Shown piece by piece: positions 1 to 57,579 of a DNA stretch of 57,579 bases; position 1 is the first letter of the stretch, and every line of letters starts with the position of its first letter. This DNA is from Polynucleobacter sp. (lineage in GTDB: Bacteria; Pseudomonadota; Gammaproteobacteria; Burkholderiales; Burkholderiaceae). The stretch covers positions 1 through 57,579 of the forward strand of contig JAUYRJ010000047.1 in assembly GCA_030696845.1 (NCBI GenBank), in the 5' to 3' direction. Position numbers and translations under genes: made by a program. Under the pieces are notes generated by a model. That model did not search any database and was not told the origin of the DNA. It worked only from the letters and a program-made list of their open reading frames with translations.

Positions 1-425
1 ACAAAAAGATCAATAAAAAACCGGTCTTAGTAAAGCGCGACATTCCTGGGTTTTTAGCCAACCGCATTCAACATGCCTTGATGCGCGAAGCCTTATCTTT
101 AGTTGATGCCGGCATTGCCACCCCAGATGACATCGATGATGCGGTTCGCTATAGCTTTGGATTTAGGTATGCGGCCGTAGGACCCATGACCCAAAAAGAA
201 ATCTCTGGCTGGGATGGTATGGCCAACGCTGCCAAGGAAATATACCCATCACTCTCGACGATTTCGACCATTCCGCCAAGCCTTGCCAAACTAATGAGCG
301 AAGGAAAGACGGGCATTAAAGCGGGTGAGGGCTTCAGAAAATGGACTCCGGAGGAAAGCAAAGCCATGAACGAACTCTATTCACGCAGACTGAAGGCCGC
401 CTTTGATGTACTCAAAGTTGAATAA
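1..425 (+). CDS. 3-hydroxyacyl-CoA dehydrogenase family protein, C-terminal part (5' cut by window edge)
   Basis: The frame is open from base 3 and ends with TAA at 425, giving about 140 residues of a C-terminal half. The start GFLANRIQHALMREAL and the later GFRYAAVGPM region match the helical C-terminal domain of the 3-hydroxyacyl-CoA dehydrogenase family, which also includes L-gulonate and L-carnitine dehydrogenases. The NAD-binding Rossmann half lies outside the window. The neighbours are an enolase-superfamily enzyme, a Bug receptor and a UxaA-family dehydratase. This makes oxidation of a sugar acid or hydroxy acid more likely than fatty-acid beta-oxidation, but that is inferred from context. 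The last 14 bases overlap the 3' end of the convergent gene at 412-1557. Confidence 0.85.
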   Translation, partial: KKINKKPVLVKRDIPGFLANRIQHALMREALSLVDAGIATPDDIDDAVRYSFGFRYAAVGPMTQKEISGWDGMANAAKEIYPSLSTISTIPPSLAKLMSEGKTGIKAGEGFRKWTPEESKAMNELYSRRLKAAFDVLKVE

Positions 426-1557
426 CGCCCCACTCTTTAGAAGCCGCTTTTTTAACTAACGTGAGACTAGGGATCACGCCTACACCGATGGGACTTAATT
501 GCTCAAAATGGAGTAGCCCGTCTCGCGCGGCTAGAGGTTTGTCGCAAATATCAAACTCCAGATATTCATTTGACATACTTAAGCCCCAAGCAGCTTCATT
601 GACGGCAAATCCAATACTGGCCGTTGCAGCAGCAGACAAGGAAGTTTCAGCCACCTTGCAGGCCAAATTTAATTTGAGTTTGCGCTTTTGCATCTCCAGC
701 GCAGCGCGAACGCCTGGCAATATGCCGCCTAATTTAATTAACTTTAAGCTGGCGCCATCATACACACGAGACTCATCAAATTCGATTATTTCATTTAGAC
801 CATGGATAGATTCATCCAAGCCAACCGGTAAAGGAGAGGCCTTTTTTAAGGCGAGGAAATCGGCCATGGGATGTGCCGATGCAATTGGCTGCTCTACAAA
901 CGATAATTTGGATGCCAATGGGGATGTGCAAAATGCGACCGCATCGGCTAAAGTAAATGCGCCATTTGCGTCTGCCGAAACCGTATCACCCTCGAGCACC
1001 TCGCAAATGGCTGCAACCCGCTCAAGATCGCGATGCAAGCCCAGCAAACCCACTTTAATTTTCCAGTGCCGATACCCTTGCGCGCGAAGCGTAATCGCAT
1101 CAGTGATTTCCTGCTCTAAGCTACCACCCAGCATACGCAAGATCGATAAGGGCTCTGGCTTTTCCTGGGTATTGATGCCGCTGGCTCGACGCGCAAAAGA
1201 AAAAAGGCTTTCCTGCTTTTCTTGCGCAAAGATATCGAGCAAAGCCACTTCAACGCACGACTTAGCAGATGCATTGGAATACAACACGCGCGAAGCAAGT
1301 TGCCCGATTTCATTTGGATCAGACCATTCTAAATCTTTGATCCGATTTAAAAGATATGCGGTATTGGATAAAAGACTGCCGAGTGTTTCCCCGGTCATGA
1401 GGGGCGCAGCGGAGGTTTCGCCCCACCCTTCTCGTCCATTGCTATCCACAATGCGAAGTAGCAGCGTGTTGGCGTGGGTCACTGTCTCGCCTGACATTTT
1501 GATGGGCGCCTTTAAAGGAATGGAGAGCGGATAAAGCTGTGCGGTCTTAATTTTCAT
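412..1557 (-). CDS. Mandelate racemase/muconate lactonizing enzyme family protein (enolase superfamily)
   Basis: A 381-residue protein with the two-domain layout of the enolase superfamily: an N-terminal capping domain (about 1-125) and a TIM-barrel domain. The catalytic set of the MLE/dipeptide-epimerase branch is visible: KIK at 166-168, metal ligands D196 (SADANGAF), E222 (FVEQPI) and D248 (GLDES), and a second lysine at about 272 in SLKLIKLGG. The enzyme should abstract a proton alpha to a carboxylate. The substrate cannot be read from the sequence; cycloisomerase, dehydratase or epimerase activity are all possible. It is convergent with the preceding dehydrogenase (14-base overlap) and divergent from the Bug receptor at 1613. 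Family assignment is secure, specificity is not. Confidence 0.9.
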   Translation of the reverse strand: MKIKTAQLYPLSIPLKAPIKMSGETVTHANTLLLRIVDSNGREGWGETSAAPLMTGETLGSLLSNTAYLLNRIKDLEWSDPNEIGQLASRVLYSNASAKSCVEVALLDIFAQEKQESLFSFARRASGINTQEKPEPLSILRMLGGSLEQEITDAITLRAQGYRHWKIKVGLLGLHRDLERVAAICEVLEGDTVSADANGAFTLADAVAFCTSPLASKLSFVEQPIASAHPMADFLALKKASPLPVGLDESIHGLNEIIEFDESRVYDGASLKLIKLGGILPGVRAALEMQKRKLKLNLACKVAETSLSAAATASIGFAVNEAAWGLSMSNEYLEFDICDKPLAARDGLLHFEQLSPIGVGVIPSLTLVKKAASKEWGVIQL

Positions 1558-1612
1558 TCGTTGTTTGAAGTGTTGTAAATGCGTTTTAAATAAAAAATAT
1601 TAAGGAGATCAT

Positions 1613-2575
1613 ATGCTAAAAATTATCAAAACTATTGCGCTACTAAGTGCTGCTGTTTCTTTTGGGGTTGGCGCGCAGAACTATCCCAATCAACCGATTC
1701 GGCTAGTGGTGCCATTCGCCGCAGGAGGTCCATCCGATGTTCTCGCCAGGGCCTTCAGCCAAAAGCTCGGAGATGACTTAGGGCAGCCCGTCATTATTGA
1801 CAACAAACCTGGTGCCGGCACAAACTTAGCCGCTGAATTTGTCGCACGATCTAAGGCTGATGGATACACCCTCTTTTTGATGATGGTCGGCACCCAAGCA
1901 ATTAATGAATCGCTTTATAAAAAACTCAACTACAACGTCGTAAAAGACTTTGCGCCAATTACATTAGTAGCGTCATCCTCACTCATGCTGGTTGCAAACC
2001 CATCAGTGCCGGTTAAAAACGTCAGCGAATTAATCGCCTACGCAAAAGCCAATCCTGGCAAAGTCAACTTCGGCTCATCGGGTACTGGCACACCCCTGCA
2101 TTTGGGTGGGGAACTATTTAATGTCCAGGCCGGCACCGACATTACCCATGTGCCTTATAAAGGTGCGGCTCCCGCCCTAACCGATGTGTTAGGAGGTCAA
2201 ATTCAGACTGCCATGATTGGAACGCCTGCGGCCCTGCCATACGTCAAGTCCGGAAAGCTCACGCCAATTGGCGTTACCAGCCTAAAACGCTCGCCCAATG
2301 CGCCTGAAGTCCCAGCCATTGCTGAGACCTTAAATAAATTTGAGGTTGAGCTTGTTTATGCTCTAGTTGCGCCAGCTGGTACGCCAAAGGAAATTATTCA
2401 GCGTCTCAATACTCAAATGAGCAGCATTCTGAACAACCCAGAAATCAAAAGTCAACTTGCCAGCAAGGGATTTGATGTTGAGACCAGCACTCCCGAGCAA
2501 TTGGGCGAATACATTAAGGCTGAAGTGGCTAAATGGCGTCCGATTGTTAAAAAATCAGGAGCTACCGCGGAGTGA
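1613..2575 (+). CDS. Bug-family (TctC) tripartite tricarboxylate transporter substrate-binding protein
   Basis: A 320-residue exported protein with an N-terminal signal peptide (charged MLKIIK, hydrophobic stretch to about residue 20, likely cut after VGAQ). The mature start YPNQPIRLVVPFAAGG, the NKPGAGTNLAAE loop and the VPYKGAAPALTDVLGGQ region are diagnostic of Bug receptors, which bind carboxylated ligands in the periplasm. A good ribosome site (aaggag) lies at about 1602-1607, seven bases before the ATG. No TctA or TctB genes sit beside it, so it probably shares a transporter encoded elsewhere or acts as a sensor, as is common in Burkholderiales. The flanking sugar-acid enzymes suggest an aldonate-like ligand; this is inference. 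Confidence 0.93.
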   Translation: MLKIIKTIALLSAAVSFGVGAQNYPNQPIRLVVPFAAGGPSDVLARAFSQKLGDDLGQPVIIDNKPGAGTNLAAEFVARSKADGYTLFLMMVGTQAINESLYKKLNYNVVKDFAPITLVASSSLMLVANPSVPVKNVSELIAYAKANPGKVNFGSSGTGTPLHLGGELFNVQAGTDITHVPYKGAAPALTDVLGGQIQTAMIGTPAALPYVKSGKLTPIGVTSLKRSPNAPEVPAIAETLNKFEVELVYALVAPAGTPKEIIQRLNTQMSSILNNPEIKSQLASKGFDVETSTPEQLGEYIKAEVAKWRPIVKKSGATAE

Positions 2576-2623
2576 TATCTGAATCTACAATAAACCCCTT
2601 ATTTAACCGACCGTAACCTAGAC

Positions 2624-4171
2624 ATGATCGAAATCTCTGAAAAACGCCTGATTGGCCCCATTATTCGCTTACACCCGAACGACAATGTTGTTGTGGCTCG
2701 AGTTGATGTTGGGATTGGCACTGAAGTGCCTAGCGAGCACTTTACAAGCCGTAGTCAAGTGCCCGCAGGCTACAAGATTGCCGCCAAGAAAATTCTGAAG
2801 GGCGAGCCCATCCTCAAGTACAACGTCACCGTGGGCTTTGCCAATGTCGACATTGAACCGGGCACGATGGTGCATGGGCACAATACCGAGTTCAGGGAAT
2901 TCGATCGGGATTACGCCTACGCCAGTGAATTCAAACCCACAGTGATGCTACCTGAAGCGCAGCGCGCCACCTTTCAAGGTTATGTGCGCGCCAACGGTAA
3001 AGTGGGTACACGCAATTTCATTGGCATTTTGTCAACCGTCAACTGCTCAGCAACTGTTGTCAATAAAATTGCCGAGTGGTTTACGCCAGAGCGCTTAGCC
3101 GACTATCCGAACGTAGATGGTGTTGTCGCGTTTAGTCATTCGATTGGATGTGGCATGGAAATGACGGGCGAACCTATGCAGTTATTACGCCGCACGATGG
3201 CTGGTTACGCAAGGCATCCCAACCTCGCTGCCGCCCTGGTGATTGGCTTGGGCTGCGAGCGTAATCAGCTCAAAGGCCTGATGGAGCAAGAAGACTTGCA
3301 AGAGGGGTCGAACTTGCATACCTTCATCATGCAAGAAACGGGCGGCACACGTAAAACCATCGAAGCAGGCATCGAAGCGGTCAAAGCCTTACTGCCCGAA
3401 GCCAATAAAGCTAAGCGGCAAACCGTTTCCGCAAGCCATTTATGCGTTGGACTGCAATGCGGTGGGTCGGATGGCTTCTCGTCGATTACCGCTAACCCCG
3501 CCTTAGGAGCCGCGATTGACATTTTGGCGCGCCATGGTGGTACTGGCATTCTGTCTGAGACGCCTGAAATTTACGGCGTAGAGCACACCCTCACGCGGCG
3601 CGCAGCCAGCAAAGAAATTGGTGAAAAACTGATTAGTCGCATCCGCTGGTGGAAAGACGAATACTCGGTTGGCCGTGATGTGCAGATTAATGGTCAAGTC
3701 AGCCCCGGCAATCAAATTGGTGGTCTTGCCAATATTTTTGAGAAGTCACTCGGCTCCTCCATGAAAGGCGGCACGGGTCCACTAATGGAAGTCTACCGCT
3801 ACGCTGAGCCAGTGACAGCCAAGGGATTTGTATTTATGGATACGCCTGGCTTTGATCCGGTATCGGCAACAGGTCAAATTGCTGGCGGTGCCAACTTAAT
3901 CGCTTTTACAACCGGCCGCGGCTCGATGTTTGGATCTAAGCCTGCGCCTTGCATCAAACTCGCTACCAACACGCCCATGTATCAGCGCCTGAGCGAAGAT
4001 ATGGATATCAACTGCGGTGAAATTTTAGATGGCACGGTCTCAGTTCAAGAAATGGGGCAACGCATTTTTGAACTCTTTTTGCGAACCGCATCGGGCGAGC
4101 CTTCCAAGAGTGAATTGCTCGGTCTTGGGGATTATGAGTTTGTGCCTTGGCAGATCGGCATTATGAGCTAG
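2624..4171 (+). CDS. UxaA-family altronate/galactarate dehydratase
   Basis: A 515-residue protein combining an N-terminal SAF domain (about 1-95) with the D-galactarate/altronate dehydratase core (about 120-515). Recognisable stretches include HSIGCGMEMTGEP, the cysteine-bearing GLQCGGSDGFS segment and the C-terminal FTTGRGSMFGSKPAP. Characterised members (UxaA, GarD) are cytoplasmic metal-dependent lyases that dehydrate sugar acids to 2-keto-3-deoxy acids. The length fits UxaA (about 495) and GarD (about 523). It starts 48 bases after the Bug receptor in the same direction and probably shares its transcript. Which sugar acid is used cannot be decided from sequence alone. Confidence 0.9.
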   Translation: MIEISEKRLIGPIIRLHPNDNVVVARVDVGIGTEVPSEHFTSRSQVPAGYKIAAKKILKGEPILKYNVTVGFANVDIEPGTMVHGHNTEFREFDRDYAYASEFKPTVMLPEAQRATFQGYVRANGKVGTRNFIGILSTVNCSATVVNKIAEWFTPERLADYPNVDGVVAFSHSIGCGMEMTGEPMQLLRRTMAGYARHPNLAAALVIGLGCERNQLKGLMEQEDLQEGSNLHTFIMQETGGTRKTIEAGIEAVKALLPEANKAKRQTVSASHLCVGLQCGGSDGFSSITANPALGAAIDILARHGGTGILSETPEIYGVEHTLTRRAASKEIGEKLISRIRWWKDEYSVGRDVQINGQVSPGNQIGGLANIFEKSLGSSMKGGTGPLMEVYRYAEPVTAKGFVFMDTPGFDPVSATGQIAGGANLIAFTTGRGSMFGSKPAPCIKLATNTPMYQRLSEDMDINCGEILDGTVSVQEMGQRIFELFLRTASGEPSKSELLGLGDYEFVPWQIGIMS

Positions 4172-4217
4172 GGGGAATGCTATCTTTTAGCCTTTGTTGT
4201 GCTGTTCTTTTGTTCCA

Positions 4218-4242
4218 ATCAGCGGGCCCAGTGCCCGCTGAT
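4218..4242. terminator. Perfect 10-bp inverted repeat between the UxaA-family gene and cbpA
   Basis: ATCAGCGGGC at 4218-4227 pairs exactly with GCCCGCTGAT at 4233-4242 around a 5-base loop. There is no clean T run on the + side; on the minus side the stem is followed by a weakly T-poor stretch. It may still end the upstream transcript or act as an mRNA-stabilising hairpin. Terminator is the likeliest role but not proven. Confidence 0.4.
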
Positions 4243-4357
4243 GCATTTAGGGCCCGGTAGCTTTGGCACCATACTCCGCCAGACTAAAGCCGCTTAAAGC
4301 CCTGTAAAATGAATCGCATTGGCAGATCAACATCACTACAGGAGTTGTTTCAGTCCC

Positions 4358-5293
4358 ATGAAATTCAAGGATTATTACGAAACCCTTGGTGTTGCCCGTA
4401 GCGCGACCCAGGACGAGATCAAGCAGGCCTACCGCAAGCTCGCGCGCAAATACCACCCCGATGTCAGCAAAGAGGTGGGCGCTGAAGAACGCTTCAAAGA
4501 AGTGGGCGAAGCATTTGCGGTTCTAAAAGACACTGAAAAACGCGCCGCCTATGATCAAATGGGTAGCAACTGGAAGAGCGGACAGGATTTCACGCCACCA
4601 CCCAATTGGAATCCCGGATTTGAATTTAGCGACGGTGACTTTGGTGGCGGTGATCAAAGTGATTTCTTTGAATCCCTCTTTGGACGCCGCGCGCAAGGCG
4701 CACGCCAACATCAAGCACGACCCCAAAAAGGACAAGATCAGCACGCCAAGATCATGATTGATTTGGTCGATGCGTATGAAGGGGCTAAGCGCACCATCTC
4801 ACTATCGATGCCTGCCATGGATGCGCAAGGGCATTTGGTCTACCAAGAGCGTAAATTGGATATCAGCATTCCGAAAGGCATTCGGGCGGGTCAAAATTTA
4901 CGCTTAAGCGGGCAAGGTGGTCCCGGCTACGCAGAAGGTGGAGCGGGCGACCTTTATTTAGAGATTGGCTTTAATCCAAACCCCATCTACCGAGTCGACG
5001 GCAAGGATGTCTATTTAGATTTGCCGCTCAGCCCATGGGAGGCCGCACTAGGCACTAGCGTTAATGTCCCAACCCCTGCGGGCTCGCTTCTTGAGCTTAA
5101 AGTTCCGGCAGGTACCGCGGCAGGACGCAAGATGCGCCTCAAAGGCAAGGGCATTCCAAGCAAAGAGCCGGGCGACCTATATGTTGTCCCCACCATTGTT
5201 GTACCTAGCGCAGAGACCGAGGCACAAAAAGAAGCTTACCGAGCACTAGAAAGCGCATTTGATTTCAACCCCAGAAGCCACTTGAAGGGATGA
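4358..5293 (+). CDS. cbpA: Curved DNA-binding protein / DnaJ-class co-chaperone CbpA
   Basis: A 311-residue class-B J protein. The J domain spans about 4-70 with the DnaK-stimulating HPD at 33-35 (KYHPDVS). A Gly/Phe-rich linker follows, then the two beta-barrel substrate-binding domains; there is no zinc-finger repeat. That layout and the cbpM gene directly downstream identify CbpA, a co-chaperone and nucleoid-associated protein in E. coli. The start is set at ATG 4358, behind an acaggag site at 4338-4344; an in-frame TTG at 4319 would add residues with no family match. It likely forms an operon with cbpM and perhaps the permease that follows. Confidence 0.93.
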   Translation: MKFKDYYETLGVARSATQDEIKQAYRKLARKYHPDVSKEVGAEERFKEVGEAFAVLKDTEKRAAYDQMGSNWKSGQDFTPPPNWNPGFEFSDGDFGGGDQSDFFESLFGRRAQGARQHQARPQKGQDQHAKIMIDLVDAYEGAKRTISLSMPAMDAQGHLVYQERKLDISIPKGIRAGQNLRLSGQGGPGYAEGGAGDLYLEIGFNPNPIYRVDGKDVYLDLPLSPWEAALGTSVNVPTPAGSLLELKVPAGTAAGRKMRLKGKGIPSKEPGDLYVVPTIVVPSAETEAQKEAYRALESAFDFNPRSHLKG

Positions 5294-5298
5294 TCACG

Positions 5299-5616
5299 AT
5301 GTCACGAGCAGAGATAACTTGGATTGAAGGCAGTATCGTAGAAAACGAGATTCAGATGACTATGGTGGAGCTCGCGCAAGCCGCATGCACACCAGAAGAA
5401 TTAATTATGGCTTGGGTTTCCGAAGGAGTCTTAAGCCCTGCTGGATCATCACCGCAAGATTGGCGCTTTAGCGGCGAAGCCTTGCAGCGCGCCAAAACGG
5501 CTGCCCGTTTAATGCGGGACTTAGAACTCAATGCGCCAGGAGTAGCACTCGCTTTAGATCTCTTGGATGAAATCACCCAACTGCGCAATCAGCTTCAGCG
5601 CCAAATTCAAGAGTAA
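5299..5616 (+). CDS. cbpM: Chaperone modulator CbpM
   Basis: A small protein (105 residues from ATG 5299) with the MerR-like helix-turn-helix fold of CbpM, seen in MTMVELAQAACTPEELIMAWVSEG, followed by a helical C-terminus (LLDEITQLRNQLQ). CbpM binds the J domain of CbpA and inhibits both its co-chaperone and DNA-binding activity. An upstream ATG at 5290 overlaps the cbpA stop, but the aaggga site at 5285-5290 is ideally spaced for 5299, so that start is chosen. The overlap or close spacing implies translational coupling with cbpA. Confidence 0.88.
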   Translation: MSRAEITWIEGSIVENEIQMTMVELAQAACTPEELIMAWVSEGVLSPAGSSPQDWRFSGEALQRAKTAARLMRDLELNAPGVALALDLLDEITQLRNQLQRQIQE

Positions 5617-5622
5617 ATCCGT

Positions 5623-6930
5623 TTGCAACACGAACTCCTTAAAACGTCCCCAAGCCAATCCAGCGACATTAGTCTTTTTTCAGCAACTGCCTTAGGTGTT
5701 GGCGGCATGATGGGAGCAGGTCTCTATTCCTTATTGGGATTGGCCAGCTTTCATGCGGGCAATTACCTGCCCGTGGCTTTTTTACTGGGCGCTATCGCCG
5801 CGTCTTTTTCAATTTATTCCTATGCCAAACTGGGCGCGGCCTTTCCGAGCAGTGGCGGAGCGGCCACCTTTACGGTGATGAGTTTTGGTCCTGGCATTCT
5901 TTCGGGCGGTATTAATTTATTTCAATACATTGCCTATCTGATTGCGGCGGCACTCTATGCAGCTGGCTTTGTGGAGTACACCAACACCTTATTTGGCGGC
6001 GACTTATCGCCCTTAGTGCTTAAACTGATTACTGCCGGGATTATTTTGGCATGTACTTTTGTTAACTTGCTTGGCGCTAGCCGTGTCGGTCGCGCTGAAA
6101 TGATCGCAATTAGCCTCGTTGTTATTAGCCTGCTGGTCTTTTCAGCGATGGGTTTTGAGCAAGCAAACTTCAGCAAGCTCAATATCGGCAGTCCATCCAT
6201 TGAAGGCATCGCGGTTGCGGCAGGTATTTTGTACATCAACTTTCAAGGCTTTGGAGTGGTTACCAACTCATCCTCTGCCATGAAAAGCCCCCAAAGAGAA
6301 CTGCCGCTAGCCATGTTCTCTGCCTTAATTTTAGTAACCATTGCCTATTTAGCCGTGAGTAGCGCCGTTGTTCTGCTGATGCCATTAAATGCAATTCAAA
6401 TGGATAATGGGCACGTACTTGCCGATGCTGCGCAACGGGTTGCCGGCAAACTGGGTCACATCGTGATTAGTATTTCTGCGCTGCTCGCCTGCGCGGCCGC
6501 CGTCAATGCCACGATCTTTGCGGCTTCCAATATCGCAGCCGACGTAGCAAAAAAGAAAATGATTTCGGATGCGCTGGGTGCTAGCGTACTTAAGACCAAT
6601 ATTCGCGCGCTCACGATTTCATCAATCGGGGTCATTGTGTTGGCGTTGATTTTTCCCTTGGCGGAAGTGGGGCAAATGGCCAGCCTCGCTTTTTTGCTGG
6701 TCTATGCCGCTATTACCTACGGTCACCTTCGTGTTCACCAAAAAACCGGAGCCAAGCCCTCCATGTTGTGGTTTGCAATCGCAATTAATGTGGCCTTATT
6801 TGGCGCGCTCTTTTTAAATACGATCAAAACCGCGCCCTCAAGCGCGATCGCCTTAGTACTAGCGCTGATTAGCTCGTTTGGCATTGAGGCAATAGCGCAC
6901 TTCCGGCAAAAATATAAAAAAACCGCTTAA
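5623..6930 (+). CDS. APC-family amino-acid permease
   Basis: A 435-residue integral membrane protein with about 12 hydrophobic segments. The first, ATALGVGGMMGAGLYSLLG, carries the Gly-rich G-x-G-x-G substrate-binding motif of the APC superfamily, and FPSSGGAATF fits the TM2-TM3 region. It should import an amino acid or amine by cation symport; the substrate is unknown. TTG at 5623 is the only usable start, because the next methionine falls inside TM1. It begins 6 bases after cbpM, suggesting co-transcription. Its stop codon overlaps that of the convergent ABC-F gene in the 4-base palindrome TTAA at 6927-6930. Confidence 0.88.
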   Translation: MQHELLKTSPSQSSDISLFSATALGVGGMMGAGLYSLLGLASFHAGNYLPVAFLLGAIAASFSIYSYAKLGAAFPSSGGAATFTVMSFGPGILSGGINLFQYIAYLIAAALYAAGFVEYTNTLFGGDLSPLVLKLITAGIILACTFVNLLGASRVGRAEMIAISLVVISLLVFSAMGFEQANFSKLNIGSPSIEGIAVAAGILYINFQGFGVVTNSSSAMKSPQRELPLAMFSALILVTIAYLAVSSAVVLLMPLNAIQMDNGHVLADAAQRVAGKLGHIVISISALLACAAAVNATIFAASNIAADVAKKKMISDALGASVLKTNIRALTISSIGVIVLALIFPLAEVGQMASLAFLLVYAAITYGHLRVHQKTGAKPSMLWFAIAINVALFGALFLNTIKTAPSSAIALVLALISSFGIEAIAHFRQKYKKTA

Positions 6931-8846
6931 GTACCAGAACGACTAAGCAATAGCTCCCAACGCTGCAGCTTGGTATCAATTTCTGCGGTAATTTCAGATA
7001 GACGTGCCTGCATGCTAGCGGCCAATTCAGGCTCATTTTTATACAGATCGGGGTTGCTCATCGCAATCCCCATTTCAGCCTGCTCCGCTTCCAAAGTTTC
7101 GATTTGCAAGGGCAAGGCCTCTAATTCAGAGCGCTCTTTGCTATTGAGTTTTTGTACGCCGCTTTTAGCCGCAACTGGCTTGACCTCCACCTTGGCTTTT
7201 TCGACTGCTTTTGGAGGGGCTTCGGCTTTAATGCTGCCATTCTCACTGCGGATTTTGTCAGAGCGTGCCTTTTGGATCTTCCAGTCTTCGTAGCCACCCT
7301 CATACTCACGCCAAAAGCCATTACCCTCATTGGCGATGATGCTCGTCACCACGTTATCCAAGAAGTACCGATCATGACTTACCAAAAAGACGGTGCCTTT
7401 GTAGTCTTGCAGCAATTGCTCCAGCAAGTCTAAAGTATCGATATCCAAATCGTTAGTCGGCTCATCCAATACCAAGACGTTTGCTGGTCTTGCAAATAGA
7501 CGCGCTAACAACAAGCGATTACGCTCGCCACCCGATAAGGTGCTTACCGGTGAATTGGTGCGCTCGGGCGCGAATAAAAAATCACTCAAGTAACTTTTGA
7601 CGTGCTTACGATTGCCGTTGATCTCAATCCATTCACTACCGGGACTAATGTAATCCTCTAAGGAGGCATTGAGATCCAAGCCTTCGCGCATTTGATCAAA
7701 ATACGCGACTTCAATGCGTGTACCCATTACCGCTGTACCTGAATCGGGGGTAATGCTACCCAAAATCAGCTTTAAAAGCGTTGTCTTACCTGCGCCATTG
7801 GGCCCCAGTAAACCCACCTTATCGCCTCGCAAAATGGTCGCGGTAAAGTCGGTCACAATTGGTCGATCGTAGGATTTGGATACGTTTTGTAAATCGGCCA
7901 CAATTTTGCCGCTGCGATCGCCTGCGGAAACCGCCAACTTCACTTGACCCATCGCATCGCGGCGCTCTGCGCGCGTGGCGCGGAGTTTTTCCAGGCGGGC
8001 GATTCGGCCAACGCTGCGGGTTCGCCTCGCTTCAACCCCTTTCCGAATCCATACCTCTTCTTGAGCAAGGAGCTTATCGGCCCTAGCATTGGCTAAGGAT
8101 TCCGCATTGAGCTCCTGATCCTTTAGCACCTCGTAGGCGGAAAAGTTACCGGGGTAGCTGCGCAAGATTCCGCGATCCAATTCCACAATCTGGGTGCAGA
8201 CCGCATCCAAGAAAGCACGGTCATGGGTAATTAGAACAACCGAGCCTTGGTATTCTTTTAGGAGCTCCTCCAGCCACGTAATCGAATCCAAATCCAAATG
8301 GTTGGTAGGCTCATCGAGTAACAGCACATCGGGCATGGCGACCAGGGCCTGCGCTAAGGCGACCCTCTTTTTAGTACCGCCCGATAGCGCGGTGATTTTC
8401 ATCTCGGCATTGAGGTGCAGTCGGTCAAGGGTTTCATGAACGCGCTGCTCCCAGTTCCAACCACTGACCGCTTCTAAGGCCGATTGCAACTCATCCAAGC
8501 GCTGATGCGAAGCATCGTCCCACTCGCCCACGCTCAATGCTTCGTATTCCTCACGCAAGGATTTGGCTTGCGCCACCCCTTTGGAGACAGCGTCAAAGAC
8601 GGTTTCATTTGCTTCAAACAGGGGCTCTTGCGGTACGTATGCAATCCGCAGACCTTGCTGGTATTGCAGCAAACCGTCATCGAGCTTTTCGCCACCCGCC
8701 AGGATTTTCAATAAGGAGGACTTACCCGTGCCATTGCGGCCGATTAAACCAACGCGCTCACCGGATTCCAGTGAAAAAGCGGTGTTTGCGAGTAAGTCGA
8801 CGTGGCCAAAAGCCAGTTTTGCATCAGTAAGTACGATTAAAGCCAT
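6927..8846 (-). CDS. uup: ABC-F family ATPase, Uup type
   Basis: A 639-residue cytoplasmic protein with two ABC ATPase domains and no membrane segments. Walker A motifs are GRNGTGKSS (36-44) and GPNGAGKTT in the second half; signature motifs are LSGGTKKR and LSGGERNR; Walker B is seen as LLLDEPTNHLD and LVLDEPTNDLD. The charged linker between the domains and the C-terminal coiled-coil (about 565-635) match Uup rather than EttA or YheS. ABC-F proteins act on the ribosome; Uup has also been linked to transposon excision and DNA branch handling. It is convergent with the permease, sharing stop-codon bases. Confidence 0.88.
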   Translation of the reverse strand: MALIVLTDAKLAFGHVDLLANTAFSLESGERVGLIGRNGTGKSSLLKILAGGEKLDDGLLQYQQGLRIAYVPQEPLFEANETVFDAVSKGVAQAKSLREEYEALSVGEWDDASHQRLDELQSALEAVSGWNWEQRVHETLDRLHLNAEMKITALSGGTKKRVALAQALVAMPDVLLLDEPTNHLDLDSITWLEELLKEYQGSVVLITHDRAFLDAVCTQIVELDRGILRSYPGNFSAYEVLKDQELNAESLANARADKLLAQEEVWIRKGVEARRTRSVGRIARLEKLRATRAERRDAMGQVKLAVSAGDRSGKIVADLQNVSKSYDRPIVTDFTATILRGDKVGLLGPNGAGKTTLLKLILGSITPDSGTAVMGTRIEVAYFDQMREGLDLNASLEDYISPGSEWIEINGNRKHVKSYLSDFLFAPERTNSPVSTLSGGERNRLLLARLFARPANVLVLDEPTNDLDIDTLDLLEQLLQDYKGTVFLVSHDRYFLDNVVTSIIANEGNGFWREYEGGYEDWKIQKARSDKIRSENGSIKAEAPPKAVEKAKVEVKPVAAKSGVQKLNSKERSELEALPLQIETLEAEQAEMGIAMSNPDLYKNEPELAASMQARLSEITAEIDTKLQRWELLLSRSGT

Positions 8847-8933
8847 GCCGCATTATCGTCTGATCTGAAAACCAGGTCCTATAAACCCAGAATTCTTAGC
8901 AAAAAGGGGCTATATACACTCGCTGAAAATGCC

Positions 8934-8952
8934 AAAAGAGGGCACAGCCCTC
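8934..8952 (-). terminator. Intrinsic terminator of ompW
   Basis: GAGGGC at 8938-8943 pairs with GCCCTC at 8947-8952 around a 3-base loop. Read on the minus strand, the stem is followed by TTTT (8937-8934). It lies about 30 bases beyond the ompW stop codon at the expected place and orientation. Confidence 0.6.
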
Positions 8953-8981
8953 CTTCCTCCACCACACTTTCCGTGCATTGA

Positions 8982-9599
8982 TTAGAACTTATACGTCACG
9001 CCAAGCGCAGGCATCCACGGGTTTAAGGTAAGCTTCCCGGCATTTGCGCCAGCGGCGGTAGTCACCTTGGTGGACATGGTGGCGTACTTTAAATCCAAAT
9101 TAAGGCCCCAATGTTTATCCAGCATGTAATCCATACCGATTTGCCCTACTGCGCCAAAACTGGAGTTATCAACAGAATACGCGCCACCGCCTAAGTTGTT
9201 GCGACTACTGAAAATCGTGTAGTTCACACCAGCGCCAATGTAGGGCTTAAAAGCGCCAAGCTCGGTGAAATGGTATTGCAAGAGTAAAGATGGTGGCAGG
9301 GCTTTGATGGTTCCCAGCTTATTACCCCCGGCATCAATTTGCACCGATTGAGGGTAGGTTAATACCAATTCGGCAGCAATATTCTTGGTAAAGAAATAGG
9401 AAACATCAAACTCTGGAATCATTTGGTTTTTTGCTTTTACATCCAAAGCTTGAACTGAATTCGTTTGACCGTTTTGCCATAACAAGCCGACAGCGCGTAC
9501 CCGAATCATCCAGGGATTTTCAAGGTCTTGGGCAGAAGCCATAAGCGGGGCTAAAGTGCTTACGGTAGCGAGGCTAATCAGGAGGGATTTGAGACGCAT
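8982..9599 (-). CDS. ompW: OmpW-family outer membrane protein
   Basis: A 205-residue exported beta-barrel protein. The signal peptide MRLKSLLISLATVSTLAPLMASA is followed by ENPWMIRVRAVGL, the start of the OmpW barrel. The segment LPPSLLLQYHF and the tail NPWMPALGVTYKF, ending in phenylalanine as outer-membrane barrels do, complete the family pattern. OmpW forms a narrow 8-stranded barrel for small hydrophobic molecules. The start at 9599 is chosen because the signal peptide begins there with a ggaaag site just upstream; an open frame reaches 9839 but runs through the promoter. Two perfect FNR-type boxes upstream point to induction under low oxygen. Confidence 0.92.
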   Translation of the reverse strand: MRLKSLLISLATVSTLAPLMASAQDLENPWMIRVRAVGLLWQNGQTNSVQALDVKAKNQMIPEFDVSYFFTKNIAAELVLTYPQSVQIDAGGNKLGTIKALPPSLLLQYHFTELGAFKPYIGAGVNYTIFSSRNNLGGGAYSVDNSSFGAVGQIGMDYMLDKHWGLNLDLKYATMSTKVTTAAGANAGKLTLNPWMPALGVTYKF

Positions 9600-9666
9600 A
9601 GTACTTTCCTTTTCTTTTGGTAATGAAGTAAACCAGTTCATTTTCAGTTCACACAAAAAAAGAATG

Positions 9667-9680
9667 TTGATCTGCATCAA
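9667..9680 (-). promoter_or_regulatory. FNR/ANR-type binding site, proximal to ompW
   Basis: TTGATCTGCATCAA is a perfect match to the FNR/CRP-family consensus TTGAT-N4-ATCAA. Its centre is 74 bases upstream of the ompW start codon. If it sits at -41.5, transcription would start near 9632, and gaaaat on the minus strand falls at about the -10 position. This is the geometry of a class II FNR-activated promoter. Confidence 0.72.
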
Positions 9681-9737
9681 ATGCACATATGCGATCGACC
9701 GATCAGGGCCGCGACGTCTATGAAATGGGTAGTGCGA

Positions 9738-9751
9738 TTGATGTAGATCAA
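9738..9751 (-). promoter_or_regulatory. FNR/ANR-type binding site, distal to ompW
   Basis: TTGATGTAGATCAA is a second perfect TTGAT-N4-ATCAA palindrome, centred 71 bases upstream of the first. The only gene start downstream of both boxes is ompW; the other neighbour reaches this area with its 3' end (9821). A distal box this far out could add class I activation or repression. Confidence 0.65.
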
Positions 9752-9820
9752 ACGGAGCGATGCAAAAAGGCAACGCTATAAAAGGCAGTGCTATTACTGA
9801 TTTTTGATTGCTGAGTATTT

Positions 9821-11425
9821 TTACTGCTTGCTCAGGCAATCCAAGGCTAGGGCTTCCGCCACCCGAATGCCATCTACGCCAGCCGACATTATGCCGCCCG
9901 CATAACCTGCCCCTTCGCCCGCAGGATAAAGCCCTTTGATATTCAAGCTTTGGTAATTACTACCGCGCGTTATGCGCAGCGGAGAAGAAGTGCGTGTTTC
10001 AACACCAGTAAGGACTGCGTCCTTCATGGAAAAACCCGGAATCTGTTTTTCAAAAGCAGGTATCGCTTCCCGAATCGCCTCAATCGCATAGTCCGGTAGA
10101 CTACTAGCAAGATCAGTTAAATGCACACCTGGCTTATAGGATGGAATCACATTACCCAGACTGCTCGACGGCTTACCTGCCAAGAAGTCGCCAACCAGTT
10201 GACCAGGCGCTTCGTATGTGCCGCCACCAAGCTCAAAGGCATGCGACTCTAGGGCGCGCTGAAACGCGATGCCAGCCATGGGTCCGCCCGGGTAATCGTC
10301 TGGCGTGATACCCACCACAATGCCTGCATTGGCATTGCGCTCATTGCGGGAGTACTGACTCATACCATTGGTGACTACACGGTTTGGCTCAGATGTAGCG
10401 GCAACCACGGTTCCGCCAGGACACATGCAAAAACTGTAGACCGAGCGACCGTTTTTAGCGTGGTGTACTAATTTGTAATCCGCCGCGCCAATCAGGGGAT
10501 TGCCTGCATGCGGGCCCAATCGCGCCCTATCGATTAAGGACTGAGGGTGTTCAATCCGAAAACCAATTGAAAATGGTTTGGCCTCCATGTACACACCCGC
10601 GTCATGTAGCGCCTGAAAAGTGTCGCGCGCGCTATGCCCTAAAGCCAAGATCACATGATCGGCGGCGATGCGCTCGCCATGTTCAAGTTGCAGCCCTTGA
10701 ATCTGCTGATCCTTAATCTCAAAGCCCGTGACTTTTTGCGAGAAGCGAATCTCACCGCCCAGCGCAATGATCTCTTGGCGCATTTTTTCAACGACACCCA
10801 CTAGGCGGAAGGTGCCGATGTGGGGTTTTGCGACATAAAGAATTTCTGCGGGAGCGCCGGCCTTGACAAACTCATGCAATACCTTGCGGCCGTAAAACTT
10901 GGGGTCCTTAATTTGGCTCCAGAGCTTGCCATCAGAAAAGGTGCCTGCGCCGCCCTCCCCAAACTGCACATTGGATTCCGGGTTGAGGGTATTTTTACGC
11001 CAAAGACCCCAAGTATCTTGGGTGCGCTCACGCACGGCTTTGCCACGCTCGAGCACGATTGGCTTAAAACCCATCTGCGCCAACACCAATGCCGCAAAAA
11101 TACCGCATGGGCCAAAACCAATCACGACCGGGCGCTTCGTAAAGTGCTCAGGGGCTTTTGCAACAAAATGGTAACGCGTATCGGGCGACGGCCTTACATG
11201 AACGTCACTTGCAAATGCTTTAAGCAATCGCTCTTCGTCTTTCACAGAAACATCGACGGTGTAAATCAGGGATAGAGCGACATTCTTGCGCGCATCATAG
11301 CTGCGCTTGAACACCTGCAGCGCGATTAAATCTGATGCAGTAATGCCCAAATGCCGTAAAACAGCAGCCTCCACGGCATCTGGGGCGTGATCAATGGGCA
11401 AACGCAGTTCTGTAATCCGAATCAT
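9821..11425 (-). CDS. FAD-dependent dehydrogenase (COG2509-type NAD(P)/FAD oxidoreductase)
   Basis: A 534-residue cytoplasmic flavoprotein. A ferredoxin-like N-terminal domain (about 1-95) is followed by a FAD-binding Rossmann motif, VVIGFGPCGIF (GxGxxG at 103-108). Further segments are NVQFGEGGAGTFSDGKL, the FCMCPGGTVV cysteine pair and the C-terminal PAGEGAGYAGGIMSAGVDG. This layout matches uncharacterised FAD-dependent dehydrogenases common in bacteria; no substrate is known. ATG 11425 is chosen because the conserved MIRITELRLP begins there. The gene is divergent from the aldo-keto reductase, with 70 bases between the starts. Confidence 0.88.
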   Translation of the reverse strand: MIRITELRLPIDHAPDAVEAAVLRHLGITASDLIALQVFKRSYDARKNVALSLIYTVDVSVKDEERLLKAFASDVHVRPSPDTRYHFVAKAPEHFTKRPVVIGFGPCGIFAALVLAQMGFKPIVLERGKAVRERTQDTWGLWRKNTLNPESNVQFGEGGAGTFSDGKLWSQIKDPKFYGRKVLHEFVKAGAPAEILYVAKPHIGTFRLVGVVEKMRQEIIALGGEIRFSQKVTGFEIKDQQIQGLQLEHGERIAADHVILALGHSARDTFQALHDAGVYMEAKPFSIGFRIEHPQSLIDRARLGPHAGNPLIGAADYKLVHHAKNGRSVYSFCMCPGGTVVAATSEPNRVVTNGMSQYSRNERNANAGIVVGITPDDYPGGPMAGIAFQRALESHAFELGGGTYEAPGQLVGDFLAGKPSSSLGNVIPSYKPGVHLTDLASSLPDYAIEAIREAIPAFEKQIPGFSMKDAVLTGVETRTSSPLRITRGSNYQSLNIKGLYPAGEGAGYAGGIMSAGVDGIRVAEALALDCLSKQ

Positions 11426-11495
11426 AGGGCTATACGATACACAGTCTTGACCTGGGGCGTGGTTGTTCTGGGTAGTTTTGTATATATTAAGCGCT

Positions 11496-12347
11496 ATGCA
11501 ATCAAACCCCACACCCCTCTTTCAGTCCCGCATCGGTCTTGGCACCTGGCTCATGGGCGAAGATCCTAGTAAAGCCAAGCAGGAAACCAAGGCGATTGAA
11601 CATGCTCTCGCAATCGGCTATCGCCTCATTGATACCGCAGAAATGTACGCGGATGGCACCGCCGAGTCGCTTGTCGGTCACGCGCTGGGCGCCTTTGCCA
11701 CAAGCCGCCGCGAGGAATTGACCTTGGTTTCTAAAGTATTGCCGCACCATGCCGATAAGAATGGCACGATCAAAGCCTGTGAGGCGAGCTTACGGCGCAT
11801 GCGGTGCGACTATCTAGATCACTACTTACTGCACTGGCAAGGTAGCCATGCGGAAGAGAGCACCATTGAGGGATTTTTAAGCCTCCAAGAGCGTGGGCTG
11901 ATTCGCCACTTTGGGGTGAGCAATTTCAATCAAAGTGCCTTACTGTCCTGGCTAAAAGCAGAGCGCAATGTTGGTATGCAGTCGGGCTGCCGCAGCAATC
12001 AAGTCTATTACGCCCTCAATGAACGCGGCATTGAGTTTGACTTAGTGCCTACTATGGCAAAACATGGCATCGCATTGATGGCTTACTCGCCGCTGGGAAC
12101 GGGTAATCTTGCCAAGTACTCTGCCCTATCGGCCATAGCGGCGGCGCATGGCTACACCGCTGCGCAAGTGGCATTGGCCTGGATCTTGCGCAAGCCCGAT
12201 GCAGTTGCAATTCCGAAATCGGTTCATGAAAACCGGATTGAAGAAAATTGGCAAGCTGGCAGTATTCAGTTGAGTGAAGCGATTCTTACCGAGCTCGATG
12301 CCTTGTTTAAACCGCCAACCCGCGCAACCCCGCTGGCTATTATTTAA
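11496..12347 (+). CDS. Aldo/keto reductase
   Basis: A 283-residue NADPH-dependent reductase of the AKR superfamily. Visible hallmarks are the first barrel strand RIGLGTWLMG, the IDTAEMYADG strand carrying catalytic Asp and Tyr, LVSKVLP (catalytic Lys), DYLDHYLLHWQG (catalytic His), IRHFGVSNF and the C-terminal IPKSVHENRIEEN cofactor loop. All four catalytic positions appear present. It should reduce aldehydes or ketones in the cytoplasm; the physiological substrate is unknown. The start at ATG 11496 is preceded by the AT-rich tatatatt at 11480-11488. It is divergent from the FAD-dependent dehydrogenase. Confidence 0.93.
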   Translation: MQSNPTPLFQSRIGLGTWLMGEDPSKAKQETKAIEHALAIGYRLIDTAEMYADGTAESLVGHALGAFATSRREELTLVSKVLPHHADKNGTIKACEASLRRMRCDYLDHYLLHWQGSHAEESTIEGFLSLQERGLIRHFGVSNFNQSALLSWLKAERNVGMQSGCRSNQVYYALNERGIEFDLVPTMAKHGIALMAYSPLGTGNLAKYSALSAIAAAHGYTAAQVALAWILRKPDAVAIPKSVHENRIEENWQAGSIQLSEAILTELDALFKPPTRATPLAII

Positions 12348-12427
12348 CACCACCTTTGTTTTCCCCTCACGCCATTTTGTTTTATTTTCCGCACTCTTTT
12401 TATCCATCTGGATTGAACTAAACCCGC

Positions 12428-12871
12428 ATGATTGAAATCGAAACCAAACCCTGGACCGAGGCATCGGTAGCTGCTTATGCGATTCGCCGCGCAGTATTTA
12501 TAGAAGAGCAAGGCATTGCGGAAGAACTCGAGATCGACGCCCACGATCCAATTGCCGAGCATGCGCTAGCCTATGTTGATGGTCAATGCGTTGCTACAGC
12601 CAGAGTCTATTTAGATGGCCGTGATCCCAGTATCGCCAGAATTGGGCGGATGGCGGTTTTAAAGGCTTTTCGGGGTCAAGGCATTGGAACAGCCCTCTTG
12701 GGTGAAATGGTGCGCGCTGGCATGATGCAAGGTGCCAGCGTTTTCGAACTCCATGCGCAGCAAAACGCAGTTCCCTTTTACGCCAAACTGAAATTTACGC
12801 CTACTGGCGCACCCTTTGATGAGGCCGGCATCCCGCACCAACGCATGCGCCTTGCCTTTACTGCACCGTAA
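12428..12871 (+). CDS. GNAT-family N-acetyltransferase
   Basis: A 147-residue protein with the GNAT fold. The acetyl-CoA pyrophosphate loop is clear in RMAVLKAFRGQGIGTALL (R/Q-x-x-G-x-G/A), preceded by the strand CVATARVYL and followed by FELHAQQNAVPFYAKLKF, the usual C-terminal strand. The N-terminal AYAIRRAVFIEEQGI resembles ElaA/YjcF-type members. The acceptor substrate is unknown. No strong ribosome site precedes ATG 12428. It follows the aldo-keto reductase by 80 bases and precedes yaeQ by 77. Confidence 0.88.
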   Translation: MIEIETKPWTEASVAAYAIRRAVFIEEQGIAEELEIDAHDPIAEHALAYVDGQCVATARVYLDGRDPSIARIGRMAVLKAFRGQGIGTALLGEMVRAGMMQGASVFELHAQQNAVPFYAKLKFTPTGAPFDEAGIPHQRMRLAFTAP

Positions 12872-12948
12872 TACCGTATCGGCATTATGATGGTCTGTTT
12901 TCTGCTGCCAGATGAGGCAATAGCAAAGACTTCATAAGGAATGGATTA

Positions 12949-13497
12949 ATGGCATTACGCGCAACGATACATAAAGCAGAGCTGCATATTTCCGATGGCG
13001 ATCGCTATTACTACGCCAGCCATCCCTTAACGATTGCCAAACACCCCTCGGAAACCGATGAGCGCATGATGATTCGCATCATCGCCTTTGCCCTCAATGC
13101 GCAAGAGCATTTGGCCTTCACTAAAGGGCTTAGCGATACCGACGAGCCAGACATTTGGGTAAAAGACCTCACAGGCGCGATTGATCTTTGGATCGACATT
13201 GGACAGCCCGATGAACGGCGCATATTAAAAGCCTGCGGACGCTCTGAACAGGTCATTGTCTATTGCTATGCCGGCAACACCAGCAAGCTGTGGTGGGATG
13301 GCATTAAAAATAAAGTGGAGCGTGCGCGCAATCTGCGCATTGTCGCCATTCCAGAAGAGCAGTCTAAAGCCTTAATCGCCTTAGTCGAGCGCAGCATGAT
13401 CATTCACATCAATATTCAAGATGGTGAGATGCTGGTTTCGGCCGACCAAGGTCAAGTGACGGTTGTTCCCGAGGTTTGGAAAGCGGCAGCCGAATAA
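12949..13497 (+). CDS. yaeQ: YaeQ family protein
   Basis: A 182-residue protein matching YaeQ along its length: MALRATIHKAELHISD at the start, HPSETDERMMIRIIAFA, DIWVKDLTGAIDLWIDIG and the QVIVYCY strand. YaeQ has a PD-(D/E)XK-nuclease-like fold and an uncertain role; early reports linked it to RfaH-type antitermination, which is not settled. A ribosome-like ataagga lies just upstream. The orphan PIN-domain gene follows after 22 bases and may share the transcript. Confidence 0.92.
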   Translation: MALRATIHKAELHISDGDRYYYASHPLTIAKHPSETDERMMIRIIAFALNAQEHLAFTKGLSDTDEPDIWVKDLTGAIDLWIDIGQPDERRILKACGRSEQVIVYCYAGNTSKLWWDGIKNKVERARNLRIVAIPEEQSKALIALVERSMIIHINIQDGEMLVSADQGQVTVVPEVWKAAAE

Positions 13498-13519
13498 AGC
13501 GAAGTACTCCATCGCTCCC

Positions 13520-13966
13520 ATGAAACCCATCGTGGTACTCGATACCAATGTCATTTTGGATATCTTGGTATTTGAGGATCCTAAATCCAGCACCATTCGC
13601 TTGGCGCTCGAAAACCAGTCCGTTGACGCGCTTCGTTCACACATTACCGTTAGCGAACTCGCTGATGTCATTGCCCGTCCCGCTTTTGCGCTCAGCGCAG
13701 GTAAGCAAGCGCAAATACTGCAGCTTTGGCAAAGCTGGTCGCGCCTCGTGGAGGATGCCGCGATTGATCGGGCGCCGATGCAGTGCCGCGATCCAGACGA
13801 TCAGATTTTTATTGATCTCGCCTACAGTTTTAAACCTGCGCTGCTACTGAGTAAGGATTTGCGGGTACTGGAGTTACGGCAGCGCGCCCTGCGGGAGCAA
13901 ATTGAGATTAGCGATGATTACACTTGCTTGGCGCGATTGCTCAATAACGCTGATTCAAGGCCTTAG
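13520..13966 (+). CDS. PIN-domain protein, putative toxin of COG1569 type, without visible antitoxin
   Basis: A 148-residue PIN-domain protein. The first acidic residue is in [12 protein letters not shown] (D8), and the C-terminal cluster [15 protein letters not shown] supplies further acidic residues of the metal-dependent RNase site. The family is annotated as a toxin component, yet no small antitoxin gene lies on either side: upstream is yaeQ (22 bases) and downstream a convergent monooxygenase. It may be a solitary RNase. ATG 13520 is chosen because family similarity begins at [10 protein letters not shown]. Its stop shares bases with the convergent gene (TTAG at 13963-13966). Confidence 0.82.
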
Positions 13967-14982
13967 TCGTCTTCCCCCGGAAAATCCGGCTCTAGGTTCC
14001 GGATCACTTCCCCTGCAATTTGGAAAGACCGCAAGCGCGCCTGATGGTCGTAAATTTGACCAGTCACAATGATTTCATCGGCATTGGTTTTTTCCAGTAA
14101 CTCCTGAAATCCCCGTCGAATGGTTTTGGGTGATCCCACGACAGAGCAGCGCAAGGTGTGCATCACACCTGCTTTCTCATGCGGCTCCCAAAACGAATCC
14201 ATATCCGCAATCGGTGGTGGCAACTGGCCGCGGGTATTGCGCCGCGCCCGCGTGTAGTGTTGCTGCAAGGTGGTAAACAGGTATTGCGCCTCTTCATCGG
14301 TATCAGCGGCCACCACATTCACCCCAAATACCGCATAAGGCTTTTGTAGTTGCGCCGATGGCTGAAAGTAGGTCCGATAGGTTTTGATGGCCTCCTGCAA
14401 ATAGTCTGGGGCAAAGTGGGATGCGAAGGCGTAGGGCAGCCCATAATCCGCCGCCAGCTGCGCGCCATACAGACTTGATCCCAAAATCCAAATCGGTACT
14501 TCCAAGCCCACTCCCGGTATCGCGCGCACGCGCTGTTGCCCCCGATCGGGCGCAAAGTACTGCTGCAACTCCCGCACATCCTGCGCAAATTGGTGATCAC
14601 TGCTTTGCAAATCGCGTCGCAAGGCTTGCGCTGTCAGTTGATCGGTGCCTGGGGCTCGGCCTAATCCAAGCTCAATGCGATTGGGGTAGAGGCTGGCTAA
14701 GGTGCCAAATTGTTCGGCTATCACTAATGGGGCGTGGTTAGGCAACATAATGCCGCCCGAGCCAATCCGAATGGTCTTTGTGCCCTCGGCAATATAGCCC
14801 ATCAAGACTGCAGTTGCCGAGCTCGCATTGCCCGTCATATTGTGGTGCTCCGCCACCCAATAGCGGGTATAACCCCAGTCCTCGGCATGCTGGGCTAGGT
14901 CGCGCGAGTGACGTAAGGCATCGGCAGCAGTAAATCCCTCCGGGATGGGCGATAAATCTAAAATGGAATACGCAATCGACAT
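13963..14982 (-). CDS. LLM-class flavin-dependent oxidoreductase (luciferase-like monooxygenase)
   Basis: A 339-residue TIM-barrel flavoprotein of the bacterial luciferase-like family. Characteristic segments are [11 protein letters not shown] at the N-terminus, [37 protein letters not shown] and [13 protein letters not shown]. These fit the YhbW-like group of FMNH2-dependent oxidoreductases whose substrate is unknown. Upstream at 14983-15058 is a short intergenic region shared with the divergent DUF1653 gene. Its 3' end overlaps the PIN gene by 4 bases. Confidence 0.9.
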
Positions 14983-15058
14983 AAGTACGGTTTTTAGTTG
15001 GCCTTAGCGCAAGCAATAGGCATTTTTAATGTGACTCGATAATAAAAGAAAGTATGGC

Positions 15059-15277
15059 ATGACACAAAAACCCCGCATGGCGCAAGCATCGGATGGTGTA
15101 TTTGCTCCTGGCACGCAGCTCAGGCATAAAAAGACCGGCGGCTTTTATCGGGTGGTCTGCCTTGCCAATATCGAGGCCAGTTTAGAGCCGGCCTACGTTT
15201 ACGAATCCCTGCAAACCCATGACTACTGGATTCGGCCTAAGGCTGAAATGGAAGACGGTCGCTTTGAACCACTTTGA
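15059..15277 (+). CDS. DUF1653-like small protein
   Basis: A 72-residue protein. GTQLRHKKTGGFYRVVCLANIE resembles the start of DUF1653 (a y-G-x-YRV-x-x-A pattern), and the middle YVYESLQTHDYWIRPKAEM fits its second half, where the domain typically reads 'valY....g..WvRP..mF'. Its function is unknown. The weak purine-rich site aaagaaag precedes the ATG. It lies 39 bases upstream of slyX in the same direction, so the pair is probably co-transcribed. Confidence 0.72.
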   Translation: MTQKPRMAQASDGVFAPGTQLRHKKTGGFYRVVCLANIEASLEPAYVYESLQTHDYWIRPKAEMEDGRFEPL

Positions 15278-15316
15278 GCTAGCCACCATCCACCACTGAA
15301 AGAGAAGGTGACCACG

Positions 15317-15541
15317 ATGTCATTAGAAGAACGCATCACCAATTTAGAAATCAAGCTGAGCTTTTCCGAGGATTTGATGGAGAACCTCAACCAAACAATC
15401 TATAAACAGCAACAGCAAATCGACTACCTATACCGAGAACTGAAGTCGCTCAAAGAGCAGATGAGCGCGAGCGGCTCTGAAGATATGGGTGGCGGCGGCG
15501 CCGGCAGGAATCTGCGCGACGACATACCGCCCCACTACTAA
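15317..15541 (+). CDS. slyX: SlyX family protein
   Basis: A 74-residue mostly helical protein. MSLEERITNLEIKLSFSEDLMENLNQ forms a heptad-rich coiled coil, followed by the typical QQQIDYLYRELKSL and ending in IPPHY, the conserved SlyX tail. SlyX function is unclear; in Escherichia it is found near slyD. The start at ATG 15317 is preferred because agagaaggtg (15301-15310) makes a good ribosome site; a GTG at 15308 is part of that site. Confidence 0.85.
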   Translation: MSLEERITNLEIKLSFSEDLMENLNQTIYKQQQQIDYLYRELKSLKEQMSASGSEDMGGGGAGRNLRDDIPPHY

Positions 15542-15549
15542 TACCGCGA

Positions 15550-16698
15550 TTAAGCGGGTACTGCGGCTACCGACTGAATCTGGTCTAAGGCTTTTTCAAG
15601 ATGAGCCACGGTGCGATCAACGTGCGTCAACTTCTCCAGGCCAAATAAACCGATACGGAAGGTTCTGAAGTCAGGACGCTCATCGCACTGCAATGGAACA
15701 CCAGCGGCAGTTTGTAAACAGAGCGCAATGAATTTCTTGCCCGTCTGAATATCCGGATCTTCGGTATAACTCACCACGACACCAGCCGCCTGAAAGCCTG
15801 GCGCGGCGACAGAAGGATAACCGCGCTCGACTAACATGGCGCGCACCTTGGCGCCCAAGGCGATTTGCTGCTCGCGCAAATGATCAAAGCCCAATGCCTG
15901 GGTTTCTTGCATCACATTGCGCAAAATTTTGAGCGCATCGGTTGGCATGGTGGTGTGATACACATGGCTGCCTTTTTCATAGGTTTCCATGATCTGTAGC
16001 CATTTCTTGAGGTCCATGGAAAAGCTGCTGCTCTGGGTACTTTCGATCTTGGCGCGGGCACGCTCACTGAGACCAATTAAAGCGCAGCAAGGAGAGCTAC
16101 TCCAGCCCTTTTGTGGGGCGCTGATCAGCGCGTCTACCTTGCACGCCTTCATGTCTACCCACATTGCGCCAGAGGCAATGCAATCCAGCACAAACAAGCC
16201 GCCAACTGACTCTACCGCATCGCCTACTGCGCGCAGGTAATCCGCTGGCAAAATAATTCCGGCAGAAGTTTCCACATGGGGCGCAAAAACGACGGCGGGC
16301 TTCTCTTTTTTAATGTAAGCCACTACTTCTTCGATTGGAGCTGGCGCGTAAGGCGCCTTAGTCGCGTTCTCCAGTTGCTTACCCTTAATCACATGAATAT
16401 TCTGTGTAATGTTGGCCATCTCGAAAATCTGTGTCCAGCGATAACTAAACCAACCGTTACGCAAAATCAGGATTTTTTCCTGGTTCGCGAATTGACGCGC
16501 AACCGCTTCCATCCCAAAGGTGCCGCTGCCAGGAACCACAACAGCGGAACTGGCCTTATAGGCGTCTTTAAGCACGCTGGAGATGTCCACCATGACTTTT
16601 TTGAACTCTTCAGACATATGGTTTAACGAGCGGTCGGTATAAACCACGGAAAACTCGAGTAAACCATCGGGATCAACGTTTGGAAGCAGGCCAGGCAT
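15550..16698 (-). CDS. Class V PLP-dependent aminotransferase (alanine/serine-glyoxylate type)
   Basis: A 382-residue fold-type I PLP enzyme. Landmarks are PGSGTFGMEAVARQF (phosphate-binding loop, about 56-70), HVETSAGI, FVLDCIASGAM (PLP-pyridine Asp at about 172) and the Schiff-base lysine K197 in SAPQKGWSSSP. This set fits the alanine-glyoxylate/serine-glyoxylate group of class V aminotransferases. The exact amino donor is unknown, and 2-aminoethylphosphonate aminotransferase is a more distant alternative. It stands alone on the minus strand, convergent with slyX (8-base gap). A ggaga ribosome site lies just upstream of the ATG. Confidence 0.88.
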   Translation of the reverse strand: MPGLLPNVDPDGLLEFSVVYTDRSLNHMSEEFKKVMVDISSVLKDAYKASSAVVVPGSGTFGMEAVARQFANQEKILILRNGWFSYRWTQIFEMANITQNIHVIKGKQLENATKAPYAPAPIEEVVAYIKKEKPAVVFAPHVETSAGIILPADYLRAVGDAVESVGGLFVLDCIASGAMWVDMKACKVDALISAPQKGWSSSPCCALIGLSERARAKIESTQSSSFSMDLKKWLQIMETYEKGSHVYHTTMPTDALKILRNVMQETQALGFDHLREQQIALGAKVRAMLVERGYPSVAAPGFQAAGVVVSYTEDPDIQTGKKFIALCLQTAAGVPLQCDERPDFRTFRIGLFGLEKLTHVDRTVAHLEKALDQIQSVAAVPA

Positions 16699-16777
16699 GC
16701 TATCTCCTCAATAAAGGTAGGCAATAACCCACCATGATACTGGTCATCTGAAAACTGCGTGTTTCTGGGGGTATAGG

Positions 16778-17008
16778 CTAACGGTAGGGCCGAGTAGCGG
16801 TTTCTAGGGCAACAGACTGTCCTTTTTCCGCCATATGGTGCAATTTAGCCAGCAATTCCTTGATTTCCCGATCGCTGAGGGGGGCTAATTTTTGGGGGAT
16901 TAGGCCGTAATTTTCAACCATCAGACGTATGGCGCTGCGGCGACCCATGATCTTGATAAAGAAATACAGCCCAACCACAATGGCGGCAATGATGAGAATG
17001 ATGGACAT
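16778..17008 (-). CDS. Small single-pass membrane protein, function unknown
   Basis: A 76-residue protein. The N-terminal MSIILIIAAIVVGLYFFIKIMGRR is one transmembrane segment followed by positive charges, placing the rest in the cytoplasm. The soluble part IPQKLAPLSDREIKELLAKLHHMAEKG is predicted helical. I do not recognise a family. It lies between umuC and the aminotransferase, all on the minus strand. It is likely a real gene because it has a clean start and a plausible membrane topology. Confidence 0.6.
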   Translation of the reverse strand: MSIILIIAAIVVGLYFFIKIMGRRSAIRLMVENYGLIPQKLAPLSDREIKELLAKLHHMAEKGQSVALETATRPYR

Positions 17009-17073
17009 AGGTATAGAAGGTCAAAAAAGTGCTAATCAGTAAAGAGCTTGCATCTTAGCAAATCCAAGCGGGT

Positions 17074-18378
17074 TTATTTCACGAAGGGCAACTCATCCCA
17101 CTGGGTGGTGTAGTTGGGGGAGCGATTCTCCGAGCGCATGCCCCAGCCCATCGTATTGCCCATCGCCGCCGAATGCACGGCTCTTTTTCCGAAGCGGGTA
17201 TTGAGCGCATCCATCACCCGCATTAAAGCAGCTGACCTTTGCTGCATGGCGGTATCGTCAAATAAACCTTGCTGCTGTTTTGCTTTTGCAGAAATCGCGC
17301 CCAGCATGACGCCAGCCTTTTTATAGCGATAGCCGGCTTTGAAAATGCGCCGTAATCCCGCAATCGCCGCATCCGTAAACACCAAGGTGTCATCGCAGGG
17401 CTCGGCTAGTCCAATCGCAATACTGGGGTTGTATTGTGGCTCGTTTAATTTAAAGCGATTGGTTTGCACAAACACCTGCGCAATCGCGGCGACTGAATGC
17501 TGGGCGCGGAGTTTTTCACATGCCCGCGCAATGTGCGTTGCTACCGACTCCGCCAGCTCCTCAAAAGAGGTCACCGCCCTGCCAAAACTGCGTGATGCAA
17601 TGATTTGCTGTTTGTCCGGCACAATCTCCTCGAGCTCCAAACACGAAACACCGTTCAGCTCGCTACCGATACGCTCCATCACTACACCAAACTGAGCGCG
17701 CAGGGTTTTTAATGAGGCGCAGCGCAGATCCCATACCGTCTGCATGCCCATTGCCTTTAGGCGTAAAGACAACTTGCGCCCAACGCCCCAGATTTCACCC
17801 ACGTCCGTAGCGCGCATCCAGTGGCGCACCACCTCATCACTGAGGGCATTTAAATCACACACCCCATTAAAAACCGCGTGCTTTTTTGCCAAATGATTAG
17901 CCAGCTTGGCGAGTGTTTTCGACCCGCCCATTCCAACACACACGGGCAAGCCAGTCCACTGCCGAATGCGCCCACGAATCAACTCCCCCAGCGCAAGTGA
18001 GCTGGGATATAAATGCAACACGGTATCGATGCGCAAAAAACTCTCATCGATACTGTAGACCTCGATGTCCGGTGAAAAATCCCGCAAGATCGACACCACG
18101 CGCTCACTCATATCTCCGTACAGAGTGTAATTGGACGATAGCGCTTTAATGCCATGTTTGGCCGCCAAGTCCTTGAGTTCAAACCATGGCGCCGCCATGC
18201 GCACGCCCAAGGCCTTGACCTCACTGCTGCGCGCTACTGCGCAACCATCGTTATTGGACAGAACTACCAGCGGTACTCGCTCTAAGCGCGGCTGAAAGAC
18301 CCGCTCGCACGAGACATAAAAATTATTGACATCCACCAAGGCGAAGTGCGCCAACTCGGAACCCATGAGCAAACTCAA
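17074..18378 (-). CDS. umuC: DNA polymerase V catalytic subunit UmuC (Y-family)
   Basis: A 434-residue Y-family polymerase. The active site is visible as [17 protein letters not shown] (metal ligand D16) and [11 protein letters not shown] (acidic pair), with [12 protein letters not shown] in the fingers and [20 protein letters not shown] in the DNA-binding region. The C-terminal domain ends with the UmuC-type extension rather than that of DinB. It performs error-prone translesion synthesis with UmuD'. Its start overlaps the umuD stop by 4 bases (ATGA), so translation is coupled. SOS control comes from the LexA box upstream of umuD. Confidence 0.95.
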
Positions 18379-18899
18379 GAATGGCTGGCGCGACGCGATT
18401 CGCTTTGCTGCGGTATTTTGCTGGTGTACTTGCGCACTACCCCCACCACAACTCCCCAGACTTGCAACTCCGAACCGTCCCCAAACGCAATAGCGGGGTA
18501 GCTAGGGTTTTCAGGGCGCAGCTCAATCACGCCGCGGTGTTTATATAAGCGTTTAATGGTGTAGTCGCCATTGACCACCGCCACGATGATGTCTTTATGC
18601 TTGGGCATCAGCGCCCGGTCCACCACCACCTTATCGCCATCCTCAATGCTAGCGCCCACCATCGAGTCACCCCGTACAGTGAACATAAAGGTAGCGGGTT
18701 TATTCTGAATCAAGTACTGATTGAGATCGAGGGCATCCTCCACGTAATCGCCCGCAGGGGACGGAAAGCCCGCCGATAGGGCATGCACCAGAAGTCGCAA
18801 ATCAGCACGCGGCGCTTCTTGGGCAAGTCGCTCCGGAGACTGACTTAGGCTTACATCAGAGCTGGCCTCAGAAAACACTGCAGCAGGGTAATTCGTCAT
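18375..18899 (-). CDS. umuD: UmuD, self-cleaving accessory subunit of DNA polymerase V
   Basis: A 174-residue S24-family protein. The cleavage site AG (43-44, in [13 protein letters not shown]), the catalytic serine S79 ([10 protein letters not shown]) and lysine K116 (DYTIKRLY) are all intact, as in LexA and UmuD. RecA-stimulated cleavage yields UmuD', which joins UmuC. The N-terminal arm is about 20 residues longer than in E. coli. ATG 18899 is chosen because the open frame upstream runs through the LexA box; ATG 18911 lies only 3 bases from that box. Either way the leader would be extremely short. Confidence 0.9.
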
Positions 18900-18914
18900 G
18901 AGATCGGGCATCAA

Positions 18915-18934
18915 TACTGTATAAAAACACAGTA
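18915..18934 (-). promoter_or_regulatory. LexA (SOS) box of umuDC
   Basis: The 20-base element contains CTGT-N8-ACAG with flanking TA...TA, closely matching the E. coli LexA consensus and perfectly palindromic in its outer arms (18914-18935). It lies 15 bases upstream of the chosen umuD start and overlaps the region expected for the -10 element, so bound LexA should block transcription. Confidence 0.9.
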
Positions 18935-19073
18935 TAAACACCAGACTGCAAAAACACCAAATTCACCATCAAGTTTGGTTTTTTATAGGTATTTCAGTGA
19001 GGAAGGTCACCCGCCCCCCCTCTTTTCAGACTGTTAAGATGGCAATGAACTCATCCATAGAAAGCGTTTCACC

Positions 19074-19448
19074 ATGGCAAACCTCATGCCCTTTTTTGCT
19101 CAATGGGGCCTTACCGCCCTCTCCCTCTGGGTAGCCAGTTTCATTTTTGATGGCATTCAGTTTGATGGCGCGCCGTCTTTAATTGTTGCCGCCTTAGTCC
19201 TGGGCTTTGCCAATGCGATTGTCAAACCCATTCTGATTCTCTTGACCCTGCCGCTCACCGCCATCACCATGGGCCTCTTCTTACTGGTGATTAACGCACT
19301 GGTATTAATGTTAGTGTCATCGCTCGTTAGCGGCTTTACGATCTCCAGCTTTTGGACTGCCTTTTTTGCCGGGATTTTTATTTCGGTATTTAGCCTCTTT
19401 ATTGGTGCAAGCGTCTTTAGAACAGAAGTGTATTACGGACCTAAGTAA
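19074..19448 (+). CDS. Phage-holin-4-like integral membrane protein
   Basis: A 124-residue protein with four hydrophobic segments (about 5-25, 32-52, 58-82 and 92-115). The pattern VLGFANAIVKPILILLTLPLTAITMGLFLLVINA is typical of the phage_holin_4_2 family (COG1950). These proteins are widespread in bacterial chromosomes outside prophages, and no phage genes surround this one, so a general membrane role is more likely than lysis. A 7-base C run lies upstream at 19014-19020. The 3' end overlaps the convergent asmA-like gene by 16 bases. Confidence 0.82.
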   Translation: MANLMPFFAQWGLTALSLWVASFIFDGIQFDGAPSLIVAALVLGFANAIVKPILILLTLPLTAITMGLFLLVINALVLMLVSSLVSGFTISSFWTAFFAGIFISVFSLFIGASVFRTEVYYGPK

Positions 19449-21247
19449 ACGCTATCCCAGCTGCGCATGGCCTCGCGGCAAGGGTGCGCTTTATTCATAA
19501 CCCCTTCCGCATTCTGCGCCAAAATCGAAGCGCCGCCCGTCAAAAACCCGAGTCCAATCGATAGCGCCTGATTTACCACCCCTTCTTTATTAATGCCAAC
19601 CTGGGGTTTTGTCAGGGTACCTTGCAGACGCACTAAATTCGCTAAATCCACACCAAGCGTTAAACCTGATTTTTCAGCGGGATAAATCGCCAAATTAATG
19701 CCTTCGGTATTTAAGTTGACCGACCCGGCCAAGGTAATGTTGAGGCGATCGGTCTCAATGCCAATCGAGTTCGCAATCGTGACTGTGCCGTTTTTCACGG
19801 GCAAATACGCCGTCGCGCATTCCAGCACAGTCTCGCTGACTTTTTGACTCAAGGGGTTGATGGCATCAAAGATCGTAATTAATGCATCGCCACCTTGATT
19901 TAAAAAACCGGAAGCAATTCGGGCGCTACCGATCGTCGTTTGGCTCTGACCAGTTAAGCGGGCGGCAATTTGATGGGGACTAGCGCCGCTACTACTCAAA
20001 TCAAACGCGGTTCGCATATCACCACCTATCACCTTTCCCTTTGCATTGGTGGAAGCCAATAGCTGCTCTAAGGTAAAACCATTCGCCTTACCCTTCAGCG
20101 TCCATATTGGTAGGTCGGCTTTGATATTGCGCACTCCGATCGAGCCATCGAATCGCCCTTTGCCGAGCCCAAAACCCACATTAGGTACATCGAGTTGCTG
20201 CTGATCGATTCGTGCGGTAGCGACAAATTGATTCAGCACCACTTTATTTGGCAAGACCAATTGGCCAATCTGAATATCCAGCTTGCCATTGGCTTCTGGC
20301 ACGAGTTTGAGCGGTAAGGGCGTATCGCTAAATAAGCGCTCAGCTGACCTTGCGGGTTTTGTGTTGGCAAACGAGGGCGAGATGATATGAAACGCAGAAG
20401 CTGCTGATGCCGTCTTGCCAGTAAACGCAGATAGATCGAATGTATTTGCCTTGAGGGAAAAGTCAAACTGACTTTGCTTGTTCGGATCTAGGGCTACCGT
20501 ACCCGCCAGTTGCAATGGCTTACCACTCAGAGCCACCTCGAGATCAAGCCGAATATCGATCGGCTGACTACCCATTTTGCTGAGCACCTCGCGAATCGAG
20601 CTCATTTTGCCTTTGAGAACGATATTCAAATCCCCTTGTTTGAGGTCTGCGCCGACCAGGGTTTGATTACCGCTTTTTTGTAATGAAAGCGATGGAATAC
20701 CGTATACCCGCTCCGGGGCTCCACTAGCGCGATAATAAATACGGCTTCGCTTTAAGTCGACGTTCTCAATCAAAACTGCATTGCCATCAACTGATGTTGA
20801 ATCGCTGGATGCGCTTGCAGTCGTGTTGCTTGCGGTAGACGACTCGGCGCTGCCCATCACCCAGTTCCCCTTGCCGCTGGAGTTGGTTTCTAAATACAAA
20901 TCCAGTCCCGACAGAGCAACACTGCCCACCTCAATGCGGCGACTCAGCAAAGGCAAGAGACTAATATCCAGTTCAATTTTTTCAAGGCGGGCCATATCTT
21001 TTTGATCTGCCCATGCCGCATTACTCAAGCTCACCTGCTCGGCTGAAACCGCAATACCCGGAAAAAAGCGTAGGCTCACAGGTCCGCTGATTTTGAGTTC
21101 ACGACCCGTCGAGTCACGTACCTCGCTAATGAGTAGCTGCGTTAGTTTTTCTGGGCTAATGAGTGTGCTGACATACCCAATGCCGACTGCCACTAAGGTG
21201 AAAATGGTAGCAACTACGATAAGGCTAATTTTGATGGTTTTGCTCAT
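19433..21247 (-). CDS. AsmA family protein
   Basis: A 604-residue inner-membrane-anchored periplasmic protein. A single N-terminal membrane helix (about 6-28) leads into the AsmA N-terminal module: TQLLISEVRDSTGRELKISGPVSLRFFPGIAVSAEQVSL is typical. The C-terminal part has the AsmA repeat fold, with SGASPHQIAARLTGQ and an LNTEGINLAIYP segment. AsmA proteins span the periplasm as beta-taco lipid conduits or influence outer-membrane assembly. The tail GGASILAQNAEGVMNKAHPC is also family-like. It lies 60 bases from the divergent lipocalin gene. Confidence 0.88.
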   Translation of the reverse strand: MSKTIKISLIVVATIFTLVAVGIGYVSTLISPEKLTQLLISEVRDSTGRELKISGPVSLRFFPGIAVSAEQVSLSNAAWADQKDMARLEKIELDISLLPLLSRRIEVGSVALSGLDLYLETNSSGKGNWVMGSAESSTASNTTASASSDSTSVDGNAVLIENVDLKRSRIYYRASGAPERVYGIPSLSLQKSGNQTLVGADLKQGDLNIVLKGKMSSIREVLSKMGSQPIDIRLDLEVALSGKPLQLAGTVALDPNKQSQFDFSLKANTFDLSAFTGKTASAASAFHIISPSFANTKPARSAERLFSDTPLPLKLVPEANGKLDIQIGQLVLPNKVVLNQFVATARIDQQQLDVPNVGFGLGKGRFDGSIGVRNIKADLPIWTLKGKANGFTLEQLLASTNAKGKVIGGDMRTAFDLSSSGASPHQIAARLTGQSQTTIGSARIASGFLNQGGDALITIFDAINPLSQKVSETVLECATAYLPVKNGTVTIANSIGIETDRLNITLAGSVNLNTEGINLAIYPAEKSGLTLGVDLANLVRLQGTLTKPQVGINKEGVVNQALSIGLGFLTGGASILAQNAEGVMNKAHPCREAMRSWDSVYLGP

Positions 21248-21307
21248 AATTTACTATAGCGCAATCCACTTGCCCAAGCCGCAAATAAGAAGGTATACAG
21301 TACTATT

Positions 21308-21922
21308 ATGAACACAACCACCGCCGGCTCAAAAGCCATCAAAACCGCCATTACCGCACTGGGCTTTGCGCTGGGCGTATGGATTTCGCCCACTCTAGCG
21401 CAGCCACAAGTAACTGAACCCGCGCCAGCGCCCTTAGAAGCCATCGCCACACTCGACGTGCCACGCTATATGGGTACCTGGTATGAGATCGCCAAATACC
21501 CCAACTGGTTTCAGAAAAAATGCGTGAGCAATACCAGTGCGCAGTACACCGCCGAAGCCAGTGGCAGCCTCACTGTACTCAACCGCTGCCAAAAGGCCGA
21601 TGGATCAATGAGCGAAGCGCTGGGCGCGGCCAAGCAAGTGGGGTCCGCCACCTCGGCCAAGCTAGAAGTGCGCTTTGCTCCGGCATGGCTCTCCTTTTTG
21701 CCTTTTGTCTGGGGCAACTACTGGGTGATTGATTTAGATGAGCAATACCAATTGGCCGCAGTGAGTGAGCCCACTCGCAAGTATTTATGGATTTTGGCGC
21801 GCACCAAAACCGTTGATCCCAAGGTCTACGATGCGCTCTTGCAGCGTTTGCAACAAAAGGGCTTCAATCTAAATGAGATTGAGCGCTCCCTACAAACCGA
21901 TGCCCCTAGTACGACCAAGTAA
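21308..21922 (+). CDS. Lipocalin family protein (Blc-like)
   Basis: A 204-residue exported protein. A hydrophobic signal sequence (about 11-30, ending SPTLAQ) is followed by a Pro/Ala-rich spacer and the lipocalin motif YMGTWYEIAKYPNWFQ, with GTWYEIA the family signature. The second structurally conserved region is seen in NYWVIDLDEQYQLAAVSEP, and the third in RKYLWILARTK. Bacterial lipocalins such as Blc bind lipids in the outer membrane or periplasm. No lipobox cysteine is visible after the signal, so it may be periplasmic. The histidine phosphatase gene starts 2 bases after its stop. Confidence 0.9.
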   Translation: MNTTTAGSKAIKTAITALGFALGVWISPTLAQPQVTEPAPAPLEAIATLDVPRYMGTWYEIAKYPNWFQKKCVSNTSAQYTAEASGSLTVLNRCQKADGSMSEALGAAKQVGSATSAKLEVRFAPAWLSFLPFVWGNYWVIDLDEQYQLAAVSEPTRKYLWILARTKTVDPKVYDALLQRLQQKGFNLNEIERSLQTDAPSTTK

Positions 21923-21924
21923 GA

Positions 21925-22572
21925 ATGAAGACGATCACCCGCATTTGCTTTGCTCGCCATGGCGAAACCGATTGGAACGCGGAGCGCCGTATGCAAGGCC
22001 ATATTGATATTCCCCTGAATCAGCATGGCGAGACTCAAGCCGTTTTATTGGCAAAATCGCTCAAGCGCGCCGGACATGCATTTGATTACCTCTATGCCAG
22101 CGATCTGCAGCGCGCAGCCAATACCGCCAAGCAGGTAGCCGAGGTCTTAAAGTTACCCGTGACAATCGATGCGGTCTTTCGGGAGCGGCATGTTGGCGTA
22201 TTGCAGGGCTTACGCTTAGATGAAGCGCCACAGGCGGTGCCAGACGTATGGCAAGCCCACTTAGCGCGGGATATTCATCACGACTTGGGTGGTGGTGAAA
22301 GTATCGAACGCTTTCATGCGCGCGCCAATCTAGCCCTTGAACGCATTATGCACAAACACGCTGGTCAATCGGTGATGGTAGTAAGCCATGGCGGCACACT
22401 GGACATGATCTATCGCATCGTCACTGGGCAAGCTTTAGATCAGGAGCGGGTCGCCGTAGTGCCTAACACCTCACTCAATTGGATTACCAATGATGGCCAA
22501 GGCTGGTCGATTGAACGCTGGGCCGATACCAGTCACCTCGATGCTGTAGCGCTGGATAACGTCGATATTTAA
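21925..22572 (+). CDS. Histidine phosphatase family protein (phosphoglycerate mutase-like)
   Basis: A 215-residue protein of the histidine phosphatase superfamily, branch 1. The catalytic motif RHGETDWN carries the phosphorylated histidine near residue 12; the second histidine is in VVSHGGTLD, and RERHVGVLQGL is the mid-chain motif. Members include cobalamin-pathway phosphatases (CobC) and broad-specificity phosphatases; it lacks the insertions of true phosphoglycerate mutases. The gene begins 2 bases after the lipocalin stop, so translation is probably coupled. The physiological substrate is unknown. Confidence 0.9.
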   Translation: MKTITRICFARHGETDWNAERRMQGHIDIPLNQHGETQAVLLAKSLKRAGHAFDYLYASDLQRAANTAKQVAEVLKLPVTIDAVFRERHVGVLQGLRLDEAPQAVPDVWQAHLARDIHHDLGGGESIERFHARANLALERIMHKHAGQSVMVVSHGGTLDMIYRIVTGQALDQERVAVVPNTSLNWITNDGQGWSIERWADTSHLDAVALDNVDI

Positions 22573-22598
22573 AACCGTCGACCTCAATGAATCGAGTC

Positions 22599-23147
22599 CT
22601 ACTTATTTAACTTGGTAATTTTGTTACCCTGAATACCAATGCCGGCCATGAGCCCTTTTTGTCCTGTAATAAACGCATAGATATCGTCTTGAGCAGTAAT
22701 GCTAGTGGTTGACTTTGCCAGACCTTGATCCACTACCACCACACTCGGACCCACACCCACCTCAAAACCCTCTGTGGAGTTCAGTGCTTTTAATGCGGCC
22801 TCTTTCATAAAGAACAATACATAGCCAAACTGCTGGGCACCTGCCTGCAAACCAAAGGACCCGCCTGCGGTGTTGTAATAAGCAACGGGCCTACCTTCCC
22901 GCAATAAAACACCCTCTCCGTATTGGCCACCCACCATCAATCCAGCTTTGGTGACCGTCGGAAAGACCAGTACCGCAATGGCTTTCTCGCTGAGTTTTTT
23001 AGCATCCGCATTGCTGCTAAGCAGTTGCTGCAAGGTAGTGCGCGCACCGCGATCGATTTCCGCTTTACTGTCTGCATGCGCATGGATACTGAACGACATC
23101 GCCAGCAATACAAGCAATGTGTGGAGACTACTCTTAAAAGAAGCCAT
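22599..23147 (-). CDS. SYLF/YSC84-domain lipid-binding protein
   Basis: A 182-residue exported protein: an N-terminal signal peptide ending IHAHADSKAEI, followed by the SYLF (YSC84) domain. Typical segments are AIAVLVFPTVTKAGLMVGGQYGEGVLL, YYNTAGGSFGLQAGAQ and DIYAFITGQKGLMAGIGIQG. SYLF domains bind phosphoinositides in eukaryotes; bacterial secreted forms have no settled role. ATG 23147 is chosen for its ggtgat ribosome site at the right spacing; a GTG at 23159 overlaps that site. Confidence 0.88.
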   Translation of the reverse strand: MASFKSSLHTLLVLLAMSFSIHAHADSKAEIDRGARTTLQQLLSSNADAKKLSEKAIAVLVFPTVTKAGLMVGGQYGEGVLLREGRPVAYYNTAGGSFGLQAGAQQFGYVLFFMKEAALKALNSTEGFEVGVGPSVVVVDQGLAKSTTSITAQDDIYAFITGQKGLMAGIGIQGNKITKLNK

Positions 23148-23264
23148 ATTAATCACCAAAAAGGAGTTTACGTTGGAAAATGATAGCGTGTGTTGGCATT
23201 CATACCTGAATGTGTGATGATAATAAGATAAGTACCATTACTCTATTTGCCTAAAGGAATCATC

Positions 23265-23636
23265 ATGCGCTCATTCATTCCGTTGATAAGCCTGGTCGCC
23301 GTGACTGTTGTGGGCTGCGCCGGTGCCGATGTTCGGCCTGTGGTGGACATGAAAAACGTTAATACCGCCGCCTATGAAAAAGATTTACAAGAGTGCCAGT
23401 CGTATGCCAAAGAGCAATCTGGCATGGGTTCTGGCGCTGCCAAAGGCGCAGGCGCAGGCGCTGTCGTTGGCGGTCTCCTGGGTCTTGTCACGGGCGGCAA
23501 TACATCGGGTATTGCGCAAGCGGCAGGGGCTGGGGCAGTGATTGGCGGTGCAGGTGGCGCGTACTCGGGCAACCAGTCGCAAGAGGCGATCGTGAAACGT
23601 TGCCTGAGCGGTCGTGGCTACAAGGTTTTAAATTAA
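23265..23636 (+). CDS. Glycine-zipper lipoprotein
   Basis: A 123-residue protein with a lipoprotein signal: MRSFIPLISLVAVTVVGC, where VVGC is an acceptable lipobox. The mature part has two glycine-zipper helices, GAAKGAGAGAVVGGLLGLVTGG and AAGAGAVIGGAGGAYSG, separated by a short loop, and a C-terminal AIVKRCLSGRGYKV. Similar outer-membrane-associated glycine-zipper proteins are common in proteobacteria, with no precise function known. The ATG at 23265 follows an aaagga site. The 3' 149 bases are overlapped on the opposite strand by the open frame of the DUF1376 gene. Confidence 0.85.
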   Translation: MRSFIPLISLVAVTVVGCAGADVRPVVDMKNVNTAAYEKDLQECQSYAKEQSGMGSGAAKGAGAGAVVGGLLGLVTGGNTSGIAQAAGAGAVIGGAGGAYSGNQSQEAIVKRCLSGRGYKVLN

Positions 23637-24447
23637 TTTGCCGCTCCCGCAATCCCGCAGCCTGGCTTGCGGCGAGCTTAGCCAAGGGTTGGATGTGCCC
23701 GTCCTCCAAGCCACTACCGCGGTCAACCCCCACACCTCGCACGCGATCGCCGCTTAGCCGAGCCGAGCGGGTCTTATTTTTTTCGGCCCAGTCGTGAAAA
23801 AATCGCTGTGCAGCGCTCAGACCAGGTGGAGCTACAAGCGCGACTTCAGCCAGAACCTCAGCCACAGGCGCAGTCTCCGCTACGAGCTCTCGCTCTCGAT
23901 CACCCCGTCCGCTCGGATCCGAACTATTCGGCGCAAATTCTCGATGCGACCCTCCCCTATCGTTCTTACCAACATCGTATTGATTGATTGGTGATTGGTG
24001 TATGGAGTCTGGTGTATGGTGTTTGGTGTCTGGTGAGCATTGCGTTCGCATTGCATTCGCTATGCGTTCGCATCCATTTTCTACCCCCGTTTTAAGGGGG
24101 GTTTCTGGGGGTAAATTCACTATCTGAGCCCCATACCACCTGGCTTTAGCACTTTGCCTGGCCTTCTCTTGTTTTGCCTGGTAACGCGCAATTTCCGCAT
24201 CGCAGCGCGCTTGCCGCCAACCCTCTTCGGTGAGCGTAAAAAATTCGTGGAGCACTGCAATCACGGCATCTTTTTCTTTTTTGGATGTAGCGCGCACGAT
24301 TTTTTGCAGCAAAGTGACATCCGCCGGTAAGGGTTTTTCAGTAGCGTAGTAGTGACGCAATAAACGGGAGTACGCTGCGTCTTCCACTAAAGTGAGGTGC
24401 ATTGTTGACACTGTGTAATCGCCAATGTGGTGTTCGTAGTAGTTCAT
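23488..24447 (-). CDS. DUF1376-domain (phage-replication-like) protein with abnormal C-terminus
   Basis: The frame encodes 319 residues. The first 95 form a DUF1376 domain (MNYYEHHIGDYTVSTMHL, EDAAYSRLLRHYYATEKPL, then a basic KQEKARQSAKARW helix), known from prophage replication regions. A low-complexity, repeat-derived linker follows (TKHHTPDSIHQSPINQ). From about residue 270 the frame is the antisense shadow of the glycine-zipper gene (23488-23636), so the original C-terminus is probably lost. A ggagg site lies 12 bases before the ATG. No other phage gene is nearby; this may be a decaying remnant or an exapted gene. Being intact over the domain, it is listed as a CDS, but pseudogene status is possible. 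Confidence 0.6.
   Translation of the reverse strand: MNYYEHHIGDYTVSTMHLTLVEDAAYSRLLRHYYATEKPLPADVTLLQKIVRATSKKEKDAVIAVLHEFFTLTEEGWRQARCDAEIARYQAKQEKARQSAKARWYGAQIVNLPPETPLKTGVENGCERIANAMRTQCSPDTKHHTPDSIHQSPINQYDVGKNDRGGSHREFAPNSSDPSGRGDRERELVAETAPVAEVLAEVALVAPPGLSAAQRFFHDWAEKNKTRSARLSGDRVRGVGVDRGSGLEDGHIQPLAKLAASQAAGLRERQINLKPCSHDRSGNVSRSPLATGCPSTRHLHRQSLPQPLPLAQYPMYCRP
23983..24071. repeat. Degenerate low-complexity repeats within the DUF1376 gene
   Basis: The + strand shows repeated short units around TGGTGTATGG / TGGTGTCTGG (about 23990-24035), followed by alternating GCGTTCGCAT / GCATTCGCTA units (about 24038-24071). They encode the linker of the DUF1376 protein on the minus strand. Such units usually arise by slippage. 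Confidence 0.55.
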
Positions 24448-27364
<2,917 letters not shown>

Positions 27365-27388
27365 GATCGGCACACCGCAGCAACACGA

Positions 27389-27413
27389 GGGGCACTGAGG
27401 TGCCCCTTTTTTA
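27389..27413 (+). terminator. Intrinsic terminator of katG
   Basis: GGGGCAC at 27389-27395 pairs perfectly with GTGCCCC at 27400-27406 around a TGAG loop, followed by six T residues (27407-27412). It lies 25 bases after the katG stop. Confidence 0.92.
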
Positions 27414-27524
27414 TATTCAAAAGAAAGCGGGGTATGCCCTAATGTACTTTTAAATTCTGAAAGTAGATTCTAGTTGATAAGTACTACGCTAATGATGCGA
27501 GGCGACAATCGACAGAGGGTAACC

Positions 27525-27710
27525 ATGGGATTTCACATTACTGAATTAAACGCGGAAACAGGGAAAATCGTAGTCGAAGATCCTGATTTTGGACTCCAAT
27601 TCGAATTTGTGGAGCCAGACTTTGAGGAAGTCCGAATAAAAGATGACTATGATTTGCACATCAAAACCAAACACGGTGAATTAAAAATACTACCCATTCT
27701 CGAAAAATAA
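27525..27710 (+). CDS. Small hypothetical protein
   Basis: A 61-residue acidic protein (MGFHITELNAETGKIVVEDP ... KILPILEK) with no recognised domain. The pattern of alternating hydrophobic and charged residues suggests a small beta-rich fold. ATG 27525 has an agaggg site at about 27514-27519; the frame extends upstream to an ATT/ATG-poor stretch that looks untranslated. It lies after the katG terminator and before a winged-helix gene in the same direction, 65 bases away, and may be co-transcribed with it. Confidence 0.5.
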   Translation: MGFHITELNAETGKIVVEDPDFGLQFEFVEPDFEEVRIKDDYDLHIKTKHGELKILPILEK

Positions 27711-27775
27711 GTGCGCTAGCACCGCAGTGCATTTGAAGGGGCAGTGGTTTGCATGCCACTTCGGATCGGCATAAA

Positions 27776-28105
27776 ATGAGGGTGATGCGAAATGATGCCT
27801 ACATCCGATTTCTTAAGGCAACAGAGGGCCTTTCAGATCAACTCTCTGATCATGAACAGCAAATGTTGAATGAGATTATGAAGAGGGGAGACCGTCTTTT
27901 TCGGGTGCAAGAAATCATCGAGATGCGCGCGATTGCCTCACAGGCAACCTTGCACAAGGTGCTACTCAATTTAGTTCACAAAGGGTATGTCAGCCTCGAA
28001 CAATCCAAAGAGGACGGGCGCATTAAATACATTAAAGCCACCAAAAAAACAGATCAGCTACTAAACCGACTCAACACCTTACTCAAACAATCTACGACTG
28101 GTTAA
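27776..28105 (+). CDS. MarR-like winged-helix DNA-binding protein
   Basis: A 109-residue protein. HEQQMLNEIMKRGDRLFRVQEIIEMRAIASQATLHKVLLNLVHKGYVSLEQ reads as helix, then a helix-turn-helix with recognition helix (about 50-65), and a wing containing EDGRIKYIKATKKT. This is a MarR/winged-helix arrangement, small for MarR and lacking the usual long dimerisation helices. The start is uncertain: ATG 27776 or 27785; neither has an ideal ribosome site. Its stop overlaps that of the convergent HD-GYP gene (TTAA at 28102-28105). Target genes are unknown. Confidence 0.65.
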   Translation: MRVMRNDAYIRFLKATEGLSDQLSDHEQQMLNEIMKRGDRLFRVQEIIEMRAIASQATLHKVLLNLVHKGYVSLEQSKEDGRIKYIKATKKTDQLLNRLNTLLKQSTTG

Positions 28106-29475
28106 GTCATTTTGCCGACAGCGCCCTGTTGCCACACATACTCATTGGCGGCCTGTATGTCATCTTTAAATTGCTCGGCTATTAGAGTAAATTCATCTTG
28201 CGCGGCAATAAACGCATCGACGATAGCCGGATCAAAATGCGTTCCCTTGCAAGCCACAATCTCTTTTATTGCATCGGCGTATGCCCAGCCATGCTTGTAT
28301 GGTCTTTGCGAGACCAAGGCATCGTACATATCAGCCAAAGCCATAATGCGAGCCTCAAGCGGTATTGCTACACCGCGTAAACCACGAGGGTATCCCGTGC
28401 CATCCCATTTTTCATGATGCGCACCGGCAATCTGAATTGCCGCCTGAATCACCTGATCCCGCACACTGAGATTCGCCGCCGATGCGAGCAAAACCGATTC
28501 ACCAACCGCGGCATGGGTTTTCATGATGTCCCACTCATCCGCAGTAAGGGGCCCCGCCTTTAACAATATCGAATCTGGAATGGCCACTTTGCCAATATCG
28601 TGCAAAGGCGCTGCCTTGAACATCGCCTCAATGGCTTCATTACTTAATTTGTCTAGGTAATGGCCGCTTTCTCTCAATTGCTTCGCCAATGCGCGCACGT
28701 AATGCTGAGTGCGAATAATGTGATTGCCGGTCTCGTTGTCTCTCGCTAAAGCCAATTTCTCCAGAGCAAGCAGCATTTGGTCTTCTTTTTCATGCCGGCG
28801 CTGCTTTTCCGATGCGACCAATTGATCGTAATAAAAATTACTAATCGCAATGTAAATCAGGGCGTATAGCACCACCACGACAACCTGCGCAATAAACTCG
28901 GGGATACTTTCATTAAAGAAATGAAATTGCGTCCCGCCATACTCCGAAGAAGTAACAGTCCATATCCGAAAAAGCCACATCATGATTTGAGCGATAATCG
29001 CAACCAACAAAAACAAGATATAGATGGATGCAAATTTTCGGTATTGCTTATTTAATTCAATCAGCTGCCATACCGATAAAGTAATCGTGATCGTACTCAA
29101 ATAGACTACCTGAATTTCATAACCTTGATATAGCTCGATTAATCCTAAACCCATTCCAATCGGTAACAATGCCAATAAAGACAACATGACTACCCATTTT
29201 TTTGGTCTGGAATTTAGCGATTTAAATAGAAGGCACAGACCGATCTCGGCTGCTACCATCAGGAGGCTGCCGGATAATAAAGGCAGTGAATGCTTGAACA
29301 GGGGAAATAAAACCAGAACAAAGCAAGAGAGCGACATGCACAAGACGGAGAAAGCCCAAAATGCCTTCTGGCTGTGCAGTGGAAATTGCAGCTTGAGATT
29401 ATGATAAGTGTTAAAGCTCAGGCCAAAGAAAATTAAGCCAAACCCAAGGTACAAGACTTCATTGGCTAACTCCAT
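28102..29475 (-). CDS. Membrane HD-GYP domain protein (putative c-di-GMP phosphodiesterase)
   Basis: A 457-residue protein. The first about 215 residues hold seven or eight hydrophobic helices that I do not recognise as a named sensor domain. A short coiled linker (220-245) leads to the HD-GYP domain: ARDNETGNHIIRTQHY, HDIGK at 292-296 and HHEKWDGTGYP at 353-363, then GLRG and ALADMYDALVSQRPYK. All metal-binding and GYP residues are intact, so c-di-GMP hydrolysis is expected. It lies next to a GGDEF-EAL gene on the same strand (165-base gap), making this a local c-di-GMP signalling group. Confidence 0.9.
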   Translation of the reverse strand: MELANEVLYLGFGLIFFGLSFNTYHNLKLQFPLHSQKAFWAFSVLCMSLSCFVLVLFPLFKHSLPLLSGSLLMVAAEIGLCLLFKSLNSRPKKWVVMLSLLALLPIGMGLGLIELYQGYEIQVVYLSTITITLSVWQLIELNKQYRKFASIYILFLLVAIIAQIMMWLFRIWTVTSSEYGGTQFHFFNESIPEFIAQVVVVVLYALIYIAISNFYYDQLVASEKQRRHEKEDQMLLALEKLALARDNETGNHIIRTQHYVRALAKQLRESGHYLDKLSNEAIEAMFKAAPLHDIGKVAIPDSILLKAGPLTADEWDIMKTHAAVGESVLLASAANLSVRDQVIQAAIQIAGAHHEKWDGTGYPRGLRGVAIPLEARIMALADMYDALVSQRPYKHGWAYADAIKEIVACKGTHFDPAIVDAFIAAQDEFTLIAEQFKDDIQAANEYVWQQGAVGKMT

Positions 29476-29640
29476 GTGAAATCAGCCTTTTCAATCAGTG
29501 TTACAACGAACAGACAATGCATGACTTCTTTATAACAGTAAAAATGAAGGTGTTTAATATATATTTTTCAATTGACTCGATCTGCTAAGTGATCTGCGTA
29601 GGGCCACCCAATATGCAACACACCTTAGCATCTAATCCAG

Positions 29641-32283
29641 TCAGGATTCTTCTAAAACATGATGACGCATCGCACTCGAAAAATTGCCTTGCAGTATGGC
29701 ATCAATGGGTAATGCTTTAGCAAACAGAAAACCTTGTGCTTTGTAGCAGCCCAACTCGATTAGCATCTTTTTTTGCTCAACCGATTCGACGCCCTCAGCC
29801 GATATGTCCAGATTCAATGCTTTGGATAAACTGATAATACTTTCAATGATTTTTTTGTTGCCAGCCTCGTGATGTGCGGCAATGAATGCACAGTCAATCT
29901 TCAGTTTATGGATCGGCATATTACCGAGCCTAGATAAAGACGAATAGCCCTTACCAAAATCATCAATTGCAATTTTAATACCCAGACCAATAATGCAATC
30001 GAGTTGACTCGCCGCATCATCTGCGCTCTGGATCAATTCCGTTTCCGTAATTTCCATAATCAAACTGGAATAATCCAACTCGTCACTTAAGTGATCGGCC
30101 AAAATCTTAAATATTTTTCTATCCTTAAAGAGCTTTGGCGAAGAATTGAATGAAACTTTAGCGCCCTTAAATTGACTTGTAAGGATATTGAGGTCTCGCA
30201 AAATACCCTTCAGCATTGACTCCGTGACTTGCCCAATCAGGCCGCGTTGCTCAGCAATCGGAATAAACTCATCGGGGGGTATAAAGCCAAACTGCTCATC
30301 ATGCCATCGCGCGAGGGCTTCAAAACCAATGACTTCACCAGTGCGCATATCCACTTCGGGCTGATAGTAAGGAATGATGCGATGCTCCCTCAAGGCAATA
30401 ATCAGCTTGGTTTCAATGGCATTTCGTCTGGCAATTTGCTGTTTAACGCCATCATCAAACCAGGTCACCCGAGATCGACCGTTTTCTTTAGAAAACTGGA
30501 GTGCCGTATCGGCATAAATCAACAGGTCTTGAATATTTTTGGAATTATTCGGGTAAATGGAACCGCCCGAACTAAAACTGGATGAAATGGTGTTTTTAGA
30601 ATTCGCGCCGATCTCAATTTCCACGCTATGCAGGATGGCGGCGATCTCGACTTTCGTTTTTTCAATATCACCCCGAACTTCAACAATAGCAATGAACTCA
30701 TCACCGGAGCGACGGAACAGCAAATGCGGATTAGGCAAATTACACTTTAAATACTCGGATACCTGAAGGATAGCCACATCACCTTGTTCATGGTTATAGG
30801 TATCGTTAATACTTTTAAAGTGATCTAAATCGATAAACAACAGAATAAATGGGGTTTGCGCATCGGACTCCAACCGCTGCTTGACGTATTCCAAGAAAGC
30901 CCGGTAATTCGGTAGTGAGGTTAATTGATCTTCGTAAATTAATTTTTTGAGCTGTTCCTCAGCGGATTTAATAGGTCTAATATCCGAAAAAATAGCGACA
31001 TTACCCCGATTCACGCCCCGACCATCTATCAAAGTTGATATGGATAACATGGCTGGAATCTCCTCGCTTTGGGCTCCTATAAAGTAGGCCTCCCCTTTCC
31101 AGGACCCTTGCTCCCTAATCGCCACAGAAATGCGTTCATGCGTCATTTCTGAGGCATTGTTTCGGTATAAGATTCCCGCAGGCTTGCCGATCAAGTCCTC
31201 TTTTGAATACCCCGTCAGACTCAAAAGCGCCTGGTTTACATCCAGAATTTGTCCGCCAGTATCCGTGATCAGAATCGCCTCACCCGCAGTCTCAAACACC
31301 TTCGATGAAATCAACAGCTTTGCGTTGGATTCCTTTTGCAGGGCAAAAATCTTCTGAATCGATGTCAAGATCGTATCAATTTCATCTTGGCTATCCGTGG
31401 TTTCGCTGACGAAGTCCTCGCCTTTAGCGGCTTTCGACGCGGCCGTAACGAGGTCATTTAGGCGACTAGTCGTGTTTTGCGAAAACGTATAAGACCATTT
31501 TTTTAGGCTTAGAAAAACAAAGAGTCCGCCCAAGGCCGCAATCACAAACCCAATCAATACACCCACAAAGCCGCCCAAAATGGACTTGGAGACCCCTACC
31601 GATAAATCGATGACATGATCACCACCTTGAATGCGCACATCGCCCGTAACATTATTATCGCCAAATGTACTGACCGGCTTGTAATCGGGGGTATTGATAT
31701 TGATTTTTAAATAGGGTGGTAACTTCAAGGCGTCAATGCTGGCCTGGATGTCAAATCGAATGAGCAAAACGCCCAGCGCACTATCGGCAAAAGGAGCGAC
31801 GATGGGCAAGGCAATTAATAAATAGCGTTTTTGCGCCTCATCTAAAAACGCTGCTTGCATTTGATCGGTCTCCACCACCTGGCGCACTACCGGCAATGTC
31901 TCCCTTGTTTTCTCCGGAAAACTCTCTGTGATAATAAAATCTCGACCCCGGTAGTCTAATAAGTCCACCTTGTGTTTATTGGTTGCATTAATACGTTGCA
32001 ATAGGGGTCTTAAATAGGTATCCCGACCTTCTGAATCAGTCAACCCCGTCCAAATGACGGGTGAAGTACCCAGTGCGCTCGCCTCCCTGAGGGCCGCTGA
32101 AATATCAGCGTCGATCTTCGTTTTAACTAGGGTTTGATATTGAACGGTTTGATTGTGCTGATAAATGAGGATGCTGGTAATGGATAGAGCCAGAATCAGC
32201 GCTGTAGTCAATACTAAATAAGCGCCAATAATCTTAAAGAGTTTGACTCTAATTTGGTTTTGCAGTGACTGAGGCTTAATCAT
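29641..32283 (-). CDS. CHASE4-like / PAS / GGDEF / EAL membrane protein
   Basis: An 880-residue transmembrane signalling protein. Membrane helices at about 18-41 and 237-260 enclose a periplasmic domain (about 42-235) resembling CHASE4. A PAS domain follows (about 328-440), then GGDEF (about 447-610) with SGDEF at 526-530, and EAL (about 622-870). In the EAL domain EAL 655-657, N713, E744, DDFG 774-777, K795 and E830 are all present, so phosphodiesterase activity is expected. The first glycine of GGDEF is serine, which can still be active in some enzymes. Its ATG overlaps the stop of the binding-protein gene by one base (TAATG), so the two are translationally coupled. Confidence 0.92.
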   Translation of the reverse strand: MIKPQSLQNQIRVKLFKIIGAYLVLTTALILALSITSILIYQHNQTVQYQTLVKTKIDADISAALREASALGTSPVIWTGLTDSEGRDTYLRPLLQRINATNKHKVDLLDYRGRDFIITESFPEKTRETLPVVRQVVETDQMQAAFLDEAQKRYLLIALPIVAPFADSALGVLLIRFDIQASIDALKLPPYLKININTPDYKPVSTFGDNNVTGDVRIQGGDHVIDLSVGVSKSILGGFVGVLIGFVIAALGGLFVFLSLKKWSYTFSQNTTSRLNDLVTAASKAAKGEDFVSETTDSQDEIDTILTSIQKIFALQKESNAKLLISSKVFETAGEAILITDTGGQILDVNQALLSLTGYSKEDLIGKPAGILYRNNASEMTHERISVAIREQGSWKGEAYFIGAQSEEIPAMLSISTLIDGRGVNRGNVAIFSDIRPIKSAEEQLKKLIYEDQLTSLPNYRAFLEYVKQRLESDAQTPFILLFIDLDHFKSINDTYNHEQGDVAILQVSEYLKCNLPNPHLLFRRSGDEFIAIVEVRGDIEKTKVEIAAILHSVEIEIGANSKNTISSSFSSGGSIYPNNSKNIQDLLIYADTALQFSKENGRSRVTWFDDGVKQQIARRNAIETKLIIALREHRIIPYYQPEVDMRTGEVIGFEALARWHDEQFGFIPPDEFIPIAEQRGLIGQVTESMLKGILRDLNILTSQFKGAKVSFNSSPKLFKDRKIFKILADHLSDELDYSSLIMEITETELIQSADDAASQLDCIIGLGIKIAIDDFGKGYSSLSRLGNMPIHKLKIDCAFIAAHHEAGNKKIIESIISLSKALNLDISAEGVESVEQKKMLIELGCYKAQGFLFAKALPIDAILQGNFSSAMRHHVLEES

Positions 32284-33488
32284 TACTCAATCGGAACAAG
32301 ATTGCCATTACGCGCAATCGAAACAAAAATCACATTCTTTTTGCTAAGCGCATCGTGATTTTCTTTTGTGAATGCCGGAGCATAATCGCGTATAGCCCCT
32401 TTATATTCTGGCAATTCTTCCAGTGCATTGCGAATCTGCTCGCGATTGCTGGACTTGGCCTTTTGTATTGCCAACGCTAGCAGGTGCACCGCATCGTAGG
32501 CTTGAGCAACGCCCACCGGACTCAGTATGTCAGCGTTCGATTCGAGTTTATTGTTCTTTTTGACCTGCTCCGCCAAATACCGCGCTTTTGGTCGGTTGTT
32601 ATTGATAAACGAAAAAGTTTGAATCACGTCAACCTGAATTTTTCCTAAATCATCACCAACCAGTTCGTGTATCGCACCACCCGATACCCCCCAATGGGAC
32701 ACAATGGGTAAGCGCTTAATGGCTGGCAAGGCGGCGATTTCCTTAAATAAAATCGCCCCTTCTTTTTCGTTTCCCACAAACAATAGGGCTTTACCACCCG
32801 CATCCAAGCATTCTTTGTAGGCTTGCGTAAAACTACTATCGCCCCAGTTGTACCACCGGATAGTCGAAAAATTAACGCCATATGCAGACGATTTTGACTT
32901 GATGACGTTATCAGCCGACCTACCCCACGACGTGCTCGGTAAAAAGGCGCAGGCATTTTTTGCTATGTATTTTTTAGCAATTCGCTCAATCATCGCCTCG
33001 ACGCCCCACTCATCTTTGAGTGACACTCGGAAGGAATACGATGGCTTGTAGCTATGATCCGTAATCTGATCGGCAGAACCCCATACAGAAATCAATGGCA
33101 GTTTAAGCCGATGCGCTTCTGGAAGCGTTTCCACTGAAATGGGACTGTACTTCCCTCCTAAAACCGCGACGATGTCCTTTTGTTGCGACAACTCAATAAA
33201 GTTATCTTTACCGCGCGCAGTGACTCCCTTATTGTCGGATTTAATCAATTTGAGGGGTCTGCCGTTTAAAACGCCGCCTGCTTGATTAATTTCATCGATG
33301 GCAACGATCATGCCCGCTTCGATTGCTTGGGGTGCTGTGTTGGTTTTTTGCCCATAGGCCCCATCAAAACCAATATAAATAGGTGCCTGCTCAGAGCCGG
33401 TCACTTGACTATGTGAGGCGGATGCAATGACAGATAAAACAACACAAATAATAGCCTTCACTTCATTACCCCGATACTTGTAGTTCAT
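32283..33488 (-). CDS. Periplasmic ligand-binding protein (branched-chain amino-acid receptor type), coupled to a GGDEF-EAL protein
   Basis: A 401-residue exported type I periplasmic binding protein (Peripla_BP_6). The signal region is about residues 8-28. Characteristic features are IYIGFDGAYGQ, AIDEINQAGGVLNGRPLKLI, VLGGKYSPISVETLPEAHRLKLPLISVWGS, and the hinge segment KGAIRDY. No permease or ATPase genes for an ABC transporter are near. Its stop overlaps the start of the membrane GGDEF-EAL protein, so it probably presents a ligand to that protein's periplasmic domain instead of serving transport. The start at ATG 33488 precedes a basic N-terminus (MNYKYRGNEVK); a start inside it is possible. 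Confidence 0.88.
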   Translation of the reverse strand: MNYKYRGNEVKAIICVVLSVIASASHSQVTGSEQAPIYIGFDGAYGQKTNTAPQAIEAGMIVAIDEINQAGGVLNGRPLKLIKSDNKGVTARGKDNFIELSQQKDIVAVLGGKYSPISVETLPEAHRLKLPLISVWGSADQITDHSYKPSYSFRVSLKDEWGVEAMIERIAKKYIAKNACAFLPSTSWGRSADNVIKSKSSAYGVNFSTIRWYNWGDSSFTQAYKECLDAGGKALLFVGNEKEGAILFKEIAALPAIKRLPIVSHWGVSGGAIHELVGDDLGKIQVDVIQTFSFINNNRPKARYLAEQVKKNNKLESNADILSPVGVAQAYDAVHLLALAIQKAKSSNREQIRNALEELPEYKGAIRDYAPAFTKENHDALSKKNVIFVSIARNGNLVPIE

Positions 33489-33830
33489 GTGCCTTACACC
33501 ATGCCAAGCAAATGAACCGCATTGGCATTCATTTTAAAGGAAATTAGCATAATCAAAATGCTGTGTAAGGTTACTAGTATATAAATCTGGTATCAATAGT
33601 AGATAAATACCAAATCAAATAAATTCAATATAAATACTTAGCCTGGAATCGCATTCCAGGGATAATCGAAGGGGGCGAGGTGCAATCAAGCCTTACAGGC
33701 ATAAATAAAAACAATGACCGCCACCTATCTAATTCACAGAAGGTCATTCTGGGCGCTTTACTCACGGCGCTCATTTTCGTTATCAGTCCCATTGCATCCT
33801 TCGCAAATACGATACCAACTCAGGCTCCAT
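33489..33830. other. 342-base AT-rich region between the binding-protein gene and the photolyase 3' end
   Basis: The region is AT-rich and should contain the promoter for the binding-protein/GGDEF-EAL operon (minus strand, near 33500-33600). It also holds a perfect inverted repeat at 33642-33660 and the beginning of a candidate small ORF at 33680. No other gene is seen. Confidence 0.5.
33642..33660. repeat. Perfect 8-bp inverted repeat
   Basis: CCTGGAAT at 33642-33649 and ATTCCAGG at 33653-33660 flank a 3-base spacer. There is no following T tract, so it is more like an operator or a small RNA hairpin. It lies 19 bases upstream of the candidate small ORF at 33680. Confidence 0.5.
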
Positions 33831-33895
33831 TCAAAACTCAAACCCCAGTTGCTGATGGTTTGTTCCCTTCTTTTTTTTGCCCATTCTTCGCTTGA
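33680..33895 (+). CDS. Candidate small exported protein, overlapping the photolyase 3' end
   Basis: GTG at 33680, preceded by aaggggg at 33669-33675, opens a 71-residue frame. Residues 20-45 (KVILGALLTALIFVISPIASFA) form a plausible signal peptide or membrane helix with a basic N-terminal region. The last 65 bases are antisense to the 3' end of the photolyase gene. No family is recognised. The signal-like segment and ribosome site make it worth listing, but it could be chance. Confidence 0.3.
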   Translation: MQSSLTGINKNNDRHLSNSQKVILGALLTALIFVISPIASFANTIPTQAPFKTQTPVADGLFPSFFCPFFA

Positions 33896-35357
33896 TTGAA
33901 TTTGATCTCGAAGCATGTTTCTGAATAACGCCTTGCTTGCCTGCTTTTACTGAAGGCGATTTTTTGCGGCTGTGAAGGCGGTCTTTTGCATTTCGGATTG
34001 CATCCTCTAGATGCACAATGGGTTTAATGATGCGGCTTTCGCCTTGCAGGCCTAGATGATCTTGAATTTCAGGGGTCATTTTCCAGGGCTCAAAAAGCCA
34101 CGTATCTGGAATGGGACGCATCCGCGGCAACCATTTTTTTACAAAGATACCGCGAGGATCGTGATCTTGAGCCTGTTTAATGGGGTTATACACTCGCGTT
34201 GTGTTAATGCCTGTGGTGCCAGATTGCATTTGCAATTGGCTCCAATGAATACCGGGCTCGTAATCGAGGAACTGGGTCGCGAGCCACTCTCCAACTGGGC
34301 GCCAATGAAGCCATAAGGGATAAGCTGCCACTGAAACCAGCATGGCCCGCATTCTAAAATTGAGCCAGCCCGTTTCTTTGAGCATCACAACACACGCATC
34401 CACCATGGGCCATCCAGTTTGAGCAGCTTTTAATGCCTCAAAGTACTCTTGGTTAAATTCTGCCTCGCGTAAGCCGTTATAGCCTGGGTGCATATTGCGC
34501 CACTCAATCTCGGGCTCACTTTCGAGTTTTTGGATAAAGTGGCAGTGCCAATGCAGGCGACTCAAAAAGGTAATTAGACCAGCCCGATGTCGCTCCGCAC
34601 CACTAGGCAGTTCAATGATTTTTTGCCGAGTGCGTTGAACGACTTCTCGCATGCTAATGCAGCCGTAGCTTAAATACACCGATAGTCGAGAGCATGCATC
34701 AGGGGCGCTGAGCGGTGAAGAGATACCACCGCGATAGCCTATGCTTCGGGCATTTAGAAAACTATTTAGTGTCGGTATCGCCAGACTTCGACCGCCCCGT
34801 TGACGCATCGGCGGATTGTGTTTTAAGTGACTTGGGGCCTCCATCAGAACAGGCCTGGGCTCATAGCGTTTCCAAAAACGGAGCACTGAAATCGCCTGTA
34901 CGGGCATAGCCATATGTTTTTCCCATACGCGTTGCCATACATCGCGATTCTTTAAACCCCGCACTACTCCAAACTGAGGGTATTCAGTCCAAACTACACG
35001 GTGTTGCTTACACCATGCAGCCACATGTTGATCACGTTTATATGTAAATTGATTGCCGGTCTCTTCATGGGAGTGGATTCTTAAAAATGGTTCCACTTGC
35101 CAAATTTTAGATAAAACAGCAGTAGCATCACCGTGATGAATTTCTAAAGAGCCGCCATGAGCGCGCAATTGAGCATCTACTTCGATAATGGATTCGCGGA
35201 TAAATTCAAAATGCTGAAGCGCGACATCGCTTTGGGCCCAAAGCATCGGCTCAACAATATAGATACACCGAATGGGTCTAGTACGCGCTGCTTGCATGAG
35301 CGGCGCATGATCCTCACAACGCAAGTCGCGCTTAAACCAAACTAGGTCATAACTCAT
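33831..35357 (-). CDS. Cryptochrome/photolyase family protein
   Basis: A 508-residue protein with the photolyase layout: an N-terminal antenna-binding domain (YDLVWFKRDLRCEDHAPLMQAA), then an alpha-helical FAD domain with GGISSPLSAPDACSRLSVYLSYGCIS, FLSRLHWHCHFIQ, TGWPMVDACVVMLKETGWLNFRMRAML and the W-rich DYEPGIHWSQLQMQSGTTG. It is expected to repair UV-induced pyrimidine dimers in light, or to act as a photoreceptor. A basic tail (about 455-505, rich in Arg, Lys and Ser) extends beyond the usual end and may bind DNA. ATG 35357 is chosen; TTG 35363 is a near alternative. Subclass cannot be settled by eye. Confidence 0.9.
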   Translation of the reverse strand: MSYDLVWFKRDLRCEDHAPLMQAARTRPIRCIYIVEPMLWAQSDVALQHFEFIRESIIEVDAQLRAHGGSLEIHHGDATAVLSKIWQVEPFLRIHSHEETGNQFTYKRDQHVAAWCKQHRVVWTEYPQFGVVRGLKNRDVWQRVWEKHMAMPVQAISVLRFWKRYEPRPVLMEAPSHLKHNPPMRQRGGRSLAIPTLNSFLNARSIGYRGGISSPLSAPDACSRLSVYLSYGCISMREVVQRTRQKIIELPSGAERHRAGLITFLSRLHWHCHFIQKLESEPEIEWRNMHPGYNGLREAEFNQEYFEALKAAQTGWPMVDACVVMLKETGWLNFRMRAMLVSVAAYPLWLHWRPVGEWLATQFLDYEPGIHWSQLQMQSGTTGINTTRVYNPIKQAQDHDPRGIFVKKWLPRMRPIPDTWLFEPWKMTPEIQDHLGLQGESRIIKPIVHLEDAIRNAKDRLHSRKKSPSVKAGKQGVIQKHASRSNSIKRRMGKKKKGTNHQQLGFEF

Positions 35358-35363
35358 TAGCAA

Positions 35364-35827
35364 ATCTTACTGCGACTGGCTATGGGTTGCTGAATGAATC
35401 CCACTTCTGAGCTCGGTTAAAAATGGGGGGATTACCCTTGCTCTTTAGCCCTAGCTTTATTAATAAAGCTTTTCCTGTTTGCAGCTGAGAATCTTTGAGT
35501 AGTGACCCTAAGATCGGTTTAGCTTTCTTCGGGAAATAGTTCACGGGTCAGCTCCTCTACCTGAGGCTTCTTTAAAGCGATACGTCGTAATGTACTTGCC
35601 ATCATATCTTGGCAGTATTGGGCATTAAATTTTAACCTGCGATAAAAATTGATTTTACTCAAGTAAAAAGTTAATACGCCAAGATTCCTAACCTTTATTG
35701 ATAAGAAATAATTGAACTTATTTTATGAGTCAAACGGTCTAGCTATCATGTAAGATGTAACTTGATTTTTGAGCTGTCATGGCACTTTGTCAAGGCTACC
35801 GCCCTAAATTTTTACAAATAAATTCCT
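35364..35827. other. 464-base region between the photolyase and the outer-membrane barrel gene
   Basis: No established gene is seen. Two overlapping minus-strand small ORFs (35519-35605 and 35380-35544) lead towards the photolyase start. The rest is AT-rich and should carry the promoter of the barrel gene (about 35640-35820). Confidence 0.5.
35380..35544 (-). CDS. Candidate 54-residue small ORF just upstream of the photolyase gene
   Basis: GTG at 35544 is preceded by a strong agaggag site seven bases upstream and opens a 54-residue, lysine-rich frame (MNYFPKKAKPILGSLLKDSQ ...) ending at TAG 35380, 22 bases before the photolyase ATG. The start of this frame overlaps the end of a 28-codon frame beginning at ATG 35605 (MMASTLRRIALKKPQ ...). 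The two could be consecutive small genes, or one gene split by a frameshift. No family is recognised. Position suggests co-transcription with the photolyase. Confidence 0.33.
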   Translation of the reverse strand: MNYFPKKAKPILGSLLKDSQLQTGKALLIKLGLKSKGNPPIFNRAQKWDSFSNP

Positions 35828-36685
35828 ATGAATAGCTTACTCAAAGTCTTCGCTGTTGCCATCTTTGCCCACTCATCTATCTTAAATGCCCAATCGGTCA
35901 GTACGTCTATAGTGCCAAATTCTGGTTCATATATCGGCTTAGGATTTGGTGCAAACTCAACCCAATTTAATGGTCAAACAATCCAAGCTACTGGCATCTC
36001 TACGGTAATGCCTGCCGGCACAACTGGAAATGCGGGGGGACCTCCCGTAGGCTTTGACTTTAGTTCAACAAATGCAATAGCTCCGGCTATTCAAGCTGGA
36101 TATTTTCAAAAACTACAGAATTCAAGTTACTTATGGGGGGCTAAGCTCTCTTATAGCTATATGGGCGGCTCAACATCCACAACAAATCGCTTGTTGATAC
36201 CGCAATTTGGAACGTATCCGAATGGCGATTCATTTACAGGCAATGCTGTTGCGCAATCATTTCAAAAAACAATCAAACATCAAATTTCAATAATTCCATA
36301 TTTCGGACAATCATTTGATAGAAGTACTATTTACTTTGGTGTTGGTCCGACTATCTCTCAGGTCAACTCTAAGATTAATAACTTAATTGGTTTTGCTGAC
36401 CTGAATGGGGTTAGGACTGATGTGTCAGGCACTCCTCAGAATTTTTCAGATACGCAGTGGGTATTTGGTGGCACAGCCATGCTTGGTGGCACGTATTTTC
36501 TTGATAAGTCATGGTTTATGGACTTTAGCTACTCTTACAGCATGACGCAAAATAAGACTTCAAGCTATTTTTCAACTTTTAATAATCCCGGCACTCCTAA
36601 TAGCTATAGCGGCTCCTTGATTGGCAGCAGTACAGGTACAGCAACGATTCAGACCATAGGCTTGACTATTAATAAACTTTTTTAG
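35828..36685 (+). CDS. Outer-membrane beta-barrel protein, function unknown
   Basis: A 285-residue protein with a signal peptide (MNSLLKVFAVAIFAHSSILNAQ). The mature sequence has alternating polar and aromatic residues, many Ser, Thr, Asn and Gly, and repeated barrel-strand patterns such as YLWGAKLSYSYMGGS and WFMDFSYSYSMTQ. It ends in LTINKLF, with terminal phenylalanine, as outer-membrane barrels do. No specific family is recognised; eight to ten strands are plausible. Codon use and base composition are noticeably more AT-rich than in its neighbours, which may mean recent acquisition or a fast-changing surface protein. Confidence 0.72.
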   Translation: MNSLLKVFAVAIFAHSSILNAQSVSTSIVPNSGSYIGLGFGANSTQFNGQTIQATGISTVMPAGTTGNAGGPPVGFDFSSTNAIAPAIQAGYFQKLQNSSYLWGAKLSYSYMGGSTSTTNRLLIPQFGTYPNGDSFTGNAVAQSFQKTIKHQISIIPYFGQSFDRSTIYFGVGPTISQVNSKINNLIGFADLNGVRTDVSGTPQNFSDTQWVFGGTAMLGGTYFLDKSWFMDFSYSYSMTQNKTSSYFSTFNNPGTPNSYSGSLIGSSTGTATIQTIGLTINKLF

Positions 36686-36894
36686 CCCCATTTAATGAGG
36701 GTCATTCAAGCTTCCATTCGTCAGCTTTTTTTATTTCTAGTTTTAGCCTTTTTATCGGCATATGAGGCTGCAACAATAAATTTTATTTATCAGGGTTGAC
36801 CATCCTCCCCTATAAGACTAGCAGGACAGGAACATGGACAACTAACTGATGTTTTGGGTAAGGCCTAATGTTTAATAGATTTTAGGCATACTTG

Positions 36895-36915
36895 TTGTAC
36901 AAAAACGCAGTACAA
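36895..36915. repeat. Inverted repeat TTGTAC-N9-GTACAA
   Basis: TTGTAC at 36895-36900 and GTACAA at 36910-36915 form a 6-bp dyad in the AT-rich gap between the barrel gene and tRNA-Ser. Six-base arms can occur by chance; an operator is possible, but no regulated gene start is adjacent. Confidence 0.25.
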
Positions 36916-36968
36916 AATTGTCCAATTAAATATCTATAACCAATTAATTGATATTGATATTATAAAAA

Positions 36969-37058
<90 letters not shown>

Positions 37059-37090
37059 GAACCGAACCGCAATTATAGCGTTGGGTCGCC

Positions 37091-38404
<1,314 letters not shown>

Positions 38405-38424
38405 TTACTTTAAGCAATAGATCA

Positions 38425-39117
38425 TTAGTTTAAGCGCAAGACTTCCGCGCCAGCAGGCGGACTGAATGTGAATGTGCCAGCCGGTAAAGGGATGTTGAGC
38501 TGCATATTAGTCAAACTGACTTGCACCACACTCCCCAAACCATCAATCAGCTCCAGGGCGCGTGGTAATCCACCGCTCATTCCAATGGCAATCGTGGTGT
38601 AGGGCAAATCGCTTGCGCCCTTGCCATTCGTGTTGGACTTGGCTTTGGGTTTTAAATTAGCCCAGCGCAAACCCGAGCGCTCCGCACCCTCCTCAAGCTC
38701 AAAATGCTGCTCTAAGGACGTTTCACCAAAGAGGATGGCGGCAGGAGTCGAGGCTAAAACCTGCCCCGCTGGACGAAAGGTCGCCTGATTGAGATCCTTA
38801 TCCCACATGATGAGCTGCTTGCCATCGGCAATGAGCTTTTGTTCATACGGTTTTTTGGTGTCCCAAATAAATCGACCGGGCCGCTGAAACACAAAGCGCC
38901 CCTCGGTTTTGCGGATGACTTTCAGACCCTTGTCTTGCGGTTCATTGGGTTTGGGCGCGCGCAATTGCTGCTGCACAAAATCGCCTTCAGCCGTCTTGGA
39001 ACTGCGCACAAATTGGCGTAACTGCTCTACGCCACTTTCTGCATCGGCAGCAAGGGCAATGGTGGGCACTGCAAACACGGCGGCGCAGAACACTGCGCGT
39101 AGAAAACGCATGGGCAT
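38425..39117 (-). CDS. lolA: Outer-membrane lipoprotein chaperone LolA
   Basis: A 230-residue periplasmic protein. The signal peptide MPMRFLRAVFCAAVFAVPTIALA is followed by EQLRQFVRSSKTAEGDFVQQQ, the first LolA strand and helix. Further family segments are GRFVFQRPGRFIWDTKKPYEQKLIADGKQLIMWDKDLNQ and FSPPAGAEVLRLN. LolA carries lipoproteins from LolCDE to LolB or the outer membrane. The start is one of two nearby ATGs, 39117 or 39111; no ribosome site separates them. It follows ftsK after a 13-base gap, so co-transcription is likely. Confidence 0.93.
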   Translation of the reverse strand: MPMRFLRAVFCAAVFAVPTIALAADAESGVEQLRQFVRSSKTAEGDFVQQQLRAPKPNEPQDKGLKVIRKTEGRFVFQRPGRFIWDTKKPYEQKLIADGKQLIMWDKDLNQATFRPAGQVLASTPAAILFGETSLEQHFELEEGAERSGLRWANLKPKAKSNTNGKGASDLPYTTIAIGMSGGLPRALELIDGLGSVVQVSLTNMQLNIPLPAGTFTFSPPAGAEVLRLN

Positions 39118-39130
39118 AGGGAAAGGGGGC

Positions 39131-41437
39131 TTATTCAGAAGAGGTGCGAACCAGGATTTCACGATTGCCACTGCCGCTCATTTTAGAGACCATGCCGGCT
39201 TTTTCCATCTCCTCCAGCAAGCGGGCAGCGCGGTTATAACCAATGCGCAGGTGGCGTTGTACCAAGGAGATTGAGGCGCGCTTATGCTCGAGTACCACTG
39301 CGACCGCTTGATCGTACAAGGGATCGGCTTCGCCGCTACCGCCGCCACTGAGCACGTCCATATTAGACTCATCTGCTCCCTCAAGCACGCCTTCGATGTA
39401 ATTGGGCTCACCTTTTTCTTTAAGCCACTCGACTACGCGGTGCACTTCATCGTCCGATACAAAGGCGCCGTGTACGCGAACCGGTAAACCGGTACCCGGT
39501 GCCATATACAGCATATCGCCCATACCCAGCAAGGCTTCCGCGCCCTGCTGATCCAAAATCGTGCGGCTATCAATTTTGCTGCTCACCTGAAAGGAGATTC
39601 GGGTAGGGACGTTGGCTTTAATCAGGCCGGTAATCACGTCCACGCTAGGGCGCTGCGTTGCCAGCACCAAATGAATACCCGCAGCGCGCGCCTTTTGCGC
39701 AATGCGAGCAATTAGCTCTTCAATCTTTTTGCCTGAGACCATCATCAAATCGGCGAGCTCGTCAATCACAATCACAATCACCGGCGCTTTGTAAATTGGC
39801 TCTGGATCATCAGGAGTTAGGCTAAATGGATTGGTTAATTTCTCGCCCTTTTCTTCGGCTTCTAAAATCTTCTTGTTAAAGCCAGCTAAGTTACGCACAC
39901 CAAACTTGCTCATGAGCTTATAGCGACGCTCCATCTCGTTGACCGCCCAGTTCAGCGCGTTATACGCCTGCTTCATGTCGGTTACAACCGGGCAAAGCAG
40001 ATGCGGAATCTTGTCGTACATCGCCATCTCTAACATCTTGGGGTCGATCAGAATTAGCCGTACTTCATCGGCCTTAGCCTTAAAGAGCATCGACAAAATC
40101 ATGGCGTTAATGCCAACCGACTTACCCGCTCCGGTTGTACCTGCCACGAGGCAATGGGGCATCTTGGCTAAATCGGCCACCATCGGGCTGCCCGAAATGT
40201 CTTTACCCAGCGCAAGGGTTAATAAAGAATGATTGTCGTTGTAGACCTGCGAGCTCAGAATCTCGGAGAGGTAAACCGACTGGCGCGAGGGGTTGGGTAA
40301 CTCTAAAGCCATGCAGGTTTTACCTGGAATGGTCTCCACTACCCGCAAACTGACTAAGCCCAAAGAGCGTGACAGATCGCGCGATAAGTTCACAATCTGG
40401 CTGCCCTTGACGCCAATCGCCGGCTCGATCTCGTAGCGCGTCACCACGGGGCCCGGGTAAGCGGCAATGACTTTGACATCCACCCCAAACTCATTGAGTT
40501 TGCGTTCGATTAAACGGGAAGTAAATTCCAAGACGTCTGCGGAAATGGTTTCTTTAGCCTCAGGAACCTCATCCAAGAGTGAGAGTGGCGGCAATTCTGA
40601 GTCCGGGATATCCACAAAAAGGGGTTGCTGCTTCTCCCGCTCCACGCGGGCACTCTTCGGTACTTGCATTGGCGCGCGTACGATTTGCACCGCGGGCGCA
40701 ATCTCCACCCGGCCGCGCACCTCCTCCACAAACTCCTCGCGCTCCTCAGCCGCTTGCTCACCGAGCTTGCGGTCCTCAACGCTTTCACGGCGCTCACGGA
40801 TACCGCGATAACTCAACTCAATGTAGCGACCAAGCCGCTCGGCGACATTCAACCAGGAAAAGTGCAAAAACAAAGACAAACCAGCAAAGAAACCAAACAG
40901 CAACACAATCGTTGAGCCAGTAAATCCCAAAGCCATTTGCAAAGGGTCGCCAAGCAACTCTCCCAAAATACCACCGGGTGGTCTGGGTAGCGGCCAATCG
41001 AGGGTATGCAAACGAATCGACTCTAAGCCCATACTGCAGATGAGCGTTAAGGCAAAGCCGAGCCAACGCACGATCAAGGATTCGGGTTTTGCCTCTGGGT
41101 CCACCGGCAAGGGTACGCTCCACAACTCGCGCCAACCCTGAACAACCCGACGCCCAAAGAGCACAACCCACCAAAAAGCCGATATGCCAAAAACATAAAA
41201 CAATAAGTCGGCAGTCCAGGCGCCAACACGCCCACCAATATTGCTGGGCGCCTCAAAACCGGCATGCGACCAGGCAGGGTCCGCTTTGGAATAGGTCAGG
41301 AGCACTGCCAACAAGCCAAGGCAAAGACCGAGGGTTAAAAACCAGCGGATTTCAAGTAAGAGGCGAGGCATCCGCCCTGCCCCACTATCCTCGGGAGGAA
41401 GCTTGGTTTTGGACTGCGGATAGGTGGATTTAGCCAT
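39131..41437 (-). CDS. ftsK: DNA translocase FtsK
   Basis: A 768-residue divisome-linked motor. Four hydrophobic segments lie in the first about 200 residues, followed by a short linker (about 200-300), shorter than in E. coli. The RecA-like motor has Walker A GTTGAGKS at 433-440 and Walker [15 protein letters not shown]. The C-terminal gamma domain (about 700-765) contains the winged helix [23 protein letters not shown] that reads KOPS and contacts XerD. It pumps chromosome ends at the septum. It is divergent from trxB across a 38-base gap. Confidence 0.97.
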
Positions 41438-41472
41438 GTTCTGTGATTGTAAACAAGCAATCCTATAATTAG

Positions 41473-42432
<960 letters not shown>

Positions 42433-42451
42433 CATGCCGCATCGCTGGTAG

Positions 42452-42489
42452 CAATAAAAAACGCCCATTCATTTGGGCGTTTTTTATTG
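42452..42489. terminator. Bidirectional terminator between trxB and hppA
   Basis: ACGCCCA at 42461-42467 pairs with TGGGCGT at 42474-42480 across a 6-base loop. The stem is extended by A and T runs on both sides, giving T tracts on both strands, so it can end both convergent transcripts. Confidence 0.93.
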
Positions 42490-42510
42490 AAGTCCTGTCC
42501 TTGAGTGCGC

Positions 42511-44568
42511 TCAGCCCATCACAGGCAGTAAGGGCACTATCAGTAAAGCAACGATATTAATGATCTTAATCAGGGGATTAATCGCCGGTCCCGCGGTGTC
42601 TTTGTAGGGATCGCCAACCGTATCTCCAGTAACGGCAGCCTTGTGCGCCTCCGACCCCTTACCGCCATGATGGCCTTCCTCGATGTACTTTTTAGCGTTA
42701 TCCCACGCCCCACCACCAGTGCACATCGAAATCGCTACAAACAGACCAGTCACAATCGTCCCCATGAGCAAGCCACCTAAGGCAGCGGGTCCCAATATCA
42801 AGCCAACTAAAATCGGAATGACAACGGGTAGCAATGATGGAATGATCATTTCTTTAATTGCCGCAGTGGTCAACATATCCACCGCCTTACCGTACTCTGG
42901 CTTACCAGTGCCATCCATAATTCCAGGAATATCGCGGAACTGACGACGCACCTCCTCGACCACCGCGCCAGCACATCGTCCCACCGCCTCCATTGCCATG
43001 GCTCCAAATAAAAATGGAATCATGCCGCCAATGAATAAACCAATAATCACCATGTGATTTGACAAATCAAATGTGATCTGCTGTCCACTTGAAGCTAGTG
43101 CATTGGTATAGTCGGCGAATAAAACCAATGAGGCGAGACCTGCGGAGCCAATAGCGTATCCCTTGGTAACGGCTTTAGTTGTGTTTCCTACCGCATCGAG
43201 TGGGTCGGTAATATCGCGCACCGATTGGGGCAAGCCCGCCATCTCGGCAATACCACCAGCATTATCTGTAATCGGACCATAGGCATCTAATGCAACTACA
43301 ATGCCGGCCATAGACAACATCGCGGTTGCGGCAATGGCAATACCATAAATACCGGCCAACCAATAGGCAAGGTAGATCGCGATACAAACAAACAAGACGG
43401 GGTAGGCTGTTGAACGCATCGATACCCCTAGGCCCGCGATGATATTAGTTCCATGGCCCTTTGTCGAAGCCTCAGCAATGTGCTGAACGGGCGCGAATTG
43501 CGTGCCCGTGTAGTACTCCGTAATCCATACTAATCCCGCTGTCAGGCCAAGGCCAACTGCGGTTGCGGCAAATAAACGCCACTGACTGCCCGGAATACCC
43601 AAAGCATTATCTGGAATGATCCAGTTCGTTGCAAAATAAAATGCCACCAATGAAAGTCCGCCTGCAATGACCAAGCCTTTATAGAGTGCTGGCATCACAT
43701 TTTTCATGCCGGGCGTCGCCTTCACAAACGAACAGCCTACGATCGATGCCAAAATGGAAATACCACCAAGCACCAATGGATAAATAACCGCCTCCAATGG
43801 CGCGCCCGAAACCATCAGAGCGCCAAGCACCATAGTGGCAATCAAGGTAACCGCATAGGTCTCGAACAAGTCGGCCGCCATACCCGCGCAATCACCCACG
43901 TTATCGCCCACATTGTCGGCAATCACGGCGGGATTTCTGGGGTCATCCTCTGGAATGCCCGCCTCCACCTTGCCAACCAGGTCCGCACCAACATCGGCGC
44001 CTTTCGTGAAAATGCCGCCGCCCAATCGAGCAAAGATGGAAATCAAGGATGAACCAAAAGCCAGTCCAATTAATGGGTGCAATACTGCGGAGAGGTCTCG
44101 GCTCTCACCGTTTGACGCAAGCAATAAAAAGAAAAGTCCAACGCCAAGAAGTCCGAGCCCCACTACGAGCATCCCCGTAATTGCGCCGCCCTTGAAAGCG
44201 ACATTGAGCGCCTCGTTCATGCCAATAGTTGCCGCCTGTGCAGTACGCACATTCGCCTTTACCGAGACGTTCATACCAATAAAACCGCATGCGCCCGATA
44301 GCACGGAACCAATCACAAAACCAATTGCCGTGGCTAGATCCAAGAAAATACCAATTAATACGGCGAGGACCAAACCGACAATTGCAATCGTTTTATATTG
44401 ACGGGCCAGATAGGCGGCCGCACCTTGCTCAATGGCCTGAGCAATTTCCAGCATCTTTGCATTACCGCTACTTTGCTTAAGAATCCAACTGCGCACAACG
44501 AACCCATAGATTACGGCAGCAACACCGCACGCCAAGGCAAAATAGAGACCTAAAGTTGCATTACCCAT
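42511..44568 (-). CDS. hppA: Membrane-bound proton-translocating pyrophosphatase (K+-independent type)
   Basis: A 685-residue protein with about 15-16 membrane helices. The pyrophosphate site includes [20 protein letters not shown] (about 183-202) with [20 protein letters not shown] downstream, and [18 protein letters not shown] in the second half. The [10 protein letters not shown] motif has lysine at 465, the position whose lysine marks K+-independent enzymes; K+-dependent ones carry alanine. It couples pyrophosphate hydrolysis to proton export. It is divergent from the soluble pyrophosphatase gene ppa, so both control cytoplasmic pyrophosphate from a shared intergenic region (170 bases). 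Confidence 0.95.
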
Positions 44569-44738
44569 GCTGACACTCCCCGAAATGATTCAAGTTGGTT
44601 TTGCATCTGGTACTTCTTTTGACCGTGAGCGCATCTGTTCTAATATGACCGAAATGCGCAATTTAAGTATGTAACAGAAAGTCGCCTTTGTCTCTTTGCT
44701 AAGATCAGGGTATCCACCAATCACTATCTGGAGTTTGT

Positions 44739-45275
44739 ATGAGTCTTGACAACGTCAAACCGGGCAAAAAAGTCCCCGAAAATTTCAATGTCATCATTGA
44801 AATCCCCATGAATGCGGATCCGGTGAAATATGAAGTTGATAAAGAAACCGGTGCGATTTTTGTGGACCGCTTTATGGGTACTGCCATGCACTACCCCTGC
44901 AATTACGGCTACATTCCACAAACCATTGCTGGCGATGGCGACCCCGTTGATGTGCTAGTGATCACACCCTTCCCCCTGATTCCGGGCGTAGTGGTTAGCT
45001 GTAGGGCAATTGGTGTTTTACAAATGGAGGATGAAGGCGGAGAAGATGCCAAATTATTGGCTGTTCCTGAGGACCGGATTTTGTCAATCTATACCCATTG
45101 GCAAAAACCCGAGGACATGAATCCGCTGCGCTTAAATCAAATTAAGCACTTCTTTGAGCATTACAAAGACCTTGAGCAGGGTAAATGGGTCAAGGTGCGC
45201 GGCTGGGGCGGTGTTGCTGATGCCCATAAAGAAATCCTCGAAGGCATTGAGCGCCACAATAAAGAAAAGGCCTAA
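44739..45275 (+). CDS. ppa: Inorganic pyrophosphatase, soluble family I
   Basis: A 178-residue cytoplasmic enzyme. Typical segments are [26 protein letters not shown], the signature [15 protein letters not shown] with metal-binding aspartates, and the lysine/tyrosine positions in [20 protein letters not shown]. It hydrolyses pyrophosphate to phosphate with Mg2+. Length matches E. coli Ppa (176). It precedes nadE by 3 bases and is divergent from hppA. Confidence 0.97.
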
Positions 45276-45278
45276 GCC

Positions 45279-46898
45279 TTGAATCCGTTTCACATTGCCT
45301 TAGCTCAAATGAATCCCGTGGTGGGTGATTTGAGCGGCAATGCGGAACTCATCTACTTGGCCGCGACAGTAGCTCACGAAGCCGGCGCCAAATTGTTACT
45401 GACCCCGGAGCTGGCCCTCACCGGCTACCCTCCGGAAGATTTATTACTGCGACCTGCGTTTATCGCGGCGGCGGCCAGTACCCTAGAGCAATTGCGTCAG
45501 CGTTTAGCGGCATACACTGGCTTAAGCGTCGTAGTGGGCCACCCCCTCCAAACCGAGCGAGGCTTGCATAATGCCGCGTCGGTGCTGCGCGATGGCGCTA
45601 CAGTCGCCACCTACGCTAAACACAAATTACCCAATCATGAAGTATTCGATGAAGTGCGCTACTTCACCCCCGGCACCGAGCCTTGCATCTTCGACATTGA
45701 AGGCTGTCCCATCGGTTTGCTCCTATGCGAGGACGCCTGGCATCCCGGACCCGCTATGCAAGCCAAAGAAGCTGGAGCGCGCTTATTGGTATCGCTCAAC
45801 GCTTCGCCTTACCATTTGCACAAAGAGCGTCTGCGCCTCGATGTTTTGCGCCACCAAACCGAAGCCACGCAGCTGGCTTTAGTCTACGTCAATGCCGTAG
45901 GCGGTCAAGATGAACTGGTGTTTGATGGCGGCTCGTTTGCCCTGAATGCCGATGGGCTGGTTGCCACGTCCATGCCGCAATTTGAGAGCGGCATTGGTCT
46001 TGTTGAAATCGATGCTGAGGCCCAGCCCAAGCTGGGCACCATCGCCAAGTCCGCTATTCTGGAATCGCAAGCCTATTCTGCTTTGGTTTTAGGAGTGCGT
46101 GATTACGTACAAAAAAATGGTTTTCCTGGCGTCATCATCGGCCTGTCGGGCGGCGTTGACTCTGCCCTAGTTTTAACCGTCGCGGTCGATGCGCTCGGCG
46201 CCGATCGGGTGCGCGCCGTGATGATGCCCTCCCCCTATACGGCAGACATCTCCTGGATCGATGCCAAGGCCCTAGCGGACAATATGGGGGTGCAGTACGA
46301 CGAAATTCCGATTCAGGCACCGATGGCGGCGTTTGAGCACGCTTTAGCTGAGCAGTTTGCCGGACTCGCCTCCGACACCACGGAAGAGAATATTCAGGCG
46401 CGGGTGCGCGGCACCCTCTTAATGGCCCTGTCTAATAAAACCGGGCGCCTCGTGCTCACCACCGGCAACAAAAGTGAAATGGCCGTAGGGTATTGCACGC
46501 TATATGGCGATATGGCAGGGGGCTTTGCGGTCATTAAAGATATTCCCAAAACCTTGGTATATGCCTTATGCGCTTATCGCAATCGCATTGCCTCAGTCAT
46601 TCCGGAGCGGATCTTAACGCGCGCGCCTTCAGCCGAATTGCGCCCCGACCAAACCGATCAAGATAGCCTGCCTCCCTACGATGTGCTGGATGGCATCCTG
46701 GAAGGCTATATGGAAAAAAATCAATCCAGCACAGAGTTAATTGAGCAAGGATTTGATGAAGCCAGTGTGCGAAAAGTGACTCGCCTAATCAAGCTGAATG
46801 AATACAAACGACGCCAAGCACCGCCCGGCGTTCGCGTGACCACACGCGCCTTTGGTCGCGACTGGCGCTACCCCATTACCTCCCGTTTTTTAGCTTAA
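45279..46898 (+). CDS. nadE: Glutamine-dependent NAD+ synthetase
   Basis: A 539-residue two-domain enzyme. The N-terminal nitrilase-like glutaminase domain (about 1-265) carries catalytic E44 (LTPELALTG), K114 (YAKHKLP) and C150 (LLLCEDAW). The C-terminal synthetase domain has the ATP-binding SGGVDSA at 290-296 and TTGNKSEMAVGYCTLYGD. It converts nicotinate adenine dinucleotide to NAD+ using ammonia from glutamine. TTG 45279 is chosen as start because the conserved MNPFHIALAQMNPVVGD begins there, 3 bases after the ppa stop. Co-transcription with ppa, which would remove the pyrophosphate it releases, is functionally sensible. Confidence 0.95.
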   Translation: MNPFHIALAQMNPVVGDLSGNAELIYLAATVAHEAGAKLLLTPELALTGYPPEDLLLRPAFIAAAASTLEQLRQRLAAYTGLSVVVGHPLQTERGLHNAASVLRDGATVATYAKHKLPNHEVFDEVRYFTPGTEPCIFDIEGCPIGLLLCEDAWHPGPAMQAKEAGARLLVSLNASPYHLHKERLRLDVLRHQTEATQLALVYVNAVGGQDELVFDGGSFALNADGLVATSMPQFESGIGLVEIDAEAQPKLGTIAKSAILESQAYSALVLGVRDYVQKNGFPGVIIGLSGGVDSALVLTVAVDALGADRVRAVMMPSPYTADISWIDAKALADNMGVQYDEIPIQAPMAAFEHALAEQFAGLASDTTEENIQARVRGTLLMALSNKTGRLVLTTGNKSEMAVGYCTLYGDMAGGFAVIKDIPKTLVYALCAYRNRIASVIPERILTRAPSAELRPDQTDQDSLPPYDVLDGILEGYMEKNQSSTELIEQGFDEASVRKVTRLIKLNEYKRRQAPPGVRVTTRAFGRDWRYPITSRFLA

Positions 46899-46933
46899 AA
46901 CCCTGTTTTATTACCGAAAATAGGCGGACTTAG

Positions 46934-47317
<384 letters not shown>

Positions 47318-47334
47318 ATCACATCCGGATTGGA

Positions 47335-48354
47335 TTAGTCGACCTGAACCAATAAAATGGTTTTGGCATCGGGATTGCTAGGGCGAACCTTCAATCCCTG
47401 AAAATACACCTCAGTGCTGGCAAGTCCTGAGGTCAGCAACTTAAATGGCGGCTTGCCATAAAACGAGCTGCCAAGACCAGGCTCAATGACTTTGGTTTGA
47501 GTGCTGCCCGAACCGTCCACTACGCAGACCACCTGCTTCACGTTGGTTTTGACATACACCATGTCGCCTGCTTTATTGGCGTATGGGGGTTTGTAGTTTT
47601 CAATAGTGCCATCGGCTGCAGGGCATGCCAGACCGGCAGGAGCGCTTGCTACTGCTGGCGCTGCTACCGTGGCCGGGCTTGACTCCGCAGTTACTGCAGA
47701 TGCGGCCGGGACCGCGCCTGCGGGAGCAGCATCCGAAGCTGGCGGGGTATCGGCTGGAGGGGCGCTAGCGACTACAGGAGCTGGTTCGGCCTCTGTTGCG
47801 GTCTTTGCCATGAAGGCATCGAGCTCTTGCTCAATCAGCGGTTGAAACTGAATGATCGCTATCACCATCGCCACAATAGGCAACAACCAAACTACCTTGG
47901 AACCCAATTTTTTATGGTTTGTCGAGCTATACAACATAGGTTGTCTTGGCTCTAGGCCTGCCTTTGGCAAACCTGCTGGCGCTAGCTCCACTTCAGCCGT
48001 ATCGACTGATGCTTGCGCAGGTAGCGCCACACTCTCCTCCATCACATTCGCTGGCGCTGATTGCGCTTCTACCTCGGTCTGAGCTAAAGGACCCAAATCA
48101 AATGCTTCTTGTTCACTGAGCTGAATCAGTGAAGCGATTTTTTTTGCTGCCGTATATTTAATGAACGGAGAATAAAACGCATCCGTTTGACCATTTTCTA
48201 TTTGCTGAATTTGTTTTTTTGACAAGCAAGCGAGACTAGCCAACTCTTCCACTGAAAGGCCGCGTTTTTCCCGCGCGTCGATAAACGCCTGCGCACGAAT
48301 GTCTTGAATCGGTTTGCGCTGCATTACTGGTGTGCCTTTGATGTGCTGAGTCAC
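47335..48354 (-). CDS. RodZ-like protein: helix-turn-helix, membrane helix and periplasmic domain
   Basis: A 339-residue protein. An N-terminal helix-turn-helix (about 15-65: AFIDAREKRGLSVEELASLACLSKKQIQQIENG) precedes a linker, a single membrane helix (about 154-172, VVWLLPIVAMVIAIIQF), a long Ala/Pro/Val-rich stretch (about 190-240) and a C-terminal domain with SSFYGKPPFKLLTSGLASTEVYFQG, which resembles the RodZ periplasmic domain (GKPPF motif). RodZ links MreB to the cell-wall machinery. Whether this is the cell's main RodZ or a paralog is unclear. GTG 48354 or ATG 48324 may be the start. It is 17 bases from the convergent glnB 3' end. Confidence 0.72.
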   Translation of the reverse strand: MTQHIKGTPVMQRKPIQDIRAQAFIDAREKRGLSVEELASLACLSKKQIQQIENGQTDAFYSPFIKYTAAKKIASLIQLSEQEAFDLGPLAQTEVEAQSAPANVMEESVALPAQASVDTAEVELAPAGLPKAGLEPRQPMLYSSTNHKKLGSKVVWLLPIVAMVIAIIQFQPLIEQELDAFMAKTATEAEPAPVVASAPPADTPPASDAAPAGAVPAASAVTAESSPATVAAPAVASAPAGLACPAADGTIENYKPPYANKAGDMVYVKTNVKQVVCVVDGSGSTQTKVIEPGLGSSFYGKPPFKLLTSGLASTEVYFQGLKVRPSNPDAKTILLVQVD

Positions 48355-48391
48355 TTGAATTCTCTTTACCCGATCCCGTACGACGAATCGC

Positions 48392-49021
48392 TTAACCGAT
48401 CACTGGAGCATCGTCGAGGGAGGCTTCCAAGTACGACTTTACCAGCGCCTGCAAAGAATCAGCGCGCATCTTTTCCATCACTCGGGCTTTATGCACTTTA
48501 ATGGTGGCATCGGTAGTACCCAGTTGCACGGCAATATCCTTGTTTAATAGGCCTTTTACCAACAAATGGCAGACCTCTTTCTCGCGCGGCGTGAGGGTGC
48601 TAAAGTATTTTTTAACCTCCACGTCTTTAGATACCCTTTTCAGCTGTCTGCTATCGTATTCAATCGCATCGGCTACGGAGTTGAGCAGGTCCTCTAAATT
48701 GAATGGCTTAAACAGAAAATCCAGTGCGCCTTTTTTCAGGCTTTTGACGATTTGCTGTGGGTGGCTTTGGCCGCTAACAAAGACGATGGGGGTTTTCCGT
48801 CCCATGCGCAACAGCTCTTCCTGTAAATCCAGTCCTGTCATATCGGGCATTTGCATGTCCAGCAAAATCACCGCCGGGGCAATGGGCACCGAATGCTCAA
48901 TAAAAGCTTTGGCACTCGGAAAATCTTGTACGTTATATCCCAGCTCGCGCAGCATTCTGCACAGCGACGCCCGCATAGACTCATCGTCGTCTACTAAGAA
49001 AATATGTCCCGATTTATTCAT
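48392..49021 (-). CDS. FixJ/NarL-type response regulator without adjacent kinase
   Basis: A 209-residue two-domain regulator. The receiver domain (about 4-120) has DDD at 11-13, phosphoacceptor D55 (VILLDMQMPDMTG), FVSGQ and the K in FLFKPF. The LuxR-type helix-turn-helix (about 142-205) shows LTPREKEVCHLLVKGLLNKDIAVQLGTTDATIKVHKARVMEKM, typical of the FixJ/StyR group. No histidine kinase gene is near, so its partner and targets are unknown. The start at ATG 49021 is preferred over one 30 bases upstream, because the receiver begins there. Confidence 0.88.
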   Translation of the reverse strand: MNKSGHIFLVDDDESMRASLCRMLRELGYNVQDFPSAKAFIEHSVPIAPAVILLDMQMPDMTGLDLQEELLRMGRKTPIVFVSGQSHPQQIVKSLKKGALDFLFKPFNLEDLLNSVADAIEYDSRQLKRVSKDVEVKKYFSTLTPREKEVCHLLVKGLLNKDIAVQLGTTDATIKVHKARVMEKMRADSLQALVKSYLEASLDDAPVIG

Positions 49022-49243
49022 TTTTTTCACTTTAATCTGCAATAACAGCAAATGTAACTTAAGTGACTGAAGTTGGATATTAGCTTTAAGGCTAACTTTT
49101 CAACTCTAAGATACTGGTTTTATTAAGAATTTAATATATTGCATCGCAACATAATATTCCTTAGGAATTGGGTGTTGTTCAGAGCAACAGCGCTCATAGC
49201 ACAATAGAGGTTTTTGATCAAAACCACTAATGGAGTATCCCGC

Positions 49244-50935
49244 ATGAAACGCCTGAATGAACGCTCAAGAATGGTCACTGAAGGGGTTGCACGCGCGCCC
49301 AACCGCTCGATGTACTACGCCATGGGCTACGAAGAAGCGGATTTCAGCAAGCCCATGGTTGGGGTTGCAAACGGTCACTCCACCATTACTCCCTGCAATA
49401 GCGGCCTGCAAAAATTAGCGGATGCCGCAATCGAAGCGCTGGAGGGTGCGGGCGCCAAAGCTCAGGTTTTCGGAACCCCTACGGTCTCTGACGGCATTGG
49501 CATGGGTACTGAGGGCATGAAATACTCCCTCGTTTCGCGCGAAGTCATTGCCGACAGCATCGAAACCTGCGTGAACGGTTTATGGCAAGACGGCGTCGTG
49601 GTAATTGGGGGCTGCGATAAAAACATGCCTGGTGGCATGATGGCTTTAGCCCGTACCAATGTTCCCGGCATTTACGTCTACGGCGGCACGATTAAACCGG
49701 GGCACTTTAAGGGCAAAGAGCTCAATATTGTTTCCGCGTTTGAGGCCGTCGGTGAATTTACCTCTGGACGCTTGAGTGAAGAAGACTTTAAGGGTGTAGA
49801 GCAACATGCCTGCCCAGGTAGTGGCTCCTGCGGCGGTATGTACACCGCCAACACCATGAGCTCAGCCTTTGAGGCTTTAGGCATGAGCTTGCCCTATTCC
49901 TCCACCATGTCGAATGTGGATGCCGAGAAAGTGGAAAGTGCCGCCGAGTCGGCGCGCGTCTTGGTCGAGGCAATTAAAAACAACCTTCGCCCCCGTGACA
50001 TCATTACCAAAAAATCGATTGAAAATGCGGTAAGCATGATCATGGCCGTCGGCGGCTCTACCAATGCAGTGCTGCATTTCTTGGCGATTACCAGCGCCGC
50101 GGAAATCGATTGGACGATCGATGACTTTGAGCGCATTCGCCAGCGCGTACCCGTCATTGCCGATATGAAGCCCTCGGGCACCTATCTGGCGACCGACCTG
50201 CATCAAGCTGGCGGCATCCCGCAGATCATGAAAATCTTGCTGGACGGCGGATTACTGCATGGCGACTGCATGACGATTACCGGCAAAACGGTGGCCGAGG
50301 TGCTCAAGGATGTGCCATCCCAGCCGCGCGCCGATCAAAAGGTTATCCGCACCTTGGATAATCCAATCTACGCACAGGGTCATCTAGCCATCCTCAAGGG
50401 CAATATTTCTCCTGAGGGCTGTGTTGCCAAAATTACTGGCCTCAAAAACCCATCGATTACCGGCCCAGCGCGGGTATTTGATTCTGAAGATTTGGCAATG
50501 GCCGCGATCATGGACAATCAGATTAAGGCTGGCGATATTGTGGTAATTCGCTATGAAGGCCCTAAAGGCGGTCCTGGAATGCGCGAGATGTTAGCGCCTA
50601 CTTCGGCTTTGGTCGGCCAGGGTCTTGGTGAAAGCGTGGGCCTCATTACCGATGGCCGTTTCTCGGGCGGTACCTGGGGGATGGTAGTGGGTCACGTGGC
50701 CCCAGAAGCCTATGTTGGCGGTACCATCGCCCTCATTAACGAAGGCGATTCGGTGACGATTGATGCGCATAAGCTATTGATTCAACTCAATGTTTCGGAT
50801 GAAGAGATCGCAAAGCGTCGAGCCAATTGGAAGCAACCTAAACCCCGCTACACCCGCGGCCTGCTGGCGAAGTACGCCAGCCTAGCCAGTAGCGCCAGCA
50901 AGGGCGCAGTAACGGATCTGGATCTCAAAATCTAA
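49244..50935 (+). CDS. ilvD: Dihydroxy-acid dehydratase
   Basis: A 563-residue iron-sulphur enzyme of branched-chain amino-acid synthesis, converting dihydroxy acids to 2-keto acids for valine, isoleucine and leucine. Three conserved cysteines are C51 (TPCNSG), C124 (GGCDKNMPG) and C196 ([15 protein letters not shown]), which fit the [2Fe-2S] type. Later hallmarks are [17 protein letters not shown] and [13 protein letters not shown] 49244 is chosen because the family starts MKRLNERSR; the frame extends upstream to 49214 without matching residues. It stands alone here, with a stem-loop shortly after its stop. Confidence 0.96.
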
Positions 50936-50947
50936 AAACCCATCCCC

Positions 50948-50973
50948 CCCCTAGGGCTAATAAGCGCTAGGGG
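50948..50973. repeat. Inverted repeat downstream of ilvD
   Basis: CCCCTAG at 50948-50954 pairs with CTAGGGG at 50967-50973 across a 12-base loop, preceded by an 8-base C run (50944-50951). No T tract follows, so it may be a Rho-type or RNA-stability hairpin. Confidence 0.4.
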
Positions 50974-51026
50974 AATCGGTTAAAATAATTATCTGTAAAT
51001 GATGTAATCAATTACCCCCACTGTTT

Positions 51027-51965
51027 ATGCAGCTTATTTGGATCTCCGGATCAACCTCCCAAGTCAAAAAGTTCAACATTACGAGCCGTAGTCTCACCAA
51101 GCTCGCACTCAGTTTGTCATGCGTCTTTGTACTGATTGGCGTTGGCATTCATGCGATGGGCTTTCGGGTGGCTATTCAGTACAGCCCAGAACTGGCGCGC
51201 AATATGGGTGGGGTGATTACCGTGCAAGAAAAAGACGAGATTGAGTCGGGATACCGCCATCGCCTGAATGAACTACAAAAACAAGTATTTCAGCTAAGCG
51301 ATCGCATTCTGGAAATTAAAACCCTCAAAGACCGATTTGCGGATCTGGCAACACCGTCCCCAGTCAAACCCAAAGTCAAAGATCAAAATAACCAAGGCGG
51401 CCCGTATCAGCCTATTTTGTTTAAGCCCAACTCCAAGAATTCCTTAATTGAGGACTTTGAGTACGCCCTCAATAGCACCCAGTCCATTAATCAGGGCATC
51501 AAAAAACTCGAAGATTCATGGCGTGATCAGTATCAATGGCTCAGTCAACTGCCAACCGGGTCGCCGATCGCCAATCAAATTGGACTATCCAGTAACTTTG
51601 GTGCCCGTATCGACCCCTTTACAAGGTCACTTGCCCAGCACCCGGGAGTGGATTTTTCCGCCCCAAGTGGCACACCCATCCTGGCATCTGGCGACGGAGT
51701 AGTATTGCGCGCTGAATACGACGGCGCCTATGGCAATTTTATTGAGATCGAACATGCGGATCAGTTTGTTTCTAAATATGCGCACGCCCGTAAATTGCAT
51801 GTTCAGGTTGGCCAGAAAATTAAACGGGGCCAGCTGATTGCGGAGGTGGGTAGCACGGGCAGGTCAACTGGGGCGCACTTGCACTACGAGATTAGCCGCA
51901 ATGGCACTATCATTAATCCGATGCAAATCTTGATCGCCAGACCCACTCAGCTAGCGCAGCAGTAA
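51027..51965 (+). CDS. M23-family metallopeptidase with membrane anchor
   Basis: A 312-residue envelope protein. A basic N-terminus and one membrane helix (about 24-46) lead to a periplasmic coiled coil (about 70-110), a linker, and a LytM/M23 domain (about 185-300). The zinc and catalytic residues are H205 and D209 (HPGVDF), H253 (YAHARKLH), and H284/H286 (GAHLHYE), so it should be an active peptidoglycan endopeptidase. It faces three bactofilin genes convergently (6-base gap), an arrangement known in other bacteria for cell-shape control. Confidence 0.93.
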   Translation: MQLIWISGSTSQVKKFNITSRSLTKLALSLSCVFVLIGVGIHAMGFRVAIQYSPELARNMGGVITVQEKDEIESGYRHRLNELQKQVFQLSDRILEIKTLKDRFADLATPSPVKPKVKDQNNQGGPYQPILFKPNSKNSLIEDFEYALNSTQSINQGIKKLEDSWRDQYQWLSQLPTGSPIANQIGLSSNFGARIDPFTRSLAQHPGVDFSAPSGTPILASGDGVVLRAEYDGAYGNFIEIEHADQFVSKYAHARKLHVQVGQKIKRGQLIAEVGSTGRSTGAHLHYEISRNGTIINPMQILIARPTQLAQQ

Positions 51966-51971
51966 TTCACC

Positions 51972-52382
51972 CTAGCTGTTTGATTCTTCCAATTCATCGG
52001 TGGATTCGTTTGCTCTGGCAATCATCAATCCATTGAGTTTGGCGCCATGCTCGATGCCCAGCTGACCATAGGTCACATCACCCCGAACCTCCGAACCATC
52101 GTGGAGTTCAACCCGTTCGGTGGCATAAATATTGCCCTCGATAACGCCAGCAACCAAGACGCGGTAGGCGTAAATATCACCCATTACAGCACCGGTTTTA
52201 CCTAAGGCTACGCAGACTTCCGAGCCCGGCTGAGCTTCGATATTGCCAATAATCTTGCCATCGACCCGTAGGCCTTTGCTGGTCACAATTCGGCCATGCA
52301 CTTCAGCCGCCGGGCCAATGATGGTCTCAAAATTTTCAACCGATGGCTCTAGCAGGCCTACCGGCCTTTTCTTTTTAAACAT
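51972..52382 (-). CDS. Bactofilin (third of three tandem genes)
   Basis: A 136-residue bactofilin. After a short charged N-terminus (MFKKKRPVGLLEP), the core has beta-helix repeats: IIGPAAEVHGRIVTSKGLRVDGKIIGNI, GDIYAYRVLVAGVIEGNI and VRGDVTYGQLGIEHGAKLNGLMI. Bactofilins polymerise without nucleotide into membrane-associated filaments. ATG 52382 is selected because upstream residues in the same frame are not family-like and overlap the previous bactofilin gene. It follows that gene with 16 bases between them. Confidence 0.9.
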   Translation of the reverse strand: MFKKKRPVGLLEPSVENFETIIGPAAEVHGRIVTSKGLRVDGKIIGNIEAQPGSEVCVALGKTGAVMGDIYAYRVLVAGVIEGNIYATERVELHDGSEVRGDVTYGQLGIEHGAKLNGLMIARANESTDELEESNS

Positions 52383-52398
52383 GATAGCTGCGGCTGAA

Positions 52399-52857
52399 TT
52401 AGTTCTTATTGAACTTGCCGGCGACTTTGCCGCCACGCTGAATATGAATATGCTGATAGGAAATATTCCCATCAATGAAGGCGCGTGGGCCCACATTGAG
52501 CTCCTGGCAGACCACTTCGCCAATCACCTTGCCTTTTACCACCAGCATCTCTGAAGAAAGTTCGCCTTCAACACACCCTTCCACATCGACTAAAACGGAC
52601 TTAGCGGAAATCTTCCCTTTGACCACGCCCGCGATATTGAGCGTACCTTCGGATGTAATGTTTCCAACAAACTCAAAGCCTTCACTAATGATGGAAGGTT
52701 TTGTGGGGCGGGCGGCAACGGAATTAATGCCGTCCTGAACGGGGGCTGCATCGTGATGATCGCTATCGGCGAGGTCTGGAACGGCAAACGTATCCTCGAG
52801 CGAGTCATTGAAATCGCTGGTGTTTTCTGAACTGATGGGCTGTTTTTTTGAGAACAT
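52399..52857 (-). CDS. Bactofilin (second of three tandem genes)
   Basis: A 152-residue bactofilin. A longer acidic, probably disordered N-terminal tail (about 1-55) precedes the beta-helix core: EGFEFVGNITSEGTLNIAGVVKGKISAKSVLVDVEGCVEGELSSEMLVVKGKVIGEV ... FIDGNISYQHIHIQRGGKVAGKF. The repeating G-x-I/V pattern is typical of DUF583/bactofilin. The N-terminal tail distinguishes it from its two neighbours and may give membrane or partner specificity. It lies between the other two bactofilin genes and probably shares their transcript. Confidence 0.9.
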   Translation of the reverse strand: MFSKKQPISSENTSDFNDSLEDTFAVPDLADSDHHDAAPVQDGINSVAARPTKPSIISEGFEFVGNITSEGTLNIAGVVKGKISAKSVLVDVEGCVEGELSSEMLVVKGKVIGEVVCQELNVGPRAFIDGNISYQHIHIQRGGKVAGKFNKN

Positions 52858-52873
52858 AATTACGACCTAATAA

Positions 52874-53221
52874 TTAAGGCTGGGTAAATCCCTGGCCAAT
52901 AAGGTTGAGATCGCCATAAATATGGCCGCCTTTTTCAATTTCGATTTCAGCGTAATTGACGACTCCGCTAACTTTGCCACTCGGCCGAATGATTAAGGAG
53001 CGGGTTGCGGTCAGGTTTTCGGTGATTTCACCGCGCACATCAACCGACTCTCCGGTCACTTTTCCGCGGATCACGCCAGAAGTCTCAACAATGACTTGCT
53101 TAGCGGATAGCTCGCCCTCAATGACACCAGAAACGGATGCAATATCGGGCACCTCAAAGTTACCCTTCAGCACCACGCCTTCACCGACAAACAGGCAGCC
53201 CTGTTGATTACTTTCAGCCAT
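52874..53221 (-). CDS. Bactofilin (first of three tandem genes)
   Basis: A 115-residue compact bactofilin consisting almost only of the beta-helix core: CLFVGEGVVLKGNFEVPDIASVSGVIEGELSAKQVIVETSGVIRGKVTGESVDVRGEITENL and VVNYAEIEIEKGGHIYGDL. ATG 53221 has a gggag ribosome site with good spacing. It is the promoter-proximal member of the three-gene set. Multiple bactofilins in one operon suggest mixed filaments. Confidence 0.9.
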   Translation of the reverse strand: MAESNQQGCLFVGEGVVLKGNFEVPDIASVSGVIEGELSAKQVIVETSGVIRGKVTGESVDVRGEITENLTATRSLIIRPSGKVSGVVNYAEIEIEKGGHIYGDLNLIGQGFTQP

Positions 53222-53328
53222 CAAAACTCCCGATTACTTTTAAAAAAATGAGTAGATTGGGCTAATGTAGCACACCCTGCTACCTCGCCTTTTAATGGCC
53301 AAAAAAGACTCCAGAACCCCTGCCAACT

Positions 53329-53356
53329 GGGGCGTTACCCGTGTGGCGTACGCCCC
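53329..53356. repeat. Inverted repeat between the bactofilin and copper-chaperone operons
   Basis: GGGGCGT at 53329-53335 pairs with ACGCCCC at 53350-53356, followed by four further C residues (53357-53360). On the minus strand it lies just after the PCu(A)C stop codon and could help end that transcript, though the T tract is displaced by about 20 bases. Confidence 0.4.
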
Positions 53357-53370
53357 CCCCCTAATTTGGC

Positions 53371-53853
53371 TTAGTGCTGATGCTTTTGATGCCCGCCGCC
53401 CATCGCCTTGACGGGCAGCTTGACCTCAAGCTCTCCTGCTTTGGCAAACTTTAACTTCACGGCCACCATATCGCCCGGCTTTAGGGGAGATTTAATGTTC
53501 ATGAACATCAAGTGTAGGCCGCCCGGCTTGAGCTCGACAACGGTATTGGCTGGCACATCAATTTGCTTCACCTCACGCATTTGCATGACATTACCGTCCA
53601 TTTTCATGGTGTGCAATTGGACCTCGGCAGCCGCGGGTGAGCTTGCGGAAATCAATTGATCGGCAGCGCCGGTATTGTCGATCTTCATAAAGCCCCCTGC
53701 CGCAGCTTGGCCTGGCACGGTAGCGCGTGTGTAGGCGCCATCAATCGCAATACTACCCACTTTGGCATCTTGGGCATAAGTGTATTGGCTCACGCCCAAT
53801 CCAATCGCTCCAGCCACTACGAGATGCTTGATCTTATTTACAGTGTGTTTCAT
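53371..53853 (-). CDS. PCu(A)C copper chaperone
   Basis: A 160-residue periplasmic copper chaperone. The signal peptide (about 1-27, ending SQYTYA) is followed by the PCu(A)C fold. The Cu(I) ligand motif H-X10-M-X21-H-X-M is exact: H81, M92, H114 and M116. A His-rich tail (GGGHQKHQH) may add copper binding. The family delivers copper to the CuA or CuB site of cytochrome c oxidase. It follows the DUF2244 gene, itself often near oxidase genes, with an 18-base gap. Confidence 0.93.
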   Translation of the reverse strand: MKHTVNKIKHLVVAGAIGLGVSQYTYAQDAKVGSIAIDGAYTRATVPGQAAAGGFMKIDNTGAADQLISASSPAAAEVQLHTMKMDGNVMQMREVKQIDVPANTVVELKPGGLHLMFMNIKSPLKPGDMVAVKLKFAKAGELEVKLPVKAMGGGHQKHQH

Positions 53854-53871
53854 ATTTTCCTTAATGGTTCA

Positions 53872-54306
53872 TTAACCCAGATACGCCTTCAACTCTTTTT
53901 CAAATCGAGGAAGGTCGTCTTGGTTTACAAAAATTCCGATCGGCATCTCGATATCGGCATGCTTTAGTAGCAACCGATAGAGGTGCTTTTCGGTTCGGTC
54001 AATTCGGGCCCATGCGGTATTGAATTCAAGGGTATCCACTTTTCCGCCCCAACTTTTTTCAATCTGGAGCCTTTTACCGTCGATTGTGATCTTTTCATAA
54101 TCCAGTGCATGGCGACTATAGATGTATAAGGCAATGGTGAGCGCGGTGATTTCGATGCAAGTAAATATCAAAATCATCCAAACACCAAACAACCAAAAAT
54201 AGCCGGCCACCATTAATGAAAATGCGACGATCGAGGCGTAAAAATACCCCACCTGCTTCGGAGAAAAGGAACAGTTTCGCTTCATTAACCAAACGCGCAT
54301 GGCCAT
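53872..54306 (-). CDS. DUF2244 membrane protein
   Basis: A 144-residue protein. RNCSFSPKQVGYFY, two membrane helices (about 22-62) and the C-terminal WARIDRTEKHLYRLLLKHADIEMPIGIFVNQDDLPRFEKELKAYL match DUF2244, whose genes often accompany cytochrome oxidase and copper-delivery genes. No biochemical role is known. The start may be at 54306 or the next methionine 54300. It is 18 bases upstream of the PCu(A)C gene and 6 after the DsrE-like gene. Confidence 0.85.
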   Translation of the reverse strand: MAMRVWLMKRNCSFSPKQVGYFYASIVAFSLMVAGYFWLFGVWMILIFTCIEITALTIALYIYSRHALDYEKITIDGKRLQIEKSWGGKVDTLEFNTAWARIDRTEKHLYRLLLKHADIEMPIGIFVNQDDLPRFEKELKAYLG

Positions 54307-54312
54307 ACTGTA

Positions 54313-54729
54313 CTACCAGCTCAAGGTCTTTGTATTCTCCTTAAATAGGGCTGCGCCAGTCACCTTAGCCCCTCCCATCGTGATGCCGGGCAATAGATCA
54401 GACTCGGTAAAGCCATAGTGCTTTAAGCACAATGGACACATGATGACCACAGCACCGTTAGCCATCATCTCGCGCAATATGTTTTGCTGTTCTGGGAACT
54501 GGGACGCCTGCCCTTTGATGCCTACATAAACGCCTTTATCGCTTAAAAATAGACTGAGCGGATGTCCCTGGGCCGCATGGTGCTTGCCAAAACTCAGTGC
54601 CATCGTCACGCGGTGTGGTTCATTGCTGGTTAAGCTGATAAATAAGGGGTCTGTGTTCGCCCCAACACTGGCAAGCGAAAATCCCCATAAGCAGACCAGC
54701 AAGGCCCACCGCTTGATTAATTTCAACAT
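54313..54729 (-). CDS. DsrE-like exported protein
   Basis: A 138-residue protein with a signal peptide (LKRWALLVCLWGFSLASVGA region) and a DsrE/DsrF-like fold: PLFISLTSNEPHRVTMALSFGKHHAAQGHPLSLFLSDKGVYVG, then AVVIMCPLCLKHYGF with two cysteines. DsrE proteins usually act in sulphur transfer in the cytoplasm, but this one appears periplasmic. Its place in the copper-associated group suggests metal or thiol handling; that is inference. Confidence 0.82.
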   Translation of the reverse strand: MLKLIKRWALLVCLWGFSLASVGANTDPLFISLTSNEPHRVTMALSFGKHHAAQGHPLSLFLSDKGVYVGIKGQASQFPEQQNILREMMANGAVVIMCPLCLKHYGFTESDLLPGITMGGAKVTGAALFKENTKTLSW

Positions 54730-54830
54730 GGTTTTTTCCTAAAAATAGTTCAGATTCAGGGCGCGCAATATGGCTTTATGCGCAGCCCAATTCAAGGCGA
54801 GAAGCTCGCCTTCAGACTGCAGAATCCTGC

Positions 54831-55193
54831 TTAGGAATACAGAGGGGGCGCCCGTGAGGGCAATTGCATCCAAGCAAAAAATGGCTTGGGTGCTTGATAA
54901 AAAAGAGATGGATATAGTGTGCTTGAACTGGGTTTTGCAAACCGCAAATCCACCATGATGGCAATAGCGTAAATCCCTTGTGCCAAACAATAAGCGCACT
55001 CGAGAGTAGCGTCGTGCTGAGCCAGCAGCTCAAGATCAATCAGCTGCTCTACCGTTGCACCACTGGGAGTGCATACCTCCATTGCAAAACTGGAGCCCGG
55101 GTTCAGATCCGACCTTGCTTGAGATATGAGCGGTGCGAATGAACCCATCAGCACTGCGACGGCAGTGAGCCAATGTATCCAGTTACGCCTCAT
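54831..55193 (-). CDS. DUF2946 family protein
   Basis: A 120-residue exported or membrane protein. MRRNWIHWLTAVAVLMGSFAPLISQA is the typical DUF2946 start, followed by CTPSG and the CAYCL cysteine pair common in the family. DUF2946 genes often accompany copper-responsive and TonB-receptor genes, so a role in copper handling is likely but unproven. The C-terminus (RAPPLYS) is normal for the family. It is first in the group DUF2946, DsrE-like, DUF2244, PCu(A)C, with a 101-base gap before the next gene. Confidence 0.82.
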   Translation of the reverse strand: MRRNWIHWLTAVAVLMGSFAPLISQARSDLNPGSSFAMEVCTPSGATVEQLIDLELLAQHDATLECAYCLAQGIYAIAIMVDLRFAKPSSSTLYPSLFYQAPKPFFAWMQLPSRAPPLYS

Positions 55194-55246
55194 TAATCCC
55201 ATATTTCAATTTTATATTGAAGCCACTGTTTGCTTCTTGAAACCAT

Positions 55247-55275
55247 AAAAAATGGGGGCTTAGAGCCCCCATTTT
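55247..55275 (-). terminator. Intrinsic terminator of the tct operon
   Basis: AAAATGGGGGCT at 55249-55260 pairs exactly with AGCCCCCATTTT at 55264-55275 across a 3-base loop; the minus strand then has T residues (TTTTTT at 55252-55247). It lies 24 bases after the tctA stop on the minus strand. It may also work in the other direction. Confidence 0.92.
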
Positions 55276-55298
55276 GCTGATACTGACTTCAAACTAGC

Positions 55299-56795
55299 TT
55301 ATGCTGCCGCCTTCTTGCCGCCTGTGAACTTACCAATCAATGGCCAGAACAAGAGGATCAACGCCAAGGCAGTAATGCCGCCTACCAAGTAGTTCGAGAA
55401 GAATACATCGACGCTACCTTGAGAGATGAGCATGGACTGACGGAAAGAGTCTTCCGCACGATCGCCTAGAACTAAAGCCAAGACCATTGGAGCCATTGGG
55501 TAGTCCAGTTTCTTAAAGACATAACCCACTACACCAAAGCCGAGCATCAACCATACGTCAAACGTCGCATTGTGAACGGTATACGCACCTACCGCGCAGA
55601 TCACGATAATGACTGGCGCAATAATGGAGAACGGAATACGCAGAATCGATGCGAAGAGTGGTACGCAGGTCAAGACCACAAAGAGACCGGCAATGTTACC
55701 AAGGTACATACTGGCGATTAAGCCCCAAACGAAGTCTGGCTTCTCAACGAAGAGTAATGGGCCTGGCTGTAAACCCCAGATCAACAAACCGCCGAGTAAT
55801 ACCGCTGCGGTTGGTGAACCTGGAATACCCAAGGAGAGCATTGGCAACAGCGCTGCTGTACCCGCTGCGTGCGCTGCGGTCTCAGGAGCGACGATACCTT
55901 CCATGTCGCCCTTGCCAAAGTTGTTACCGTTCTTGGATACGCGCTTTGCAACACCGTAAGCCATAAACGACGCTGGCGTAGCACCGCCTGGGGTGATACC
56001 CATCCAGCAGCCGATTAAGCAGCTACGCAATGAGGTTGCCCAGTACTTAGGCAATTGCTTCCATGTTTGCCAAACCACAGTACTCTTGATCTTTGCCGCC
56101 GCGCCAGAGAACTTGAGGCCCTCTTCCATCGACAACAGAATCTCACCAATACCGAAGAGACCGATCACCGCGATCAAGAAGTCAAAGCCACGCATTAATT
56201 CCTGACTACCGAAAGTGAGGCGCAATTGACCTGTCACGGTATCCATACCAACGCAAGCCAGCGCAAAACCTAACATCATTGCTGACAGTACTTTGAATGG
56301 CGAACCTTTGTTCATACCCACGAAACTACAGAAGGTCAATAAATAGACCGCGAAGAACTCGGGTGGACCGAACTGCAGTGCGAACTTCGCAACCAGCGGC
56401 GCCAAGAACGTAATCATCACAATCGCAAAAACAGCGCCAATACATGAAGAGGTAAATGCGGCGGTTAAGGCTTCGCCTGCTTTACCTGCACGTGCCATTG
56501 GGTAGCCGTCAAAGGTGGTCGCAACAGACCAGGGTTCGCCTGGAATATTGAACAGAACCGATGTGATCGCTCCGCCAAACAACGCTCCCCAGTAAATACA
56601 GGACAGCATGATGATCGCGGAAGTGGGGGGCATGGTGAATGTCAATGGCAGCAAAATCGCAATACCATTGGCGCCACCTAAACCCGGTAACACACCGATG
56701 ATCACACCAAGCGTTACACCCACCAACATCAATAATAAATTGAAGGGTGTCATCGCAACGGCAAAGCCGTTAAATAGGGCGTTAATTTCTTCCAA
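55299..56795 (-). CDS. tctA: Tripartite tricarboxylate transporter large permease TctA
   Basis: A 498-residue membrane protein with about 11-12 helices. Typical segments are GVIIGVLPGLGGANGIAILLPLTF (Gly-rich TctA motif), GALFGGAITSVLFNIPGEPWSVATTFDGYPMA and IVAPETAAHAAGTAALLPMLSLGIPGSPTAAVLLGGL. It forms the transporter with TctB and TctC and uses a cation gradient to import a carboxylate. It follows tctB (39-base gap). The terminator at 55247-55275 ends the operon. Confidence 0.97.
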   Translation of the reverse strand: MEEINALFNGFAVAMTPFNLLLMLVGVTLGVIIGVLPGLGGANGIAILLPLTFTMPPTSAIIMLSCIYWGALFGGAITSVLFNIPGEPWSVATTFDGYPMARAGKAGEALTAAFTSSCIGAVFAIVMITFLAPLVAKFALQFGPPEFFAVYLLTFCSFVGMNKGSPFKVLSAMMLGFALACVGMDTVTGQLRLTFGSQELMRGFDFLIAVIGLFGIGEILLSMEEGLKFSGAAAKIKSTVVWQTWKQLPKYWATSLRSCLIGCWMGITPGGATPASFMAYGVAKRVSKNGNNFGKGDMEGIVAPETAAHAAGTAALLPMLSLGIPGSPTAAVLLGGLLIWGLQPGPLLFVEKPDFVWGLIASMYLGNIAGLFVVLTCVPLFASILRIPFSIIAPVIIVICAVGAYTVHNATFDVWLMLGFGVVGYVFKKLDYPMAPMVLALVLGDRAEDSFRQSMLISQGSVDVFFSNYLVGGITALALILLFWPLIGKFTGGKKAAA

Positions 56796-56834
56796 CTTGA
56801 GCTCCTTCTTTTCTAATCTTTTTTAATAGTTGTT

Positions 56835-57362
56835 TTATCGAACACCAACGAACTCGAGTGGATTAAACCATTGGCCATGTGGCAATGGAACCTGGAACCA
56901 ATACTCGAACATCATGTACAAGGCAGCACTAACACCAACGCCCACAGCAACTGCTTTCCAGATTGGATACTTACCAAGCCAAACCATGAAAACAATAATG
57001 TAAGCGGCTGCAGATACGTAAATACCAATTAATTGCATAAATAAAACAAAAACGAATGCTGGAATTAAAACTGCCATCACCTGTCTGAGTGGCTCTTTCT
57101 CAACAAACGGAGCATCCTCTTTTTTGCGATCAACTACTACCGCCTGGTACAAGGTTACCGAGCTTGAAAGAAGAATGATCAGACTAATATAGAAGGGGAA
57201 ATATCCCGCCTCAGGGCCATCACTGCCCCAAGATGCGCCCAGCTTAATACTGCCCACCATTACCGTTAAACCAACGGCCAAGAAAATTAAGGCAGTAATA
57301 ATTTCCATGGCACGTGTGCCAATGGCGGATTCTTGTTTTGAATTATTTGCGTGTTCAGACAT
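56835..57362 (-). CDS. tctB: Tripartite tricarboxylate transporter small permease TctB
   Basis: A 175-residue membrane protein with four helices (about 15-37, 53-73, 92-122 and 130-160). RAMEIITALIFLAVGLTVMVGSIKLGASWGSDGPEAGYFPFYISL is the hallmark TctB start, including GPEAGYFPF. It partners TctA. ATG 57362 is chosen; a GTG 12 bases upstream is possible. The gene sits between tctC (upstream) and tctA, preceded by a hairpin at 57404-57423. Confidence 0.93.
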   Translation of the reverse strand: MSEHANNSKQESAIGTRAMEIITALIFLAVGLTVMVGSIKLGASWGSDGPEAGYFPFYISLIILLSSSVTLYQAVVVDRKKEDAPFVEKEPLRQVMAVLIPAFVFVLFMQLIGIYVSAAAYIIVFMVWLGKYPIWKAVAVGVGVSAALYMMFEYWFQVPLPHGQWFNPLEFVGVR

Positions 57363-57403
57363 TGCTTTATTCACTAAAAAAGTTATTCATACTTTGAAAA
57401 ATA

Positions 57404-57423
57404 GGACCTCCAAATGGAGGTCC
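57404..57423 (-). terminator. Intercistronic hairpin between tctC and tctB
   Basis: GGACCTCC at 57404-57411 pairs perfectly with GGAGGTCC at 57416-57423 across a 4-base loop; on the minus strand the stem is followed by TATTTTT. It lies 17 bases after the tctC stop. It resembles a partial terminator that would lower expression of tctBA relative to the receptor gene. Confidence 0.75.
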
Positions 57424-57440
57424 CACAGTACATCATTTAA

Positions 57441-57579
57441 TTACTTCGCTAAAAATCCAGCTTCAGTCATTAATTGCTTATGCAATGCGGCATTCTGATC
57501 GAGCCACTTATCGAACTCTTTACCGGTCATGAAGGTCTGGTTGAACGCACCGTCAGCCATGAACTTCTTCCACTCGGGA
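57441..57579 (-). CDS. tctC: TctC substrate-binding protein, C-terminal end (5' part beyond window)
   Basis: The minus-strand frame is open to the right edge and ends at TAA 57441-57443. The visible C-terminus (WKKFMADGAFNQTFMTGKEF, then a helix ending AGFLAK) is typical of the tripartite tricarboxylate transporter receptor. Only about 45 residues are visible. Position directly upstream of tctB and tctA supports the assignment. The ligand is probably a di- or tricarboxylate. Confidence 0.85.
   Translation of the reverse strand, partial: PEWKKFMADGAFNQTFMTGKEFDKWLDQNAALHKQLMTEAGFLAK

Follow-up and report, generated by a model that had tools for sequence, protein, structure and literature searches.

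In Vibrio cholerae and Sinorhizobium meliloti, the gene of the solute-binding protein (SBP) NspS, a PotD homolog that senses polyamines, lies immediately upstream of that of MbaA, with an overlap of 16 or 3 bp. V. cholerae MbaA is a membrane receptor with SGDEF and EAL-type domains; its control of c-di-GMP depends on the SBP, and the SGDEF variant is required for the polyamine response. PruR–DcpA and PruR–DTB are two-gene operons for a periplasmic binder and a receptor with one conserved periplasmic domain, and their outputs are GGDEF-EAL enzymes or sensor kinases. PruR is a pterin-binding protein of SUOX-type fold, and DcpA carries a WX7E motif. In LuxP–LuxQ, a two-lobed periplasmic binding protein sits on a tandem PAS/Cache-type sensor. 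Adjacency alone, however, has misled elsewhere: Cerna-Vargas and Krell report neighbouring SBP and kinase genes of P. aeruginosa for whose products no interaction was detected.

Here we describe an SBP–receptor gene pair in the window, i.e., the whole stretch of 57,579 nucleotides of Polynucleobacter sp. DNA that was analysed (Table 1). As with NspS–MbaA, the SBP gene comes first and lies directly upstream of that of a GGDEF-EAL membrane receptor. By analogy, the pair would work like NspS–MbaA and PruR–DcpA, but from different parts, and SBP-dependent c-di-GMP control is what we propose for it. Its SBP belongs to Peripla_BP_6, unlike NspS, and whereas the output of MbaA is c-di-GMP, the partner in the pair family studied here is often a histidine kinase, so that GGDEF-EAL and kinase outputs both occur as in the PruR systems. 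In contrast to PruR, the binder is a type 1 SBP, as judged from Pfam and from the matches of a relative's model to type 1 SBPs. The sensor is without the WX7E motif of DcpA, because W78, the sole tryptophan in residues 41–235, is followed by G at +8. The two-lobed binding protein and the sensor type recall LuxP–LuxQ, which differs in its ligand AI-2, its SBP family and its restriction to kinase output. Among the papers listed by literature searches, we recognised none describing this pair of an SBP and a double Cache receptor.

Table 1. Features of the gene pair and its neighbour, in window coordinates
Feature	Position	Strand	Basis and remarks
Solute-binding protein (SBP), 401 aa, Peripla_BP_6	32283..33488	(-)	ORF, Pfam
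TAATG overlap	32281-32285 (+ strand numbering)	read on (-)	sequence; SBP stop TAA and receptor start ATG with one base in common
Receptor, 880 aa: TM1, double Cache sensor, TM2, PAS, SGDEF, EAL	29641..32283	(-)	ORF, Pfam, AlphaFold, hydropathy
Predicted periplasmic double Cache sensor, residues ~41-235	31579..32163	(-)	AlphaFold, hydropathy; between TM1 (~22-40) and TM2 (~240-258)
Pair signature D83-S-x-G-R-x-x-Y-L-x-P93 of the sensor	32005..32037	(-)	alignment
PAS, residues 335-435	30979..31281	(-)	Pfam
GGDEF, residues 451-605, signature RRSGDEF	30469..30933	(-)	Pfam, motif check
EAL, residues 629-856	29716..30399	(-)	Pfam, motif check
HD-GYP membrane protein, 457 aa	28102..29475	(-)	HD_5, 109.7 bits; 165 bp downstream of receptor; the genome's only HD_5 match

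The sequence-only reading had located the TAATG overlap correctly, and this arrangement would couple translation of the two proteins; its term "translationally fused" does not fit, since these are separate, overlapping reading frames. It was also right that no ABC permease genes lie nearby: tblastn with LivH and LivM of the same genome gave no match anywhere in the window at E ≤ 1e-3. Promoter-like sites (12 versus a shuffle mean of 14.9) and terminator-like sites (7 versus 8.4 in shuffles) showed no excess.

The cytoplasmic part of the receptor, read earlier as PAS, SGDEF and a complete EAL domain, was confirmed by Pfam and motifs. With EALARW, MEITE, DDFGKG and AEGVE all present, the EAL domain matches the conserved active-site motifs of c-di-GMP phosphodiesterases, a putative activity here. 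The GG(D/E)EF position reads SGDEF, and no RxxD I-site was seen by eye in the GGDEF domain. The periplasmic part had been called CHASE4-like, an identity that we reject: Pfam gave no CHASE4 match at E ≤ 0.1, and the predicted fold (AlphaFold pLDDT 89.9) is a double Cache fold that matches KinD with Z 17.4 over 188 residues and DctB with Z 16.0 over 186. Pfam dCache_1 had no match in the window at E ≤ 0.1, and in three of ten relatives it scored 17–23 bits against a cut-off of 45. LuxQ is absent among the 50 matches listed of the sensor-fold searches, which carries no weight either way.

The SBP has a signal-peptide-like N-terminal stretch at residues ~12–30 by hydropathy, and it scores 94.8 bits with Peripla_BP_6 (PF13458; curated cut-off 31.7). 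Peripla_BP_6, ANF_receptor and Peripla_BP_5 were its only Pfam matches at E ≤ 0.1, and the polyamine-binding PotD family was not matched. With liv-type ABC binding proteins it shares the sequence family and, via the SBP model of the relative L089, the fold; these proteins are encoded alongside LivH/M permeases and LivG/F ATPases in transporter operons, however, and the window SBP does not lie in such an operon. In the SBP tree, one branch (SH-aLRT 99) splits 89 pair-type from 19 ABC-group SBPs, and the window SBP falls inside the pair clade; locus L078 was left out of the tree and of the mirror tree described below. Judged from sequence, R190 (89/89 paired, at most 1/19 ABC-group SBPs) and W212 (88/89 and 0/19) are clade-specific residues of paired SBPs. 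The branched-chain amino acid implied earlier as ligand found no support: the nearest solved structure to the L089 SBP model, 4q6w (Z 42.7, 24% identity), has 3-hydroxybenzoate bound, and an aromatic or other organic acid is at least as likely a putative ligand.

Of the 80 relatives that match the paired SBP best, from genomes labelled as five phyla, 76 have a sensor of this type encoded next downstream. At the four exceptions, the contig ends (L077) or the sequence continues with no sensor next downstream (L084, L095, L137). In 73 of the 76 pairs, the SBP stop lies within 30 nt of the nearest start codon. Searching sensor-first, with profiles built from paired sequences, an SBP was found upstream in 24 of 29 other genomes (12/13 in the order and 13/17 in the class, one genome being common to both), and five receptors of the sensor family stood without an SBP. 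The signature D-x-x-G-R-x-x-Y was complete in 63 of 75 aligned paired sensors, 12 deviating, and in 13 of 15 further paired ones. An apparent natural fusion of SBP and receptor in L067 was discarded, because the SBP frame merely overruns its end, which looks like a frameshift.

Conservation of the pair in relatives, on which the sequence-only reading had depended, thus stood in both search directions but not close to home. A pair-type SBP was absent from the 185 other genomes of the genus and was not seen in those other genomes of the bacterial family whose matches were inspected; no receptor match (E ≤ 1e-8) lay beside the 29 best SBP loci of the family. We dropped this absence as a refutation, as the sensor-first searches found the pair elsewhere. 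Similarly, the best SBP matches within the family (32–35% identity) do lie in liv-type ABC operons, a setting that by the earlier reading would count against it, but they fall outside the pair clade.

The receptors of the 76 pairs end in a kinase (45), GGDEF-EAL (12), GGDEF (9) or something outside these classes (10), the last comprising kinase domains of other types (L119, L127, L152), PAS/GAF matches only (L145, L149) and cut or short reading frames (L078, L080, L098, L104, L117). On a tree whose labelled rows comprise 54 with kinase and 24 with c-di-GMP output, 11 output changes are needed, at least six being forced by starred branches. As far as this tree tells, histidine kinase, GGDEF and GGDEF-EAL outputs have been exchanged at least six times behind a conserved SBP–sensor pair. 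In a mirror tree (n = 33; two of the 76 pairs left out), distances of SBP and sensor correlated with r 0.87, compared with 0.58 for SBP and kinase and 0.58 for sensor and kinase of one protein, a difference of 0.29 (95%, 0.09–0.46); shared ancestry inflates these correlations, and the kinase control takes away only part of it. Since related pairs recur across many bacteria while other signalling parts take the place of the enzyme, it is very probable that SBP and receptor work jointly as a single sensor.

Furthermore, an interface between the two, as the physical coupling suspected earlier would demand, was predicted for a relative: the linked SBP–sensor AlphaFold model of L089 (11 linked rows) reached a pTM of 0.84, where ~0.6 is what we would expect without docking, an expectation and not a control. 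By extension, SBP and sensor of the window pair would also bind physically. A single solved chain, 5ere, the 540-residue 'extracellular ligand binding receptor' of Desulfohalobium retbaense, appears to match both halves, because its residues 352–593 match the sensor and Foldseek aligns the linked model to it over 661 columns. The halves are placed differently, however (rmsd 26.8), and 5ere is absent among the matches listed (60 of 139) for paired SBP sequences.

That two unrelated genes merely happen to be neighbours might be thought from the single occurrence of a pair-type SBP among 186 genomes of the genus and from the ABC-linked best matches in the family, yet chance is scarcely credible because the same gene order recurs in nearly all relatives and from either search direction. 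Alternatively, the SBP could feed a liv-type ABC transporter encoded elsewhere and simply be co-transcribed with the receptor. The genome does hold, on contig C4, a complete liv-type operon that includes an SBP gene; its transporter could use the window SBP, and the family homologs are transporter-linked. LivH and LivM, however, occur at none of the 80 pair-type loci in the flanking sequence covered, the pairing persists while outputs change, and the window SBP groups in the pair clade and not with the ABC group (the C4 SBP, which did not match the SBP profile over a sufficient length, was too distant for this tree). We hence regard a pure transport role as improbable; the SBP may nevertheless serve both transport and signalling.

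It is just as unlikely, in our view, that the double Cache domain itself binds the small molecule, as in KinD and DctB, with the SBP only buffering or delivering it outside any signalling complex. The closest solved folds are indeed ligand-binding Cache domains, and some receptors manage without an SBP; the full signature is found in none of those five unpaired sensors, though, SBP and sensor co-diverge more tightly than sensor and kinase of one protein, and the linked model suggests docking. The earlier proposal that a soluble binding protein passes the signal of a ligand on to a c-di-GMP enzyme is thus best supported, by recurrence, the separate clade and the relative's linked model. We consider a split receptor likely: the SBP, probably exported to the periplasm, would bind a small molecule there and dock on the double Cache domain of its partner, the product of the overlapping downstream gene. 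By docking, either the ligand-bound or the ligand-free SBP would shift the SGDEF/EAL balance in the cytoplasm and so set c-di-GMP. By analogy with MbaA, the ground state of the receptor without its SBP would be that of a phosphodiesterase. We infer this function for the pair in the present strain.

The 1.95 Mb genome has two GGDEF, one EAL and one HD_5 match in Pfam, the receptor being the only EAL match (E ≤ 0.001). The HD-GYP gene noted earlier next door is indeed there, although it does not belong to a conserved unit, a homolog lying near the pair in only two of 80 relatives. A PilZ or MshEN effector was looked for and not found, which counts against the c-di-GMP split receptor. Like the receptor gene, the second GGDEF gene overlaps one for an SBP. 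Tentatively, and with slightly more doubt than trust, we propose that SBP and double Cache sensor form an old, mobile split-receptor module, two separate proteins as one evolutionary unit with exchanged kinase, cyclase and phosphodiesterase outputs, and that in this streamlined genome the c-di-GMP network has come under the control of binding proteins. Since each of the two GGDEF proteins, including the sole EAL protein, is encoded in an overlapping pair with a binding protein, c-di-GMP would on this proposal convey hardly anything but extracellular solutes.

The great majority of bacterial receptors have no known signal (PMC11113362). If the signal is read here by a separate soluble, purifiable protein, ligand screening of the SBP would show directly what the receptor responds to, and the result may extend to kinases and cyclases bearing the same sensor. 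If the signature of the sensor marks the docking site, it would help to find SBP-dependent receptors from sequence. With its few c-di-GMP genes, this small genome would be a simple test system for a c-di-GMP circuit driven by binding proteins.

The pair of a solute-binding protein (SBP) gene and a downstream receptor gene is real and conserved. The SBP gene comes first, and its stop codon shares one base with the receptor start in TAATG. Hydropathy indicates a signal-peptide-like stretch at SBP residues ~12-30 and transmembrane segments at receptor residues ~22-40 and ~240-258; an additional hydrophobic stretch at 157-177 lies within the folded sensor (hydropathy and AlphaFold), the receptor's periplasmic domain. 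The receptor carries the GGDEF signature RRSGDEF and all EAL motifs checked, and past the receptor gene, after a gap of 165 bp, comes a gene for an HD-GYP protein in the same orientation. The overlap, the PAS, SGDEF and EAL domains, the HD-GYP neighbor and the lack of nearby ABC permease genes, all proposed in the sequence-only reading, were thus confirmed, the last by the absence from the window of homologs of LivH and LivM, the permeases of liv-type (branched-chain amino acid type) transporters. Matches resembling the LivG/F ATPases, at 7.4-8.8 kb of the window, all fall inside a single 639-aa ORF, which we infer to encode an ABC-F-type ATPase. GC content is 0.44-0.48 in the pair, HD-GYP and photolyase genes (28102-35363) versus 0.51-0.56 in nine other, hand-picked window genes, a difference that fits, weakly, with a gain of this stretch by transfer.

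Coordinates of the SBP-receptor pair and of the second SBP-cyclase locus of the genome
Feature	Position	Strand	Length	Remarks
SBP gene	32283-33488	-	401 aa	Peripla_BP_6, 94.8 bits (Pfam)
Receptor gene	29641-32283	-	880 aa	PAS, GGDEF, EAL (Pfam)
Second GGDEF gene and PF12974 (phosphonate-type) SBP gene	L177:2237-4250, contig C65 (outside the window)			11-nt overlap, SBP upstream

Conservation of the pair in relatives, as had been anticipated, holds outside the family but not in the genus, where the pair-type SBP, i.e., that of the clade containing the window's, is confined to the window's own genome among 186 genomes. In the order (399 genomes), the sensor alone matches 13 others (E <= 0.001), 12 of them with an SBP homolog of 32-50% identity directly upstream (exception L064). 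When 369 genomes of the class are searched with a 75-sensor profile, 17 others match (E <= 1e-10). The SBP precedes the sensor in 13 of these; the weakest matches, L192-L195, have no SBP within the 1.5 kb upstream examined. Merging both sets, which have one genome (G346) in common, places an SBP upstream of the sensor in 24 of 29 other genomes. Conversely, a search of named genomes that started from the SBP yielded 351 relatives, and the sensor is next downstream in 76 of the best 80 that were retained. L077 stops at the contig edge, at L084 the sensor match lies upstream, and L095 and L137 have no sensor match beside the SBP. By record title and lineage, these 80, many of them metagenome bins, include Pseudomonadota, Thermodesulfobacteriota, Myxococcota, Nitrospirota and one Campylobacterota-labelled record. 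The nearest pair relative, Limnohabitans sp. Hippo3, has an SBP of 61% identity and a GGDEF-EAL receptor.

Some relatives deviate in gene structure. In both L068:7158-9320 and L071:6375-8549, the sensor is preceded by a ~720-aa ORF that has the SBP at its end and is extended N-terminally by ~320 aa. At L067 (~6670) the 3' end of the SBP frame lacks a stop codon and stays open, suggestive of a frameshift. Kinase matches also occur just upstream of the SBP at L091 and L098, at L091 together with a weak sensor match, suggesting tandem receptor clusters.

Within the family, SBP matches (E <= 1e-10; 121 of 299 genomes, the window's counted in) have a different context. LivH adjoins the SBP in all 29 best family loci, the window's excluded, and a liv-type operon is present in 17 of 18 longer regions (exception L046), eight of the 18 coming from the same loci as the 29. 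Four other genus genomes have SBP matches at E <= 1e-40, each with LivH beside it (L004, L154-L156). The expectation that the SBP is not routinely found beside ABC permeases therefore failed for the best family loci, but it stood for pair-type SBPs, which form a separate clade. In a quick IQ-TREE analysis of 108 SBPs (SH-aLRT support, no bootstrap), one branch (SH-aLRT 99) splits the 19 SBPs of the ABC group, drawn from the family search and including L046, from all 89 pair-type SBPs. The four SBPs without a downstream sensor are among these 89, and the window SBP is sister to Limnohabitans (SH-aLRT 99); L047, L068 and L156 sit on long branches, and the window's sequence is atypical in residue composition. 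R190 occurs in 89/89 paired SBPs versus at most 1/19 ABC-group rows, W212 in 88/89 versus 0/19.

The window sensor is unrecognized by Pfam, and 3 of 10 relatives give a dCache_1 match that stays below cut-off. It is predicted to be a double Cache fold, because its AlphaFold model (pLDDT 89.9, pTM 0.78; 75 aligned sensors, the window's as first row) comes nearest, among solved folds, to the KinD sensor (Z 17.4) and to DctB (Z 16.0). Among these 75 sensors, selected by pairing with an SBP, D83 (75), G86 (69), R87 (69), Y90 (73) and P93 (73) are conserved. The full D-x-x-G-R-x-x-Y motif occurs in 63 of the 75, in 13 of 15 further paired and in none of five unpaired sensors, four of which (L192-L195) are also the most distant. 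These four are GGDEF proteins whose Cache sensor is related but lacks the motif. We hypothesize that D-x-x-G-R-x-x-Y might mark a docking site.

Sequence distances argue for SBP and sensor as the co-evolving unit. Over 33 kinase pairs, the correlation is 0.87 between SBP and sensor, 0.58 between SBP and kinase core, and just 0.58 between sensor and kinase core despite their common polypeptide; the bootstrap correlation difference is 0.29 (0.09-0.46). With close pairs removed, the three values are 0.78, 0.54 and 0.55. Partial correlations are 0.80 for SBP-sensor given the kinase and 0.20 for sensor-kinase given the SBP. Across the full set of 74 usable pairs, the correlation is 0.73 by Pearson and 0.52 by Spearman; the Pearson permutation maximum is 0.09, with permutation ignoring shared ancestry. 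The outputs of 76 receptors comprise 45 histidine kinases, 12 GGDEF-EAL, 9 GGDEF only and 10 without class, and Pfam confirmed the three named types in sampled receptors. When 54 rows are assigned to kinase and 24 to c-di-GMP output, the SBP tree requires at least 11 output changes (6 forced by starred branches) versus 20.6 with shuffled labels; outputs are therefore partly inherited and repeatedly exchanged.

Since the window's SBP and receptor frames do not join, docking was modelled on L089, a Thiohalocapsa bin locus with the same output, its natural stop read as glycine (11 linked rows, including L089 itself, plus 80 single rows). For this relative, the prediction suggests the anticipated docking: the linked AlphaFold model reached pLDDT 91.9 and pTM 0.84, with a disordered linker at 369-403, versus a calculated pTM of 0.57-0.66 for unplaced domains; 0.84 requires an inter-domain error of ~5 A. 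Its SBP half is closest to 4q6w, with 3-hydroxybenzoate bound (Z 42.7). Structure 5ere aligns with the linked model across 661 columns at rmsd 26.8 (Foldseek), and the sensor alone matches its residues 352-593 with Z 15.2; from these models, 5ere reads as a natural one-chain combination of SBP and sensor, differently arranged.

The NspS gene likewise lies upstream of and overlaps that of MbaA, whose SGDEF and EVL motifs are both required for the polyamine response and which is a constitutive phosphodiesterase without NspS (PMC8079147, PMC9993111). The window pair shares this gene order and an SGDEF-bearing receptor, but its binder family differs. PruR-DcpA/DTB combines a binder with a receptor of one periplasmic domain and c-di-GMP or kinase output (PMC13259868), as across the pair's relatives; however, the binder family again differs, and the DcpA WX7E motif is absent from the window sensor. 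The pair would work in a similar way but belongs to neither system. As a counter-example, work on P. aeruginosa describes adjacent SBP and kinase genes with interaction undetected (PMC11113362).

The c-di-GMP protein set of this genome (99% complete, 86 contigs) is very small. Whole-genome Pfam searches (E <= 0.001) matched two GGDEF proteins, one EAL and one HD_5, and neither PilZ nor MshEN, although either model gave matches in 5 of 14 control genomes. In the genus, 67 of 186 genomes, the window's counted in, have an EAL match above cut-off. For the PF12974 SBP, the same cyclase sensor region adjoins in 18 of 19 other genus loci (18 genomes, E <= 1e-40). From the gene order of the pair and of the C65 locus it follows that each of the two GGDEF proteins is SBP-linked, including the one that is also the sole EAL protein. 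In the window's pair, SBP and receptor probably function as a split receptor.
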